From contig NZAC01000014.1 of assembly GCA_002686085.1 (NCBI GenBank), forward strand, positions 1 through 57,117: a stretch of DNA of 57,117 nucleotides, given 5' to 3'. Positions 1-57,117 of this stretch are shown piece after piece. Position numbers and translations under genes: made by a program. The DNA is from Roseibacillus sp. (lineage in GTDB: Bacteria > Verrucomicrobiota > Verrucomicrobiia > Verrucomicrobiales > Akkermansiaceae). Below the pieces are notes generated by a model. That model was not told the origin of the DNA and did no database searches. It saw nothing but the letters and a program-made list of their open reading frames with translations. How positions within the stretch are numbered: position 1 is the first letter of the stretch; each line of letters opens with the position of its first letter.

Positions 1-354
1 AGAGTCAATGGTTGCGGTCTCGCCGCTGGCCACGGAAATTGAGGGGGAGGTACCGGAGAGGGTGATCGAACCGTCCGCTATCGTGGAAGTGGTGTTAAAT
101 GTTAATCCTGAGGCGCTTACGCTTTCTGTAATAAGGACGACCCCTGTGCCCTCGTTGAATTCTGCGGTATTGCCGTCCACCCAAGAGGAGCCCTCATCCC
201 AATTGTCACTCGTCCTGTCCCAAAACACCCGACCGGCGATCCATACGCGGTTTTCCGATCCAGGGAATTCCTCTTGAGCCTTGGCCGAAAGAGGCAGGAG
301 CAGTGTTAACAGGCCCACAGGAAAGATTCCGCCTCTCCATGGAGATTGAATCAT
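1..354 (-). CDS. Partial secreted surface protein, autotransporter-associated beta-strand repeat type (5' end only)
   Basis: The gene starts at ATG 354 and leaves the window on the left, so only 118 codons are visible. Residues 1 to about 27 look like a Sec signal peptide: a short basic start, a Leu-rich core and an A-K-A cleavage site. The mature start has the pattern W-D-x-x-x-x-x-W-D-x-G followed by a region rich in Thr, Ser and Gly with alternating hydrophobics (SGLTFNTTSTIADGSITLSG). This is the style of autotransporter-associated beta-strand repeat proteins, which are abundant in Verrucomicrobiota and sit at or outside the outer membrane. Family assignment is by pattern only; the C-terminal anchor or PEP-CTERM signal that would confirm it is outside the window. 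Confidence 0.6.
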   Translation of the reverse strand, partial: MIQSPWRGGIFPVGLLTLLLPLSAKAQEEFPGSENRVWIAGRVFWDRTSDNWDEGSSWVDGNTAEFNEGTGVVLITESVSASGLTFNTTSTIADGSITLSGTSPSISVASGETATIDS

Positions 355-463
355 TCTAGTCGGGCCAAGAGGTCGGTGCGGGCTCTTGATCATTGGGATG
401 CTGTTTCGGCCCAGCAGCTGGCTCTTTTACCAGCAAAAATGAACCGGAAGGTCGCATAACAAT

Positions 464-696
464 TTATCCCCAAATAGGTGGTCAAGGGGTTTCAGGCTAG
501 TTGACTTATCCTAAGCTCAACGGGTATCCCGCTCGCTTTTTTTTATGCACAGTGAAAGCTTACGGGTGATGTGAGTATGTTGATAACTCAAGTGAGCAGG
601 CCGATAACTCAATCATCGCCAATACAGTCTGTTAGAAAATATGCGAGATACAGAATGTGAAATTTTGTGAATAAAATTCCGACTGACTTATTCACA
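464..696. other. AT-rich non-coding region with clustered DnaA boxes (candidate replication origin)
   Basis: The stretch from 355 to 999 has no convincing gene. It holds three perfect matches to the DnaA box TTATNCACA: TTATGCACA at 543-551 (plus), TTATTCACA at 666-674 (minus) and TTATTCACA at 688-696 (plus). One-mismatch boxes lie at 464-472 (TTATCCCCA) and 578-586 (minus). The sequence between 540 and 730 is clearly AT-richer than its surroundings and has A and T runs at 697-719. A 10-base direct repeat GATAACTCAA occurs at 582-591 and 603-612. This is the composition of an origin or another DnaA-binding locus. dnaA, dnaN and gidA are not in the window, and gene orientation on the right side does not show a clean divergence, so the origin reading is tentative. 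Confidence 0.4.
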
Positions 697-822
697 TAAA
701 AAAGAGTTGTGTTTTTTTTAACGATGGATCGGCCGAATAAATTTAAAGTCGGCTTATTGACATCCTCTCTTTCCCGCATTCCGGCCCTCACGCAGCGACA
801 AGGCATTCATATAACGCAGGAC

Positions 823-844
823 CTGGACCCGCCTTGCGGGCCAG
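823..844. repeat. Inverted repeat (hairpin), non-coding
   Basis: CTGG-a-CCCGC / GCGGG-CCAG with a CTT loop gives nine base pairs and one bulged A. No T-run follows on either strand, so it is not a standard intrinsic terminator. It lies downstream of tRNA-Leu in the direction of that gene's transcription and could help end or process that transcript. Nearby, the 10-mer ACCAGTAACC is repeated at 913-922 and 925-934. Confidence 0.35.
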
Positions 845-999
845 AGTTCCCGGCGATCAAAGATAGTAAAAGGAAGGACGCCGTCAGGTCGCTGGCCGCG
901 CAGTTGTCACACACCAGTAACCAGACCAGTAACCACAGGCCGAATGGCCCACTTTGTAAATTGGCCTCAGGCCTTTCAACTACCCTAGGTTTAAAAACA

Positions 1000-1082
1000 T
1001 ACCGGGAACAGGACTCGAACCTGCACGTCCTAGGGACACCTGATCCTAAATCAGGCGCGTCTACCAATTCCGCCATCCCGGC
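1000..1082 (-). tRNA. tRNA-Leu (anticodon TAG)
   Basis: On the minus strand the sequence opens with GCCGGGATGGCGGAATTGG and closes with GGTTCGAGTCCTGTTCCCGG plus a discriminator A. The seven-base acceptor arms GCCGGGA and TCCCGGT pair, with G-U at the first pair. The anticodon stem CCTGA/TCAGG encloses the loop TTTAGGA, giving anticodon TAG. The long variable arm (TGTCCCTAGGACG region) is typical of class II tRNALeu. The CCA end is not encoded. It lies 77 bases downstream of midA on the same strand. Confidence 0.95.
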
Positions 1083-1159
1083 ATTGGCGGGGAGGCTAGG
1101 GGGTTCAGGGGAAATAACAAGGGGCCATTGGCGAAGAGTTTTTCTTTGCCCGGAAGAGC

Positions 1160-2344
1160 TTAGCTTCGTCCCGGAAAGGCCAGACCAGAACTGATGGGGC
1201 CCTTGGCAAACTCCAGAAAGTGAAAGCGGGAGCCGAAAAAAGAAGGGTGAGTGAGGGTCTGGAACTGGCCGAGGAATTCCCGGTCTGTTTCGGGGGAGGA
1301 GAGGTTTTGCAGCAACCCTGAGGCTAGATGCACCAGGTAGCTTTCCTGTCGGGCAGAGCCAAGGGAGGTCAGGCCGGCAGCCTGAGCAGCCTCGCCTACG
1401 TGGGTGAAATCAAGATGAGTGGAAAGGTCGCACTCTCCCGGAGCTTCAAGCGGATCTTTCCCGACTTGATGACGGGCGTAGGTCTGCAGTGTGCCCTCGC
1501 AGCGGTCCGGGTGGTAGTATTCGCTACGCTCAAAACCGTAGTCCACCAGAAGAACCACAGCATCCTCGAAGGTTGCGGCCAGTTCCTCTATCAGAGGAAA
1601 GATATTGAGGCACACCTCAGTGGTATAGCCTTCCGGCAGATCCACAGGAAGTTTGGTGAGGTGGTCGCTCAGCAGGCCGTCAGAACAGGGAGACATGGTC
1701 CATGCGAGCTTCTCGTCCTCGAGTCCCACGGACATTTCCTGCCAGGAGCCTCCTGACCAGCGAACGAGGTGCACGGGGAGGGCGTCGAGGACTTCATTGC
1801 CGAGGATGATTCCCCGCTCCGCCTTGGCTTCTTCGGGAGCCGCTACCACCCGGAGGTTCGGCTCTCCGGTGGCTGCGAAGCGGTTGGCAAGGGCCTCACG
1901 CTTGCGGGCGCCGGGTTCGCAGGCGATGTAGTGCAGGGCTTGGTAGAAGGCAGCGTCCTGTTGATGGGTGGCCTTGAGGATGTCGAGTGCAAGGGAGCCA
2001 TCCTCGGGGCCGAGTTCGAGGACGGAAAAGACCTGTGGGTTGCCATGGGCTTCCCAGACCTGACGAATTCTAAGAGAAAGAAGACGGCCGTAGGCGGGAC
2101 CGATACTGACGCTGGTAGCGAAGTCGCCAGTCTTGCCGACTCTGGTGCGGCTTGGATCAGTGTAGTAGCCAAAATCCTCGTGATAGAGGGCTAGCTCCAT
2201 GAAGCGGGAAAACGAGAGTGGGCCGCCCTCCTTGATCATGGGAGCAAGGACATGGAGGAATAGAGGAGTTGCCCCAGTCGGGGAAGACGGGTAATTTCCC
2301 TCGACAGGGGGAGGGTAAGGCCGACTTGGATCCCTTGATTCCAT
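1160..2344 (-). CDS. MidA/NDUFAF7-family SAM-dependent protein methyltransferase
   Basis: A protein of 394 residues of the DUF185/MidA family. In mitochondria the homologue NDUFAF7 methylates an arginine of a complex I subunit; the bacterial target is not generally known. The family signature is visible near the N-terminus: GPLSFSRFMELALYHEDFGY, then the GxxGDFxTS segment (VGKTGDFATSVSIGPAYGRL), the SAM-binding strand VLELGPEDGSLA, and GNEVLDALPVH followed later by LLVDYGFERSEYYHP. I start at ATG 2344; longer reading needs a TTG at 2362. This ATG shares two bases with the start of the divergent penicillin-binding protein. nuoB and nuoC are in the window, which suits a complex I link but does not prove it. 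Confidence 0.85.
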   Translation of the reverse strand: MESRDPSRPYPPPVEGNYPSSPTGATPLFLHVLAPMIKEGGPLSFSRFMELALYHEDFGYYTDPSRTRVGKTGDFATSVSIGPAYGRLLSLRIRQVWEAHGNPQVFSVLELGPEDGSLALDILKATHQQDAAFYQALHYIACEPGARKREALANRFAATGEPNLRVVAAPEEAKAERGIILGNEVLDALPVHLVRWSGGSWQEMSVGLEDEKLAWTMSPCSDGLLSDHLTKLPVDLPEGYTTEVCLNIFPLIEELAATFEDAVVLLVDYGFERSEYYHPDRCEGTLQTYARHQVGKDPLEAPGECDLSTHLDFTHVGEAAQAAGLTSLGSARQESYLVHLASGLLQNLSSPETDREFLGQFQTLTHPSFFGSRFHFLEFAKGPISSGLAFPGRS

Positions 2345-4832
2345 GGCGAAACAGAACACCAAAAACCGACGAAAGCGGCGTTTTTACAAGCGCAAAGGGT
2401 TGTGGGTTTTCCTTCTTCTCTGCATGACCGCTGCGATTGTGGCCCTGAGAATCGCCAATGAACGGCTGGAGCCCTACAAGCAACAGGCGGCGGCGATAGA
2501 CATCTCAACGATTGATGATGTGGAGATCCCCAGCATGATTCTGGACCGGAAGGGCCGGGAGATTGGCCGGATGTTCGTGGAAAACCGGAGTAAGGTTTCT
2601 ATTGAGGAGGTGCCCGAGAAGCTGATCGATGCCCTCATCGCTCAGGAAGATCAGCGTTTCTTTGAGCATAATGGAGTCGACCAGGTCGGGGTGGCCCGGG
2701 CGGTCTGGTTGAACTTTAAGGCCCGGGCGGTGACTCAGGGTGCCAGCACAATTACCATGCAGCTGGCCCGAAATGCCTTCGATTTGAAGTCGGGGGCCCG
2801 CGCTCTTGGGCAGACAGGCATCGAGAGAAAAATCGTGGAGGCCTTTCTCGCTCTGCGGATCGAGCGGCACCTCACGCGTTCGCTGATGGCAGAGTATCCC
2901 GATGAAACGGAGAGAAAGGGTCGCATGAAGAGGGTGGTTCTCGAGTATTATCTGAACCGGATTCCCTTTGGACACGGATACTATGGTGTACGCTCCGCGG
3001 CGTTGGGATACTTTGGAAAGGAGCCCATGGCGCTTACAGTCGAGGAGTGCGCCTCGCTGGTGGCCTGTGTAAAAAACCCAACTCTGATTTCTCCCCTTTC
3101 CAATCCAGAGAGGAATCGCAAGGCACGGGATCACGTGTTGAACCGGATGCTGACCGAGGAAATGATCACAGAAGCGGAATGGATGCGGCTCTCCAGCAAG
3201 CCCGTGGTGGTCAACCCTAAACCCTTACGGAAGGGGAAGTCGCACCTTTATGAAATCGTCGATGATATCGCCCTCGAGAAAGTGGGTATTGAGGCGATGT
3301 CCCGGGGCGGATTCAGAATTCATACTACAATTGACCGGGATGTGCAGGAGCAGGCCGAGCAGAGCTTGCGGGAGCATCTGGACGTCATCGAGGCCAGGAC
3401 GGGATACAGCCATCAGAAGCGCAGGGACTTCGAGCCCTCTCCAGGTAAAGTGCCCGCCTACGTGCAGGGCGCTGCCCTGATGATCGATCCGGATACGGGA
3501 AACGTTCTCGCTCATGTCGGAGGCAGGGACTACGCGCATTCCCAGTATGATTTTATTGAGCTCGGGAGGAGGCCATTTGGAACAGCCTTTCTACCAATGG
3601 TCTATGCAGCTGCCTTGCAGGATGGAGGTCACCCCTGCACCACTGTCCGCGATGAGGCAATGGATGCGCGGGCGGTTGCGGTAGGTGCTCAGGAGGGGAT
3701 TCTCGGGGAGTGGGGTATGGAAGTTACGAATCCGCATTATGAGGGGCGAATTTCCAGTGCGCGGGCGCTGTCCTCTTCCAAATTGGCCGCCACGGTGCGG
3801 TTGGGGCGCGAGTTGACCCTTGCGCGGGTCGCGGCGCAAGCCAGAGCATTTGGTCTTCCGGTGGGCAGAGAAGATCTCCTTACCCGGATGCTTCTCGGTC
3901 ACGACTCAGTTTCACTTCGGGAAGCGGTTGGGGTTTATGCCGCGATTTCCCGTAAGGGTCAGCTTCCCGGTAAACCCCGCTACATCGAGCGTATTGAGAA
4001 TGGAAAAGGAGAGGTGGTTTACAAAGCGCCTGCTCCCGCAAAGTCCGGGGTTGAGGCCGCATGTGACGAGATCACGGCCTATCAGATTCACGAAATGCTG
4101 AGAAAATCCATGATCGATGGAAACCTTGCAGAGGAGGCCTCAGCCATTGCCTCCCCCTCTTTTCCGGGAGCGGTTAAGACCGGAACCACGCATGATTTTG
4201 CCGACGGATGGAGCCTTGGGTATAACGGTAGAGTAGTCCTGGGAGTCTGGGTAGGGTTTCATCAGGGAAAAAAAGCGGTCTACGAGAACGCTTTTGGAAA
4301 ACATCTCACTTTTCGTCCATGGGCTGAGGTGATGAATATCGCTGATCAGCATTATCCTGGTAAAGGGATTGAGGTCCCCGAAGGATTGACGCCTGCGAAG
4401 GTTTGCCGTCATTCCGGGTTGCTGGCAACCCGCTACTGTTACGACTCGGTGGAAGATACACAGGGAAATCGAAGCTTTCGTTATGCGGGCAAGACCGAGT
4501 GGCTGCGTGCTGACCGGATAAAACTTGGATTATGCGACCTACATGGGAAGGGGGGTATTGGAACCAATGAGGTTCTGAAGCGCTATGGACCTCTGGCGAT
4601 GGAATCAGGTGACCAGCAGCTTCTCCCGGTAGCTCCGATTCTTCCTCAGGCGAGTGGACTAATTGGAGAAGACCCCTACGATGCCGAGTTGGTGAGTCTG
4701 GAGAACATTCAGGGGGAATTGAGCATTTTTGTGAAGGGTCCCAGTTTGCTACTGGAGACTGAAATTCTCGGCGATGAAGATGGGGGGATCCCGCTTCGGC
4801 GCCCGAAAAAGATCGAGATCAAATCAGATTGA
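2343..4832 (+). CDS. Class A penicillin-binding protein with intact glycosyltransferase and degenerate transpeptidase site
   Basis: An 829-residue inner-membrane protein: basic cytoplasmic start, one transmembrane segment (about residues 19-36), family 51 glycosyltransferase domain, then a transpeptidase domain. The glycosyltransferase motifs are complete: EDxxFxxHxG (102-111), GxSTxxxQ (133-140), RKIVE (162-166) and YLNRIPFGHGYYG (203-215). It should polymerise lipid II. In the transpeptidase half, the nucleophile motif SxxK reads T-A-F-L (414-417) in the context RRPFGTAFLP, and SxN reads S-K-L (479-481); only KTG (612-614) remains. The acylation serine and general-base lysine are thus missing, and I infer that the domain is a pseudo-transpeptidase. 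The start ATG overlaps that of midA on the other strand. Its stop is 34 bases before the next gene. Confidence 0.9.
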   Translation: MAKQNTKNRRKRRFYKRKGLWVFLLLCMTAAIVALRIANERLEPYKQQAAAIDISTIDDVEIPSMILDRKGREIGRMFVENRSKVSIEEVPEKLIDALIAQEDQRFFEHNGVDQVGVARAVWLNFKARAVTQGASTITMQLARNAFDLKSGARALGQTGIERKIVEAFLALRIERHLTRSLMAEYPDETERKGRMKRVVLEYYLNRIPFGHGYYGVRSAALGYFGKEPMALTVEECASLVACVKNPTLISPLSNPERNRKARDHVLNRMLTEEMITEAEWMRLSSKPVVVNPKPLRKGKSHLYEIVDDIALEKVGIEAMSRGGFRIHTTIDRDVQEQAEQSLREHLDVIEARTGYSHQKRRDFEPSPGKVPAYVQGAALMIDPDTGNVLAHVGGRDYAHSQYDFIELGRRPFGTAFLPMVYAAALQDGGHPCTTVRDEAMDARAVAVGAQEGILGEWGMEVTNPHYEGRISSARALSSSKLAATVRLGRELTLARVAAQARAFGLPVGREDLLTRMLLGHDSVSLREAVGVYAAISRKGQLPGKPRYIERIENGKGEVVYKAPAPAKSGVEAACDEITAYQIHEMLRKSMIDGNLAEEASAIASPSFPGAVKTGTTHDFADGWSLGYNGRVVLGVWVGFHQGKKAVYENAFGKHLTFRPWAEVMNIADQHYPGKGIEVPEGLTPAKVCRHSGLLATRYCYDSVEDTQGNRSFRYAGKTEWLRADRIKLGLCDLHGKGGIGTNEVLKRYGPLAMESGDQQLLPVAPILPQASGLIGEDPYDAELVSLENIQGELSIFVKGPSLLLETEILGDEDGGIPLRRPKKIEIKSD

Positions 4833-4866
4833 GCCGCTCCGGGTCGGGTATTATCCTGCCTGCACG

Positions 4867-6276
4867 ATGGAGCAAGGCCCCAACGAGGTCCACAACGAAT
4901 GGAGCGCATATTCCTGCCCCTTATGCCATGCCATTTTTCGACTTCCTGCTAGCTCCAGCGGAGTAATGGTGGAGTGCCCAAGTTGTGGGGAAATTATGGG
5001 TGTTGGCGTTTCACGGCCCTCGAATACTGCTGCGATGGCGGTGGCGGTGAGGCCGAGGCAGGTCCAGGCGCAGGCTGATGTTAATATGGCAGGCGATCTG
5101 CCGAGAGGGCGAATTAAGGAGGAACAAAGCCGGAAGCCTGACGTGGTGGTGAACCGAACGGTCGAGCAAGAATTTCGGAAGGCTGATGTGGTGGTGAGCC
5201 GAAGTATCGGGCAGGACTTTCGGAAAGCCGATTTGACAATAGACAGGTCGGAGAATGAGGAATCTCTGAAGATTCAGCCTCGCTCTAAAGACAGAACCAG
5301 AAGGAGGAGAAAGAGGCGCCGCAAGGTCGTGAAAGGGAGAAGGAGATCGGAGAAACTCGACTGGGATTCGGAATCCTCTGAGGAGCTTTCAGGAAATGCT
5401 CAAGCTACTTCCTGGAAGATTGTGCTTTTTGGAGGTCTCATCGCTGCCGTCCTGATCGCGGGAGTACTGATTCTTTTTCTTGTGGATCGAGACAACGAAG
5501 AGGGCACGGCTTCTCCTGGGGATGTCATGCTCGCGAGAGAAGGAATAGTTCTTGGAGAAGAGAACGAAGAAGGAGTGCTTGTACAAGAATTACGAACGGC
5601 GGATATTGATGCCGAGATTGCTGCGATGACTGAGGCAGTCGAGAGGTTCCTCGGGGCTACTACCGTGGACGAGCTTCTTGCCGTTACTCTCCGGGATCGC
5701 TACCAGCAGGATAGAATCAGGGACTATTACCGAACACATGAGTTGAAGCCCAAGGTGGCCAAAAAGGTAGCTTCCGGTGGGCGTATCGTAAAAAATGGAG
5801 ACCTCTGGGCGACCGATGTTATTTTTTCTGATAATAGCCGCAGGCCGATCACTGTTCAGCGCGGTGAGAATGGCTATCGGGTCGATTGGGAGAGCTGGGT
5901 TGGTTACTCCGAGATGACGTGGGAGGACATCCGGGAGGCCCGCACGATGACGCCGGTGGTCTTCCGGGTCCTTTGCTCAAAGGTTGATTACTACAACTAT
6001 GGATTTGAAGATGAAGCTAAATGGGCTTCCTTTCGCCTTCAATCTCCTGACCGTGAACATACACTCTTCGGATATGTGGCACGTCGCTCCGAGGAAGAAA
6101 AGAGGTTGGTCCGCTACGGAGACAAGGAGGGAAAAGCCCGGGCTTTTATTGTGAAAATTCGATTTGCAGAGAATTCCGGTCCTGATCAGGTGATCATTGA
6201 TGAAGTGCTCTCCACGGGGTGGTCTGCAGTCGGTGACAAATTTGGATTCTCCGATTCACCTGCCAATCCCGAATGA
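4867..6276 (+). CDS. Hypothetical membrane protein with N-terminal zinc ribbon
   Basis: I do not recognise a named family. From ATG 4867 the product has 469 residues. Near the N-terminus is a zinc-ribbon pattern CPLC-x18-CPSC. It is followed by a low-complexity part with imperfect repeats of about 18 residues built around EFRKADVVV (near residues 90-135), a very basic stretch RRRRKRRRKVVKGRRR, and one transmembrane segment (IVLFGGLIAAVLIAGVLILF). About 280 residues follow, which would be outside the cytoplasm, with no motif I know. Orientation is inferred from the basic flank. A longer frame opens at 4774 but would overlap the upstream PBP by 59 bases and add residues before the ribbon that look translated only by chance. 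Confidence 0.75.
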   Translation: MEQGPNEVHNEWSAYSCPLCHAIFRLPASSSGVMVECPSCGEIMGVGVSRPSNTAAMAVAVRPRQVQAQADVNMAGDLPRGRIKEEQSRKPDVVVNRTVEQEFRKADVVVSRSIGQDFRKADLTIDRSENEESLKIQPRSKDRTRRRRKRRRKVVKGRRRSEKLDWDSESSEELSGNAQATSWKIVLFGGLIAAVLIAGVLILFLVDRDNEEGTASPGDVMLAREGIVLGEENEEGVLVQELRTADIDAEIAAMTEAVERFLGATTVDELLAVTLRDRYQQDRIRDYYRTHELKPKVAKKVASGGRIVKNGDLWATDVIFSDNSRRPITVQRGENGYRVDWESWVGYSEMTWEDIREARTMTPVVFRVLCSKVDYYNYGFEDEAKWASFRLQSPDREHTLFGYVARRSEEEKRLVRYGDKEGKARAFIVKIRFAENSGPDQVIIDEVLSTGWSAVGDKFGFSDSPANPE

Positions 6277-6326
6277 AGGGCCTTTAGCTCAAGGGCCGAG
6301 CCTGAACCTCACACCAATGCAGTCCC

Positions 6327-7613
6327 ATGGAATTTCTTGATCTTGCCTCCGTCCTCCTCGTTCTTGCTGCCGTTTTTGGTTACCTGAATCTGAAGCTGTT
6401 CAAGTTGCCCACCACGATCGGAATCATGCTGATCAGCTTGTTAGTTAGCGTTGTGCTCCTGTTGTTCAGGGATGCTCTTCCTCTTCTGCCGGAAGCAGCC
6501 GATCGCTTTGTGGAGTCTATCGATTTCAATAAGGCTTTGATGGAGGGAATGCTGAGTTTCCTGCTGTTTGCAGGCGCTCTTCACGTCAACCTTGGGGACC
6601 TTCTGGACCAGAAGAAGGTGGTATCCATCATGGCGAGTTTTGGAGTGATTCTCTCGACGTTTCTTGTCGGAGGTGCTTCTTGGCTCCTTCTGCCCATGTT
6701 CGGATTCGAGGTGCCATTCATCTGGTGCCTCGTGTTCGGATCCCTTATTTCACCGACAGATCCGGTAGCTGTTCTCGGGATTCTCAAGACAGCGGGGGCA
6801 CCCAAATCCCTCGAGACCAAGATTACGGGTGAGTCACTTTTCAATGACGGGGTAGGGGTCGTGGTATTCCTTGCACTCCTCGGAATTGCGGTCGGTGGTC
6901 AAGGGGATCACGGTATTTCCGGAGCAGGAGATATAGTTCAGTTGTTTCTGTGGGAAGCTGGAGGTGGGATGCTGTGGGGATTCGTTCTCGGACTGGGAGC
7001 ATACTTCATGCTCCGTTCGATCGATAACTACCAGATGGAAATCCTGATCACTCTGGCATTAGTGGTAGCTGGCTATCGCCTCGCTTCTCAATGGCACCTG
7101 AGTGGGCCTCTTGCGATGGTGGTCGCCGGCCTCATGATGGGTAATCATGGACGGAGCTTCGCCATGAGTGACAAGACCCGGGAGCACCTGGATACTTTCT
7201 GGGAGCTCGTTGATGAGATTCTGAACGCGGTTTTGTTCCTCCTGATCGGGCTGGAGTTGTTTGTGCTGGATTTGTCGGGCAAGGCAGTTGCCGCGGGGGC
7301 TATCCTTATCGTGGTTGTTCTGGGTGCTCGATTTACGGCTACCTCAGTGCCTGTGATGCTGTTGAGAAGAAAACGGGAATTCTCTCCCGGAGTAGTGCGG
7401 GTTCTGACCTGGGGAGGACTTCGGGGCGGGATTTCAGTGGCTCTAGCTCTCGCGATACCCAAGTCGATAGAGCACAGGGAGGTGATCCTGGTGGCGACTT
7501 ACGTGATTGTGATTTTCTCAATTGCGGTGCAGGGACTTACCCTCAAACCGCTGGTGGCTAATCTGGTCCGCTCTCAGGCCGAGGAGAAGGAAGAGCCAGT
7601 TCCTCCTGTCTGA
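6327..7613 (+). CDS. CPA1-family Na+/H+ antiporter (NhaP type)
   Basis: A 428-residue integral membrane protein with about 12 hydrophobic segments and a short charged tail. The CPA1 core is plain: SPTDPVAVLGILKTAGAP in one helix and GESLFNDGVGVVVFLALLGI in the next, the latter carrying the Asn-Asp pair of electroneutral exchangers. Later WGGLRGGISVALALAIP matches the conserved arginine-containing helix of the family. It would exchange cytoplasmic sodium (or potassium) for protons. It is transcribed convergently to hppA, with 22 bases between the stops, so the two ion-transport genes are neighbours but not an operon. Ion choice cannot be read from sequence. Confidence 0.92.
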   Translation: MEFLDLASVLLVLAAVFGYLNLKLFKLPTTIGIMLISLLVSVVLLLFRDALPLLPEAADRFVESIDFNKALMEGMLSFLLFAGALHVNLGDLLDQKKVVSIMASFGVILSTFLVGGASWLLLPMFGFEVPFIWCLVFGSLISPTDPVAVLGILKTAGAPKSLETKITGESLFNDGVGVVVFLALLGIAVGGQGDHGISGAGDIVQLFLWEAGGGMLWGFVLGLGAYFMLRSIDNYQMEILITLALVVAGYRLASQWHLSGPLAMVVAGLMMGNHGRSFAMSDKTREHLDTFWELVDEILNAVLFLLIGLELFVLDLSGKAVAAGAILIVVVLGARFTATSVPVMLLRRKREFSPGVVRVLTWGGLRGGISVALALAIPKSIEHREVILVATYVIVIFSIAVQGLTLKPLVANLVRSQAEEKEEPVPPV

Positions 7614-7635
7614 GTCCTCACCGGCGGTCTGCCCT

Positions 7636-9711
7636 TCAGGCAAGAAGTGGGGCGATCACAAGGCTGACGATTGCCATCACGTTGATCATAATGTTCATAG
7701 ACGGGCCCGAGGTGTCCTTAAGAGGGTCGCCCACAGTATCGCCAACGACGCATCCCTTGTGCGTTTCTCCGCCTTTACCTCCGAAGTGGCCATCCTCGAC
7801 ATATTTCTTGGCATTGTCCCATGCGCCACCGGCATTAGACATCATCAGAGCGAGGAGGATACACCCAAGAAGGGCTCCGCAAAGTGTTCCGGCGAGGGCC
7901 GTGGCGCCTTCTGCTCCAAAGCCGAAGCCGACGGCCACTGGGGTCCCCACCGCGAGGATCGCTGGCAGGATCATTCGCTTGGTAGCAGCTTTTGTGGCGA
8001 TATCGACGCAGCGGTCGGAGTCGGGTTCGCCGGTGCCCTCAAGAAGGCCAGGGATTTCACGAAACTGACGCCGGATCTCAGAAATCATGTCAAAGGCTGC
8101 CCGGCCGACGGCATCCATGGTGATCGCTCCATTAAGGAAGGGGACAACTCCTCCAATAAAGACACCCACGAAGAAAGTCCGCAGGATTTCCGGTTGGCTC
8201 AGATTCAGCACAACTCCTGTCTTCTGGATGAAAGCCGTAGTCAGGGCGAGGGCTGAGAGACCAGCTGCTCCAATGGCAAACCCTTTTCCAATGGCAGCAG
8301 TGGTATTCCCGACCGCATCCAGACCGTCGGTGATCTTGCGCGTCTCTTCGCCCATCGCAGCCATTTCGGCTATTCCACCAGCGTTGTCGGCTACGGGTCC
8401 GTAGGCATCGATAGCCATGGTGATTCCTACCGTGCCGAGCATGCCCACAGCTGCGATCCCCACTCCGTAGAGGCCGGCAAACTCAAAAGAGACGTAGATT
8501 GTAGCGGCAATCGTGAGCAGAGGAATAGCGACTGATTTCAAACCGACCGAGAGGCCGGCGATCATGATAGTGGCGACTCCTGTCTCGCCTTGGCGCGCGA
8601 TTTCCTTGATGGGTTTGCCGCCGGTGAAGTGCTCCGTGATAAGCCCGATTATGATTCCTCCTACCGCGCCGCAGAGGATACAGAGCCCTACATTCGGGCT
8701 CAGACCGAGCATGCTGGCGAGGCCAAAGGCCGCACCAATGTAGAGAACAGCTGAACCGATCGTTCCAAATCGAAGGGCTTCAGCCGGATTTTTGCCAGCA
8801 AGGCTTTTGACGATAAGGATGCCGAGAAGAGAGCAGAGGAGACCGACAGCGGTGAGGAGAAGGGGGAGCTGCATGAGCTGCTCCATCCCTTTTTGGCCGG
8901 GAGCAGCTCCAATTTTTTCAATAAAGGCGAGGGCTTGTTCATCTGCGGAATTGATGGCCCGGGCCCCAACTGCAGCCGCGATTGCGAGGGTGGCAATCTG
9001 TGCGTTACAGTAGGATTCGAAAATGTCGGATCCCATTCCGGCAACATCGCCGACATTATCACCGACGTTGTCGGCGATAACTCCCGGGTTTCTCGGGTCG
9101 TCCTCGGGAATACCTGCTTCAACCTTGCCGACGAGATCGGCACCGACGTCCGCGGCCTTGGTGAAGATTCCGCCCCCAACCCGGTAGAAGAGAGCAACCA
9201 GCGAGGCTCCCATGGCAAAGCCCTCCATGATCTCGGCGACTTCGTGATGGTCTTTAAAAAATGCGAATAGTCCTCCGAGGCCAATGAGACCCATTGAGGC
9301 CACCGTCAGGCCCATCACTGCACCACCAAAGAATGCGATAGTGAGGGCTTTGGCCGCACCCTCATTCTTGGCGGCCAGGGTTGTCCTGACATTCGCCTTG
9401 GTAGCGGTATACATCCCGATGAAACCAGCGATAGAGGAGGAGAGGGCGCCGAGAAAGAATGCCAGTGACTGCTGTCGTCCATATTCCTGTTTCTGAAAGA
9501 AGAAGAGAGCGCCCCCGATCACTAGTGCAAAAATAGAAATGAGAAGGAATTCCCTCTTCATGAACACCATGGCACCCCGGTGGATCTTTTCGGCGATTTC
9601 GGCCACTTTGCCCTCACCTCCGGAATACCGGACAATGCGTGCGAGCAGAATGAATGCGATGATCAATCCGACGATTCCAGCAATCGGGACAAGGATTGGG
9701 GGTACGGTCAT
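7636..9711 (-). CDS. hppA: Membrane-bound ion-translocating pyrophosphatase, K+-dependent type
   Basis: A 691-residue polytopic protein that couples pyrophosphate hydrolysis to pumping of H+ and/or Na+. The substrate-binding signature [20 protein letters not shown] and its C-terminal counterpart [18 protein letters not shown] are both intact, as is [16 protein letters not shown]. The segment [14 protein letters not shown] has Ala where K+-independent enzymes carry Lys, which in characterised enzymes marks the K+-stimulated class. That class includes H+, Na+ and dual pumps, and I cannot separate these by eye. ATG 9711 is preceded by a run of C and T rather than a Shine-Dalgarno sequence. No operon partner is apparent. 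Confidence 0.97.
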
Positions 9712-9921
9712 GAGAAAGGGGGAAGTGGCGAATCAATCGTCCCGTGAAACGATCGTTTGGGGCGATGGATTTTAATAAGCCCTTCGGATGATCTGGCAAC
9801 CAAAATGACGATTTAAGTTCTTCAAAAGAGGTGTTCCTTAGGAAGGGTCCCGGAAAGCAGAAAATTCTCCCGCACCCCCCCGACTGGGGTAAGGCTGAAC
9901 CAGGTTGCGTGATTGGAAACG

Positions 9922-12330
9922 TTAGCTCTCCGGTGATTTCCAGGAAGGGAATTCTTTCTGGAGTTGCTCCCTGATTCGGCTCGCCCTTTCCAGATTGCCG
10001 CCCTTTTCCATCGCTTTGGCTGCCCGGAAGAGGCCCAATGGTTTGATTTCCCGATCATCGATGAACAGTTCGGACGCTTTGAGATAGTTTGCAGCCGCAG
10101 TCTCGTAGTCCATGCGGTGCATACCGATATCTGCGATGGCAAGATAAAGCCCAGCCTGAACCGTTCCCGAGGGGTTCAGGGCAATCCCCCTCCCGGCTGA
10201 AGAATGCGCCTCTTCCCATTTTTGGAGTCCAATCAATGCATGGCTCTGGTCGAGAAGAGCATCCGCTTTCCAGAAGTCTTCCTGATCGAGGGAGAGGAGA
10301 ATGGCGAGGGCTGCCGCAGCCCCTTCAAAGTCCCGCATCTCAAGGCGGGCCTTTGCGAGATGACGCCATACGAGAGTATCGGTCTGGGTAGGAGCTTCCG
10401 GGGAGGTTGCAAGCCCGAGGAAACGGTTGGCACCGTCATAATCACCCTTTGAAAATCGCTCTAGTCCGAGCCACGTGAGCATGCGGGCTGGGAATTGCTG
10501 GTGTGGAGCATCTGAGAGAAGTTGATCTACTCCCTCCTTGAGTTGGTCGGAGTCCAGCAGGGAATATGCTGAGAGTACGATATGTACTCCAGCTGGCTCG
10601 CGGTAGCGCTCAGGAAGGAGATCTCTCGCCTGCTGGAAGTGGTTTATCGCTCTTGTCCACTTCTGCTGCTTGTAGCAACCCCACCCCATCCAGTATTGCG
10701 CGTCAGCCCTCGACTTCCGATCGAGCTCTGATCCGGGTAAGGCCAAAAGTTTCTCGTAGCTGGTGATCATCTCTGGCCAACGCTGCTCATCCCGGTGAAT
10801 TTTTCCACAATACTGGTATGCGAATGATGCAAGATCGGTTTCTGGTGTGCGATCAAGGAGGTTTTGAAGATCCTTCAGGGCAGATTTCCGGTCACCTATC
10901 TTAATGTAGGCATATGCGCGCTTGGCGAGGGCCTCACTAAAACGTTCGTGATCAGGAAATGTCGCAAGGAAGCTCGAGAGGTTCTGTGCGGCTCGGCCAT
11001 ATTCACCTGTATCTGCAAGGCACCAGCCCCGCTTGAAGTAGACATCGGCCCTCATTTCCACGGGCAGGGCGGAGGGATTGACTTCGTTGTAGGCGGCTGC
11101 GGCCCGGCTTCCGTCTGCCTCGTGAAAAAGAGTTTCTGCCTTCATGAGGAGTGCTTTGTGCAGCCACGGACTCCCGAGATTTTCTTTTCCATAGGCCTCC
11201 GCGAAGGCGTCGACCTGAGTCGGTATGTTTGCGCCGTTAATCCTGTAAAAGCAGTGTAGCCGTCGATAGCTTGCCTCAAAGCCGATCTTCCTGAGGGGCT
11301 TGGGCTTAACACTCAGGGCGAGACGCTCGGAGTTGAAGAACTGTGCAATCGCTTTTTTTTGCCGGTCCAGAGCAACGAAGGATCGGCCCGCGATCAGGGC
11401 GATCTTTGCGAGAACACTTCGCTCACCGAGGTATTCCCCCGTTTCGAATGCTTTGATCGCTTCCTCGTATTGCTGTCGGACAAAGCACATCTCCATGAGA
11501 GCGAGCTGTGCCCGGGCCTTGTATCTGGGTTGGATTCCGGTGGAGCTGATCGTGCTGTCAAGAAATCCTCGGGCCTTGGCCTCCTGCCCAAGTTTGGCGG
11601 CAGAGACCCCTGCAGCAAGAAGGGCCTGAGCGCGCTCTTGTGGGGCCACTGATGGAATGAGAAGCGCTTCGAAAGCTTCAAGAGCCTGCTCGTGTCTGCC
11701 TCCACGGGCGTGGAGCTCGCCCATCGCCAGGCGGGCGTAGTCGCGGTAGGGGTTAGCAGGATCTTTGACGATGTCTCCAAGGCGTGCAATCGCATCCTCG
11801 TTTTTGCCGGCCATCTGGAGGCAGCGGGATTCGTAGAAGACGGACTTGTGGGCCAGTTCGTCTTGCCCTGCTTCCTTTGCCGCGACTTTGAAGTAGGGTG
11901 CCGCACCCAACCAATCCTGACGATTGTAAAGCTGGGCAGCCAGACGGTAGGCGGAGAGAGCGACCCACTCGCCGGTTCTGAAGCGCTGTATGATCGAAGA
12001 AAACCCCTGCTCGGCTCCATCTCTGTCACCGGTGAGAAGAAGAGCCATGCTAAGTTTGTAGCTGGCGTTCTGGACCAGTGCCTCCCCTGGCCTGTCGGAG
12101 AGATACTCTCGAAAGAGGGGGATGGACATCCTAAACGCCCTTCGTTTGTCGTCGAGATCCCGGCTTTTCTCAGCGTAATTGAAATACCGATTGGCGCGGT
12201 GGTAGACTTCCGAATCCGTTCCGGGCGGGCTGACAATCCTGGGAACCTGAGCCGGAATCAGGTCAATCCCAGCGAGCTGGATCAAGATCACCACAAGGAG
12301 CCGGATGACAGATTTATTTACAAGGTGCAC
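9922..12330 (-). CDS. Secreted TPR-repeat protein, second of a tandem pair
   Basis: An 802-residue protein made almost wholly of helical TPR-like repeats after an N-terminal signal peptide (hydrophobic residues 7-25, cleavage near IPAQ). GTG 12330 is used as the start. It is clearly paralogous to the upstream gene: the pattern SAYRLAAQLYNRQDW-LGAAPYFKVAA here matches AAAYQRALEHYKVEQY-AEAEPLFEIAA there, and flanking repeats stay in register. The gap between the two genes is 36 bases. Upstream on the same strand are exbD and exbB, so the product probably works in the periplasm with an ion-driven inner-membrane motor, as YbgF/CpoB-type TPR proteins do in Tol systems. That role is inferred from order only. 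Confidence 0.8.
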   Translation of the reverse strand: MHLVNKSVIRLLVVILIQLAGIDLIPAQVPRIVSPPGTDSEVYHRANRYFNYAEKSRDLDDKRRAFRMSIPLFREYLSDRPGEALVQNASYKLSMALLLTGDRDGAEQGFSSIIQRFRTGEWVALSAYRLAAQLYNRQDWLGAAPYFKVAAKEAGQDELAHKSVFYESRCLQMAGKNEDAIARLGDIVKDPANPYRDYARLAMGELHARGGRHEQALEAFEALLIPSVAPQERAQALLAAGVSAAKLGQEAKARGFLDSTISSTGIQPRYKARAQLALMEMCFVRQQYEEAIKAFETGEYLGERSVLAKIALIAGRSFVALDRQKKAIAQFFNSERLALSVKPKPLRKIGFEASYRRLHCFYRINGANIPTQVDAFAEAYGKENLGSPWLHKALLMKAETLFHEADGSRAAAAYNEVNPSALPVEMRADVYFKRGWCLADTGEYGRAAQNLSSFLATFPDHERFSEALAKRAYAYIKIGDRKSALKDLQNLLDRTPETDLASFAYQYCGKIHRDEQRWPEMITSYEKLLALPGSELDRKSRADAQYWMGWGCYKQQKWTRAINHFQQARDLLPERYREPAGVHIVLSAYSLLDSDQLKEGVDQLLSDAPHQQFPARMLTWLGLERFSKGDYDGANRFLGLATSPEAPTQTDTLVWRHLAKARLEMRDFEGAAAALAILLSLDQEDFWKADALLDQSHALIGLQKWEEAHSSAGRGIALNPSGTVQAGLYLAIADIGMHRMDYETAAANYLKASELFIDDREIKPLGLFRAAKAMEKGGNLERASRIREQLQKEFPSWKSPES

Positions 12331-12366
12331 GTTGAAAGCTGAGAGCGTATTTGTGATGGAGAGAGA

Positions 12367-14826
12367 TTAATCACGGGAATCTGCCTGGGTCGTCTTACGG
12401 AGTTCCTCGAGCCGCACCCGGTAACCCTTCGCGATCTTCAACGAATCGGGAGTGTCCTTGAGTTTGAGGGCGCTGATGGCGTGGCCAAGTGCGATCACAG
12501 CGATCTCTGGATCCTTGCTGTAGAGTTCTACGACTGGAACGAAGTACTGTGTCGCGGTGTCAGGATCACCAAGAGCCATGGCGATTTCTCCCAGTTGCAG
12601 GCGTGCCCTTGGGTTAAGATTTCCCTGGGGTTTCAGAGAAAGACAGGCCTCGGTGGCATTCCTCGCCTGTTCTGTGTTCTCGAGAGCAAGGTGGGCTCGC
12701 CCTATTAGAAAATGAGCTTCCGCTTTGCGGTAGTCGTTTTCCTCAACTTGCAGGACGATATTCAGTGCTCGGAGTGACGCCTCATGATGGCCAGATTCCA
12801 GAGCGCTTCCTCCAGCAGCGCGCCAAGTGCGTAACTTGGTCTCACTGGGCTCATCGAGAGTAATCGCGCGGCTCAAATACTTCCAGGCCTCATCGTATTT
12901 ACGGTCATCATGCAGGGCGTTACCCAGCCATGCGAAGACAGGTCGTGGTATTTGTTCGTCCCTGTAATCCCTCAGGAGAAGGTCGAGTTCCTGTTGGAGT
13001 TCTTCTTTTTCCTGCAGGTGGTAGTATGCAAGCGCGAGGTGTAAGGTGGAACTCCGGTGCAGCGAGTCAGTTTTGACCTCCCGTGCCTGCTGGAAGGGCA
13101 TGATGCATTCAGCGAATCGGTCAAGACGATAGAGGGACCAGCCGAGCCAGAAATGAGAAGTAGCCTGTTTTGCGTTCGCCCTTTCCGGGAAATCTGCGAG
13201 AAGTCTCAGGTGGCATTGTGCAAAACTGTCGAGGGCTCCGAGGCGGACTTTGCCATCCTCGGACGTATCGATTGTCTTCTTATAAAGAATGGCCTTCTGT
13301 GCCCATGCGTATTCCTTTTGCGCGCTCCGGGCCGTCTTCTTGATCAGCCGGTCGAACTCCTTGTGGGCTGAGTTCGTATCTGCTTTTTCCAGAAAGATTT
13401 CCGCTCGATTCACAATTGCGTTATTGATCTGAGGATGACCGGGATGTTCTGTGATGAAGAGATTGAAGGTGTCCAGGGCCGCTTCCTTGTTTCCTGCCCT
13501 CAGCTGTGCGTCAGCCATTCTGTAGAGTAACCCCGGATGGTTCTGTGCGGCAATATGGGTGAGGTCGATGGCTTGGTAGGTTGTCACAGCCAAGGCGAAT
13601 TGATCGCCTTCGTGGTAGCTTTCCGCGAGCATGAGGCGGGCGTTGTGAATACGGGGATCGTTCTCATATTTCTTCCCAAATCGTTTGAGAAAGGCCTGGA
13701 TCTGTTGGGAATGGCCTTCGCCCTTGGACCGATATTCCCGGGAAAGAACGAGGTAACTTGCCTCTAGAGCGGTTAGGTCGTCAGGTGAAATTGAGGCGAG
13801 CTTTCGCAGGAGAACCGTTGATTTCTCTTCCTCGCCCAGAGCGGCATAGGACTTGGCTGCAATTTGAAGTCGTCTGCCACGGGGCTCTTTCTTGAGCGGG
13901 TAATCGCCTTGCTCGTAGTAGGTGATCACATCATTGTGCCTGGCTTCTTGGGAGGCTTCACTCATCAGGGCTAGTTGTGACTCCCCATGCCACTGCTCCA
14001 GTTCCGGGGTAACCAGAATATCTTCGAAATACTTCCGGGCAAAATTCCGTTTGCCGAGTTTTCGTGCGAGTTGGGCACACTGCAGGATTGCATCCGCCCG
14101 CGTCTTTATATCCGTAGACTCTGAAAGGTGGAGGAAATGGGCAAGTGCCTCCTCGTTCATTCCTTCCTGCAGGTAGTGGTGTGCGAGAACGCGTTCCGCC
14201 TTGGGCTGATAAGGAGATCCGGTATCAGCGAGGATGGCTTTCAGGGCGGAAACGGTCTTTTGTTTTTCCTCTAGTTTTTCAAAACAGAGCGCGCGGATAT
14301 ACAATGCACGATGACGGTAGCTAGCCTCGTCAGATTCTGAGGCTGCGATCTCGAAAAGGGGTTCTGCTTCTGCATACTGCTCTACCTTGTAATGCTCCAG
14401 GGCCCTCTGGTAGGCGGCGGCGCCGACCAGAGCTCCTGTCCTCTTCAAGGTAAGAACTTCATCCAAGCCTGTGAGGTAGTCCTCCCGGTTGTCGAGTTTC
14501 TGGTAGCAGATCGCTCGATAATATACGGCCTTGATTGCATCCGGGTGATCTCTGAACCGGAGGTAGAACCGGTTGAATTGTCGAGCAGCAGCGCTGTAAG
14601 TGTCATTCCGGCGACGCAGGTTTGTAGTCTCTCCTGCTTCCCGATAGGATTGCAGTGCGAGTTCAAACAAATCCTTGGATGGATCTGCCTTCAACGGTTG
14701 GTTCCCGGGCAGTAGAGAGGGGCCTGTTGATGGGCCTTGATCCTGACTCCTTCCTTCCCCTGCGAGCACGAGGGTTACAATCAGCCCAGCCTGGATCAGG
14801 GCCGAGAGGTTGTGGAAACTGCGCAT
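12367..14826 (-). CDS. Secreted TPR-repeat protein, first of a tandem pair
   Basis: From ATG 14826 the product has 819 residues: a signal peptide (SALIQAGLIVTLVLAGEGRS) followed by about 20 TPR-like helical hairpins, with recognisable units such as GNKEAALDTFNLFITEHPGH and YRLDRFAECIMPFQQA. A TTG at 14886 would add 20 residues with two extra prolines ahead of the signal and is less likely. It lies 80 bases downstream of exbD and 36 bases upstream of its paralogue. Low-complexity charged surfaces suggest a scaffold. No catalytic domain is visible. Confidence 0.8.
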   Translation of the reverse strand: MRSFHNLSALIQAGLIVTLVLAGEGRSQDQGPSTGPSLLPGNQPLKADPSKDLFELALQSYREAGETTNLRRRNDTYSAAARQFNRFYLRFRDHPDAIKAVYYRAICYQKLDNREDYLTGLDEVLTLKRTGALVGAAAYQRALEHYKVEQYAEAEPLFEIAASESDEASYRHRALYIRALCFEKLEEKQKTVSALKAILADTGSPYQPKAERVLAHHYLQEGMNEEALAHFLHLSESTDIKTRADAILQCAQLARKLGKRNFARKYFEDILVTPELEQWHGESQLALMSEASQEARHNDVITYYEQGDYPLKKEPRGRRLQIAAKSYAALGEEEKSTVLLRKLASISPDDLTALEASYLVLSREYRSKGEGHSQQIQAFLKRFGKKYENDPRIHNARLMLAESYHEGDQFALAVTTYQAIDLTHIAAQNHPGLLYRMADAQLRAGNKEAALDTFNLFITEHPGHPQINNAIVNRAEIFLEKADTNSAHKEFDRLIKKTARSAQKEYAWAQKAILYKKTIDTSEDGKVRLGALDSFAQCHLRLLADFPERANAKQATSHFWLGWSLYRLDRFAECIMPFQQAREVKTDSLHRSSTLHLALAYYHLQEKEELQQELDLLLRDYRDEQIPRPVFAWLGNALHDDRKYDEAWKYLSRAITLDEPSETKLRTWRAAGGSALESGHHEASLRALNIVLQVEENDYRKAEAHFLIGRAHLALENTEQARNATEACLSLKPQGNLNPRARLQLGEIAMALGDPDTATQYFVPVVELYSKDPEIAVIALGHAISALKLKDTPDSLKIAKGYRVRLEELRKTTQADSRD

Positions 14827-14906
14827 GAGAGGGAAGAACTGTAACCTTGGACCGGGAAAGATCGGCGGAAAAATGCTTAACTTCAAGCATTCATGGCCAA
14901 TTAAGG

Positions 14907-15317
14907 TCAGTTAGGTCTCCGAGTAGCGAAGGAAATATTCCAGATACCCGCCTCTTGGCAAATATCGATCACTCCCATGAGCGTCTGGTAAGTGATCTCC
15001 CCGTCGCCCCGCAATCTCACCGGCTGGTTCTGATAGACCTCAACGATTGCACGAAGTTTAGTGAGCAGTTCCTGTTCGGTGAGAATCTCGCCATTGATTA
15101 CCAGTTCGCCGGTTTGACGGATATTCACATTGATCTCACTGATGGCCCGGGTTTCCTCCTTGCCCTGACTGGAGGTCGGAACCTTTACCTTGCTGTCCTG
15201 TTCCGAGCGGGAGAATTGCCATGTTACGAGAAAGAAAATGAGGAGCAGAAAAACGATATCAATCATGGGCGCCAGTTGAATGACGCTCTCGGGAGGTTTT
15301 GGAGACTTGAATTTCAT
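14907..15317 (-). CDS. exbD: ExbD/TolR-family biopolymer transport protein
   Basis: A 136-residue protein with the ExbD/TolR layout: short cytoplasmic start, one transmembrane helix with the motor aspartate in LAPMIDIVFLLLIFFLV, then a periplasmic domain (INVNIRQTGELVINGEILTE...VRLRGDGEITYQTLMGVIDI). The aspartate carries protons in the ExbB-ExbD and TolQ-TolR stators. exbB lies 21 bases upstream; two TPR genes follow downstream. No TonB or TolA is adjacent, so what the motor drives is open. I use ExbD rather than TolR because the TolB/Pal part of a Tol operon is missing here. Confidence 0.93.
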   Translation of the reverse strand: MKFKSPKPPESVIQLAPMIDIVFLLLIFFLVTWQFSRSEQDSKVKVPTSSQGKEETRAISEINVNIRQTGELVINGEILTEQELLTKLRAIVEVYQNQPVRLRGDGEITYQTLMGVIDICQEAGIWNISFATRRPN

Positions 15318-15338
15318 TCCGCAAGTGACCGCCTTGTA

Positions 15339-16181
15339 TCACGCGCCTGGCAGGTCCGACTGACCGGGACGGGCGGGAGCCGGTCTTTGACTCCGGGGTA
15401 TCTGGTATGTATCTGCGGGTTCTGGCGCCGGCGCTTTCTTCTCAGGTCGGTAGCGTTCAGACTGCTGGAACTGGGATCCCAGAAGCGCGAGAAGGTGCGT
15501 TGCTGCAGCCTCCAGCTCGGTGAGGTAGCGTTGAACCCGACCCCGAAATACGGAGTAGAAAATCATGGCGAGGATTCCAATGGAGAGTCCGCTCGCAGTA
15601 GTTACGAGGGCCTCAGCGACCCCGCCGGCAAGTTTCATCTGGCGCACTACTTCAACGTTTCCAGTGTTAATTTCGAGAAAGGCTCGAATCATGCCGAATA
15701 CGGTTCCCAGCAGGCCGACCATCGGCGCGATTGCTCCAATATCCGCCAGGTAGCTGATGCGTTGATTGAGGGTGCTGGCTTGGCGGGACCCCTCGGCCTC
15801 TGCCACATCCCGAATCTCGTTAAATTTCGCCTCCGGGTTCTTTGTAACAAAATCGAAGGTTTTCTGGGTAATACGAGCAATGCATTCGCCTCTCCGGTGG
15901 GCATACCCAGCCAGACCAAGGTAGTCGCGCTTTCGAATAAGGCTCTCTGCAACGCGCATGAATTGATCATTGACCACGTTGCGACGATGAATCGTGAAAA
16001 AAAGAAGAAGGATAAGGACTAGGGCACCGATAGAGAGGGCTCCAAGTGGCCACATCATCAGTCCTCCCTCCTTGATGATTTCGAGGATGTTGACTTTCGT
16101 TGTATCCCCTGGCTCTTCTGCTCCCAGAGCGGCGCCAGTGGCTGCCAGCGAGGAAAGGACAAAGAACAGAGTGCGGTTCAT
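15339..16181 (-). CDS. exbB: MotA/TolQ/ExbB proton-channel family protein with signal peptide
   Basis: A 280-residue protein. From ATG 16181 it begins with a signal-peptide-like segment (RTLFFVLSSLAATGAALGA) before the first membrane helix of the channel domain (MMWPLGALSIGALVLILLLF), a feature of many ExbB proteins. The conserved domain follows: ADIGAIAPMVGLLGTVFGMI and GVAEALVTTASGLSIGILAM, the two helices that form the pentameric channel with ExbD. The C-terminus is a short Pro-rich cytoplasmic tail. Starting at 16268 would add 29 residues including three Cys in a non-hydrophobic segment, which I reject. It leads the four-gene minus-strand operon with exbD and two TPR genes. Confidence 0.93.
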   Translation of the reverse strand: MNRTLFFVLSSLAATGAALGAEEPGDTTKVNILEIIKEGGLMMWPLGALSIGALVLILLLFFTIHRRNVVNDQFMRVAESLIRKRDYLGLAGYAHRRGECIARITQKTFDFVTKNPEAKFNEIRDVAEAEGSRQASTLNQRISYLADIGAIAPMVGLLGTVFGMIRAFLEINTGNVEVVRQMKLAGGVAEALVTTASGLSIGILAMIFYSVFRGRVQRYLTELEAAATHLLALLGSQFQQSERYRPEKKAPAPEPADTYQIPRSQRPAPARPGQSDLPGA

Positions 16182-16378
16182 GAAGCACCACGATTGTATC
16201 TGCTCGATATAAACGTTCAAGCACGGGTGCTGCTGTGCACACGCATAATCATGCCTCAAATCGAGCACTCAGGGGCTTCAGGGTGCTGATTTTGGTATTC
16301 TTGCTGGTAATACGCCCTGCTTGTCTTGATGTCGTCTCTTTGCGTTGGCTCTTGTTTGCGCTAAAATACCGAAGGGAG

Positions 16379-17935
16379 ATGACAGCGCGTCCAGACATGA
16401 GAGCCCGGCTTGGGGATATCCCGCACCAACCGGGTGTGTACCTCATGCTGGACCGGCTTGGATCAGTGATCTACGTGGGAAAAGCCCGTGACCTCCGGAA
16501 GCGACTGGGAAACCATTTCATGCCCTCGAGGAAGCAGAGTGCAGATCACAAGACCCGGGCTCTCCTTGACGCGATATGGGATTTTGAGGTGCATCTTGTT
16601 CGAAATGAGCAAGAGGCACTGTTGTTGGAGGGGAAGTTGATCAAGCAGTATCGGCCGAGATATAACGTCAGCTTCCGTGACGATAAGCGCTTTCTGCTCG
16701 CGAAGATTAATCCTTCGGACCCTTGGCCCCGTTTCGTTCTGACCCGCCTTAAAAAGGATGATGGCGCGCGCTATTTTGGTCCGTTCGCTCACTCAGGTGC
16801 TTTGCGCGGGACAATCGCATGGTTAAACAAGGAGTTTGGGCTTCGGAGTTGCCGGAGCAGAGAACCGGGGGAAAAAGAACATAAGCATTGCAGCGCGGAC
16901 GTGATACGGAACTGCAGCGCTCCTTGTATCGGAAGTATCAGCCGGGAGGCCTACCTTGAACAGGTGGAGCAGGCGAGTGCCTTGCTGGAGGGGCGGGGGA
17001 GGAGAGAACGTTTGAAGTCTCTGGTCGAAGAGATGGAGAAAGCGGCGGCCCGTATGGATTTCGAACGGGCGGCCCGATTAAGAGATATCGTGCAAAATCT
17101 GGAGCGGACGCTCAATCCGACTCGACAGTTTTCAAGAGGCCGGGGAGTTCCTACCACCGTGAAGCCAGTAGATGATCTGGCGGAGCTGGCAGAACTGCTC
17201 CAACTTCCGGCTTCACCAACTGTGATGGAATGTTTCGATATTTCCAATGTCAGTAGCAGTCATATCGTCGGCTCAATGGTACGGTTCGTTGACGGAGTTC
17301 CGGACAACCAGAATTATCGACGCTATCGAGTAAGAACAGTTGAGGGACAAGATGACTTTGCGAGCATGGCGGAAGTAATTAGACGGCGCTACGCTCGTAT
17401 CCTTCAGCAGGGAGCGAGGGCAAACCCTGAGGCGGTGGATAGCCAGGAAAGTGTCATGGAGTCCATGCGCCGCCTCGCACAAGAGGGGAGGGCACCTATT
17501 ACCCTGCCCGATCTTGTGATCGTGGATGGGGGAAAGGGTCAGCTGAGCTCGGCAACGGGCGAGTTACAGCGCCTTGGACTTCACGAATTGCCGATTATTG
17601 GACTGGCAAAGCGGCGAGAGGAGATTTTTCGGCCTGGGGAAAGCAATCCCCTCGTGCTGAGTCATGAGCTTGGCGCACTCAAACTCCTTCAGCGAATTCG
17701 CGATGAAGCCCACCGCTGCGCCAATAATTATAACGAGCTTCTATTTCGCAAGCGAATGAAGGAGTCCCTACTGGACGATTGTCCCGGTATCTCTCCAAAA
17801 CGGAAGGCTATTCTTCTTGCAGAGTTTGGCTCTGTGAGCCGGATTCGTGGAAAAAGCGCGGAAGAGATTGCTGTCCTTCCGGGGATCTCTCTGCGCTCGG
17901 CCGAGGCCATGCTGAAGTGGCTGAACCAAGAGTAG
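16379..17935 (+). CDS. uvrC: UvrABC excinuclease subunit C, shortened between the UVR motif and the RNase H fold
   Basis: UvrC makes both incisions in nucleotide excision repair. The 518-residue product has a GIY-YIG nuclease (GVYLMLDRLGSVIYVGKARD, 19-38), four Cys at 158, 171, 179 and 183 with spacing close to the Fe-S cysteines of E. coli UvrC, a UVR motif (about 213-243), the RNase H-like nuclease starting at ECFDISN (284-290) with VDGGKGQLSSA and RDEAHR, and a C-terminal helix-hairpin-helix pair (PGISPKRKAILLAEFGSV). About 40 residues separate the UVR motif from ECFDIS; in E. coli it is about 160. All catalytic acids seem present. ATG 16379 follows GGGAG directly; the frame extends to 16235 but that part is membrane-like and unlikely. 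Confidence 0.93.
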   Translation: MTARPDMRARLGDIPHQPGVYLMLDRLGSVIYVGKARDLRKRLGNHFMPSRKQSADHKTRALLDAIWDFEVHLVRNEQEALLLEGKLIKQYRPRYNVSFRDDKRFLLAKINPSDPWPRFVLTRLKKDDGARYFGPFAHSGALRGTIAWLNKEFGLRSCRSREPGEKEHKHCSADVIRNCSAPCIGSISREAYLEQVEQASALLEGRGRRERLKSLVEEMEKAAARMDFERAARLRDIVQNLERTLNPTRQFSRGRGVPTTVKPVDDLAELAELLQLPASPTVMECFDISNVSSSHIVGSMVRFVDGVPDNQNYRRYRVRTVEGQDDFASMAEVIRRRYARILQQGARANPEAVDSQESVMESMRRLAQEGRAPITLPDLVIVDGGKGQLSSATGELQRLGLHELPIIGLAKRREEIFRPGESNPLVLSHELGALKLLQRIRDEAHRCANNYNELLFRKRMKESLLDDCPGISPKRKAILLAEFGSVSRIRGKSAEEIAVLPGISLRSAEAMLKWLNQE

Positions 17936-17975
17936 GGGCCTTTCGCCCGGGAGAAGCCTGCTCACTCCGGGGCCC

Positions 17976-18398
17976 TCAATCGTGAGCCCCAGTAAAATCC
18001 AGAGCACGCTGCTTCATTTGAATAGCCATTAGGTTGAGGGCGTTGGCCCTTGTAGGGGCAAGATGCTCCTTGAGTCCGGTTTTCTCTATGAAGGCGAAAT
18101 CTGCAGTGAGGATGTTCTCCGGAGATTCACCATCCAGAAAGTGAATGAAGAGAGCGATCATTCCCTTGGTGATTTGAGAGTCGGAATCAGCTCTGTAGTG
18201 AACACCCCCATCTTCGAAGTAGGCTTCCAGCCAGACCTGAGATTGGCAGCCTTCAATGAGCTTGTCGTCGGTCTTTCTTTCCGGGGGCATCTCAGTGAGC
18301 TGCCTCCCGAGGCTTATGACGTATTCATATCGCTCGGTCCAATCCTGAAAAAGGCTCAAATCCTTGAGGAGCTGTTCCTGGCGTTCGGTGATGGTCAT
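17976..18398 (-). CDS. sufE: SufE cysteine-desulfurase sulfur acceptor
   Basis: A 140-residue SufE. It takes the persulfide sulfur from SufS and passes it on for Fe-S cluster assembly. The catalytic cysteine is in LIEGCQSQVWL; counted from ATG 18398 it is residue 51, the same number as in E. coli SufE. A TTG six bases upstream (18404) would add two residues. It lies 35 bases after sufS on the same strand, which fits translation as a pair. The scaffold genes sufB, sufC and sufD are not in the window. Confidence 0.95.
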   Translation of the reverse strand: MTITERQEQLLKDLSLFQDWTERYEYVISLGRQLTEMPPERKTDDKLIEGCQSQVWLEAYFEDGGVHYRADSDSQITKGMIALFIHFLDGESPENILTADFAFIEKTGLKEHLAPTRANALNLMAIQMKQRALDFTGAHD

Positions 18399-18433
18399 TT
18401 TCAAGGGGTAATAGATGGAAATACATCGCGGTA

Positions 18434-19666
18434 TCAGCGCAGCATTTCCACTCCTTTTTCCACAGCTTCAGCGAGACGATCAACATCGTCCTCGTTGTTA
18501 AAGCATCCAAATGAGGCACGGAGGGTTCCAGTGATGCCAAAGCGGTTCATCAGGGGTTGGCAGCAATGATGGCCAGTGCGAACGGCTATGCCCATCTTAT
18601 CTACAAGGGTGCCAAGGTCATAGTGATGGATTCCGTCGATATTGAAGGATAATGATCCAGAACGATCGCTTGGTCCGTAGAGGGCAAGTCCCCTGATGCT
18701 CGTGAGCGCATCGGCAGCACGACGAATCATTTCATTTTCGTGATTTGAGACGTTCTGAAGGCCTAGTTCATTAAGAAAATTGAGCGCTGCGGCAAGAGCG
18801 ATCGCGCCTTCAATGTTCGGAGTGCCTGCTTCGAACTTGTAAGGGAGGTCATTAAAGGTCGTTCCATCGTAGGAAACTTTTCGGATCATTTCTCCGCCAC
18901 CTCGCCACGGAGGAAGCTCTTCAAGGAGTGAGTGCTTTCCGTAGAGGACGCCAATGCCCGTCGGGGCGTAAACCTTGTGGCCGGAGAAGACATAAAAGTC
19001 TGCATCGAGTTTCTGGACGTCGACAGAGAGGTGGGGCACGGCCTGGGCACCATCTACAACCACGAGGGCTCCTGCTCGATGGGCAGACTCTATCATTTGA
19101 GCAAGAGGTAGAATTGTGCCGAAAGCATTTGAGATATGGGTCAGGGCGAGGACTTTCAACCGGCCAGAGGTTTTTTCGAGAAGATGATCGAAATCTGCTG
19201 GATCAATGGCGCCCTGTTCTGTGACTGGGATGACTTCCAGCACGGCCCCTGATCGGTCGCAGAGCATCTGCCACGGCACTGTGTTGGAGTGATGCTCAAG
19301 GTTGCTGATCGCAATGATATCTCCGGGGCTTATTTTACCGGAATACCCGAGGGTGGAGCTGATAAGATTGATTCCGTCGGTGGCCCCACCGGTAAAGATG
19401 ATTTCTTCTGCCGAGCTGGCGTTGAGGTGACGGGCAATGAGCTCGCGTGCGTTCTCGTGAGCTGCGGTAGCTTCCTGAGCGAGATGGTGAGTTCCTCGGT
19501 GGATGTTGGAGTTAAGCCGCTCGTAGTAATGGCGACTGACTTCGAGGACGGCTTCCGGTTTCTGAGAGGTTGCTGCGTTGTCGAGATACACAAGAGGCTT
19601 TCCATGAACCTCATGCTGGAGGATCGGAAAACTCGAGCGTACTGCACTGACATCGTAGCTGCTCAT
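18434..19666 (-). CDS. sufS: SufS-type cysteine desulfurase
   Basis: A 410-residue PLP enzyme of the group II desulfurases, which converts cysteine to alanine and a protein-bound persulfide. The motifs in order are YLDNAATSQKP near the N-terminus, NIHRGTHHLA, the PLP lysine in FSGHKVYAPTGIGVLYGK, and the persulfide cysteine in RTGHHCCQPLM, followed by RASFGCFNNEDDVD. The start is placed at ATG 19666 (MSSYDVSAVRSSFPIL); an extension to 19723 is possible but lies upstream of the conserved start of the family. It is followed by its partner sufE and preceded, 168 bases away, by rpoD. Confidence 0.96.
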   Translation of the reverse strand: MSSYDVSAVRSSFPILQHEVHGKPLVYLDNAATSQKPEAVLEVSRHYYERLNSNIHRGTHHLAQEATAAHENARELIARHLNASSAEEIIFTGGATDGINLISSTLGYSGKISPGDIIAISNLEHHSNTVPWQMLCDRSGAVLEVIPVTEQGAIDPADFDHLLEKTSGRLKVLALTHISNAFGTILPLAQMIESAHRAGALVVVDGAQAVPHLSVDVQKLDADFYVFSGHKVYAPTGIGVLYGKHSLLEELPPWRGGGEMIRKVSYDGTTFNDLPYKFEAGTPNIEGAIALAAALNFLNELGLQNVSNHENEMIRRAADALTSIRGLALYGPSDRSGSLSFNIDGIHHYDLGTLVDKMGIAVRTGHHCCQPLMNRFGITGTLRASFGCFNNEDDVDRLAEAVEKGVEMLR

Positions 19667-19834
19667 TGATAATCGAGATTTGAGGGAGAGTTGGTCAATA
19701 GAGGGGGAGTTCCCGTGCCACACGATCTCGAGACGGTTCAGCGCCCGAGGTTCGAATAGATGATACCAGCCGACAATTCCCTATGCCTAATTGAGCATAA
19801 GTTTCCCGGTAGACAAGCGGTAGCCCGCGATTCT

Positions 19835-21847
19835 CTACATGTTTGGCAGCTCGATAAAGCCTTCCAACTTGCGAATACGCGTGGGGTGACGCATCTTCCT
19901 GAGTGCTTTGGCCTCAATCTGCCGGATCCGTTCGCGAGTCACCTGAAATTGACGACCCACCTCTTCAAGAGTCCGACTGTAGCCATCCTTTAGTCCAAAG
20001 CGCTGCTCAAGGACTTCCCGTTCCCGCTCCGTAAGAGTGTCGAGAACTTCGTTGATCTTATCCTTCAGCATGGAGAAGCCAGCTTCCTCCATCGGGTTTT
20101 CCGCGGTCTTATCCTCAATGAAGTCCCCAAAGCTTGTGTCATCACTGTCTCCCACAGGAGCCTGCAGCGATATTGGTTGCTGCGCCATCTTGAGGACGGC
20201 TCGCACTCGTTCCACGGGAAGGTGAATCTCCTCAGCGATTTCATCGGGGGTAGGTTCTCTCCCGTACTCCTGAACCAGCTGTTTCTGGACCCGCATGAGT
20301 TTATTGATCGTTTCAATCATATGAACCGGGATCCGAATGGTCCGGGCCTGATCGGCGATCGAGCGAGTGATGGCCTGACGAATCCACCAGGTCGCGTAGG
20401 TAGAAAACTTGTAGCCGCGACGGTATTCAAATTTTTCCACCGCTTTCATCAGGCCCATGTTCCCTTCCTGAATCAGATCAAGGAAAGAGAGCCCTCGGTT
20501 GGTGTACTTCTTCGCAATAGAGATCACGAGGCGGAGATTAGCTTCTACCATTTCCGTCTTGGCTTTGTGCGCTTCACGCAGCCAGTGATTCAGGTCTCCA
20601 GTGGTAGCTTCAAATTGCTCCTGATCATGCCAAGAGTAGAGTTGTAGCTCCTTCAGTTTGGTTTCGAACTCTTTCTTATCCTTGAGCCTTGAGGTAAGCT
20701 TACGTTGGTAACGCCAGATCTTGGTCTGCGTTTCACGGACTTCCTCGCAAAAGTCCTCAATGACCTTCTGCTTGAAGTAAAAGCGGTTGTAAAGGCGCGC
20801 AAGGGTCGTGAGATTCTTATCGAGGCTAGTCAGGAGCTTCTTTTTTCCCCGGACAGACTTGGCACTTAGTTTTTTGAAGATCTTGCTGGTGTCTTCATGG
20901 AGGTTGCGTACTTGATCGCAGAGCTTTGGGAGCGTTTTCATGTAGCGCTCGCGGCTCTCGATCTTCTTGTCGAGAATGACCCGGTCGAAGCGTTCCTTAC
21001 CCCGCTGAAGCTTGTCTGCAAGGGCCAGGTAACTATCGGCCGTGAATCCAAACTTATGGAGAAATTTCTGTACGCAAATCTCGGCATCCTCAATCCGCTT
21101 GGAAATTTCAACCTCTTGCTCCCGGGTCAGGAGCGGCACCTGCCCCATCTGCTTCAGATACATACGGACCGGGTCATCGAGAATATCGAGCTTCTGGTCC
21201 TTCGTTTCTTCCGCTGCATCATCTGAAGATTTCTTATCTTTAAAGCGATCGACCTCTGAGGAATCGATGATGTTGAATTCCATGTTACGCAACCGATCGA
21301 GGATGGCAGCAACATCGGTCGGGTCGACGAGATCCTTGGGGAGGATCTCGTGGATATCGTCATAAGTGAGGTAGTCTTGTTCCTTGGCGAGCTTGATGAG
21401 CTCCCGCATCTTTTCCTGAATCTCAGGTGTATCGATGCGACTCTTTCCTTTCGGGAGCTTCTTTTTTGGGGTGTCAGTAGTTCCTGGAGAGTCTAAAGCT
21501 TCCGCTTTGGTAGCGACCTTCTTGGTCGCTTTCTTGGCTACTTTTTTAGGGGCTTTCTTAGCTGCCTTTTTGGTGGCTTTCTTGGCTGCTTTTTTGGTGG
21601 CTTTCTTGGCGACCTTCTTGGTGGCTTTCTTGGCGACCTTCTTGGCTGCTTTCTTGGCGACCTTCTTGGTGGCTTTCTTCGCTACCTTCTTGGTGGCTTT
21701 CTTGGCGACCTTCTTGGTGGCTTTCTTGGCGACCTTCTTGGTGGCTTTCTTGGCGACCTTCTTGGTGGCTTTCTTGGCTACCTTCTTGGTGGCTTTCTTG
21801 GCGACCTTTTTAGCGGATTTCTTAGACGCGACTTTTTTTTTCGCCAT
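19835..21847 (-). CDS. rpoD: Primary sigma factor (sigma-70, RpoD) with histone H1-like Lys/Ala-rich N-terminal tail
   Basis: The 670-residue product directs RNA polymerase to housekeeping promoters. Residues from about 12 to 112 are nearly pure repeats of an eight-residue unit, KKATKKVA, like bacterial histone H1-type tails. After a linker come a region 1.1-like helical part, region 1.2 ([22 protein letters not shown]), region 2 ([20 protein letters not shown], then [20 protein letters not shown]), region 3 and region 4 ([17 protein letters not shown] and [19 protein letters not shown]). A second run of basic residues sits in the non-conserved region before region 2. dnaG lies 107 bases upstream on the same strand, the dnaG-rpoD half of the classical macromolecular synthesis operon; rpsU is absent. 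The tail probably adds non-specific DNA affinity. Confidence 0.97.
21514..21814. repeat. Tandem 24-base repeats inside rpoD
   Basis: About 12 copies of a 24-base unit of the type GGTGGCTTTCTTGGCGACCT plus four bases (plus strand), some identical, some with a changed codon. They encode the Lys/Ala tail of RpoD on the minus strand. All copies stay in frame. Near-identical neighbours suggest recent copy-number change by slippage or unequal recombination, so tail length may vary between strains. This is not a CRISPR: there are no spacers. Confidence 0.95.
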
Positions 21848-21954
21848 GAGCCTGTTAGGAGTAGCAGGGATCCAGATACAGCAATCCCATTATAGCAAGC
21901 TGGAGGATCATCCCCCAGAAGCAGGCGGGACTCTTCTTGAGGTTTCACATGAGG

Positions 21955-23757
21955 TCAAGGACTTTTGGCCTCGGAGCGGATTCTTTGGAGTTCGGTAATC
22001 CGCTCCATGATTGCCTTTGAATCGTCATCGCCGAGCTCGGGGCTTTTCAAGCGTGCAGCCAGAGCGCCCAGCTCCTGTAAAATGCCCTGCTCAGCCAGTA
22101 TGCCAAGAATCTCGGTGGCAGCCGTCAGAGGAGCGGCCGGTGTGGGCTCCTCGAGTAAGGTGAGTAAAGTGGCCCGATCCCCGGCAGAGAGACTTTGGAG
22201 AAAGGTATTTACTGCCGCTGGGTTTGGGACATCGGGGCGAGTGCTGAGAATGTTTCGCAGCAGAGCCTCGCCTTCACGACCTTCTGCCCCAATCAGAACC
22301 TGTTCAGTTTGGTCACATAGAAAGTCCAGAACTTCGTGGGACTGCAGGGCGAGAGCCGCGAGGACTCCAAGCTCCCGGTCAACTGGCGTTGATTCGACGA
22401 TGATCGGATCATCCTTCTGGTCGCGTCGGCGGCTTGGCCGCTTTGCGGTATCGACAACAGCCTGACGAATGCCATCCGGACTAAGACCGAGACGGGTGGC
22501 TACAAAATTGATCGATGCCTCCTGAGCGTTTTTATCCGAGACTGCGTGAAGCATCGGGGAGAGCTCTCGTACTACGCGTGCCTTGGTGCCTGGATCATCG
22601 AGATTATTTTCCTCTCCGAGATATCGCAGGCGATAGTCAAAAAATTCCGAAGATTGTTCGAGGATACTTTGAAACTCGTCTGGGCCTCTCGATTTGACAA
22701 GAGAGTCGGGATCTTCTCCCGGAGGCATGGTGGCAACTCTGACATCCATACCCAGCGCCGCCATTTCTACAAACGCCTTGGCCGCGGCGTCGTGCCCGGC
22801 AAAGTCGGAGTCGTAACAGATTACGACCTTGTCAGATCCGGTGTAACGCTTCAGCAAACGAGCATGCTCGTTCGTGCACGCCGTTCCCTGGGTGGCGACT
22901 GCATTTTTGACGCCAGCTTCATGGCACGCGATCACGTCAAGCTGCCCCTCGCATAGCACGGCATAGTCCCTCATATGCCGGATAGCCTTGTGCAGGCCGA
23001 AGAAGACGTTGGACTTTTTGAAGATGGGGGTCTCGGGAGAGTTGATGTATTTTCCGCCTCCCTGTTCTTCCCGTAATTTCCGACCGCTGAAGGCGATGAC
23101 ATCGTCACGTTCGTTGTGTATTGGAAACATCAGGCGGTCTCCAAAACGAACCCAGAGTCCGGAGCGTGGGTTGTTCTCCTCTCTGAGCTTGGTGATACCC
23201 GAATGTAATAATTCTCTCCCGGTGAATCCTGCGTCCCGCGCCCAGTCCAGGAAGATATCCGTATTTCTGGGCATCCATCCGATCGCCCAACGGCCTGCCA
23301 TCTCTCGATCATACCCGCGGGACTTGAGATATTGGCGGGCATGCTCTGCGCCCGGATCCTCGAGTAGCAGAGAATGCATGAAGCGTGCCGCCTGGTTGTG
23401 GAGGAGCTTCAGGCGACTCAGGCGCCGACGCCTCCGATCTTCCTGGGGGTCATACTCCCCCTCCTCAATCGTGATGTTGGAGCGAGCGGCCAGCTTTCGT
23501 AGGGCTTCCGGGAATGGAAGGTTCTCATAGGCCATCACAAATCCCACTGCGTTCCCTCCCTCGCCACAACCGAAGCAGCGATATGACTGTCTTCCAGGAC
23601 TGACATTAAAGGAGGGAGTCTTTTCGTTGTGAAAGGGACAGTGGGTCTTGAAATCTGCGCCTGCTCGCTTCAGGTCGAGGCCATACGATGCTATGAGCTC
23701 CACAATGTCCGTCGCTCCAAGGACTTGTTGAACGGTTTCATCGGGGATGCGTGGCAT
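21955..23757 (-). CDS. dnaG: DNA primase DnaG
   Basis: A 600-residue primase, which synthesises RNA primers at the fork. The N-terminal zinc-binding domain is complete: THCPFHNEKTPSFNVSP and YRCFGCGEGGNAV. The RNA polymerase core with the Toprim fold follows, with VLCEGQLDVIACHEAG and the acidic ICYDSDFAGHDAAAKA. The C-terminal part, from about residue 430, is helical and poorly conserved, as expected for the helicase-binding domain. It is 107 bases upstream of rpoD. ATG 23757 has a C-run before it and no Shine-Dalgarno sequence; divergent transcription with the NfeD gene starts 114 bases away. Confidence 0.97.
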   Translation of the reverse strand: MPRIPDETVQQVLGATDIVELIASYGLDLKRAGADFKTHCPFHNEKTPSFNVSPGRQSYRCFGCGEGGNAVGFVMAYENLPFPEALRKLAARSNITIEEGEYDPQEDRRRRRLSRLKLLHNQAARFMHSLLLEDPGAEHARQYLKSRGYDREMAGRWAIGWMPRNTDIFLDWARDAGFTGRELLHSGITKLREENNPRSGLWVRFGDRLMFPIHNERDDVIAFSGRKLREEQGGGKYINSPETPIFKKSNVFFGLHKAIRHMRDYAVLCEGQLDVIACHEAGVKNAVATQGTACTNEHARLLKRYTGSDKVVICYDSDFAGHDAAAKAFVEMAALGMDVRVATMPPGEDPDSLVKSRGPDEFQSILEQSSEFFDYRLRYLGEENNLDDPGTKARVVRELSPMLHAVSDKNAQEASINFVATRLGLSPDGIRQAVVDTAKRPSRRRDQKDDPIIVESTPVDRELGVLAALALQSHEVLDFLCDQTEQVLIGAEGREGEALLRNILSTRPDVPNPAAVNTFLQSLSAGDRATLLTLLEEPTPAAPLTAATEILGILAEQGILQELGALAARLKSPELGDDDSKAIMERITELQRIRSEAKSP

Positions 23758-23871
23758 CGTGGGGGAATTGTAGCGTCAGGTGGAATCTTGCCAAACCATC
23801 AAGACCGCAGGAATTGTGAAGAGATGTGATTTTCTAGCCAACGGCACCGAAATCAGGTCTATATTGAATAC

Positions 23872-26094
23872 ATGAAAGCTATCATTCTTGCCGCTTTTGT
23901 GGTCTCAGCCGCAGTTGCCGTCGCTCGGAGTAGTGAGAATTTAGAGGTCGGCTCTTTGGCATCTGGCTCCAGCTCCCCAAATGTTGCAAGTAAGGGAGCC
24001 TATGCCGGGAGCGTTGTCGAGATCGAGATAGAGGATGAAAGTCTCAAGGATCTCGGGAAATTTAAATATTGGGGGAAAGTACTCGACGAGGTTGAGAGCG
24101 GTAAGGCGAAAGCGGTAATTCTTCGAATCAATGCGGCTGAGGGGTATCTTGAGGAAACGGAAAGGTTGATGGAGAGATTGCTCCGTCTAAAGGTGCCCAG
24201 CTATGCGCTGATCGAGAAGCAGGCGCTTGGTGAGGGCGCACTTCTCGCGCTGGCGGCGACCTCAATTTTTATGACGCCCGAATCGATCATTGGAGGTGCG
24301 GGGCTCTTCTCGAGCGAGGAGGAGGGAGGCACCGGGGACTTGGCGCAGCATCACAGCCGCTTACTTGCCACGATTCGCCGAGTTGTCACCAGTCAGGGGC
24401 ATTCGCAGGAGCTCATACAGGCCTTATTCAAGCCGGGCGATCGGGAACGGCGCTTTGGCGAGGTGCTAGTGCCGGCTGGAACCGTGCTGACCTTGACGGC
24501 GCAGGAGGCTGCATCTCAGGTCGATGGGGAACCCCTGCTTGCTACCGCTGTGGTTGGGACCCCCGGGGATCTACTTTCAGCTGTTGGGTTGTCGGGAGCA
24601 GAGCTTGTAAGGGCACAGGCGGCGGCTCGTCCGGTCGTGATAAGGAGTGGAGCTGTAGAAGGAGAGGAGGCCTCGGTCGACGAAACGGGGGAGCCGGAAC
24701 GCAAAGAGGAAGGACCAGAGATTCCCGGAAAGACTCAGGAGGAGAGTTTTGAAGGCAAATTAGTGGTTTTAACGGTGGGTAAGGATGACCTCATGAACAA
24801 ACAGAGTTTCAAATTCTGGCGCCGGATGTTGCGTCGTGCCGAAGATGAGAAGGCCAAGGCAGTGCTTTTTGATCTGGATACGCCGGGTGGGTATGCCTTT
24901 GAGACAAAGGAAATCATGTCAGAAATTACCCGTCTCAAGATTCCCAGTTATGCATTTGTGAATGAAAATGCTCTGAGTGCCGGGGCACTTATGTCGGTTG
25001 CCACGAACGGCATCTATATGAGCCCCGAGGGCACGATAGGAGCCGCTGGATTGGTTAGTGGAGGAGGTGCTGAAATTGGAGAGATGATGCGAAAAAAACT
25101 CCATAGTTCCTTCGAGGCGCAGATCCGCAGTGTGGCCGAGAAGAGGGGTCATGATCCAGAGCTCATCCGGGCGATGATGATTCCTGAGGATCGGGACCGA
25201 GTTTTTGGTGAAGTGGTTGTCCGGGCGGGAGAGCTTCTCACCCTCACGGCGAGTGAGGCCACTTCCATGAGGGGAGGAAGGCCCCTTCTTGCTAAAGGAG
25301 TGGCGAGCAGCATCGAAGAAATTGCAGAGTTTGAGGGCATCGACAGCGCCGCCATAGTAAGGGCTGAGGCGACGGCGTTTGAAAATGTTGCCTGGTGGGT
25401 CTCGAAATGGTCTTTCTTACTGATCCTTGTGGGTATGGCAGCGGCCTACGCCGAGCTGAAAGCTCCGGGCTTTGGAATTGGAGGAGCCATTTCCCTTCTG
25501 GCGTTTGGCACGTTTTTCTTTGGCAACTACATGGCCGGAAATCTCGCCAACTATGAGCTCGTGGCGTTGTTCGTACTCGGAATCGTCCTGATTGCGGTAG
25601 AGCTCTTCCTGATTCCCGGCACTGGGGTGACCGGCATAGCCGGGGTTCTTTGCCTGCTTGGTGCGCTTCTTCTCGGCACGGTGGATAAGATTGATTGGAA
25701 CGATTGGAAAGTGGGGGATTTCTCCGGGAGTCTGTTGGACCTGCTGCGTGGGCCTGCGTTCACGCTGGGAACAGGTCTTCTTGGGGGGAGCTTTCTTGTG
25801 GTTCTATTGATGAGGTTCCTTCCGAGTGCTCCCCTTTTCCGGGTCTTCGTCAGTAAGCAGGAGCTCGCGGGTGGGGCATCTATCGCGACTCAGGCTTCCT
25901 CGGCACGTTGCGAGGACCGGATGGGACTTACGGGTGAGGCTCTTACCGACCTCCGGCCGTCGGGCAAGGTCGCGCTCACAGGAGAGGAGCTGGATGTAAT
26001 CGCTGATGGTGCGTTTATCAAAAAGGGATCCAAGGTGCGCGTTCTCAGGCAGGACGGGATGAAGATCGTTGTGGGTGTCATCGAATCCTCCTAG
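23872..26094 (+). CDS. NfeD-family membrane serine protease with duplicated protease domain, first copy degenerate
   Basis: The 740-residue product has a signal peptide (1-18), two ClpP-like NfeD protease domains in tandem (about 45-255 and 295-500), four or more transmembrane segments (about 510-660) and a C-terminal OB-fold domain (GLTGEALTDLRPSGKVALTG). The domains align over their whole length, for example LKVPSYALIEKQALGEGALL with LKIPSYAFVNENALSAGALM. Ser369 in the second is the expected nucleophile, with a Lys pair near 408; in the first the same place is Gly120 and the Lys region reads HHSR. So only the second copy should be active. NfeD proteases work with stomatin-like proteins in membrane quality control, but no stomatin gene is adjacent. 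Confidence 0.88.
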   Translation: MKAIILAAFVVSAAVAVARSSENLEVGSLASGSSSPNVASKGAYAGSVVEIEIEDESLKDLGKFKYWGKVLDEVESGKAKAVILRINAAEGYLEETERLMERLLRLKVPSYALIEKQALGEGALLALAATSIFMTPESIIGGAGLFSSEEEGGTGDLAQHHSRLLATIRRVVTSQGHSQELIQALFKPGDRERRFGEVLVPAGTVLTLTAQEAASQVDGEPLLATAVVGTPGDLLSAVGLSGAELVRAQAAARPVVIRSGAVEGEEASVDETGEPERKEEGPEIPGKTQEESFEGKLVVLTVGKDDLMNKQSFKFWRRMLRRAEDEKAKAVLFDLDTPGGYAFETKEIMSEITRLKIPSYAFVNENALSAGALMSVATNGIYMSPEGTIGAAGLVSGGGAEIGEMMRKKLHSSFEAQIRSVAEKRGHDPELIRAMMIPEDRDRVFGEVVVRAGELLTLTASEATSMRGGRPLLAKGVASSIEEIAEFEGIDSAAIVRAEATAFENVAWWVSKWSFLLILVGMAAAYAELKAPGFGIGGAISLLAFGTFFFGNYMAGNLANYELVALFVLGIVLIAVELFLIPGTGVTGIAGVLCLLGALLLGTVDKIDWNDWKVGDFSGSLLDLLRGPAFTLGTGLLGGSFLVVLLMRFLPSAPLFRVFVSKQELAGGASIATQASSARCEDRMGLTGEALTDLRPSGKVALTGEELDVIADGAFIKKGSKVRVLRQDGMKIVVGVIESS

Positions 26095-26299
26095 ATCACG
26101 GTCTTGCTGGTTGCGTTCTCTTTAATGGAGGGCCTTCGCTGAGGCTGCCAATAACGCAAAGGAGGTAGAGTAACCTTTTTGAGACACAAGAGTGCTTTCC
26201 GCCGGCGCTCTCTTCAGTGAGGATGTTAGGGTTCATGATGATTGAATAACAATCGTCACGGACTCGTTGAATAAGTAACACCTCAACAATTTGACCGCT

Positions 26300-26470
26300 A
26301 TGAAGATTCAAGATGACACTGCCAGGGGAGAGAGCCGTGAGCTGCTACTCAAGGAATATTTTTTGAACGCCTATCTGATCGCCCTTCTCAAGCAGGTCGG
26401 CAGGGGGGCGGGGCACATTTCAGAACAGGAAAACGATCAAGCCATGCGACGAATCGTTGTTCAGAACTGA
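26300..26470 (+). CDS. Possible small protein, 56 residues
   Basis: ATG to TGA gives a 56-residue product starting MKIQDDTARGESRELLLKEY and continuing with a mostly helical, amphipathic sequence (FLNAYLIALLKQVGRGAG) and a charged end. Residue use looks like a real soluble helical protein, with no Cys or Trp run and no rare-residue excess. No Shine-Dalgarno sequence precedes it, which is normal in this window. It stands alone in a 517-base gap between the NfeD gene and a methyltransferase. I recognise no family. The rest of the gap (26095-26299 and 26471-26612) shows nothing I can name. Confidence 0.45.
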   Translation: MKIQDDTARGESRELLLKEYFLNAYLIALLKQVGRGAGHISEQENDQAMRRIVVQN

Positions 26471-26612
26471 GAACTCTCCAGTGCTTTGGTGAGCGCCGAA
26501 TCGGCAGAGGCCGGTGAAGTAGCTATGTAGGTTTGGCTGCTTTGCCGGCTTCGTCGCCTCCAGACGTGTCCGGAGGGACATAACGGATTGCTAAGGGCTC
26601 AGGCGGAAAGAT

Positions 26613-27254
26613 TCATGGCTGAACTGAAGTCCCGGATAAAGGCTTTCGGAATATCGCAATGTGGCGGTCGACGGATTTCCCCGGAGCGTCAGAAAGTGCT
26701 CTGGAGTTCAGATTTCGGTGATCGGCAACTTTTACCGCTCCAAGTGCCGCAAGTTTCCGGCAGGCCAATTCATGTTCGACGTCAAAATAAGAGGTGATCA
26801 CAAATAATCCATCCTCGTCGAGCTGTCGCAGGCCACCTTCGAACATGCGGGCCCAGAGCCTTGGATTGTTCCAGAAGTTCTGATGTCGCATGAAGGTAAG
26901 ATCGAACTTCTCGTTCGAGGACATGGCATCGAGGAAGCGTTTTCCATCTTCGACATGGAAGCGGGTATGGACATCGCTATGGGGTGGGGTTTTCCAGCGA
27001 AGACGAGCTTCTTCAATCTCTGCATCCCGAATGTCAGCTCCCACAATCTCTAGGCGGTGCTCTCCTCCAAAAATATCGGCAAGGACTCCGGTCTCGTCGG
27101 CACGGCCGCAGGCGAGGTTGAGAATCCGCCGTTCACTCCGGCCTACGGGAGTATCCGGAACGTCATGGAGGCTCTCTCTCAATGCTTTGCTGAGAATGTT
27201 CATATCCTCAGACAGATTTTCCAGGTGGAATGGAGCATTTGGGGTAAGGGCCAT
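26613..27254 (-). CDS. Class I SAM-dependent methyltransferase, function unknown
   Basis: A 213-residue Rossmann-fold protein. Motif I reads RILNLACGRADETG, followed by EIVGADIRDAEIEEAR with the acidic residue after strand 2, and FHVEDGKRFLDA with FDLTFMRHQNFWNNPR at the motif IV position. RHQNFWNNP is unusual and may help define the substrate site. The C-terminal LDEDGLFVITSYFDVEH is the usual post-motif strand. Substrate cannot be deduced. It diverges from the sugar-kinase-like gene, 89 bases apart. Confidence 0.8.
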   Translation of the reverse strand: MALTPNAPFHLENLSEDMNILSKALRESLHDVPDTPVGRSERRILNLACGRADETGVLADIFGGEHRLEIVGADIRDAEIEEARLRWKTPPHSDVHTRFHVEDGKRFLDAMSSNEKFDLTFMRHQNFWNNPRLWARMFEGGLRQLDEDGLFVITSYFDVEHELACRKLAALGAVKVADHRNLNSRALSDAPGKSVDRHIAIFRKPLSGTSVQP

Positions 27255-27343
27255 CAGAGGTGATTAAAATACTGTTTCTTAGTGATTCAAGAGTTGAGTT
27301 GACGTCTTTATAGTATAGGTCCTTAAGCTCCGCTAGTTCTCTC

Positions 27344-28492
27344 ATGCAAAGCGATATCCATCCTCAGACGCCTGTGTCTGAAACAGCTGCTCTTGTAGAA
27401 GGTATTGCCGAACAGTTTGCCATCGAAGGTCAGTACGTCGCCGGAGAGGAGGTAAACAGTGGGCATATTAACTCTACTTTCCTTGTGACCTTCGAATTGG
27501 AGAGTGGAGAGCGGCGTCGCTATATCCTCCAGCGTATTAACGAGAATGTGTTCAAGGATCCTCTGGCCGTTATGCGCAACGTGGAGTGCGTGACCTCCCA
27601 CATCAACTGGAAGGTTCTAAGGAAGAAGATAGGTCTAGGAGGTCAGACCCTCAGCTTGTATCCACATAAAACCGGACGATTTTACGGGAATGGCGAAGGC
27701 GGGGGTATCTGGCGCTGCTACAACTATTTAGAAGGCTGTAAGACCTATGACGTTGTGGAGAACGCTCGGCAGGCCTATGAAGCAGGACGAGCCTTTGGGG
27801 CCTTTCAAAACTTGGTCAGTGATTTGCCTCCTGGGGAGATAGTCGAGACCATTCCCGATTTTCATAATACAAGGAAGCGCTTTGATGCTCTGATGAGGGC
27901 AGTTGAGGAGGATCGCCATGGCCGGGTTGCAAGCGTGGTGAGCGAGCTGGACTTTGTTCGGGAGAGTGAAGATATCGTCGACAGTTTATTGGAACTTATG
28001 GACAGAGGGATGTTACCCCTTCGCATCACACACAATGATACCAAGATCAACAATGTCCTCTTTGACCAAGAAACCGATGATGCAGTGTGCGTGATCGATC
28101 TCGATACGGTGATGCCTGGTCTTAGCCTCTACGACTTTGGGGATCTGGTAAGGACCGCAACAAACCCAGCTGCAGAGGATGAACGCGACCTCACCAAGGT
28201 TGAACTGCGGGTCAGAATTTTCGAGTCTCTGGTCGAGGGTTACCTCGCCTCGGCGGGAGCGGTTTTGACGGAGGAGGAGGTGTTGCAGATGGCCTTTTCA
28301 GGGCGTCTAATTTCGCTTGAGCTTGGGATGCGCTTTCTCACGGATCACCTGAACGGAGACGAGTATTTCCGCGTAGATCGGGAAGGGCAGAACCTGGATC
28401 GAGCCCGCACTCAGTTGTGTCTCGCAAGGCAGATCGAGGAGAGTGAAGAGGAGATGAAGCGCTACGCGCTCAAGGTCGCCAAGGCGCGCTGA
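27344..28492 (+). CDS. APH-fold phosphotransferase resembling N-acetylhexosamine 1-kinase (NahK)
   Basis: A 382-residue kinase-fold protein. GHINSTFLVTFE opens the ATP-binding lobe, YILQRINENVFKDP continues the pattern typical of the NahK subgroup, and the catalytic loop is ITHNDTKINNVLFD (Asp of the HxD loop) with the metal-binding VCVIDLDTVMPG and YDFGDLVR. Characterised NahK enzymes phosphorylate GlcNAc or GalNAc at C1 in the lacto-N-biose/galacto-N-biose route and in mucin or glycan use. The other genes of that route (lnpA, galT, galE) are not nearby, so the substrate is inferred. Its stop codon abuts that of the convergent RNA methyltransferase with no gap. Confidence 0.8.
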   Translation: MQSDIHPQTPVSETAALVEGIAEQFAIEGQYVAGEEVNSGHINSTFLVTFELESGERRRYILQRINENVFKDPLAVMRNVECVTSHINWKVLRKKIGLGGQTLSLYPHKTGRFYGNGEGGGIWRCYNYLEGCKTYDVVENARQAYEAGRAFGAFQNLVSDLPPGEIVETIPDFHNTRKRFDALMRAVEEDRHGRVASVVSELDFVRESEDIVDSLLELMDRGMLPLRITHNDTKINNVLFDQETDDAVCVIDLDTVMPGLSLYDFGDLVRTATNPAAEDERDLTKVELRVRIFESLVEGYLASAGAVLTEEEVLQMAFSGRLISLELGMRFLTDHLNGDEYFRVDREGQNLDRARTQLCLARQIEESEEEMKRYALKVAKAR

Positions 28493-29761
28493 TCAGGAAG
28501 GGGTTCGCTCGAGGGTTGCAACACATTCGAGGTGTTTGGTCTGGGGGAAGAGGTCAAAGGGCTGGACCCTGCACAACGAGTAACCGTTAGCGTTGAATGC
28601 CTGAAGGTCTCGGATCTGGGTGGCTGGATTACAGGACACGTAGACAACTCTCTGAGGCTTGAAGGAAAAGAGCTGTTGGAGGAAATCCTCGCCGCATCCT
28701 TTCCGGGGCGGGTCAACGATAACGGAGGTCCGATCTGCAGGAAAGGTCACCTGTTCAAAGATGTGTTCTGCGGAAGCTGCCAGAATCGTGACGTTTTCAA
28801 GATTGTTCTGGAGGGCATTCTGTCGAGCCCAGTCCGCTGAGGATTCGGAGACTTCCACTCCGGCCACGGATTCGAAGTGTCGCGCCAGCGAGAGAGCGAA
28901 AAGTCCGGAGCCGCAGTAAGCGTCGACGAGGAAGCGATTGGAGGTGGCGGCTTCTCTGGCGACATAGTCAACAAAAGCCGGGAGAATAAAGGGGTTGTTC
29001 TGAAAAAAATCTCCGGCAAGGAAGCGGAACTTGAGGTCGCCCACTTGTTCTTCGACAACTTCTCGGGGGTTCGTGTGGACACTTGCTGATGTGGCTCGAA
29101 GTAGCAAAGTAGCACCTTTTCGAAACTTGCCCTGTGCGGCAGTTTGCTGAATTCGAAGTCGCTCTTCCGGGAGAGACTCATTGAGAGCCTTCATGGCAAT
29201 ATCACATTGAGGAACGTCGATAATTCGGTTGCGGGATCCTGTTACCAGGAATCCGATATTGAGGTCTCGATCCGGGCGTGGCTTCTGAAAATGGGGAGTG
29301 ATTTTAGATCGATAGTTCCATGGCTGTGGAGAAGGGATCGTATTCTCGACAGGGTGACTAATTCCGGCCATGCGCTCAAGGAGATCGGTTACCTGCCGCT
29401 GTTTCCAACGGAGTTGTTCCTGATAATCCAGGTGTTGATACTGACAGCCTCCGCAGGTAGTGAAGAGGGAGCAACGGGGCTGCCGGCGACTGGAGCTGTG
29501 GTTAATAACTTCCACAAGGTCTGCGTGGGAACAGCTAGATTCGTTTTTCCAGATTCGAGCTCTTACTCGCTCGCCTGGGAGACTAAACGGCACGAATATC
29601 ACCCAGTTTCGTTCACCTTTCTCGCTGGACGGGCCTGAGAGCAGCATTCTTCCGACACCGGCGCCGAGGTTGGACAGGGAGTCGATCTCCAGCTCCACGA
29701 CTTCGTGATAGCTGAAGGGTTCTGGTCTGAATTTCCTTGGGGGTTTTATGCTCTCAGCCAT
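28493..29761 (-). CDS. rlmD: rRNA (uracil-5-)-methyltransferase, RlmD/RumA family
   Basis: A 422-residue TrmA/RumA-type enzyme that methylates C5 of a uridine in RNA. An N-terminal TRAM-like domain (about 15-75) is followed by cysteines for a [4Fe-4S] cluster in CSLFTTCGGCQYQ with a fourth in VPQCDIA. The catalytic domain has the SAM motif LVDAYCGSGLFALSLA and VIVDPPRKGC. The nucleophile cysteine is in VYVSCNPATQIRDL and the general-base Glu in TKHLECVATL. Which uridine is modified (U1939, U747 or another) cannot be told here, so the symbol marks the family. Start is ATG 29761; a GTG at 29773 would add four residues. Confidence 0.92.
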   Translation of the reverse strand: MAESIKPPRKFRPEPFSYHEVVELEIDSLSNLGAGVGRMLLSGPSSEKGERNWVIFVPFSLPGERVRARIWKNESSCSHADLVEVINHSSSRRQPRCSLFTTCGGCQYQHLDYQEQLRWKQRQVTDLLERMAGISHPVENTIPSPQPWNYRSKITPHFQKPRPDRDLNIGFLVTGSRNRIIDVPQCDIAMKALNESLPEERLRIQQTAAQGKFRKGATLLLRATSASVHTNPREVVEEQVGDLKFRFLAGDFFQNNPFILPAFVDYVAREAATSNRFLVDAYCGSGLFALSLARHFESVAGVEVSESSADWARQNALQNNLENVTILAASAEHIFEQVTFPADRTSVIVDPPRKGCGEDFLQQLFSFKPQRVVYVSCNPATQIRDLQAFNANGYSLCRVQPFDLFPQTKHLECVATLERTPS

Positions 29762-29832
29762 TCTCCCATTCACTTCGGGTTGTCAGAAAGAGATTGGGCC
29801 CCTAGGGTGGTGCAACATCAATACACTTTAAG

Positions 29833-30274
29833 ATGAGATTGTGGTCGGTGATCCTGGTGTGCTCTGCAATTGCTTTTTGTCCAGCCACGGCAGAAAGCAC
29901 TGGAGAAGAGGTATGGTATGACGCTTCGGGGGAGACCGTCAAGCGGGTGAAGAGGGTCCTGGAGGAATCGAAGCTAACGGGAGAGCCTCCCTCGTGGGAG
30001 CCTGCATGGGTGATCCGAGAGCGGATCGCGCTTATAAAATCTCAGAGGAGAGTAATTCGCCGAGGGTCTCAATGTCGTCGAGGATTCCACCGGTGGTCTT
30101 TTCCCAGATATAGCCTGTGGAACCTTGGCAACTACACAGGCATATCGAGCAGGTTTCCGGTTTTTCCGGGGAAGAAGATACCGGGGAGGCGCCTTCTCTT
30201 TACGAGCGAGCCTTTCTGCCGCTGACGCGATCGCTCGTCAGGTCACTCTTCCGTATCCGGTAGAGTGGAGCTAG
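29833..30274 (+). pseudogene. Signal-peptide protein, hypothetical, apparently frameshifted
   Basis: ATG 29833 opens a frame with a good signal peptide (MRLWSVILVCSAIAFCPATA) and a plausible exported start. The frame runs to 30225, but after codon 76 it becomes rich in Arg, Trp, Phe and Cys. At about 30058 the sequence reads GTAATTCGCCGAG; skipping one C there moves to the third frame, which continues with AEGLNVVEDSTGGLFPDIAC and stays open to TAG 30272-30274. The joined product of 146 residues looks far more natural. So this is either a real one-base insertion or a sequencing error. I do not recognise the family. Its end overlaps the convergent lipoprotein gene by 32 bases. Confidence 0.45.
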
Positions 30275-30563
30275 GGACAGGCTGGGTGATTGGAGCAACT
30301 ACGGGGGGGCGGGGCACCACGGGTCTTCGTGGAGCGCGTAAGGTGGGTGATGATCCCGGGAGAGATCTGGTAACGTCAGGAGAGCGAAAGGGATCTTCCT
30401 GCGGAAGAGTAATGGAGGGCTGGACAGGTGGGTTCTCTTTTTTTTCTCCAGTCTGAACGAGGGGAAATTCCCCTTTTTCCTTTTCAGTCGGCGAAGTCGC
30501 GCAGGAACAGATGAGTAAGGCCATCCCGGCTGCACTGAGTATGATGATCAATGAATTACTCAT
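30243..30563 (-). CDS. Small proline-rich lipoprotein
   Basis: A 106-residue product with a signal peptide ending in a lipobox (MALLICSC, cysteine at residue 19 or 21). The mature part is Pro-, Thr- and Lys-rich without predicted fold and ends in several P-R-P-P-V-V/P-V-V-A-P units. Probably a lipid-anchored spacer in the envelope; no function assigned. It is 62 bases downstream of the alpha/beta hydrolase gene on the same strand. Confidence 0.7.
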   Translation of the reverse strand: MSNSLIIILSAAGMALLICSCATSPTEKEKGEFPLVQTGEKKENPPVQPSITLPQEDPFRSPDVTRSLPGSSPTLRAPRRPVVPRPPVVAPITQPVPSSTLPDTEE

Positions 30564-30625
30564 CTTCCGACCTCTTGAAAGCTGTCCATATTCATCTCCT
30601 TAATGCAATCGTAATCTTGTTCTCG

Positions 30626-31705
30626 TCAGGGCAGGCTCAGGGACAGGATCCACTCGCTGATATCGGAGAGAATTCGGTCCCGCTCATGACCGTATAACAG
30701 GAGATGATAACTCTCCGGATAAAAATTGCGCCTGACACTGTTGGACTGTGAGAATTGCTCTGAGAGTGCTTGGACGGCGTCGGGTCGCGAGAAGATATCA
30801 TGCCCACCGTGTAGGATCAGGACAGGCAGGCTTATTGTTTTCGCACATTGGGGTGATGACTCAATCATGTCCCCAAGGGTGTTGAGTAGCCGCAACGTGA
30901 AGGCCGGAACGTGATACGGATTGCTGGCGGATTGCTCCTGATGAATGGAGTCATTGGTGACGAGGACCTCGTCTTTCCCCCCGAGAGTTTCAAGCGAGAT
31001 TTTTATCCGCGGAAAGAGTCTGGAGGCGAGGTGCAGGATATTCCTTTTCCAGCTGGGGACTTCCCGATGAATCCCCACGATAGGCGATGAGAGCACCAGG
31101 GCGTTACATCCGGAACGTATATCTGGGGAACTTGCGAGACCATGCAACGCGATGAGCGCACCCATGCTTTCACCATGCCAGATGATACATGCCTGAGGAT
31201 GTTGCTGTCGAACGAGACGAGTGAAGGTTCGTAAATCATTGATCCAGTCTTCCCGGGATTGAATGTCTCCACGCCGGGAGGTCACGGGGTCATTGCCCTG
31301 TCCACGGAGCTCAGGAGCGTAGACCGCAACTCCTTGCATGGACTCCTGGAGATGTGTGCCAAGATTTTGGAAGTCCTGCGAAGCACCGGACATGCCGTGA
31401 AGTCCAATTACGATTATAGATGGTTTCGAGCCATCCAGTGTGGGCCATTTTCGAAACGGGAAATGAGAATGGTCGAAAGACGAGTAGGAGTCAGCAGCGA
31501 GATGGGGGCCTTCTGAATGAGCGGCCTGCTTGCTGGAAGGCTTCTTACATGGTTGTGACTGCCCACTACACCCAGAGAGGATGAACCCGGAGAGCAGAAT
31601 AGTAAGTGGTAAAGAAACCCCAGCGCGCAGGAGTCTACGAACATGGGCAAGACCTCCTCGTGTCTCCGGGATGGAACAAATGAGAAGGAATAATAAATTT
31701 TTCAA
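30626..31705 (-). CDS. Lipid-anchored alpha/beta hydrolase, lysophospholipase or monoacylglycerol lipase type
   Basis: Residues 35-48 (LTILLSGFILSGCS) form a lipobox, so the protein is probably lipid-anchored. The hydrolase fold follows: oxyanion region IVIGLHGMSGASQDF, PELRGQGND, nucleophile Ser in WHGESMGALIAL (GxSxG), Asp in ILHGGHDIFSRPDA and His in YPESYHLLLYGHERD. This is the pattern of serine esterases acting on monoacylglycerols or lysophospholipids. The start is uncertain: TTG 31705 is the longest opening, no ATG lies in frame before the lipobox, and a strong GAGGAGG sits ahead of an out-of-frame ATG near 31650. Product up to 359 residues. Confidence 0.8.
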   Translation of the reverse strand: MKNLLFLLICSIPETRGGLAHVRRLLRAGVSLPLTILLSGFILSGCSGQSQPCKKPSSKQAAHSEGPHLAADSYSSFDHSHFPFRKWPTLDGSKPSIIVIGLHGMSGASQDFQNLGTHLQESMQGVAVYAPELRGQGNDPVTSRRGDIQSREDWINDLRTFTRLVRQQHPQACIIWHGESMGALIALHGLASSPDIRSGCNALVLSSPIVGIHREVPSWKRNILHLASRLFPRIKISLETLGGKDEVLVTNDSIHQEQSASNPYHVPAFTLRLLNTLGDMIESSPQCAKTISLPVLILHGGHDIFSRPDAVQALSEQFSQSNSVRRNFYPESYHLLLYGHERDRILSDISEWILSLSLP

Positions 31706-31852
31706 CGGATCGTGCCTCCGATAATTTTGGGCTTACCGGATCGATGAATTAAGATGCCGCCTAGAAGATCTCGTATTCTTTCCTCGAGAATACAGGAGGG
31801 CTTCAGCGCCTTCTCCATGAGTTCGCGGACCCCTTGGGTCGGTCTCGCGAAT

Positions 31853-32908
31853 TTATTTTGTTTTGGGTGCTCCTGCCCCGGGCTTCGGGGGCGCCGGTGT
31901 GGGTGGGTTAGGCTGTTGCTTGGCGGGAGGGATCGGGATTCTTACCGGCGGAGATACGGCACGAGCCTTTCCGGTTCCAGGTTTTGCCGGAACCCGCACA
32001 GGAGGAGACACTGCTCTGGCGCCAGGGCGACCAGGAGTTGGCGGAGAGACCGAGCGACCTCCCTGAGGAGTCGGACGTGTCAGGGGGCGCGCAGGAGGTT
32101 TGGGGAGATCCTTTAATTCCGTGAGCTCAAGCTCGAAGATCAGCGTGCTGTTGGGGCCAAGCTTTGCGCTGCGTCGACTTTCCTTGTAAGCGAGGTCAGC
32201 CGGAATGAAGAGCTTCCACTTGGAACCTACAGGCATCTGAGTCAGGGCCTCTTTGAATCCGGGGATGACATTCAGAGACATCGCAGTTGCTTTTCCCTGC
32301 GACGAATCGAACTCGGTGCCATCAAGCAATGTTCCCCGGTAAATAGTCATATATTGTTTAGTTGGGCGCTGGCCACTCGGAGGAGCGGGAGCAACCTCAC
32401 CTTCCCCCTTCTTCAGGATTTCATACTGAAGGCCACTCTCGGTGGTGATGATTCCCTCTCTCTTTTTATTCTCAGCCAGGAACGCCTCGCCTTCTGTCAG
32501 GTTTTCTGCGGCAACCTTTTTTTCGCGCTCCTTGATCACAAGGCTCAGCTGATTCAGGGCCTCATTGATTTTTTCCTGTTCGATCTCGGACTCCTTCAGC
32601 TCGAGCGCATCGAAAAGCCCTTTCAAGAATTGCTCCCGGTCCAAGTCGTCTAGTTGGAGTCCGTAACGTCCGGTCTGGTTTACGAAAGTTCGACCGTTCC
32701 GATACCCAAAGCCATAAGATGTTTTTGTTCGGATTTCTTCTGCCTCCATGGTCACTTTTGGTTCCGCGACCTTTGCAGGAACGGCGGGGGCGGGCGGAGA
32801 TTTATCAGTCCCAGGGCTCTTAGTTGGAGGGGGGGTGTCTTGAGCGAAAAGACTTCCGCAGAAGAGAAGAAAGGCGGCAGAAATCGCTGCGTTTTGAATG
32901 AGCTTCAT
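31853..32908 (-). CDS. Exported FKBP-type peptidyl-prolyl cis-trans isomerase with proline-rich tail
   Basis: From ATG 32908 the protein has 351 residues: signal peptide (MKLIQNAAISAAFLLFCGSL-FAQ), Pro-rich linker, the helical FKBP_N dimerisation domain (YGFGYRNGRTF...EKINEALNQL), and the FKBP_C domain (GLQYEILKKGEG, GTLLDGTEFDSS, VIPGFKEALTQMPVGSKW, STLIFELELTEL). It would catalyse prolyl isomerisation during folding of exported proteins. The usual LAYG loop reads LAYKES, a small deviation. The last 75 residues are a disordered tail with repeated RAVSPPVR-x-P units. The frame opens upstream to 33118 but that part overlaps nadA and lacks a signal. It follows nadA on the same strand by 109 bases. 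Confidence 0.9.
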   Translation of the reverse strand: MKLIQNAAISAAFLLFCGSLFAQDTPPPTKSPGTDKSPPAPAVPAKVAEPKVTMEAEEIRTKTSYGFGYRNGRTFVNQTGRYGLQLDDLDREQFLKGLFDALELKESEIEQEKINEALNQLSLVIKEREKKVAAENLTEGEAFLAENKKREGIITTESGLQYEILKKGEGEVAPAPPSGQRPTKQYMTIYRGTLLDGTEFDSSQGKATAMSLNVIPGFKEALTQMPVGSKWKLFIPADLAYKESRRSAKLGPNSTLIFELELTELKDLPKPPARPLTRPTPQGGRSVSPPTPGRPGARAVSPPVRVPAKPGTGKARAVSPPVRIPIPPAKQQPNPPTPAPPKPGAGAPKTK

Positions 32909-33017
32909 GGTCTTTGATGGAGAGAAGGAGCTTAACCCCAGAGCAGTGGGCTGTCGAGTCAAAGGGCGGTAGCCCTCGGCCGAACGGCACGGTTGATCGG
33001 GGAAAGTGAAAAAAGGC

Positions 33018-33980
33018 CTACCTCGACTGCTCAAGCATGCGGATGACGGATGCCTCGGCGAGTTTTCTAGTTTCCTCTGGAATCTCGACCTGTGGCTCGA
33101 GATTTTCGAGGCATGCATGAAGTTTCTCCAGAGTATTCATCTTCATGTATCTGCAATCCGCACAGGCGCAGTTTTCGGTTGGTCCCGCAATTAGATTTTT
33201 GTCGGGAACTTCTTTCCTGAGACGATGCAACATCCCTCCCTCGGTCACGACGATGAGGTCCTTTACCGGAGCTTCCCGACAGTAGGTAATCATCTTCTCG
33301 GTAGAGCAGACCTCGTCTGCCAGCATACGAACCGCTGAGGTGCACTCGGGATGGGCAACAACCAATGCCCCCGGGTGCTCGTCCTTGATTCTCTGGATAG
33401 AGTTCCGGGTGAATTCCACGTGGACATAGCAGGCGCCTTTCCAGAGGTCCATTTTTCGGTTGGAATTGTCCATGACCCATGCGCCGAGGTTTGCATCAGG
33501 CACGAAGAGAATTGGGCGATCCTTCGGGGCCTGCTCGACGATACGAATCGCATTTCCGGAAGTGCAGATTACGTCCGAAAGTGCCTTCACGCCAGCTGAG
33601 CAGTTGATGTAGGCAATCACATAATAGTTCCGCTGGGCGTGTTCTTCCAAGAAGCTTTGGAGAGCCGGGGCAGGACAGCTCTGTTCTAGGGAGCATCCAG
33701 CGTCTTTGTCAGGGAGAATCACGGTCTTGGTCGGATTCAGGATCTTTGCGGTTTCTGCCATGAAGTGAACGCCACAGAAGGCAATCACGTCGGCATCGGT
33801 TTCCTGCGCGTGATAGGCGAGACCCAGAGAGTCTCCCACAAAATCAGCGATATCTTGGATCACGCCGATCTGGTAGTTGTGAGCAAGGATCACCGCATTT
33901 CGCTCCGTCTTGAGACGAAGAATCTCCTCCCGGAGGTCGAGCGCTGGAGAAGCAGTGGCCACCCCAAGAGAATCGCCCAT
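33018..33980 (-). CDS. nadA: Quinolinate synthase
   Basis: A 320-residue NadA, which condenses iminoaspartate with dihydroxyacetone phosphate to make quinolinate for NAD synthesis. Three pseudo-symmetric Rossmann-like domains are visible. Cys ligands for the [4Fe-4S] cluster are plausible in YINCSAGVKALSDV, in HPECTSAVRML and in the C-terminal GPTENCACADCRYMKMNTLEKL. Other family motifs are ILAHNYQ, FVGDSLGLA and FCGVHFMAETAKIL. nadB and nadC are not in the window, and no NAD-linked regulator is adjacent. Confidence 0.96.
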   Translation of the reverse strand: MGDSLGVATASPALDLREEILRLKTERNAVILAHNYQIGVIQDIADFVGDSLGLAYHAQETDADVIAFCGVHFMAETAKILNPTKTVILPDKDAGCSLEQSCPAPALQSFLEEHAQRNYYVIAYINCSAGVKALSDVICTSGNAIRIVEQAPKDRPILFVPDANLGAWVMDNSNRKMDLWKGACYVHVEFTRNSIQRIKDEHPGALVVAHPECTSAVRMLADEVCSTEKMITYCREAPVKDLIVVTEGGMLHRLRKEVPDKNLIAGPTENCACADCRYMKMNTLEKLHACLENLEPQVEIPEETRKLAEASVIRMLEQSR

Positions 33981-34140
33981 GAGGGCGCGTGGGGCAAAGA
34001 AGAAATCGCGCCCAGTCTGCAGGCGGTTCCTACAGGCTCCTGTTGGCGATTTTTAGACTTGTTCCCCTGGGCCTCTGGACCGCCCGGTTAGCGCTAGAGC
34101 TGCCGACCAGGCTGGAGCCTCAGCGGGTCTTGATGGTCCT

Positions 34141-34671
34141 TTAGGCCGCGGGCGCTTGCTCGCCGGGTTTGGGAACTTCGAGCAATGAGTCATCTGCCTC
34201 AGAGGGCGTTTCCACAATTTTTGGAGTGTTTCGCGCCTTTCCAATGGTGGAATTTCCGACAAAAACGGCACCAGCTTCCATGGAGAGGGAATCTGCTGAG
34301 ATATCCCCATTGACCTCCGCTTGGGCACAGATTTCCACCCGGTCCTTCACAACGATATTTCCTTCCACTCGTCCCCGGACTGTGACCGAGCCGCAAGTGA
34401 TTTCAGCCTTGATTTGGGCTGTCTCCCCAATCGTGAGGGAGCCGTCCGAAACAATCCGGCCTTCTATGGTGCCATCAACAACGAGGTCTCCCTCGAAGCG
34501 GACCTCCCCTTGGATTTCTACGTCACTACCCAGAATATTTCTTTTACCGGGAGCGGGGGGCGCCGAAGGGCCTGTCGCGCTGCCTGTGGAAGCTTCCGGC
34601 TGAGGATGTGGAGGGATGGGGACCCCATGGGTGCCTTCTGGTGCGCTCTTACTAATGATTTTCTCAAACAC
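34141..34671 (-). CDS. Bactofilin family cytoskeletal protein
   Basis: A 176-residue protein. After a Pro/Ser-rich N-terminal stretch of about 45 residues comes the bactofilin core: successive short beta-strands as in ILGSDVEIQGEVRFEGDLVV, DGTIEGRIVSDGSLTIG, CGSVTVRGRVEGNIVVKDRV and INGDISADSLSMEAGAVF-like turns. Bactofilins polymerise without nucleotides and place cell-wall enzymes or shape determinants. Start GTG 34671. The flanking genes are nadA and a membrane TPR protein, with 190 bases upstream that show no gene. Confidence 0.92.
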   Translation of the reverse strand: MFEKIISKSAPEGTHGVPIPPHPQPEASTGSATGPSAPPAPGKRNILGSDVEIQGEVRFEGDLVVDGTIEGRIVSDGSLTIGETAQIKAEITCGSVTVRGRVEGNIVVKDRVEICAQAEVNGDISADSLSMEAGAVFVGNSTIGKARNTPKIVETPSEADDSLLEVPKPGEQAPAA

Positions 34672-34861
34672 GGTAGTTCAATACCTCAGAACCTTCAACG
34701 TATGTCAAATTTTGATGAACACGTAATTGTGAGGAAATGTGAACAAGTGGCCCGCGAGCAAAGTCCGGATCCAGAAGAGAGGACCCTGATATCCAGACGT
34801 TCCAAGTTGAGCGACTCCGAAATAGATTCGCTCGAGATTCCAAAACTTCAAAGAGAGTCGC

Positions 34862-35908
34862 TTACTCCGATTCTGGAGTTGGTTCCGGAGCAGGCTCTGG
34901 AGTTGGTTCCGGAGCGGGCTCTGGAGTTGGTTCCGGAGCAGGCTCTGGAGTTGGTTCCGGAGCAGGCTCTGGAGTTGGTTCCGGAGCAGGCTCTGGGGTT
35001 GGTTCCGGAGCAGGCTCTGGGGTTGGTTCCGGAGCAGGCTCTGGGGTTGGTTCCGGAGCTGGTTCTGGAGTTGGTTCCGGAGCAGGCTCTGGGGTTGGTT
35101 CCGGAGCGGGCTCTGGAGCAGCTCCGCTTGGGGTATTCAGGCTATCGGGAGCGTCGGGAGCCAAGAGGGGGACGTTAATTTTGGGCGGCGGAGGCTTCGG
35201 GCGTGGAATGGTCACTGGTGGAACAATTCCGACAGTCTCGAGGCGGGACTCTACCATTCTCTGGGATAGGAAGCTACCGCTCAGTGATGGATCTGAGGCT
35301 TGCTCGAGGGAGTCTCGGGCACCTTCAATATCTCCTGATTTTTCCTGGGAAGCGCTGACTCTCAAAAGAGCGAGTGGGGCAAGATATTTGGCTTCCGGGT
35401 TTTGGGCCAGGGAAAGGAGCAATTTATCCGCCCTGTCTGTGTCCCCCTCTTCCCTGTAAAATGAGGCGAGCGTCATTTTAGCTGCTGGTTGAGCAGGGTG
35501 AGCCGGAGTCTTCGCGATGAATTGCTCCAAAAGCGTCTTGGCACCTTCGCGGTCATCCTCGTCCCAAAGGGCCCGAGCTAATTGCAAATTAGCTGTTCCT
35601 TCAGCCGCCGTTCCCTGAAATTCCTCAATCAAGTTCCTGAAGTCGGTGGGATTTTTGGCAGCAACGAGGGCCTCTCCTGCTTCGGTTTCCTTGATCTCAT
35701 CCAGCCCGGACACGACGATCATGACTCCTGCCCCAATGACCAGAAGAGCAAGACCGATGAGTAACTTTGTCTGATGCGCCTCCATGAACCGATCGACGGC
35801 AGAGGGCCCTTGGTCGATCTCGCCAAGGGGAATGGCAGGGTCGGATCCCTCCGGCAACCTTGGGGCGGACGGGGATTCAGTATCTTCTGGCTTTTGTTTG
35901 GCGGCCAT
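34862..35908 (-). CDS. Membrane-anchored TPR protein (YfgM-like) with Pro/Glu repeat tail
   Basis: A 348-residue protein with one transmembrane segment near 48-70 ([18 protein letters not shown]). The part outside the cytoplasm has TPR-like helices ([40 protein letters not shown]) as in YfgM, which assists periplasmic folding next to the Sec translocon. The C-terminal 85 residues are repeats of APEPTPEP and related forms, extended and strongly acidic, resembling TonB-type spacers that can cross the periplasm. Start ATG 35908; the divergent lpxB begins 106 bases away. Function beyond a scaffold is inferred. Confidence 0.75.
34868..35126. repeat. Tandem 24-base repeats coding a Pro/Glu tail
   Basis: Ten to eleven copies of a 24-base unit based on GGAGTTGGTTCCGGAGCAGG plus four bases (plus strand) code APEPTPEP on the minus strand. 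Units are almost identical, with occasional changed bases. The plus strand is also open through them, which is a side effect of the repeat. This period equals that of the rpoD repeats. Copy number is likely to vary. Confidence 0.93.
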
Positions 35909-36014
35909 GGTTCAGCGGAGCCGTGTCCCTATCGCGTGAGCGCCGCTGAATCAAGCCATTGTCGCGGATTTCAGAGTTGTCGGGGAGATAGACCGGGTTA
36001 GTTTGAGCCCGACG

Positions 36015-37160
36015 ATGGCCCAGATGCTATATTTCGTGGCTGGAGAGCACAGCGGCGACATCCGTGGGGCCGAGTTAATCAAGGCCCTCCAGAGAGAGCG
36101 TCCTGATTGGAGATTCAGCGGATTGGGAGGTCCCAGAATGAGGGATCTAGCGGGATCCGGTATGAAAGACTGGGTTGAGGATGCCGCCGTTTTGGGCCTC
36201 TGGGAGGTGCTTAAGCGCTACGGGTGGTTCAAAGAGCGCTTTGAGGAAACCAAGCGCGACATCGAAAAGCTCAGACCGGATGCAGTCGTGTTCGTTGACT
36301 ACCCAGGTTTCAACATGCGGCTGGCCAAAGCTCTCTCCGAGAAAGTTCCCTCTGTGCGGCGGATCTACTACATCAGTCCGCAGGTCTGGGCGTGGAATAA
36401 AGGCCGGATCAGGGGCATGGCAACATGCCTGGACCTTATGCTTTGTTTATTTCCATTCGAGGCAGAGCTGTTCCAGCGCGCTGGACTGCCCGCGGTCTGC
36501 ATGGGGCATCCCATGGTGGAGCAGCTGGAAAAACATCGGATCAGCCAGCCACGGGAAGAGAATCTGGTGGCGCTTTTCCCCGGGAGCCGGGCGAATGAAA
36601 TCTCGCGAATTTTTCCGCTCATGGTGAAGGTGGTTGCTGAGTTGCAGGAACGTTTTCCTGACTGGAATTTTGAAACCGCAGCCGCTTCGGGCGCTCTGGA
36701 GAATCAAATGCGTGAGATCGTGGATACTCACGCGCAGAAACCCCTACGCCTTGTGATCAGGCAAGGGGGTAGTCATGAATTAATGCAGCGAGCATGGTGT
36801 GGCGTGGTGACTAGTGGAACTGCAACTCTTGAGGCATCCTATTACGGGTTGCCTTATTGCCTTGTCTACAAAGTGGCGTGGCCGACCTATCTGCTGGGAC
36901 GAGCCTTGATTGATATTGATTTCCTTGGCCTCGCTAACATTCTCGCTGGACGAGAGATTGTCCATGAGTTCATTCAGCATGAGGCAAACGTGGGGAACGT
37001 TTCTTCTTTCGTGGAAGCAGTCATGACCGATCCTCACCTCTGGGGAGAGATAGAAGCGGACTTGCAGGAAGTGTCCGCAGGACTTGGAAATGGAGCAGCT
37101 GCAGATATTGCTGCCGGGGCGGTGGTAGACCTACTGGAACAACGTAACAATGGCGACTGA
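36015..37160 (+). CDS. lpxB: Lipid-A-disaccharide synthase
   Basis: A 381-residue GT19 enzyme that joins UDP-diacylglucosamine and lipid X to the disaccharide of lipid A, on the cytoplasmic face of the inner membrane. Family signatures: MLYFVAGEHSGDIRGAELI, VFVDYPGFNMRLAKALSE, YYISPQVWAWNKGRIRGM, ALFPGSRANEISRIFPLM, and the donor-site TSGTATLEASYYGLPYCLVY. It indicates a Gram-negative envelope with lipopolysaccharide. I take ATG 36015; a TTG at 36003 and an ATG at 36024 are alternatives. Its last 11 bases overlap the next gene, which suggests coupled translation. Confidence 0.96.
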   Translation: MAQMLYFVAGEHSGDIRGAELIKALQRERPDWRFSGLGGPRMRDLAGSGMKDWVEDAAVLGLWEVLKRYGWFKERFEETKRDIEKLRPDAVVFVDYPGFNMRLAKALSEKVPSVRRIYYISPQVWAWNKGRIRGMATCLDLMLCLFPFEAELFQRAGLPAVCMGHPMVEQLEKHRISQPREENLVALFPGSRANEISRIFPLMVKVVAELQERFPDWNFETAAASGALENQMREIVDTHAQKPLRLVIRQGGSHELMQRAWCGVVTSGTATLEASYYGLPYCLVYKVAWPTYLLGRALIDIDFLGLANILAGREIVHEFIQHEANVGNVSSFVEAVMTDPHLWGEIEADLQEVSAGLGNGAAADIAAGAVVDLLEQRNNGD

Positions 37161-37878
37161 ATACGGTGATGGGCTCCCCGTAGAGCCAGCAAGGCCCAAT
37201 CCTGTCTGGAAGGTTGCAATGATCGGGGTTCCGGCGTTTCTCTTTCTTTCAACCGGGGTTGCGCTGTGGATCTGGTGGAAAAAATCTCAGGATGATTCGG
37301 TTGATCCGCGGCTTGCGCTGGCCTCTGTTGCGGCGGAGGTCGAGGAGTTGGAGGACAGCGTCTACAAACTCTCCAAGGTCCTCGGGCCTCGGGGCTGGGA
37401 GTCCCGGGAAGCACGCAGGAATATGAGACGGGCGCTCGCCCTGATTGAGGGAACTTTGAGCCCTCAGAATTACGGATTTTCGGTTAAACAGGGTGAGGCC
37501 CTTTCCTATGAAGGGGATGAGTGGCCTACGGTGTGGGTTGACCTCGTGGGCGGGAAAGCCCCATCGCGCGTGGTGCTGGCTTGCGTTCCCTATGATGGGG
37601 GAGATGCGGCCATCGCTGTGGTTCTCGCGGTTGCTCGGGATTTGCGTGATGAGAATTTTGGTCCAACAATTCGCTTCATGTTTTACCCCTCGGAGCTTTA
37701 CCAGCAGCAAGGGGAGGGGAAGTCGGTGGTTGAGGTTCTCCGCGATGGTGAAAGTCATCTGGCGACTCTGGTCCCGGATGCCCTTGTGGAGAGCAATGCT
37801 TCGTGGAGTGGAGCGCGGCTTAAGCCAGTGGCCGATGCCTTTGCGGATCTGGTGCGTAAAAGCGCCGATGCCCAATGA
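37150..37878 (+). CDS. Membrane-anchored protein with degenerate M28-like peptidase fold
   Basis: A 242-residue protein with one N-terminal membrane helix (VAMIGVPAFLFLSTGVALWIWW). The rest has the layout of an M28 aminopeptidase: RVVLACVPYDGGDAAIAVVL matches the strand where M28 enzymes carry HxD followed by the D..GA..LE region, and TIRFMFYPSELY matches the conserved strand that ends in EE. Here the zinc ligands H and E are replaced by P-Y-D and P-S-E, so zinc binding is unlikely. I infer a non-catalytic relative. It begins inside the end of lpxB (11-base overlap), so is co-translated. Function unknown. Confidence 0.6.
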   Translation: MATEYGDGLPVEPARPNPVWKVAMIGVPAFLFLSTGVALWIWWKKSQDDSVDPRLALASVAAEVEELEDSVYKLSKVLGPRGWESREARRNMRRALALIEGTLSPQNYGFSVKQGEALSYEGDEWPTVWVDLVGGKAPSRVVLACVPYDGGDAAIAVVLAVARDLRDENFGPTIRFMFYPSELYQQQGEGKSVVEVLRDGESHLATLVPDALVESNASWSGARLKPVADAFADLVRKSADAQ

Positions 37879-37956
37879 AGTCGGTGAATCCAGCTGAAAA
37901 TTGCCTTGATGCGGAGAGAGTCCCTGCGTATTCCTCCCGCCCCGAGGATTGATTAA

Positions 37957-38029
37957 GGGGCATTAGCTCAGTTGGTAGAGCGCTTCAATGGCATTGAAGA
38001 GGTCATCGGTTCGACTCCGTTATGCTCCA
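37957..38029 (+). tRNA. tRNA-Ala (anticodon GGC)
   Basis: The 73 bases fold into a clover leaf starting GGGGCAT and ending ATGCTCC plus A73. The third acceptor pair is G-U, the alanine identity element. The anticodon stem CTTCA/TGAAG encloses loop ATGGCAT, giving anticodon GGC for codon GCC. The T arm contains GGTTCGACTCC. CCA is not encoded. Confidence 0.97.
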
Positions 38030-38039
38030 GTCCTCACCC

Positions 38040-38084
38040 GGCTCAGGGAGTTTCGCTTTCAAAGATCTACTCCCTGGAGGAGCC
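38040..38084 (+). terminator. Possible hairpin after tRNA-Ala
   Basis: AGGGAGT at 38045-38051 is complementary to ACTCCCT at 38069-38075, and the outer GGCTC pairs with GAGCC at 38080-38084 with a four-base bulge. A T-run appears only about 25 bases later, so it is a weak candidate terminator or processing hairpin for the tRNA transcript. Confidence 0.25.
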
Positions 38085-38170
38085 AGCACAGTCAGCCTTG
38101 GGCGATTTTTCTCCAGTATTGAGTTTCTCAAGGGCGCACCTTTAAACCTTACTCCATAACCTGATCGATA

Positions 38171-38542
38171 ATGGCTGCCGAGGGACAAAATCTTGCCGTC
38201 GCATGTGCAAAGGCCGCTGAGGAAATTCTCGCGGAGGACATCGAAGTTTTGGATCTGAGAGGCGTTTCCTCGCTAACGGATTTCATGGTTGTTTGCTCAG
38301 GAAGTTCAATGCCGCATCTCAAGGCGATCCTGCGGGAAGTGGAAGTCAAGGTGCATGGGTGGACCGAGGCTAAGCCGCTCTACACGGAAGGTCGGGTGGA
38401 TAGTCGCTGGGTGGTCCTTGATTACGTTGATGTCATGGTGCATGTCATGCACCACGAGATGCGGGAGCTTTACGCACTTGAAGATCTGTGGGGTGATGCT
38501 GCATCCGTTGAGTGGGAAAGTTCATTTAGCGAAGAGAACTGA
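38171..38542 (+). CDS. rsfS: Ribosome silencing factor RsfS
   Basis: A 123-residue protein of the RsfS/Iojap family, which binds large-subunit protein uL14 and blocks subunit joining when nutrients are short. Signatures: IEVLDLRGVSSLTDFMVVCS, then VKVHGWTEAKPLYTEG and the typical WVVLDYVDVMVHVMHHEMRELYALEDLWGD. Start ATG 38171. It lies 62 bases upstream of cinA on the same strand. Nothing deviates from the family. Confidence 0.95.
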   Translation: MAAEGQNLAVACAKAAEEILAEDIEVLDLRGVSSLTDFMVVCSGSSMPHLKAILREVEVKVHGWTEAKPLYTEGRVDSRWVVLDYVDVMVHVMHHEMRELYALEDLWGDAASVEWESSFSEEN

Positions 38543-38604
38543 GATTACGGCTTCGTGGAGATTTAAATTTGAAAACTTGAATCCCCGAGGGGATTGTCTC
38601 TTTC

Positions 38605-39837
38605 GTGCAGATCGAATTGCTCACTACCGGAACGGAGCTGCTCCTCGGAACAACGCAGAATACCCATGGAGCATGGATTGGCCAGCGGCTCCTCCGAGTA
38701 GGGCTCAGGGTTTCGAGGCAGATTACAGTGCCTGATGGTGAAGCCGTGGGTCGGGCCATGCGCATAGGGCTAGAGGGCGGAGAAGCGCTCATCGTGACGG
38801 GAGGGTTGGGCCCGACCAGTGACGATCTGACCCGCGAGTCGCTTGCGGAGGTGCTCGGACTGGAGATGATCGAAGACGAGGCAGCTATGCGTGCCATTGA
38901 GGAGTTTTTTGCGAGGCGTCAGCGTGTGATGGCGGAGGCGAATCGCAAGCAGGCGCAGGCGCCTGTGGGAGCAGATATTCTGGTTAACCCTAATGGCACG
39001 GCGCCGGGCCTTTACCTCCCTCCGAGGCTGAGTGGATCATTCAATTGTGCGGTGTTTCTCTTGCCGGGGCCACCCAGAGAACTTTATCCGATGTTTGAGG
39101 CAGAGGTCGTTCCCCGATTGCAGGCTTTGAGCGGGATTGAGAAGGTGCCTGAGTTTCTAGAGTTGAAGTTCGCTGGTATTGGAGAGAGTGATTTTCATGA
39201 GGGTATCGATGACGTGCTGGAAGCAATCCCTGGTCTTGAGCATGGGTATTGTGCGAGGCCGGGAGAGGTTGACCTGCGGTTAATGGGATCTACCGCTTCT
39301 ATCCGAGAGGCTAGGGAGATCGTCCGGGGCACCTTTGGCGACGAGCTTGTCAGCGACGATGGAGCGAACCTTGAGGACGTGGTGGTAGAGCTCCTCGCAA
39401 AGCGGGGCAGAACACTTGCGATCGCAGAAAGTTGCACCGGAGGCCTTATCTCATCACGAATCACCGATGTAGCAGGGTCCTCGGAAGTGTTCCGGTATGG
39501 ATTCGTGACCTATGCCAATGAAGCCAAGCAGGAGCTTGTGGGAGTAAGTCAGGATGCCCTGCGGAGCTATGGTGCAGTCAGTGATCCGGTGGCGCGGCAA
39601 ATGGCAGAGGGCGCCCTCAAGGCGGGTGAAGCTGATATTGCAGTAGCGGTGACGGGGATCGCGGGACCTGCTGGTGGGAGTGAGGAAAAGCCTGTTGGTA
39701 CTGTATTTCTGGGACTTGCTGAAAGAGGCAGAGAGACCCAAGTCTACCAGCAGTTTCATCCCTGGGCTCGCGCAGCGTTCAAGCGTCAGGTCAGCCAGTC
39801 TGCCCTCAATCTTGTTCGCCTGACTCTTGGCAAATAG
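38605..39837 (+). CDS. cinA: CinA-family protein (MoCF-like domain plus nicotinamide-nucleotide amidase)
   Basis: A 410-residue protein with the two usual domains. The N-terminal MoCF-like domain (1-165) has LLTTGTELLLGTTQNTHGAWI and VTGGLGPTSDDLTRESLAEV. The C-terminal domain (about 255-410) has TLAIAESCTGGLISSRITDV with the catalytic Ser, FVTYANEAKQELVG, and VAVTGIAGPAGGSEEKPVGT. The C-terminal domain of this family deamidates NMN to nicotinate mononucleotide in the pyridine nucleotide cycle. GTG 38605 is the start; GAGGGG lies 12 bases upstream. The 3' end overlaps folA on the other strand by 32 bases. Confidence 0.94.
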   Translation: MQIELLTTGTELLLGTTQNTHGAWIGQRLLRVGLRVSRQITVPDGEAVGRAMRIGLEGGEALIVTGGLGPTSDDLTRESLAEVLGLEMIEDEAAMRAIEEFFARRQRVMAEANRKQAQAPVGADILVNPNGTAPGLYLPPRLSGSFNCAVFLLPGPPRELYPMFEAEVVPRLQALSGIEKVPEFLELKFAGIGESDFHEGIDDVLEAIPGLEHGYCARPGEVDLRLMGSTASIREAREIVRGTFGDELVSDDGANLEDVVVELLAKRGRTLAIAESCTGGLISSRITDVAGSSEVFRYGFVTYANEAKQELVGVSQDALRSYGAVSDPVARQMAEGALKAGEADIAVAVTGIAGPAGGSEEKPVGTVFLGLAERGRETQVYQQFHPWARAAFKRQVSQSALNLVRLTLGK

Positions 39838-40303
39838 TCTGAGGCCGGGCATAGAGGCGAACTTCAAATTCCGGGTGGCTCTCTACAAGAGTGAATCCAC
39901 CAAAGAAATTTTCAAATTCGGGGAAGGTTGTGTTGCCTTCGTAGGACGTGTAGATCCACGACACGAACAGTTCATTCAGATCCTCGAGAAAGAGGGAGTA
40001 GATTTCTGCCCCCCCGATGATGAACACACGCTGGTTTTGGAGTTCAATTTCAGCAAGTTCTTCTTTGGAGTGAATGGTCTCCACACCTTCTGCAGACCAT
40101 GATGAGTCGCGGGTGATGACAATGTTCTGCCTGTTCGGAAGCGGCCTGCCAATAGACTCGAAAGTCTTACGACCCATTACTACAGGATGACCACTGGTGG
40201 TTCTCTTGAAAAACTTGAGATCCTCAGGAAAGTGCCATGGAAGGCTATTGTCACGCCCGATAATCCGTTCGGGAGTCATGGCCACAATGGCAGCAAGAGT
40301 CAT
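39806..40303 (-). CDS. folA: Dihydrofolate reductase
   Basis: A 165-residue FolA that reduces dihydrofolate with NADPH. Visible motifs are [40 protein letters not shown], and [14 protein letters not shown]. Its ATG overlaps the thyA stop by four bases (ATGA), so the two are translationally coupled, and thyA makes the dihydrofolate that FolA recycles. The 3' end overlaps cinA antiparallel. It is the last gene of a nine-gene minus-strand run. Confidence 0.97.
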
Positions 40304-41109
40304 ACCGAAACCTCCGCCTTGATGTGAGGGTGCGGATCATAGTTTTCGAGTTTGAAATCCTCGAAGCGGAAGTTGTCGATATCTCTCACCTCCGGGTTGA
40401 TTCGCATGGTTGGGAGTTGTCGAGGTTCCCGTGTCAGTTGCAGCTGAGCCTGTTCGATGTGATTGGAGTAGAGATGCATGTCTCCGAAGGAATGAACGAA
40501 GTCACGGGGTTCGTAATCGAGGACCTGCGCAATCATCATTGTAAAAAGGGAATAGCTCGCAATGTTGAAAGGAACGCCAAGAAAAAGGTCTGCACTTCGC
40601 TGGTAGAGCTGGCAGGAAAGGCCGGGGCGGCCCCCCCTGGCCTCATGAACATAGAATTGGAAGAGGAGGTGACAGGGCGGAAGGGCCATCTGGTCAACCT
40701 TCCCAACATTCCATGCTGAAACAATATGGCGACGTGAATGCGGGTTGTTTTTGAGATCGTTGATCAGTCTTTCGATCTGGTCGATCGGTTCTCCGTCTTC
40801 GCGTGACCAGGATCTCCATTGCTGGCCGTAGACGGGTCCAAGATCTCCATTTTCGTCAGCCCAGTCGTCCCAGATCCGGACCTTGTGTTCCTGCAGATAA
40901 CGGATGTTGGTGTCTCCCATCAAAAACCAGAGGAGTTCATGGATGATAGAGCGTAAATGGAGTTTCTTTGTAGTCAGACAGGGAAATCCCTCCCGAAGGT
41001 CGTAGCGCACCTGACGGCCAAAGACCGAACGGGTGCCGGTGCCTGTCCGATCGGCACGTTCCTCGCCGTTCTCCAGTACATCGCGAAGAAGATCCAAGTA
41101 TTGGCGCAC
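40300..41109 (-). CDS. thyA: Thymidylate synthase
   Basis: A 269-residue ThyA converting dUMP to dTMP with methylenetetrahydrofolate. Family motifs: [19 protein letters not shown], the catalytic Cys in [32 protein letters not shown], and HLYSNHIEQ. Start GTG 41109. Its stop overlaps the folA start by four bases. ArfB-like gene upstream is 106 bases away, the largest gap in the run, so a secondary promoter is possible. Confidence 0.97.
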
Positions 41110-41215
41110 GGGGCGAATTTAAATCACTAATGAATTGAAAGACGCTAAAAAAATGCAGTGAAGAGTAACTTTGCCGGTCTCAAACAATCGTTGGCCACCA
41201 CGCAGCCTGCTGAAA

Positions 41216-41623
41216 TCAGGATTCTTCTCCGCCGGGCTTTCTGCGGAGTTCCTTTTTCTGTCCATGCTGCCGCTTGAGCACAACATCCCGTTGCCTCTGT
41301 CGGCGGGACCTTCGCCTTTTCTGTCGGCGAATTTTTTCGATTTGCTGCTGCCGCTTGGAGCGCCGTCCCTTTTCGATTTCCTCGATGCGGTCACAGATTT
41401 CCCGACGGGCAAGGAAACGGTTCATCTCGCGGGAGCGCTGGGCTTGGCACTTTATTTCGATCCCGCTCGGTTGGTGTTGAAGGTAGACGCAAGAGCTGGT
41501 TTTGTTGATTTTCTGTCCCCCGTGACCTGTACCTCTGATAAATCGCTCGATAAGGTCATCCTCCAGAATCCCTAGGCTGACCATTCTTCGCTTCAGGGCT
41601 TCCCGTTTGTCCTGACCAATCAT
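41216..41623 (-). CDS. ArfB/YaeJ-like ribosome rescue factor with GGQ motif
   Basis: The 135-residue protein keeps the peptidyl-tRNA hydrolysis motif of class I release factors, GTGHGGQKINKTSS, and then CVYLQHQPSGIEIKCQAQRS, but has no codon-recognition domains. The C-terminal 60 residues are very basic (EKGRRSKRQQQIEKIRRQ onward). That is the layout of ArfB/ICT1, whose tail enters the empty mRNA channel of stalled ribosomes. ATG 41623 lies 8 bases after the panB stop; an alternative GTG at 41656 would overlap panB by 25 bases. Function is inferred from GGQ plus tail. Confidence 0.85.
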   Translation of the reverse strand: MIGQDKREALKRRMVSLGILEDDLIERFIRGTGHGGQKINKTSSCVYLQHQPSGIEIKCQAQRSREMNRFLARREICDRIEEIEKGRRSKRQQQIEKIRRQKRRRSRRQRQRDVVLKRQHGQKKELRRKPGGEES

Positions 41624-41631
41624 GCACTCGC

Positions 41632-42411
41632 CTAAGATGGCTTGGAGTTCTGGCACGCAGCGACGTAGGCGGCAACAGATTTCGTGATCTCACCTGCAAC
41701 ATCCGCACGGCTTGTGGCAAAGGGAGGAACAAACCAGGGGTATGATCCGATGACGTCAGAGGTCACAGCAATTTCTCCATCGCAGTTCCCTGTTCCGCAA
41801 CCGATTCCGATAGTCGGAACAGTGACCTGTTTAGTAATTTGCCGGGCTGATTGCTCAACGATGCTCTCAAGGACGATAGCAAAGCACCCGGCGTCCTCCA
41901 GAGCTGACGCTCCCTCGATAAGAATCGAGAGTTCTTCGGCGGACCTGCCTTTCCTCTGGTAGCCGCCTTCCTCCCGGACGCTCTGTGGCAGCATGCCCAC
42001 GTGACCGATGACTGGAATTCCTTCCTCTGTCAGAGCCCTGACTTTACCTGCCTGTTCCACGCCTCCTTCAAGTTTAACAGCCTCAGCCCCGGCCTCAATC
42101 AGGAGGCAGGCATTTTTGACGGTAGCGTAATCATTGTCATAGGAATGAATGGGAAGATCGCCAACGAGTAGAGCTTTCTGGCAACCCCTTGCCGCGGCCG
42201 CGATGTGATGGATCATGTGCTCAATAGTGACGTAAGTCGTATCGGGAAAGCCCAGGACGACCATGCCCAGAGAGTCTCCCACAAGAATCAGGTCCACTCC
42301 TGATTCATCCAGCAAGCGGGCGGTGGGATAGTCCCAGGCAGTCAGGGCCGCGATGGGTGGACCTTCTGTCTTTCGCGCCCGCAGCGCGGCACACTTATCT
42401 GTGACATCCAC
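41632..42411 (-). CDS. panB: 3-methyl-2-oxobutanoate hydroxymethyltransferase
   Basis: A 259-residue PanB, first enzyme of pantothenate synthesis, which adds a hydroxymethyl group from methylenetetrahydrofolate to ketoisovalerate. Conserved segments: ALTAWDYPTARLLDESGVDL, VGDSLGMVVLGFPDT, LVGDLPIHSYD, AVKLEGG and VIGHVGMLPQS, with IGIGCGTGNCDGEIAVTSDV. ATG 42411 is preceded by GGAG with four bases' spacing, one of few good Shine-Dalgarno cases here. panC and panD are not in the window. Confidence 0.96.
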   Translation of the reverse strand: MDVTDKCAALRARKTEGPPIAALTAWDYPTARLLDESGVDLILVGDSLGMVVLGFPDTTYVTIEHMIHHIAAAARGCQKALLVGDLPIHSYDNDYATVKNACLLIEAGAEAVKLEGGVEQAGKVRALTEEGIPVIGHVGMLPQSVREEGGYQRKGRSAEELSILIEGASALEDAGCFAIVLESIVEQSARQITKQVTVPTIGIGCGTGNCDGEIAVTSDVIGSYPWFVPPFATSRADVAGEITKSVAAYVAACQNSKPS

Positions 42412-42482
42412 TCCTCTGTCATAGCACTGTCCCTCCGGGATGCGAGTCCCTGTGAGAAAAAGATTTCAAGATTTCCGTTCCG

Positions 42483-43010
42483 TTACCAATCAGCTTCCAC
42501 GAGCCTCAGTGGGGCAACGTCCGGAGTGAGGGATCTCAGGTGCCCAAGAACCGAAATAAAATCCCCGGGTAAGGTCATGGAGGGCCGTATGTCGGAAAGG
42601 GGCTGCAGGACGAAGCGCCTCTGCGTCATTCGGGGGTGGGGAATGAGGAGGTTGTCGGCGTCGGTAATGTGTTCGCCGAAATAGAGGATATCGAGGTCGA
42701 TGGTCCGGGGAGAGTTTGGAGGAGTATCGGGAATACGGCCGAGTTGGACTTCGATAGCCTGAGTCTGCTCCAAGAGCTGGGCGGGAGTCCCATTGTAGTT
42801 AATTTCGACCACCGTATTGAAAAAGTCGGGAGAGTCTGCGGGGCAGTTTACCGGGCAGCTGCAGTAGATGGGAGCCTGGATGTAAGCGGAGTCTCCGGGG
42901 GTTAGGTTTCGGAGAAGATCGCGGGCAGCGCGAAGATTGGAAATTCGATCACCGAGGTTTGACCCCAGCGCGATTCCGGTGCGGACCATTCTTGATTCTG
43001 CAGAGTCCAT
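42483..43010 (-). CDS. folK: Hydroxymethyldihydropterin pyrophosphokinase
   Basis: The 175-residue HPPK transfers pyrophosphate from ATP to hydroxymethyldihydropterin in folate synthesis. GIALGSNLGDRISNL opens the fold; FFNTVVEINYNGTPAQLL, SPRTIDLDILYFGEHI with the metal-binding Asp pair, and LLIPHPRMTQRRFVLQPL follow. A CysCys/Pro-rich insertion (YCSCPVNCPADS) at residues 48-60 is unusual for the family. ATG 43010 is chosen; ATG 42989 (seven codons in) is also possible. folP and folB are not in the window. Confidence 0.95.
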   Translation of the reverse strand: MDSAESRMVRTGIALGSNLGDRISNLRAARDLLRNLTPGDSAYIQAPIYCSCPVNCPADSPDFFNTVVEINYNGTPAQLLEQTQAIEVQLGRIPDTPPNSPRTIDLDILYFGEHITDADNLLIPHPRMTQRRFVLQPLSDIRPSMTLPGDFISVLGHLRSLTPDVAPLRLVEADW

Positions 43011-43059
43011 CAGGACGTTGTTTCACTGGTGGAACCAGTTTGTGTGGGATGCGGGGTTG

Positions 43060-43794
43060 CTACTCAAGCCCGAGGACATCCTGCATATCGTAAAGGCCGG
43101 GGCCCTTGTTCTTCAGCCAGAGAGCAGCCTGTAGGGCCCCGGAGGCAAAAGTCATACGGCTCGAGGCTTTATGAGTAAGCTCGACCCGCTCCCCATCAGC
43201 GGCGAACATCACAGTGTGATCGCCCACAACATCACCACCCCGCAGGGTATGCATTCCAATCTGGGATGGGGGGCGCTCACCGGTAATTCCGACCCGGCCA
43301 TGTGAGACGTCGCCTTCGTAGGAAGTTGCGGTTTCCTCGTTCAGGATTTCGAGGAGACGTCGGGCCGTTCCCGATGGGGCATCAATCTTGTGCCGGTGGT
43401 GCATTTCGGTCACTTCGATATCGAAATGATCGTTACCAAGGATGCGGGCTGCTCGTCGCGTGAGCCAGAAGAGGGTGTTGACTCCAACCGAGAAATTGGG
43501 AGCACAAACGATCGGAATGTTCTGTGATGCATCGTCAATAGCCGCCCTCTCCTCATCACTGTGTCCGGTTGTTCCAATGACTAACGCTGTGCGATTGACG
43601 AGTGCGCTCTCGATCAGGTGAGAGGTGAAGGAATGAATGGTGAAATCAATGACGACGTCTGCGCCTTTCAGCACAGAACCCAGATCCTCGCCAGTGTCGT
43701 GGGTTCCATGGATCGAGGCACCCGGGTGACTGTTCACGGCCTTGGCAACGGCAAGGCCCATGCGCCCGGAGCGGCCGGTAATAGCGATGTTCAT
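43060..43794 (-). CDS. dapB: 4-hydroxy-tetrahydrodipicolinate reductase
   Basis: A 244-residue DapB, NAD(P)H reductase of the lysine/diaminopimelate route. Motifs in order: nucleotide-binding ITGRSGRMGLAVAK, VVIDFTIHSFT, VIGTTGHSDEER, APNFSVGVNTLFWL and the substrate-binding EMHHRHKIDAPSGTA. It is 19 bases downstream of dapA and 49 bases upstream of folK. The length is a little below the usual 265-270 residues, with a short cofactor-domain loop. Confidence 0.96.
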   Translation of the reverse strand: MNIAITGRSGRMGLAVAKAVNSHPGASIHGTHDTGEDLGSVLKGADVVIDFTIHSFTSHLIESALVNRTALVIGTTGHSDEERAAIDDASQNIPIVCAPNFSVGVNTLFWLTRRAARILGNDHFDIEVTEMHHRHKIDAPSGTARRLLEILNEETATSYEGDVSHGRVGITGERPPSQIGMHTLRGGDVVGDHTVMFAADGERVELTHKASSRMTFASGALQAALWLKNKGPGLYDMQDVLGLE

Positions 43795-43813
43795 GAGGAT
43801 GGGAAGAGGACGT

Positions 43814-44692
43814 TCAGACCAGTTTGAACTTGGCGAGGATCTCTCGCAGGGTTTCAGTTTTTTCCGCTGTCAGGCCGACAAGAGGAAGGCGAAACTCAGG
43901 AGTACAACGGCCGCAAAGAGCGAGTGCGCTCTTTATGGGAACTGGGTTGGTGTCGAGAGTCATTAAAGTATTCAGGAGTGGATAATAGCGTTTTTGTATT
44001 TCCAGAGCTTCCGGAAAGGAGCCCTCAAGTAGGGCCTTAACCTGTCGGGCGATGACCTCGGGAATCAGGTTGGCGGCAACCGACACAACTCCTCGGGCGC
44101 CAACCGACATGAAAGGAACGGTGAGAGGGTCATCTCCGGAGAGGATGCTGAAAGACTCGGGCACCGCCTGCACGAGTTTATTCACGCGCTCAGATGAGCC
44201 GCCGGCCTCCTTGATGCTGACGATAGTCTCGCAGTCCTCGGCGAGACGGGAAACGGTTTCTATATCGATCTGAATGACGCTTCGTCCGGGCACCGAGTAA
44301 AGCATGAGCGGAAGGGAGGAAGCTCCCGCCACCATTTTGAAATGCTGGTAGAGTCCCTCCTGAGAAGGCTTGTTGTAGTAGGGACACACCTGCAGGGATC
44401 CATCCGCGCCCGCTTTTTCGGCTGCCCTCGTAAGGTGGATCGCCTCACTTGTCGAATTTGCGCCGGTTCCAGCGATAACCTTGAGGCGGCCTCCAGAGAA
44501 ACCGACGGCTTGTTTGATGATATCAATATGCTCAGATTGGTTGACTGTGGGTGATTCCCCTGTGGTGCCGACGGGGACAATCCCGTCGATTCCCGCGCTG
44601 GCCTGCTCTTCGATGAGGGCCTCGAAAGCCTCGTAATCGACCTGACCGTCTCGGAAGGGGGTGACAAGGGCCGTGTAGCTTCCTGCGAACAT
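43814..44692 (-). CDS. dapA: 4-hydroxy-tetrahydrodipicolinate synthase
   Basis: A 292-residue TIM-barrel aldolase that condenses pyruvate with aspartate semialdehyde. The Schiff-base lysine is in IVSIKEAGGS; PVGTTGESPTVNQSEH and the Tyr-containing VCPYYNKPSQEGLYQHF are the other active-site segments. ATG 44692 is preceded by CTCCTCCC, a pyrimidine tract rather than a Shine-Dalgarno sequence. dapF is 56 bases upstream and dapB 19 bases downstream. Confidence 0.97.
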   Translation of the reverse strand: MFAGSYTALVTPFRDGQVDYEAFEALIEEQASAGIDGIVPVGTTGESPTVNQSEHIDIIKQAVGFSGGRLKVIAGTGANSTSEAIHLTRAAEKAGADGSLQVCPYYNKPSQEGLYQHFKMVAGASSLPLMLYSVPGRSVIQIDIETVSRLAEDCETIVSIKEAGGSSERVNKLVQAVPESFSILSGDDPLTVPFMSVGARGVVSVAANLIPEVIARQVKALLEGSFPEALEIQKRYYPLLNTLMTLDTNPVPIKSALALCGRCTPEFRLPLVGLTAEKTETLREILAKFKLV

Positions 44693-44748
44693 GGGAGGAG
44701 ATTAGTGGGGAGCGATGACTACAGTGGCAAGGGCAAAAATACCGGGAG

Positions 44749-45558
44749 CTACAGTGAGATCTCTCCCTCGAAGACGAAGTCGGCCGGTCCTGTAAGGGTG
44801 ACTTTGCGGAAGCCCGTGTCTTGGTTCCCTTCAAAACCGATCTCTAGCGTGTCACCGCCCAGAACATTAACTTTGATGGGAGCGGGAATCCCCTTCAGCA
44901 GGTGGTAAACGATGGAGCAGGCCACCATGCCGGTGCCACAGGCCAGAGTCTCATCCTCGACTCCTCGTTCATAGGTTCGAATCGCAATGTGTCCTGGTTT
45001 GAGCTCCTCAACGAAGTTGGCATTGGTGCCGTTGGGAAAGTAACTGTGGTAGCGGATGGCTGAGCCCACCTTCCTGACGTCAAAATTTGCAAGGTCATGC
45101 ACGAAGGATAGCGCATGAGGAACCCCCGTATTCAGGCTATGGACCGGTCCATCGAGTCCTTCTACCGCGACCCCGGAATCCAGTTGCAGGTCAAAAGGAT
45201 CCGACATCGTAACTTCCACGTCGTCCCCAATCATTCGGCTACTAAGGTCGCCGGCGATCGTCTCAAAGCTGAGTGTATCTTGCTCGCCCGGTGTCAGGAG
45301 GGCCGTGTAGCGCCCGAAGCAGCGAGCACCATTACCGCACATTTCAGCTTCGCCGCCGTCGGCATTATAGTAACGGAATCTGAAATCAGCATCACCCTGG
45401 GGAGGCTCCACCACGAGCAGGCCATCCGCTCCAACGCCCCGATGCCGATTGCAAATCCGGGCGATCTGCCGGCTGTCGAGATGAATGGAGAGGTCCCGGT
45501 TGTCGATGACGACGAAGTCGTTTCCGGCTCCGTTCATTTTGGTAAAAGAGAGACGCAT
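44749..45558 (-). CDS. dapF: Diaminopimelate epimerase
   Basis: A 269-residue epimerase giving meso-diaminopimelate for peptidoglycan and lysine. The two catalytic cysteines are in AEMCGNGARCFGRY and ETLACGTGMVACSIVY. MNGAGNDFVVIDNRD opens the N-terminal half. It follows trpA by 54 bases and precedes dapA by 56. With dapA, dapB and dapF in one run, most of the route after aspartate semialdehyde is encoded here; dapC/D/E or dapL are not. Confidence 0.97.
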   Translation of the reverse strand: MRLSFTKMNGAGNDFVVIDNRDLSIHLDSRQIARICNRHRGVGADGLLVVEPPQGDADFRFRYYNADGGEAEMCGNGARCFGRYTALLTPGEQDTLSFETIAGDLSSRMIGDDVEVTMSDPFDLQLDSGVAVEGLDGPVHSLNTGVPHALSFVHDLANFDVRKVGSAIRYHSYFPNGTNANFVEELKPGHIAIRTYERGVEDETLACGTGMVACSIVYHLLKGIPAPIKVNVLGGDTLEIGFEGNQDTGFRKVTLTGPADFVFEGEISL

Positions 45559-45612
45559 GTTTGTGACCTGAATATGAATTGGGATTCGGGTGGGTAGCTG
45601 GAAGAGTGGGGT

Positions 45613-46416
45613 TCAGCTCTCTTTTACGGCTGCAATGAGTGGCTCGGTGAAGGAGCGAACCTTGTCGGCGACATCGGGAGCGTCACAGTGAAGTTCTACC
45701 TGCTTTACGATTGCGGACCCAACCACGATGCCATCCGATACAGAGGAGACAAGGGCGGCTTGATCCGGGGTAGATATTCCAAATCCAACACAGACGGGGA
45801 CATCCGTAAATTTTTTGATCGCAGCAACGTGGTCGCCGATCTGGGTGGAAGGACCACCATGAGAGCCAGTCACCCCTGTTCTCGAGAGCGCGTAAATGAA
45901 GCCCTCCGCCATATGGGCAAGTAGTTCGACACGGTCGGGAGGGGTTGTGGGTGCGATCAGGCGAATTTGTTTCAAACCTGCGGAGTCGGCCATTTCGCAG
46001 TTCTGGGCCGCCTCATCTGGGGGAAGGTCGAGAAGCAGAATCCCGTCAGCCCCAGCTTGAGCAGCATCCTCGTGATAGGCGCTGTATCCGTAGGTATAGA
46101 CCGGATTGAGATAGGTGAAGAGTACGATGGGGATTTCGTGGGACTGACGAAAACGACGGATAAGCTCGAAAACGCGGGAGGAGTTGCTTCCTGCGGCCAG
46201 AGCGCGAGCTGCGGCAGCCTGATTCACCACCCCGTCAGCGAGCGGATCGGAGAAAGGTACACCTAGCTCAAGAATGTCGGCTCCGGCTTCCGCAAGAGCG
46301 ATCATAATCTGGAGGGAGCGTTCAAGGTCAGGGTCGCCGGCGCTTACATAGGCGACAAAGGCTTTCTCGCCTTTGCTCCTTAGTTTTTCGAAGGTCGCGT
46401 CGATACGGTTACTCAT
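45613..46416 (-). CDS. trpA: Tryptophan synthase alpha subunit
   Basis: A 267-residue TIM-barrel protein that cleaves indole-3-glycerol phosphate. The catalytic Glu and Asp are in ADILELGVPFSDPLADG, and LLLDLPPDEA, TGSHGGPST and CVGFGISTPDQA complete the signature. It leads the minus-strand biosynthetic run and is not next to trpB in this window (46417 onward is on the other strand), so the usual trpBA pair is separated. 86 bases upstream separate it from queD and should hold the operon promoter. Confidence 0.96.
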   Translation of the reverse strand: MSNRIDATFEKLRSKGEKAFVAYVSAGDPDLERSLQIMIALAEAGADILELGVPFSDPLADGVVNQAAAARALAAGSNSSRVFELIRRFRQSHEIPIVLFTYLNPVYTYGYSAYHEDAAQAGADGILLLDLPPDEAAQNCEMADSAGLKQIRLIAPTTPPDRVELLAHMAEGFIYALSRTGVTGSHGGPSTQIGDHVAAIKKFTDVPVCVGFGISTPDQAALVSSVSDGIVVGSAIVKQVELHCDAPDVADKVRSFTEPLIAAVKES

Positions 46417-46502
46417 CCCACGGGAGGAATAAGCGAGAGGGCGCCCGGAGGAAAGGACGATTGGTCGACAAGGCGAGATCTTCGTGATTGAGTCCGGGGA
46501 CG

Positions 46503-46868
46503 ATGCGCGCCCGCCTGACCAAGGAATTCCGCTTTGAAGCAGCTCATACCCTGCCGAGTCTGCCTGAGGGCCATAAGTGCCGGCAGATGCACGGCCATAG
46601 TTTCAAGGTAGAGATTTCTGTGGAGGGAGAGGTCGACGAGAGGATCGGCTGGGTTTATGACCATAAGCGAATCAGTTCAGCGATGGAGCCCTTGCTGGAG
46701 GAGCTGGACCATGGCTACTTGAATGATATTGAGGGGCTGGATAGTCCAACCATTGAGCGGATGGCTGGTTGGTTCTGGAAAAAGCTGGAGAAAGATCTCC
46801 CTGGGCTATGCGAAATCGTGATCTTCGAAACTCCTACGGCCCGGTGTGTCTTTCGCGGAGAGTTTTAA
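46503..46868 (+). CDS. queD: 6-carboxytetrahydropterin synthase QueD / PTPS family
   Basis: A 121-residue protein converting dihydroneopterin triphosphate in queuosine synthesis. Zinc ligands and catalytic Cys lie in FEAAHTLP and CRQMHGHSFKVEI (C-x3-H-G-H), and SPTIERMAGWFWKKL and EIVIFETPTARCVF finish the fold. I take ATG 46503; a TTG at 46488 would add five residues. queC and queE are not nearby. It is followed 37 bases later by a small lipoprotein gene on the same strand. Confidence 0.92.
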   Translation: MRARLTKEFRFEAAHTLPSLPEGHKCRQMHGHSFKVEISVEGEVDERIGWVYDHKRISSAMEPLLEELDHGYLNDIEGLDSPTIERMAGWFWKKLEKDLPGLCEIVIFETPTARCVFRGEF

Positions 46869-46905
46869 CTGGTTTTTAGTCGGGAAAACGCTACCGGTCT
46901 CTCAG

Positions 46906-47094
46906 ATGAAACGTGTAAGTCTACTGGCGCTTGGCTTCGCCTTTTTCGTGGGTGCCTGCGAGCAACATCACTGGGAGGATGTGGACGAGAATGGAGATGG
47001 AGTGATCGACCAGAACGAGCGAGGGACTAAACGCCTTTACAAAGAGTATAAGGCACACGACGGGGACGGGCACGACGGGGAGGAAAGCCACTAG
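46906..47094 (+). CDS. Small lipoprotein with one EF-hand loop
   Basis: A 62-residue product from ATG 46906: signal peptide MKRVSLLALGFAFFVGAC with a lipobox cysteine at 18, then a single calcium-binding loop DVDENGDGVIDQNE, which matches D-x-D-x-N/D-G-x-I-x-x-x-E. The end is rich in His, Asp and Gly. The longer frame from 46846 would put 20 residues ahead of the signal. It overlaps the convergent RibD-type gene by four bases. Likely envelope calcium binder; function not known. Confidence 0.72.
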   Translation: MKRVSLLALGFAFFVGACEQHHWEDVDENGDGVIDQNERGTKRLYKEYKAHDGDGHDGEESH

Positions 47095-47750
47095 GAATCG
47101 GGCGGGGTCCTCTGGTAGGACAGAAAGCATTCGCCGTTTTCAAGGGGCTCGAAATGGGTGAGCTCAAATTGAATCGAAGCCGGTAAGTGACTACTCAGCT
47201 CCCCCGTGATCGTGGGGGCATCTTCGCCACCGAAGAGTGAGTGGGCAGCCCATGTAAGATGCACCTCGTCGATGGCTTCGAGGCTGGCGAGCGAGCGGAC
47301 AAGAGTGCCGCCGCCTTCACAAAGAAGGGTTTGAACTCCATGTTCAACCATCAGGATTCGAAGGAATTCCTCAAGAGAACAAAGGTGGATCGTTGCCCCC
47401 AAAGCTTTAAGAGGACTGAATTCGGTCACTTCAGCGGGTTCGGTCACAAGTAGGTGGAGAGCTCCTCCCGGAGTTTGAAAAACCCTGTGGTCAGGATTAA
47501 ATTTGCCGGAGCGTGACGCAATACAACGCAGGGGTTGACGCCGGGGCTGCATTTCCGCCGGGATTGTCATCGACATGTTGTCCGCTTCCAACGTGCCCCG
47601 TCCGACAAGTAAAGCGTCTGCCCGCTTCCGTATTTCCAAGAGACGCTTGTGATCTTGCGCAGAGGTGAATTGGGATGGGTCCCTGTTGACAGTGGAAATC
47701 TTCCCATCAGCACTGATGGCGAAGTTGATAACAATGGTCGGGCGCGTCAT
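47091..47750 (-). CDS. RibD C-terminal-type reductase (DHFR-like fold)
   Basis: The 219-residue protein has the RibD_C fold: VINFAISADGKISTVNRDPS, ALLVGRGTLEADNMSM and LLCEGGGTLVRSL. Standing alone without a deaminase domain, it resembles 5-amino-6-ribosylaminouracil reductases of riboflavin synthesis, but stand-alone members can have other substrates. ATG 47750 starts at the conserved strand; the frame opens to 47855, adding 35 residues before it. No other rib gene is present in the window, so pathway membership is uncertain. Confidence 0.82.
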   Translation of the reverse strand: MTRPTIVINFAISADGKISTVNRDPSQFTSAQDHKRLLEIRKRADALLVGRGTLEADNMSMTIPAEMQPRRQPLRCIASRSGKFNPDHRVFQTPGGALHLLVTEPAEVTEFSPLKALGATIHLCSLEEFLRILMVEHGVQTLLCEGGGTLVRSLASLEAIDEVHLTWAAHSLFGGEDAPTITGELSSHLPASIQFELTHFEPLENGECFLSYQRTPPDS

Positions 47751-47858
47751 GCCAACTCTCAAGGGGAGATTGGAGTAGTTTGGTTCGGAGCGAGAGTGCA
47801 AATTTAAAAAAATGCATTTTGCGACGAGGAAGAGTCGGGGTAGGATGGACGCCAAGAT

Positions 47859-48260
47859 ATGAGCGATACAGCGGATCAGTCCCCAAAGATTACCTGCTAC
47901 CTCAAGACCTATTGCGGTTGGAGCGAGGGGGTAAGGGCCATCATGCGGAAGTATGAGCTGGAATATGAAGAGAAGGATATTATCGCCAATCCGGCGTTTC
48001 GCTGGGAGATGGAGCAGAAGACTGGACAGCCACTTTCGCCCTGTGTGGAGATCAACGGCAAGATGCTACCCGACGTCAGTGGCGAAGAAGTAGAAGCTTG
48101 GATGGTTGAGAATGGGCTGGTAAAGGGCAGTGAAGCTGAGCCAGATGCTCCGATTGACGCTTCCTGTTCTCCCGAGCAGCACGCCGCACAGGCACGTATG
48201 GAGGCCGAGGAGCAGGGAGGCCAAAATGGTGCTGCGGGAAAGATCGTCTTTCTAGATTGA
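47859..48260 (+). CDS. Glutaredoxin-like protein with CGWS motif
   Basis: A 133-residue thioredoxin-fold protein. The active-site motif is C-G-W-S (19-22) in YLKTYCGWSEGVRAIM, with the cis-Pro region LSPCVEINGKMLPDVSG. One active Cys and Ser four on suggest a monothiol-type or glutathione-dependent role, not disulfide exchange through two cysteines. The C-terminal 45 residues are an acidic extension with a further Cys. It starts at ATG 47859, divergent from the RibD-type gene, and ends 11 bases before the convergent DAHP synthase. Confidence 0.88.
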   Translation: MSDTADQSPKITCYLKTYCGWSEGVRAIMRKYELEYEEKDIIANPAFRWEMEQKTGQPLSPCVEINGKMLPDVSGEEVEAWMVENGLVKGSEAEPDAPIDASCSPEQHAAQARMEAEEQGGQNGAAGKIVFLD

Positions 48261-48271
48261 GGCTGACCGTC

Positions 48272-49405
48272 CTATTGGTTGCGCCTAGCTTTGACGGCTT
48301 CTGAAAACGCCTTCAGAACTGATTCAGTAGATTGCCACGAGATACAGGCGTCAGTGACTGATTGCCCATAGACGAGTGAGGTGGGGTCATCTCCAAGTTT
48401 TTGATTACCCTCCACAAGGTTGGATTCGATCATCACCGCTGCAATCGAGCGGCATCCTTCGGCGATCTGGCTGCAGAGCTCCGCGGCAACCTCAGGCTGC
48501 TTTCGGTAATCCTTTTGGGAATTTCCGTGGGAGCAGTCAACCATGAGGTGTGGGGTTAGTCCTGCCTCTTTGAGCTGAGATTCCACTCCCGCGATGCTTG
48601 TTGGGTCGTAGTTAGGGCCGTCTCTTCCGCCTCGGAGAATCATATGACAAGCCTTGTTGCCGGCGGTCGTGACAATCGCAGAGACACCCTGCTTGGTCAC
48701 CGAGAGAAAGTGGTGAGATTCGCGAGCGGCTCCGATTGCGTCGAGGGCAATCTGATTGGATCCACTGGTTCCATTTTTGAATCCTACTGGCATGGAAAGT
48801 CCAGATGCCAGCTCTCGATGAATTTGTGACTCAGTAGTACGGGCCCCGATTGCTCCCCATGCGATGAGGTCGGCAATATACTGGGGAGAGATGGTGTCGA
48901 GGAATTCCGTTCCGGCGGGAACCCCCAAGGCGGCGAGTTCGAGAAGGAGTTCGCGGGCAATGCGTAATCCACGATTGATATCAAATGAGTTATCAAGATG
49001 AGGATCATTGATGAGACCCTTCCAGCCAACGGTGGTTCGGGGTTTCTCAAAATAGACCCGCATTACAATGTGAAGATCCTCAGAGAACTGCTCGATGAGC
49101 GGCCTGAGGCGAGAGCCGTATTCAAGGGCGGCCGATGGGTCATGAATTGAACAGGGGCCAATGACCACAAGCAAACGGTCGTCCTCGCCTCCAAGAATAG
49201 CTTCCGCACCCACACGGGCATTGTGGACGAGATCAGCTGCTTCCTTGGTCGTAGGCAGGTAGTAGGACAGGACCGCCGGCGATATCAGGGGGTCGATCGC
49301 CCCGATGCGCAGGTCATCTGTTCTTTTTGTCGGCACGGGAGAAACGTGGTTGCGCTGATGCTTGGATGCAAGGGCATTTCCATGTGGTGTCACCCGGTTG
49401 CTCAT
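48272..49405 (-). CDS. aroF: 3-deoxy-7-phosphoheptulonate synthase, type I (AroF/G/H)
   Basis: A 377-residue DAHP synthase, first step of the shikimate route. Motifs: VVIGPCSIHDPSAALEY, MRVYFEKPRTTVGWKGLIND, IGARTTESQIHRELASG, GFKNGTSGSNQIALDAI, and MVDCSHGNSQKDYRKQPEV. The N-terminal 40 residues before LPTTKEAADLV are where allosteric sensitivity lies in E. coli paralogues, so which amino acid inhibits it cannot be read; the symbol is for the family. ATG 49405. Confidence 0.95.
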   Translation of the reverse strand: MSNRVTPHGNALASKHQRNHVSPVPTKRTDDLRIGAIDPLISPAVLSYYLPTTKEAADLVHNARVGAEAILGGEDDRLLVVIGPCSIHDPSAALEYGSRLRPLIEQFSEDLHIVMRVYFEKPRTTVGWKGLINDPHLDNSFDINRGLRIARELLLELAALGVPAGTEFLDTISPQYIADLIAWGAIGARTTESQIHRELASGLSMPVGFKNGTSGSNQIALDAIGAARESHHFLSVTKQGVSAIVTTAGNKACHMILRGGRDGPNYDPTSIAGVESQLKEAGLTPHLMVDCSHGNSQKDYRKQPEVAAELCSQIAEGCRSIAAVMIESNLVEGNQKLGDDPTSLVYGQSVTDACISWQSTESVLKAFSEAVKARRNQ

Positions 49406-49457
49406 ACCCGAAGCGAATTTGGTTTGGGAAACCGTGTTTTGGAATTACTCTCCATTT

Positions 49458-50582
49458 ATGAAGAATCGTGTGTCCCCGGCAAAGGTTCCACCGAACAGGG
49501 ATTTTACGGGGGGAATAATCCCCCCTGCTTCCTGCTCATATGTAGGATCGACTGGAGACAAGAGTCTGGACAAGGAGATCCTGAAGATGGCGGAGCAGAT
49601 TAGCACTGACGGGAATCATTGCCTCCTTGCAGAGATGATGATCACCGGGGTGCGGATTGCCTGTGGCGGAGCAGTGACGGGAGGTGATTTCAAGTTAATG
49701 AATCGGGCGCTCAAGGAGATGCGGGAGGCGAGCGAGGTATTTCATCCATACCAAGACCGACGGAAAGTCAGCGTCTTCGGGTCTGCCCGGACCAAGCCGG
49801 AGGAGCCGGCCTACCAGACTGCGGTAGAATTTTCACGCCGGATGAAAGAAGAGGGTTTCATGACAATTACCGGAGCGGGTCCCGGAATTATGGCAGCGGG
49901 GAATGAAGGTGCAGGACGGGAAGAGAGTTTTGGTCTCAACATCGCCTTGCCCTTTGAAGCCTCTGCTAACGAATTTATTGAAGGAGATACGAAGCTCATC
50001 AATTTCAATTATTTCTTCACCCGGAAGTTATCGTTTGTGAAGGAGGCAGATGCAGCTATTGGACTCCCGGGAGGGTTCGGCACCATGGACGAGGTTTTCG
50101 AGGCTCTGACTCTGATCCAGACGGGCAAAGCCTCAATTTATCCTATCGTTCTCCTCGACTCACCTGGTGGGACATACTGGAAGTTCTGGAAGCAGTTCGT
50201 TGATGAGCATCTGGGTCGACTCGGCATGATTTCGGATAATGATTACCATCTATTCCGTGTTACGGATAATGTGGAGGAGGCAGTTCAGGAGGTGGTCCAA
50301 TTCTACAGAAACTTTCATTCCTATCGCTATGTTGGCGATAAAATCGTTCTACGTCTCAATACGGCACTGGCGGACGATGAGCTCTCTGCCATTCAGGAGG
50401 ATTTTTCAGACCTTGTAAAAGAGGGTCAGATTGATCAGGGGATGGCTCTCGAGGAGGAGGACGATGAGGAGGGGCTGTCTGAGCTCACCCGTCTCGTCTT
50501 CCACCATCGCCGACGTGATTTTGGAAGGCTTCGGCAGCTAATCGATGCGGTGAATTCCAGCAGACTGGTCGGGAAACACTGA
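49458..50582 (+). CDS. LOG family protein, long form
   Basis: The 374-residue product carries the LOG domain in the middle: VSVFGSARTKPEEPAYQTAV, TGAGPGIMAAGNEGAG, INFNYFFTRKLSFVKEADAA and the signature GLPGGFGTMDEVFEALTLIQTG (PGGxGTxxE). Related proteins release a base from nucleotide monophosphates (cytokinin activation in plants, PpnN-like in bacteria). About 95 residues precede and 110 follow the domain, with an acidic run LEEEDDEEG, so it is longer than short LOG proteins. I use ATG 49458; the frame opens to 49362. It precedes tlyA by 10 bases. Confidence 0.88.
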   Translation: MKNRVSPAKVPPNRDFTGGIIPPASCSYVGSTGDKSLDKEILKMAEQISTDGNHCLLAEMMITGVRIACGGAVTGGDFKLMNRALKEMREASEVFHPYQDRRKVSVFGSARTKPEEPAYQTAVEFSRRMKEEGFMTITGAGPGIMAAGNEGAGREESFGLNIALPFEASANEFIEGDTKLINFNYFFTRKLSFVKEADAAIGLPGGFGTMDEVFEALTLIQTGKASIYPIVLLDSPGGTYWKFWKQFVDEHLGRLGMISDNDYHLFRVTDNVEEAVQEVVQFYRNFHSYRYVGDKIVLRLNTALADDELSAIQEDFSDLVKEGQIDQGMALEEEDDEEGLSELTRLVFHHRRRDFGRLRQLIDAVNSSRLVGKH

Positions 50583-50592
50583 GTAGACCAAC

Positions 50593-51360
50593 ATGGCACG
50601 GGGAGAGAGAGCGGACTTTGTTCTGGTAGCGCGTGGGTTATGTGAATCCCGTGAACAGGCCAAGCGCTTGATCATGGCTGGTGAGGTGATGCGCGGGACG
50701 GAGCGTGTCGCGAAGCCCTCCACTTTGATTGGTTCCGAGGAAGAACTCACGGTTCTTCAGAGGCCTAGATACGTGGGTCGTGGGGGAATGAAGCTGGAAG
50801 GTGCCCTTAAGGCCTTTGAGGTCGATCCTGAGGGATGGGTCTGCCTCGACCTGGGGGCGTCAACCGGAGGTTTTACGGACTGTCTTCTGCAGCATGGTGC
50901 AAAGCGTGTTCACGCGGTTGATGTCGGAACCAATCAACTAGCCTGGAAATTGAGGAACGATTCCCGGGTCGAGGTAAAGGAACAGTTTAATGGTCGCTAC
51001 CTCACGGAGTCTGATCTCGGAGAACGAGTGGATCTGGTGGTAATGGACCTCTCCTTTATTTCACTGACCAAGGTTCTCCCAGCAGCAATGGGGGTGCTAC
51101 AGCCAAGTGGGGAGATTATCTGCCTCATCAAGCCACAGTTTGAGCTGTCGAGGGACGAAGTAGGAAAAGGAGGGATTGTTCGTGATGCTGATCTGCACGA
51201 AAAAGCGGTGGAGAAGATTCGAAGCTACATTCGGGAGGAGCTGCAGGGCGAGTGGGTAGATTGTGTTGAATCGCCGATCACGGGAATGGATGGAAATGTG
51301 GAATACCTCGCACGGCTGAGGCAGGCGGAGATCGCACCTGTTAATTGTCCGACAGATTGA
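50593..51360 (+). CDS. tlyA: TlyA-family rRNA 2'-O-methyltransferase
   Basis: A 255-residue protein with an N-terminal S4 RNA-binding domain (RADFVLVARGLCESREQAKR) and a FtsJ-like methyltransferase domain: YVGRGGMKLEGALKAF, CLDLGASTGGFTDCLLQHGA, VHAVDVGTNQLAWKLR, VVMDLSFISLTKVL and KPQFELSRDEVGKGG. Characterised members methylate riboses of 16S and 23S rRNA. It is 10 bases after the LOG gene and probably shares its transcript. 28 bases separate it from larA, which is convergent. Confidence 0.93.
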   Translation: MARGERADFVLVARGLCESREQAKRLIMAGEVMRGTERVAKPSTLIGSEEELTVLQRPRYVGRGGMKLEGALKAFEVDPEGWVCLDLGASTGGFTDCLLQHGAKRVHAVDVGTNQLAWKLRNDSRVEVKEQFNGRYLTESDLGERVDLVVMDLSFISLTKVLPAAMGVLQPSGEIICLIKPQFELSRDEVGKGGIVRDADLHEKAVEKIRSYIREELQGEWVDCVESPITGMDGNVEYLARLRQAEIAPVNCPTD

Positions 51361-51387
51361 CCGGCAGGTGATTTTACGGTTTCCGTT

Positions 51388-52656
51388 TTATGCCAGCCGG
51401 GCTTTTGCGGCCCAGAGCCCCATTGCAGGGTTTCCGATAAAGTAGAATTCCTCACCATCGTCGGTGGTATGCCACCCCTCACTCCGACCGGTGGGCTGGT
51501 AGCGCTTCATCATCGTTTCGATGTCCGCATATCGGTAGCCCACATCCTCGATCTGCTGACGGGTGAGATGACCCGGGCAGTAAGTAACTGTGAAACGCCC
51601 TTCCGGGGAGCCATGGATGAGGTGAGCTGCCGCTCCAAGGTTGCTGCGCAGGTCGTCGTTGTTCTCAACGAAGTCGATAACTTCGGAGCTGCTACGATAG
51701 CCGTATTTACGAATCATTCGATCAATCTCAGGATCCTCTCCGAAAGTGCGCACGCCGGGTGCGAGAATCACGAGCTCTCCTCCGTCAGCGATTGCCATTC
51801 TCGTCCGGTAAATCCCTTTGTTGCCAATCCAGGTGCTATGGAATTCGTCAGGGTCCATGAAGACCACGACTTTCCTCAGTTCCTCATCGAGGTGATTGAA
51901 GTTGACCTCAACTGCTAGTTCCGCAGCTGCCTCGAATGCTTCGCGGTCTCCGATGAAAAGGCCTCGTGTCACCAGACTGCCACTAGCGTCAGCCTCAATG
52001 ACAGTCTGGGCGTAGATGATGGGCAGATGTTCACAGAATGTGTCCTCAGCGTGGTTCAGAATCCGGCGAAGGCAAGTATCGGTTCTCCCCATCATCCGCT
52101 CTGTGCCATAGACCGATCCGATGTAGTGGCTCTCATTGATCCCGGCTTCTCCACCCGTGCCGACGAAGAGGTTTTTATTACCGTTAGCGACACCGATAAC
52201 CTCGTGGGGCACGGCCTGGCCGATTGAGAGAATGAGATCGTGGCCGCCTTCCCAGACGAGCTTGTTCAGCTGCGCAGGCCATGGGCGGTTCCAGACTCCC
52301 TCGGTTGCCTCGGAAACGAAATCGGCTGAGACCTCTCCGATAGTCACAACGTCCTCGCGCCATCGATGGGGTCGGATCCGGTCCCGGGGAACAGTTGGAT
52401 ACATCCGCTCAAGTTGGTCATCCGTCATTGGAAAGTGGGTTCCAAGGGCCGGAAGAACGTCCGAAAGGTTGTCCTTGTAGTAGTCAGCAGCAGCGCAGGC
52501 CAGCGGGCCTGCCTTACTGTAGAAGCGTGAAAAATCAGGGGGGACGAGGAGGACCTTTCTCCGTTCACCCAGCTGCGCGAGGGCAGAGTTCAGGCCTATA
52601 GCCAAGTCTTTGTCGCTCAGTTTTGTGGTGGGCGAACCCTCGGAAAAAAGAAGCAC
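51388..52656 (-). CDS. LarA-family nickel-dependent racemase or epimerase
   Basis: A 422-residue LarA-fold protein. Residues that match the catalytic set of L. plantarum LarA are D41 and R44 (PPDFSRFY), H74 (GTHFPM), H97, H151 and K161 (AVPHEVIGVANGNKN), and H177 (INESHYIG). The K-H spacing of 16 equals the K184-H200 spacing of LarA, where the cofactor is attached and nickel is bound. Members isomerise lactate, malate or other 2-hydroxy acids, so substrate is unknown. Cofactor genes larB, larC and larE are not in the window. Start GTG 52656. It diverges from nuoB across a palindrome. Confidence 0.82.
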   Translation of the reverse strand: MLLFSEGSPTTKLSDKDLAIGLNSALAQLGERRKVLLVPPDFSRFYSKAGPLACAAADYYKDNLSDVLPALGTHFPMTDDQLERMYPTVPRDRIRPHRWREDVVTIGEVSADFVSEATEGVWNRPWPAQLNKLVWEGGHDLILSIGQAVPHEVIGVANGNKNLFVGTGGEAGINESHYIGSVYGTERMMGRTDTCLRRILNHAEDTFCEHLPIIYAQTVIEADASGSLVTRGLFIGDREAFEAAAELAVEVNFNHLDEELRKVVVFMDPDEFHSTWIGNKGIYRTRMAIADGGELVILAPGVRTFGEDPEIDRMIRKYGYRSSSEVIDFVENNDDLRSNLGAAAHLIHGSPEGRFTVTYCPGHLTRQQIEDVGYRYADIETMMKRYQPTGRSEGWHTTDDGEEFYFIGNPAMGLWAAKARLA

Positions 52657-52714
52657 GGCGGCTTTTACCTGCTGCCTCTTTTAAAATCGAGCGCTTAGAG
52701 GTTGTGGGGCGACT

Positions 52715-52732
52715 TTGTGAAAAATTTCACAA
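52715..52732. promoter_or_regulatory. Palindrome matching the CRP/FNR-type consensus
   Basis: TTGTGAAA and TTTCACAA flank AA: a perfect 18-base inverted repeat. Its core TGTGA-N6-TCACA matches the CRP half-sites exactly. It is centred 45 bases upstream of the nuoB GTG and 67 bases upstream of the larA GTG, in a 112-base divergent intergenic region, a good place for a shared operator. No CRP/FNR regulator gene lies in the window. Confidence 0.5.
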
Positions 52733-52739
52733 GCTGGTC

Positions 52740-52767
52740 TTGAGTAGGGCAAAAGCGACGGTATCCT
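52740..52767 (+). promoter_or_regulatory. Possible nuoB promoter
   Basis: TTGAGT at 52740-52745 and TATCCT at 52762-52767 are 16 bases apart, close to sigma-70 consensus. The predicted start of transcription would fall near 52774, so translation from GTG 52769 would be impossible but from GTG 52775 would be leaderless. The palindrome lies directly upstream of the -35 box. Confidence 0.3.
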
Positions 52768-52768
52768 A

Positions 52769-53317
52769 GTGTCCGTGGCTACGGAAAATCCTGCCCAAAT
52801 GCTTTCGCATGCTGCCTACGACTCCAAGGTTGAGGGCAACATCATCTTCACGCGCCTTGATTCTGCGATCAACTGGATGCGCAAAAACTCACTGTGGCCC
52901 ATGCCCATGGGGCTTGCGTGTTGTGCAATTGAACTCATGGCTACCGGTGCGGCTCGCTTTGATATCTCACGATTCGGAGCTGAGGTGATGCGTTTCTCTC
53001 CCCGGCAGGCGGATGTCATGATTGTGTCAGGGACGGTCACCTACAAGATGGCGCTGGCGGTTCGCCGTATCTGGGAGCAGATGCCCGAACCGAAGTGGTG
53101 TATCGCAATGGGAGCGTGTGCGTCGAGTGGGGGAATGTATCGGAGTTACGCGGTGCTTCAGGGAATTGATCAGCTCTTACCCGTAGACGTTTACATCTCC
53201 GGGTGTCCACCCCGCCCGGAGGCTCTTCTTGAAGGGTTGATGAAGCTCCAGCGGATCATCGAAGGAGAAACTCCCATCAAGGATCAGATCGCAGGTATCC
53301 GCGAGGCAACCTCATGA
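52769..53317 (+). CDS. nuoB: NADH-quinone oxidoreductase subunit B
   Basis: A 182-residue NuoB, the subunit of complex I that holds the last Fe-S cluster, N2. The cluster cysteines are in [25 protein letters not shown] and [15 protein letters not shown]. The arrangement of conserved residues is normal. Start GTG 52769 or, two codons on, GTG 52775. nuoA is missing upstream (a racemase gene lies there on the other strand) and the next gene is nuoC with an ATGA overlap. Confidence 0.97.
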
Positions 53318-53907
53318 GTGTTACTGGAAGGAAAGCAGATGAGGGTCGCTCCGACTCGAGTAAGTTGCGAAAGCAGTTTGGTCGGACCAAGGTTCGTGAG
53401 ATGTTTGAATTCCGAGGGGAGTATACCGTCGTGGTAAAGCTCGGTGCCCTCGAAGAAGTCCTTGGGTATTGTCGGAGCGTTCTGGGTTATGAATTTCTTC
53501 TCGACGTCAGTAGTGTAGACAATATGGGGGATGATCCTCGCTTTGAAATTGTCTACGAACTCGCGACAACTGACGATCGTAAGCATCTTCGTGTGAAGGC
53601 TCCGGTCGCAGAGGGAGAGGAAGTGCCAACCGCGGTTCATTTGTGGAAAACCGCCAACTGGCATGAGCGAGAGGTATACGACATGATGGGTCTGAAATTC
53701 AAAGGACACCCCAACTTGAAGCGGATCCTCATGTGGGAGGGATACCCCTACTACCCACTGCGAAAAGAGTTTCCGCTCGCAGGAAAGCCCAGTGAGATGC
53801 CGGATGTCGCCTTCAGCGGTATCGCTCCCCTCGAGGGGGGACCTTTTGTGACGAGCCCCGGTACAGACCGGGTTCGGGGAGAACCTCGCGCCAAGGGGGA
53901 AAGCTAG
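53314..53907 (+). CDS. nuoC: NADH-quinone oxidoreductase subunit C
   Basis: A 197-residue NuoC (30-kDa type) of the peripheral arm. [32 protein letters not shown] and the signature [19 protein letters not shown] with [11 protein letters not shown] are present. The start overlaps the nuoB stop by four bases, and GAGG lies seven bases upstream inside nuoB, so coupling is likely. nuoD does not follow: the next gene is a rhomboid protease, which breaks the common nuoABCD order. The last 20 residues are a disordered basic/acidic tail. Confidence 0.96.
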
Positions 53908-54015
53908 GTTTAGGAGTCCAAAGGGTGTGCGCGGCCCCGGATCGGGTTGGGGTGGAGAGTCTTTCTCCTTCCGAGTCTTTTGAAAAAATGGCACCCCGGG
54001 TTGAATTACCAGCGT

Positions 54016-54792
54016 ATGAAACGCCCTTTCCTTCCCTTGCGCCTTAGCGTTCACCAACCAGGAGCTGATGGGCTCACGTTCCTGACTGCGTTATTGGTCA
54101 TTACGCATTTGGTCACCGAGGCTTTAGGTGGGCCTGAGACTTTGGATGCAACTGGGTTCTATAGTCTGTTTGGGCTCAGTCGACCCGGGATACTGGGAGG
54201 TCAGGTATGGCAGCTCCTGACTTACTCTTTTCTCCATGGCTCACTGTTGCACCTGATCATCAATGTGGTTGTCATATATGCGATCGGTGGGCGGGTTACC
54301 CGTATTCTGGGAAGCTGGAGAACTGGGGGTATCTATATCGGGGGCGTTGTGGGAGGAGGCTTCCTGCATATCCTTCTGTTCCCGGCCAATCCTCTCGGGA
54401 CGAGTATGATTTCCTCCTACCTGCCTCTGGTGGGAGCGTCTGGGGGAATGATGGCTCTTCTGATCGCGCTCGTCAGCTTGTCACCCGATTCGCGGATGTG
54501 GCCGCTGATGATCTCTGGTAAGAATCTCGGGCGGGGGGTCATGCTCTCGGCCCTGATCCTTTTTCTGTTCACTCCCGGCGTGGGATTTCCTGGCCTTTCC
54601 AAGGTAGGGAACTGGGTAGCGAGAGATGAGGCCTTGGGGGCCAGCCTGTTCCTTATCAGTCACCCCTGCCATATTGGAGGAGGACTAGTCGGCCTTCTCT
54701 TTTCTCGTCGCCTGCTGGGTGAACCGGTCAGTTTGGAGGAGTTGCGACGCGACCGCAAAAAGCGAGAAGAGCGAAACCATTCAAAGAGTTAA
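54016..54792 (+). CDS. Rhomboid-family intramembrane serine protease
   Basis: From ATG 54016 the 258-residue protein has six or seven membrane helices. The catalytic dyad is Ser142 in VGASGGMMALLIAL (GxSG) and His219 in HPCHIGGGLVGLLFSRR. WQLLTYSFLHGSLLHLIINV is the typical second helix region, with conserved HG and N. It would cleave membrane helices of unknown substrates. The C-terminal tail is basic (RRDRKKREERNHSK). A TTG at 53947 gives a longer reading that adds 23 residues without support. It follows nuoC by 108 bases; linkage is uncertain. Confidence 0.9.
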   Translation: MKRPFLPLRLSVHQPGADGLTFLTALLVITHLVTEALGGPETLDATGFYSLFGLSRPGILGGQVWQLLTYSFLHGSLLHLIINVVVIYAIGGRVTRILGSWRTGGIYIGGVVGGGFLHILLFPANPLGTSMISSYLPLVGASGGMMALLIALVSLSPDSRMWPLMISGKNLGRGVMLSALILFLFTPGVGFPGLSKVGNWVARDEALGASLFLISHPCHIGGGLVGLLFSRRLLGEPVSLEELRRDRKKREERNHSKS

Positions 54793-54823
54793 CCTAGTTC
54801 TTCAGGAGCGAAGCCATGATCCC

Positions 54824-55510
54824 TTAGTCCTTCTTGGAAGAATCAGACTTTTGGGAGGATTTCTGCGTCGTGGGGTAGGTTTTCGGACTCGACGAAGGAG
54901 TAGGGCGCGATGTTCTCTCCGGCCTGCTGCGAGAAGGCTGAGAACGGGATGACATTCTAGGGGAACTGGACTGGCTTGAGGGATACGTTTTCGGAGGCGT
55001 TTTACGAGAGGTAAACGAGCGAGGACTACTGGATGAGTCCTGACGGTTTCGCGAGGATGAGGCAGGTGGGATCTCACGATTTCCTCCTGAGAAGGGAAGC
55101 TTGAGTTGAGAGCTGCCCCAAGACGGCCGAGAGCTTTCCTTCATGGAGCGACTGTCCAGCTTCCCGTTGTCTCCCATCCTGTGGTCTCTGTGGCGGTCGT
55201 TACCTCGATCATGACGGACTCGATCGCCTCCATGAAGCGGCTTACGGTAATCGCGGTAGTAGGTGTGATAGTTGGTGCGGTGTCCTCCACGACAAGGGTA
55301 GTGACTGCAATGCGAACACCTGGTGTGGCGATAGCGGTAATAGCTTTTATGAATCCCGATATAATAATCGCTGAAAAAACCGTTATGGTAACCGCCGTGA
55401 TAGTGCCCATGGCTGTTATCGTAATAAGAGGAAGCGTAAGGGTCATACACACAAGAACTCAGGAGAATGGTTGAAAGCAGGCAGATCGAGAAGGGCAGGA
55501 AGGGCTTCAT
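54824..55510 (-). CDS. His/Tyr-rich lipoprotein with Ser/Arg-rich tail
   Basis: A 228-residue product. MKPFLPFSICLLSTILLSSC is a lipoprotein signal with the Cys at 20. Residues 21-110 are extraordinarily rich in Tyr, His, Arg and Gly (for example NSHGHYHGGYHNGFFSDYY) and include four Cys in HTRCSHCSHYPCRGG. The rest is Ser/Arg/Pro low-complexity. His and Cys density suggests metal binding, but I know no such family. It stands alone, with 277 bases to the divergent prepilin genes. Confidence 0.65.
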   Translation of the reverse strand: MKPFLPFSICLLSTILLSSCVYDPYASSYYDNSHGHYHGGYHNGFFSDYYIGIHKSYYRYRHTRCSHCSHYPCRGGHRTNYHTYYRDYRKPLHGGDRVRHDRGNDRHRDHRMGDNGKLDSRSMKESSRPSWGSSQLKLPFSGGNREIPPASSSRNRQDSSSSPRSFTSRKTPPKTYPSSQSSSPRMSSRSQPSRSRPERTSRPTPSSSPKTYPTTQKSSQKSDSSKKD

Positions 55511-55581
55511 GAGTGTATGACGGTCAGGAGGATTATTTTATTCGGTAGGACCCGGCTTTCGCAATATGGGAAATCCTGTTT

Positions 55582-55605
55582 TGTTCCCTGTTCAAGGGAT
55601 GAACA
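55582..55605. repeat. Inverted repeat in the promoter region of the prepilin genes
   Basis: TGTTCCCT and AGGGATGAACA pair with a short bulge, and a second small palindrome GTGATAAAATCAC lies at 55633-55645. Both are in the 277-base gap between the divergent lipoprotein and prepilin-like genes, where promoters for each are expected. They could be operators or hairpins; nothing else is identifiable in the gap. Confidence 0.3.
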
Positions 55606-55787
55606 CCCTAACCCCCCAGAGATAGAGAAGTGGTGATAAAATCACGCTATTTATCGAGAAAACAGGGGGTAGGATCCGTCATTCGCAGAATTCGGAGCAT
55701 GAGAATACAATGTGCTTACAATGTCTTGCCATGATGGGGGAAAGTTCTATGGTGGACCCGAACACTCGTAAGGACTAACGATTCTCC

Positions 55788-56516
55788 GTGCGCACAAACC
55801 AAACATCACAACAGGGGGGCTCCCTCTCAAGAAGTCTGAGGGTAGGATTTACCTTGGTAGAGATCATGGCCGTCATGATGGTGATTGCCATCCTCTTGTC
55901 GGTTGCAGCGGTAGGAATTCAGAACATCGATCGCGGGCAGGCCACGACGTCCGCGCTTTCCGTCACGGAGGCTCTCTTTGACGAGGCTCGCAGCGCTGCC
56001 GTAGGCCGTGGAACCCGAGCACGGCTCTTGATTCACAAGGAACTGAACGACTCCGAGTTGATTGATCGTGACCGCTATCTTTCTTACATGTGTGTCGCTG
56101 TGGAAAGTACGAACCGTGAAGGGGACGTCGAAGGGGCAGGTTGGGAAGTGATCACTCGTGGAACGACGCTTCCCTCGGGGGTATATTTCAGCCCGGAGGA
56201 AAGCGAACGAGCGGCTGAGTCAATTGGGGTCGGCAAACCCGGCACGATGAGAATTGACCTCCCCGGGAAAGATGCCAACGGCGCTGACTCATTCAAGGAG
56301 TGCTACTACTTTGAGTTTAACCCCGAGGGGGTATGCATTGATGCTGAGAATCCAGGTTTGGATCCGGGTGCCGCGGTCATCTTAATCAGTGGAACGCGAC
56401 CCCGAGATGTGGAGGAGCCAAAGCTGATGAAGAACAACAAGGTCGGCTTTGTGGTGTGGCGCAACGGCCGGACTTCCATTTTCCGAAGCCCTGAACAGAT
56501 TGATCTTGCTCGATGA
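55788..56516 (+). CDS. Prepilin-type N-terminal cleavage/methylation protein, GspH-like
   Basis: The 242-residue protein has the type IV prepilin signal RVGFTLVEIMAVMMVIAILL (cleavage after G, Glu at +5) and a C-terminal region of beta-strand type. After prepilin peptidase cleavage it would join a pilus or type II secretion pseudopilus. Fold, length and an extended loop (about 90-150) fit minor pseudopilin GspH/FimT types, or one of the paired prepilin-like proteins common in Verrucomicrobiota. Start GTG 55788. Its stop overlaps the next gene's ATG by four bases. Confidence 0.83.
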   Translation: MRTNQTSQQGGSLSRSLRVGFTLVEIMAVMMVIAILLSVAAVGIQNIDRGQATTSALSVTEALFDEARSAAVGRGTRARLLIHKELNDSELIDRDRYLSYMCVAVESTNREGDVEGAGWEVITRGTTLPSGVYFSPEESERAAESIGVGKPGTMRIDLPGKDANGADSFKECYYFEFNPEGVCIDAENPGLDPGAAVILISGTRPRDVEEPKLMKNNKVGFVVWRNGRTSIFRSPEQIDLAR

Positions 56517-57117
56517 ACATGGTTTTGTCCCAGCCTACTCCCAAAAAGCGCCATGGCTTCACGCTCATGGAGACCGTGATTGCGATCGGAGTCGTTGCCG
56601 TTCTCCTTACGACCTTTCTTGCAGTCTTTGGTCCTGCTTCAGCTGGTATTCGGAAGGCATTAAGTGCTCAGGAGGCGGGTCGCCTTACGAATTCTCTTGA
56701 GAGAGAACTGAGCACCCTTAGAGAGGGGCCAGATAGCTCTTACGATAATGCCTTCCATAAGGCCTTTGAATGGATTCGGGATTCAGGGAAAGAGGATAAG
56801 GCAGTTTTTCTGTATAACTATCGTGGAGACCCCAACCAGATCAGGGAGGATGCCTCGCTGGAACCCTTTGCTCTAGCCAGCGGACAGTCAGGGCGGGACT
56901 TCATACTTCAGCCGGCCGTACGTCGGTTAGGAGATGCGGATCAGGATTTCCGGGAGGACTTGGAGAGAATTGAAGGCCGAGTCTATCTAGTGAAGATGAC
57001 TCAGATGATTTATGATGATGCACAGGACCCCGTGCTGGTTCCCGGAACCCACGGCGAGATCAAGAACATGCACAGCCACGATCCGGTTGATAACGTGGTA
57101 GATTATCCGGGTGCAGT
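56513..57117 (+). CDS. Prepilin-type N-terminal cleavage/methylation protein, 3' end outside the window
   Basis: The frame opens at ATG 56513 inside the end of the previous gene (ATGA) and is still open at the window edge, 201 full codons and part of another. RHGFTLMETVIAIGVVAVLL (cleavage after G, Glu at +5) is a prepilin signal. The rest is helical and acidic with no further motif I can name. It continues the prepilin operon. Confidence 0.8.
   Translation, partial: MNMVLSQPTPKKRHGFTLMETVIAIGVVAVLLTTFLAVFGPASAGIRKALSAQEAGRLTNSLERELSTLREGPDSSYDNAFHKAFEWIRDSGKEDKAVFLYNYRGDPNQIREDASLEPFALASGQSGRDFILQPAVRRLGDADQDFREDLERIEGRVYLVKMTQMIYDDAQDPVLVPGTHGEIKNMHSHDPVDNVVDYPGA

Follow-up and report, generated by a model that had tools for sequence, protein, structure and literature searches.

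An ExbB-ExbD motor and one giant TPR protein form the conserved core of a gene unit in the Verrucomicrobiota. It is a genuine motor-TPR system at the level of the phylum, with an ExbB clade of its own; it is also a variant of the ExbBD/TolQR kind, and a related cluster has partly been noticed before. We give even chances to the wider reading, drawn from sequence comparison, that the unit would be an envelope motor driven by protons and specific to the Verrucomicrobiota, separate from the Ton and classical Tol-Pal systems, with the TPR superhelix acting as scaffold or adaptor. The operon under study lies in a window (the whole stretch of DNA that was analysed, 57,117 nucleotides) from a marine Roseibacillus of the Akkermansiaceae, a relative of Akkermansia; the nearest loci are labelled Roseibacillus sp. 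MAGs (Verrucomicrobiales).

On the reverse strand of the window, from 16181 to 9922, a tight operon holds its genes in the order ExbB-ExbD-TPR-TPR. They are listed here with two genes that serve as context:

16235..17935, (+) strand: uvrC, divergent conserved neighbour, outside the machine
15339..16181, (-) strand: ExbB/TolQ-like 5-subunit motor protein, 280 aa, N-terminal signal peptide; PF01618, E 3e-28
14907..15317, (-) strand: ExbD/TolR-like motor protein, 136 aa; PF02472, E 1.3e-28; TM aspartate D20
12367..14826, (-) strand: TPR-A, exported giant TPR protein, 819 aa from ATG; Pfam TPRs
9922..12330, (-) strand: TPR-B, exported giant TPR protein, 802 aa; Pfam TPRs
2343..4832, (+) strand: class A penicillin-binding protein (PBP); PF00912, E 1.3e-51, PF00905, E 2e-9

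An in-frame TTG at 14886 provides an alternative start for TPR-A, giving 839 aa. The intergenic gaps of the window operon measure 20-36 nt, which makes a single operon likely. An earlier sequence-only reading had described four same-strand genes coding for a stator pair, its ExbB bearing a signal peptide, and two exported TPR proteins; the open reading frames confirm their order and sizes, and the Pfam matches confirm the identities. Signal-peptide-like N-termini are visible in ExbB, TPR-A and TPR-B; among 164 orthologues, about 138 have one by a crude heuristic. That reading was also right that the operon interval 9922-16181 contains no gene for TonB, TolA, TolB or Pal; the genome does carry one TonB, linked neither to the operon nor to any motor.

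The window pair has the features of proton motors of the ExbBD/TolQR/MotAB type, with MotA_ExbB and ExbD domains, the channel threonines and the TM aspartate. Thr160 and Thr195 of ExbB, as well as D20 of ExbD, are invariant in 14 of 14 orthologues. The best PDB matches of ExbB are TolQ/ExbB, and ExbD matches a PDB ExbD with an E-value of 6.5e-11. Besides the ExbB of the operon, the genome holds five other MotA_ExbB loci, six in all.

The conservation of this arrangement was surveyed in 288 genomes, all from the Verrucomicrobiota; one of the genera covered, g3, appears to be Akkermansia. Within the order of the window, an orthologous ExbB is present in 96 of 98 genomes, and 87 of these 96 have a same-strand TPR gene downstream of ExbB-ExbD. 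Among the remaining ones, the TPR gene lies elsewhere in 5/96, and the search detected none in 4/96; in one of these four (G018), a diverged TPR gene adjoins ExbD at locus L068. In the other lineages of the phylum, ExbD-TPR or ExbB-TPR are adjacent at about 34 of 40 sampled loci. There ExbD and TPR overlap by a median of 4 nt (spacing -4 nt) and are therefore probably translationally coupled. At least 76 of the 288 genomes hold a strong TPR match, a lower bound since three candidates were scored per genome; the distribution of the unit was therefore read from the gene neighbours. The gene order, whose loss among relatives would have counted against a common system, is kept over much of the Verrucomicrobiota, and this excludes a chance arrangement. 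What is kept is ExbB-ExbD-TPR, while the second TPR gene of the four-gene version goes back to a duplication within the Akkermansiaceae. Most lineages have a single TPR gene, and the tandem paralogues do not hold as the defining trait that the sequence-only reading saw in them.

The TPR gene could code for a periplasmic protein that is merely co-transcribed with the motor and has a separate function, a view we find most improbable. Its position away from ExbBD in three genomes (G064, G067 and G069) would fit such independence, but the TPR is retained there even when unlinked, the linkage through overlapping genes extends over much of the phylum, and ExbB, ExbD and TPR are jointly absent from G015 and G029. 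Conservation of this kind suggests that the TPR protein may be an obligatory periplasmic partner of the motor.

TPR-A and TPR-B consist of TPRs over almost their entire length (Pfam TPR_6, E ~1e-20), the helices starting about 15-40 residues past the signal peptide. AlphaFold2 models both as solenoids of about 20 helix pairs, all-TPR in TPR-A (mean pLDDT 88) as in TPR-B (mean pLDDT 92), with no beta-sandwich in either. Searches by Foldseek and VIA-align returned generic TPR solenoids. Identities as T9SS, MamA or BamD proteins were rejected on NCBIfam matches below cut-offs, such as the 70.7 bits obtained with the T9SS PorW/SprE equivalog against a cut-off of 250 bits. A role as a TonB-like membrane-anchored transducer was also rejected, the N-termini looking cleavable and showing no conserved TM histidine.

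In Campylobacter, TPR superhelices scaffold MotAB stators (PMC12222027), and PflA/PflB likewise are two periplasmic proteins of ~800 aa with a TPR superhelix and a stator partner. By analogy, the TPR proteins of the window could array many ExbBD units, as PflA/PflB do around MotAB, within a surface-motility or other supramolecular machine. The two ~800-aa paralogues resemble the PflA/PflB pair in size, and a C. jejuni periplasmic-scaffold chain ranks sixth in Foldseek (E 1.7e-11, rmsd 14.9), but its TM-score of 0.26 is to be expected of any long TPR solenoid. The Campylobacter pair is moreover flagellar and works with a MotAB stator, whereas the window models lack a beta-sandwich, most lineages make do with one TPR protein and no motility genes are linked to the operon. 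We consider such a stator scaffold very unlikely.

A tree of 60 TPR proteins traces TPR-A and TPR-B to one old duplication within the Akkermansiaceae, of which no fewer than five genera still hold both copies. The TPR-A of the window falls in clade A, adjoining ExbD, and its TPR-B in clade B, whose members are in tandem in the genus of the window and in genus g6, and relocated in genera g9 and g12. The relocated TPR-B of g9 keeps the neighbours found in the window, namely an antiporter, a zinc-ribbon protein and the class A PBP. Coordinates indicate tandem pairs in genera g1, g6 and g8, and recent independent tandem pairs occur at loci L185 and L211. Single-TPR lineages usually match TPR-B better than TPR-A. 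In the window genome, the second TPR protein would stem from duplication and probably has a subdivided role.

The position of the motor was assessed with a tree of 36 ExbB proteins, including paralogues, Ton-operon ExbBs and E. coli ExbB and TolQ. The operon-type ExbBs, from the Verrucomicrobiales through the ftsK-linked lineages, form one clade (support 100/99). It stands apart from the ExbBs of TonB operons, the ExbB2 of TtpC-type clusters and E. coli ExbB/TolQ, and also from the C47a and C47b paralogues and the two-ExbD type (C34, and L227 and L228 with their vWA proteins). Some sequences in the comparison, Ton-linked ones included, lie on long branches, which leaves the deeper joins unsure.

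This separation bears on a possible Ton role, in which the operon ExbBD would power the unlinked TonB and the TPR proteins would be accessories like TtpD2 of Vibrio. TonB_C occurs in 75 of the 76 genomes with a strong TPR match (lists compared by hand), the single TonB of the window genome has no linked motor, and TonB frequently lies apart from its motor genes (PMC12204202). In Vibrio vulnificus, iron uptake through TonB2 requires TtpD2, a TPR protein encoded last in the tonB2 operon (PMC6957404). TonB and the operon nevertheless dissociate in relatives. Besides an ExbB of the window type, G018 and G030 (1.5-Mb) have a separate ExbB-ExbD-TonB operon; in G018 a TonB-dependent receptor lies beside that Ton operon, and the window-type ExbB has its own ExbD and TPR. 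G029 has lost ExbB-ExbD-TPR and kept TonB in the same gene context as in the window genome. Genomes of family f9 show up to 18 TonB genes among the matches listed, without TPR (three TPR candidates scored per genome), and the operon neighbours are ftsK and PBP genes, not receptors. After the dissociations in G018, G030 and G029, co-occurrence with TonB was rejected as proof of a Ton role.

The operon ExbB does not group with the ExbBs of TonB operons, and it has no cognate TonB that is linked or strictly co-retained. The objection that ExbBD might serve a TonB encoded elsewhere, without TPR co-occurrence, is thus contradicted by the ExbB phylogeny and by these three genomes, even though a TonB does exist in the genome. 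The operon ExbBD is probably not the Ton motor, and its role as a Ton accessory appears unlikely. With ExbB-ExbD-TonB systems it shares the motor proteins, but it differs by its separate ExbB clade and by its coexistence with a dedicated Ton operon in G018 and G030. With Vibrio TonB2/TtpD2 it shares a TPR gene within an ExbB-ExbD operon; TtpD2, in contrast, has 425 aa and the Vibrio operon includes TonB2 and TtpC (PMC6957404). No TtpC-type long ExbB, ExbB2 or TonB2 is found in the window operon, and the Verrucomicrobiota do have clusters of the TtpC-ExbB2-ExbD-TonB type, whose ExbB forms another clade.

The gene neighbourhood suggests work at the envelope or in division. The order of uvrC and ExbB, divergently transcribed, recurs at many Verrucomicrobiales loci. 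A class A PBP lies near TPR-B both in the window and in genus g9, with synteny to L278-L280, L284 and L286; in the window genome it is convergent and about 5 kb away from the operon. At all 20 of 20 Akkermansia loci, a PBP with a transglycosylase domain follows the TPR gene on the same strand, and at L067 the TPR-to-PBP gap is 24 nt. In other lineages, ftsK is found upstream of the operon at 12 of 40 loci from six families, mostly with a RodZ-like HTH_25 gene and pgsA. The ftsK synteny and the PBP synteny each stem from a single part of the phylum, and shared descent may account for them.

The Tol motor of E. coli is connected to PBP1B through a TPR protein, CpoB (PMC4458516). This precedent and the ftsK/PBP neighbours together suggest an analogous link of the motor to a PBP. 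Both systems combine a PMF motor, a periplasmic TPR partner and a link to a class A PBP, but here no TolA, TolB or Pal is linked, and the TPR proteins have ~800 aa against 263 aa in CpoB. The operon might even be a true Tol-Pal system that has diverged past recognition, its TPR protein being a giant CpoB. Its TPR matches the NCBIfam YbgF model above the cut-off and aligns to E. coli CpoB by hhalign (95% over 95 columns), tolQ and tolR are the best named NCBIfam matches of ExbB and ExbD, and the PBP and ftsK neighbours would be in keeping with it. The CpoB/YbgF matches, however, align TPR repeats only, for which the YbgF match was rejected as evidence of CpoB orthology, and the equivalogs fall below their cut-offs (tolQ 82.8 vs 221 bits, tolR 63.7 vs 127.3 bits). 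In the domain survey of the 288 genomes, TolB_N was found in 9, all weak, and is absent from the window genome, and neither TolA nor Pal is linked to the motor.

CpoB carries an N-terminal trimerising coiled coil. Such a coil followed by a short TPR domain is not what the all-TPR 802-aa model displays. A diverged Tol-Pal is judged very unlikely. The Tol-like envelope machine with a TPR partner that the sequence-only reading proposed keeps its envelope role, which the ftsK/PBP neighbours fit; the operon itself does not qualify as classical Tol-Pal. Elsewhere among the motors, the C47b locus with its TolA/TonB-like partner could be the true Tol equivalent, a weak indication; the C47b-linked 407-aa protein was rejected as TolA, the similarity being only weak.

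Force transducers add a variable part to the unit. In the PVC group, Williams-Jones et al. 2025 (PMC12204202) described a cluster of a TPR gene, a tolQ-like gene, two tolR-like genes and a gene for a vWA force transducer. A vWA protein of this kind (~600 aa, TM S-x3-H) directly follows the TPR gene at six inspected loci from other classes (L233, L299, L304, L306, L307 and L309) and, by coordinates, at further loci. Its S33 and H37 are invariant and form an S-x3-H TM motif as in TonB and TolA. Among genomes of other classes, it is present in 93 of 95 with a strong ExbB match vs 7 of 29 with a weaker one, and it co-occurs with strong ExbB even where unlinked. It has no match in the window genome and is absent or weakly matched across the order of the window.

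The published PVC cluster (PMC12204202) and the present operon share an ExbB/ExbD motor and a TPR gene, as well as the vWA S-x3-H transducer that follows in several lineages. They differ by one ExbD here against two, by a TPR gene placed after ExbD and not before ExbB, and by a separate ExbB clade. The window genome has no S-x3-H vWA protein, and in place of an ExbD/TolR gene pair a single ExbD is found in the window and at nearly all orthologous loci. Operons of the published two-ExbD type are paralogous to the present one and distinct from it; L227, L228 and perhaps C34 correspond to them here. The supposition of an undescribed motor system was only partly right: this related PVC cluster had already been reported, and in Vibrio a TPR gene, ttpD2, is an essential part of TonB2 operons (PMC6957404).

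Another transducer, a protein of 334-358 aa that carries a TM histidine and, at its C-terminus, an OmpA domain, follows the TPR gene at 6 of 6 loci from families f8 and f12 (Methylacidiphilales and relatives). None is encoded in the window operon. The window genome has four OmpA-domain proteins, and a candidate with a TM histidine and an OmpA domain lies at G000:C22:66899-68191, its architecture resembling that of the Methylacidiphilales transducers. It was rejected as a proven orthologue, because the significant alignment covers only the OmpA domain and an unrelated control lipoprotein scores higher. These distributions suggest that force transducers are exchangeable while the motor-TPR core stays.

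A mechanism can be sketched for the envelope motor proposed here. Judging from its family, an ExbB5-ExbD2 complex would move its ExbD by means of proton flow. As scaffold or adaptor, the exported superhelix of about 20 TPRs may dock on the periplasmic part of ExbD or on a transducer. Its neighbours suggest that it could connect the motor with the synthesis of peptidoglycan and the constriction of the outer membrane, in the way CpoB joins Tol and PBP1B. In the window genome, the transducer would be either unlinked, with G000:C22:66899-68191 as candidate, or dispensed with. A more ambitious proposal, which we advance tentatively and hold to be somewhat unlikely, would make the unit a third general class of PMF-driven machine of the envelope, next to Ton and Tol-Pal and found widely across the Verrucomicrobiota. 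It would have an invariant giant TPR and an exchangeable transducer (vWA, OmpA-type peptidoglycan-binding or none), and would couple proton flow to cell-wall synthesis at the division site.

The TolB domain is nearly absent from the Verrucomicrobiota, and the operon is a concrete candidate for the coupling of inner-membrane energy to outer-membrane constriction there. It is widespread, has been kept in a genome of 1.5 Mb and has ftsK or a PBP gene as linked neighbour. Its bearers include Akkermansia, for which a library of transposon mutants has been reported (PMC12418764).

The Roseibacillus genome carries a second and a third TPR-motor locus, together with a separate MotA/ExbB locus:

contig C22, 24000-36000 (L092): TPR - ExbB - ExbD - two PD40 beta-propeller proteins
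contig C34, 35000-48000 (L095): ExbB - two ExbD - TPR - 322-aa protein
contig C54, 1-9000 (L096): 440-aa MotA/ExbB protein, then two coiled-coil proteins

The ExbB of L092 falls in a different clade from that of the window operon, and its TPR gene is an ORF of 1108 aa. Both propellers have one N-terminal TM and resemble that of TolB, but lack TolB_N. At L095, the TPR protein reaches 999 aa; orthologous loci occur in the relatives G018 (L260) and G029 (L262), and there is moderate support (93/81) for placing the locus with L227 and L228, whose type is vWA-linked. The MotA/ExbB protein of L096 bears an N-terminal zinc ribbon, and its coiled-coil neighbours (266 and 381 aa) have a single TM each.

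Two other ExbB-ExbD loci, L094 and L261, encode a partner of 407/361 aa with a TM resembling that of TonB/TolA and a C-terminal domain kept across genera, for which Pfam returned no match. These loci possibly represent a Tol equivalent.

In several lineages (L226, L224, L225, L308), the TPR gene precedes genes for an FHA-domain protein and for a protease of FtsH-like character. At L297 (G242) no TPR was recognised 3' of the complete ftsK - HTH_25 - pgsA - ExbB - ExbD order.

Within the window lies one further gene of note:

19835-21847: RpoD-type sigma factor

Its long N-terminal extension consists of lysine/alanine tandem repeats (KKVAKKAT), which give rise to a spurious ORF on the opposite strand (21435-21998).
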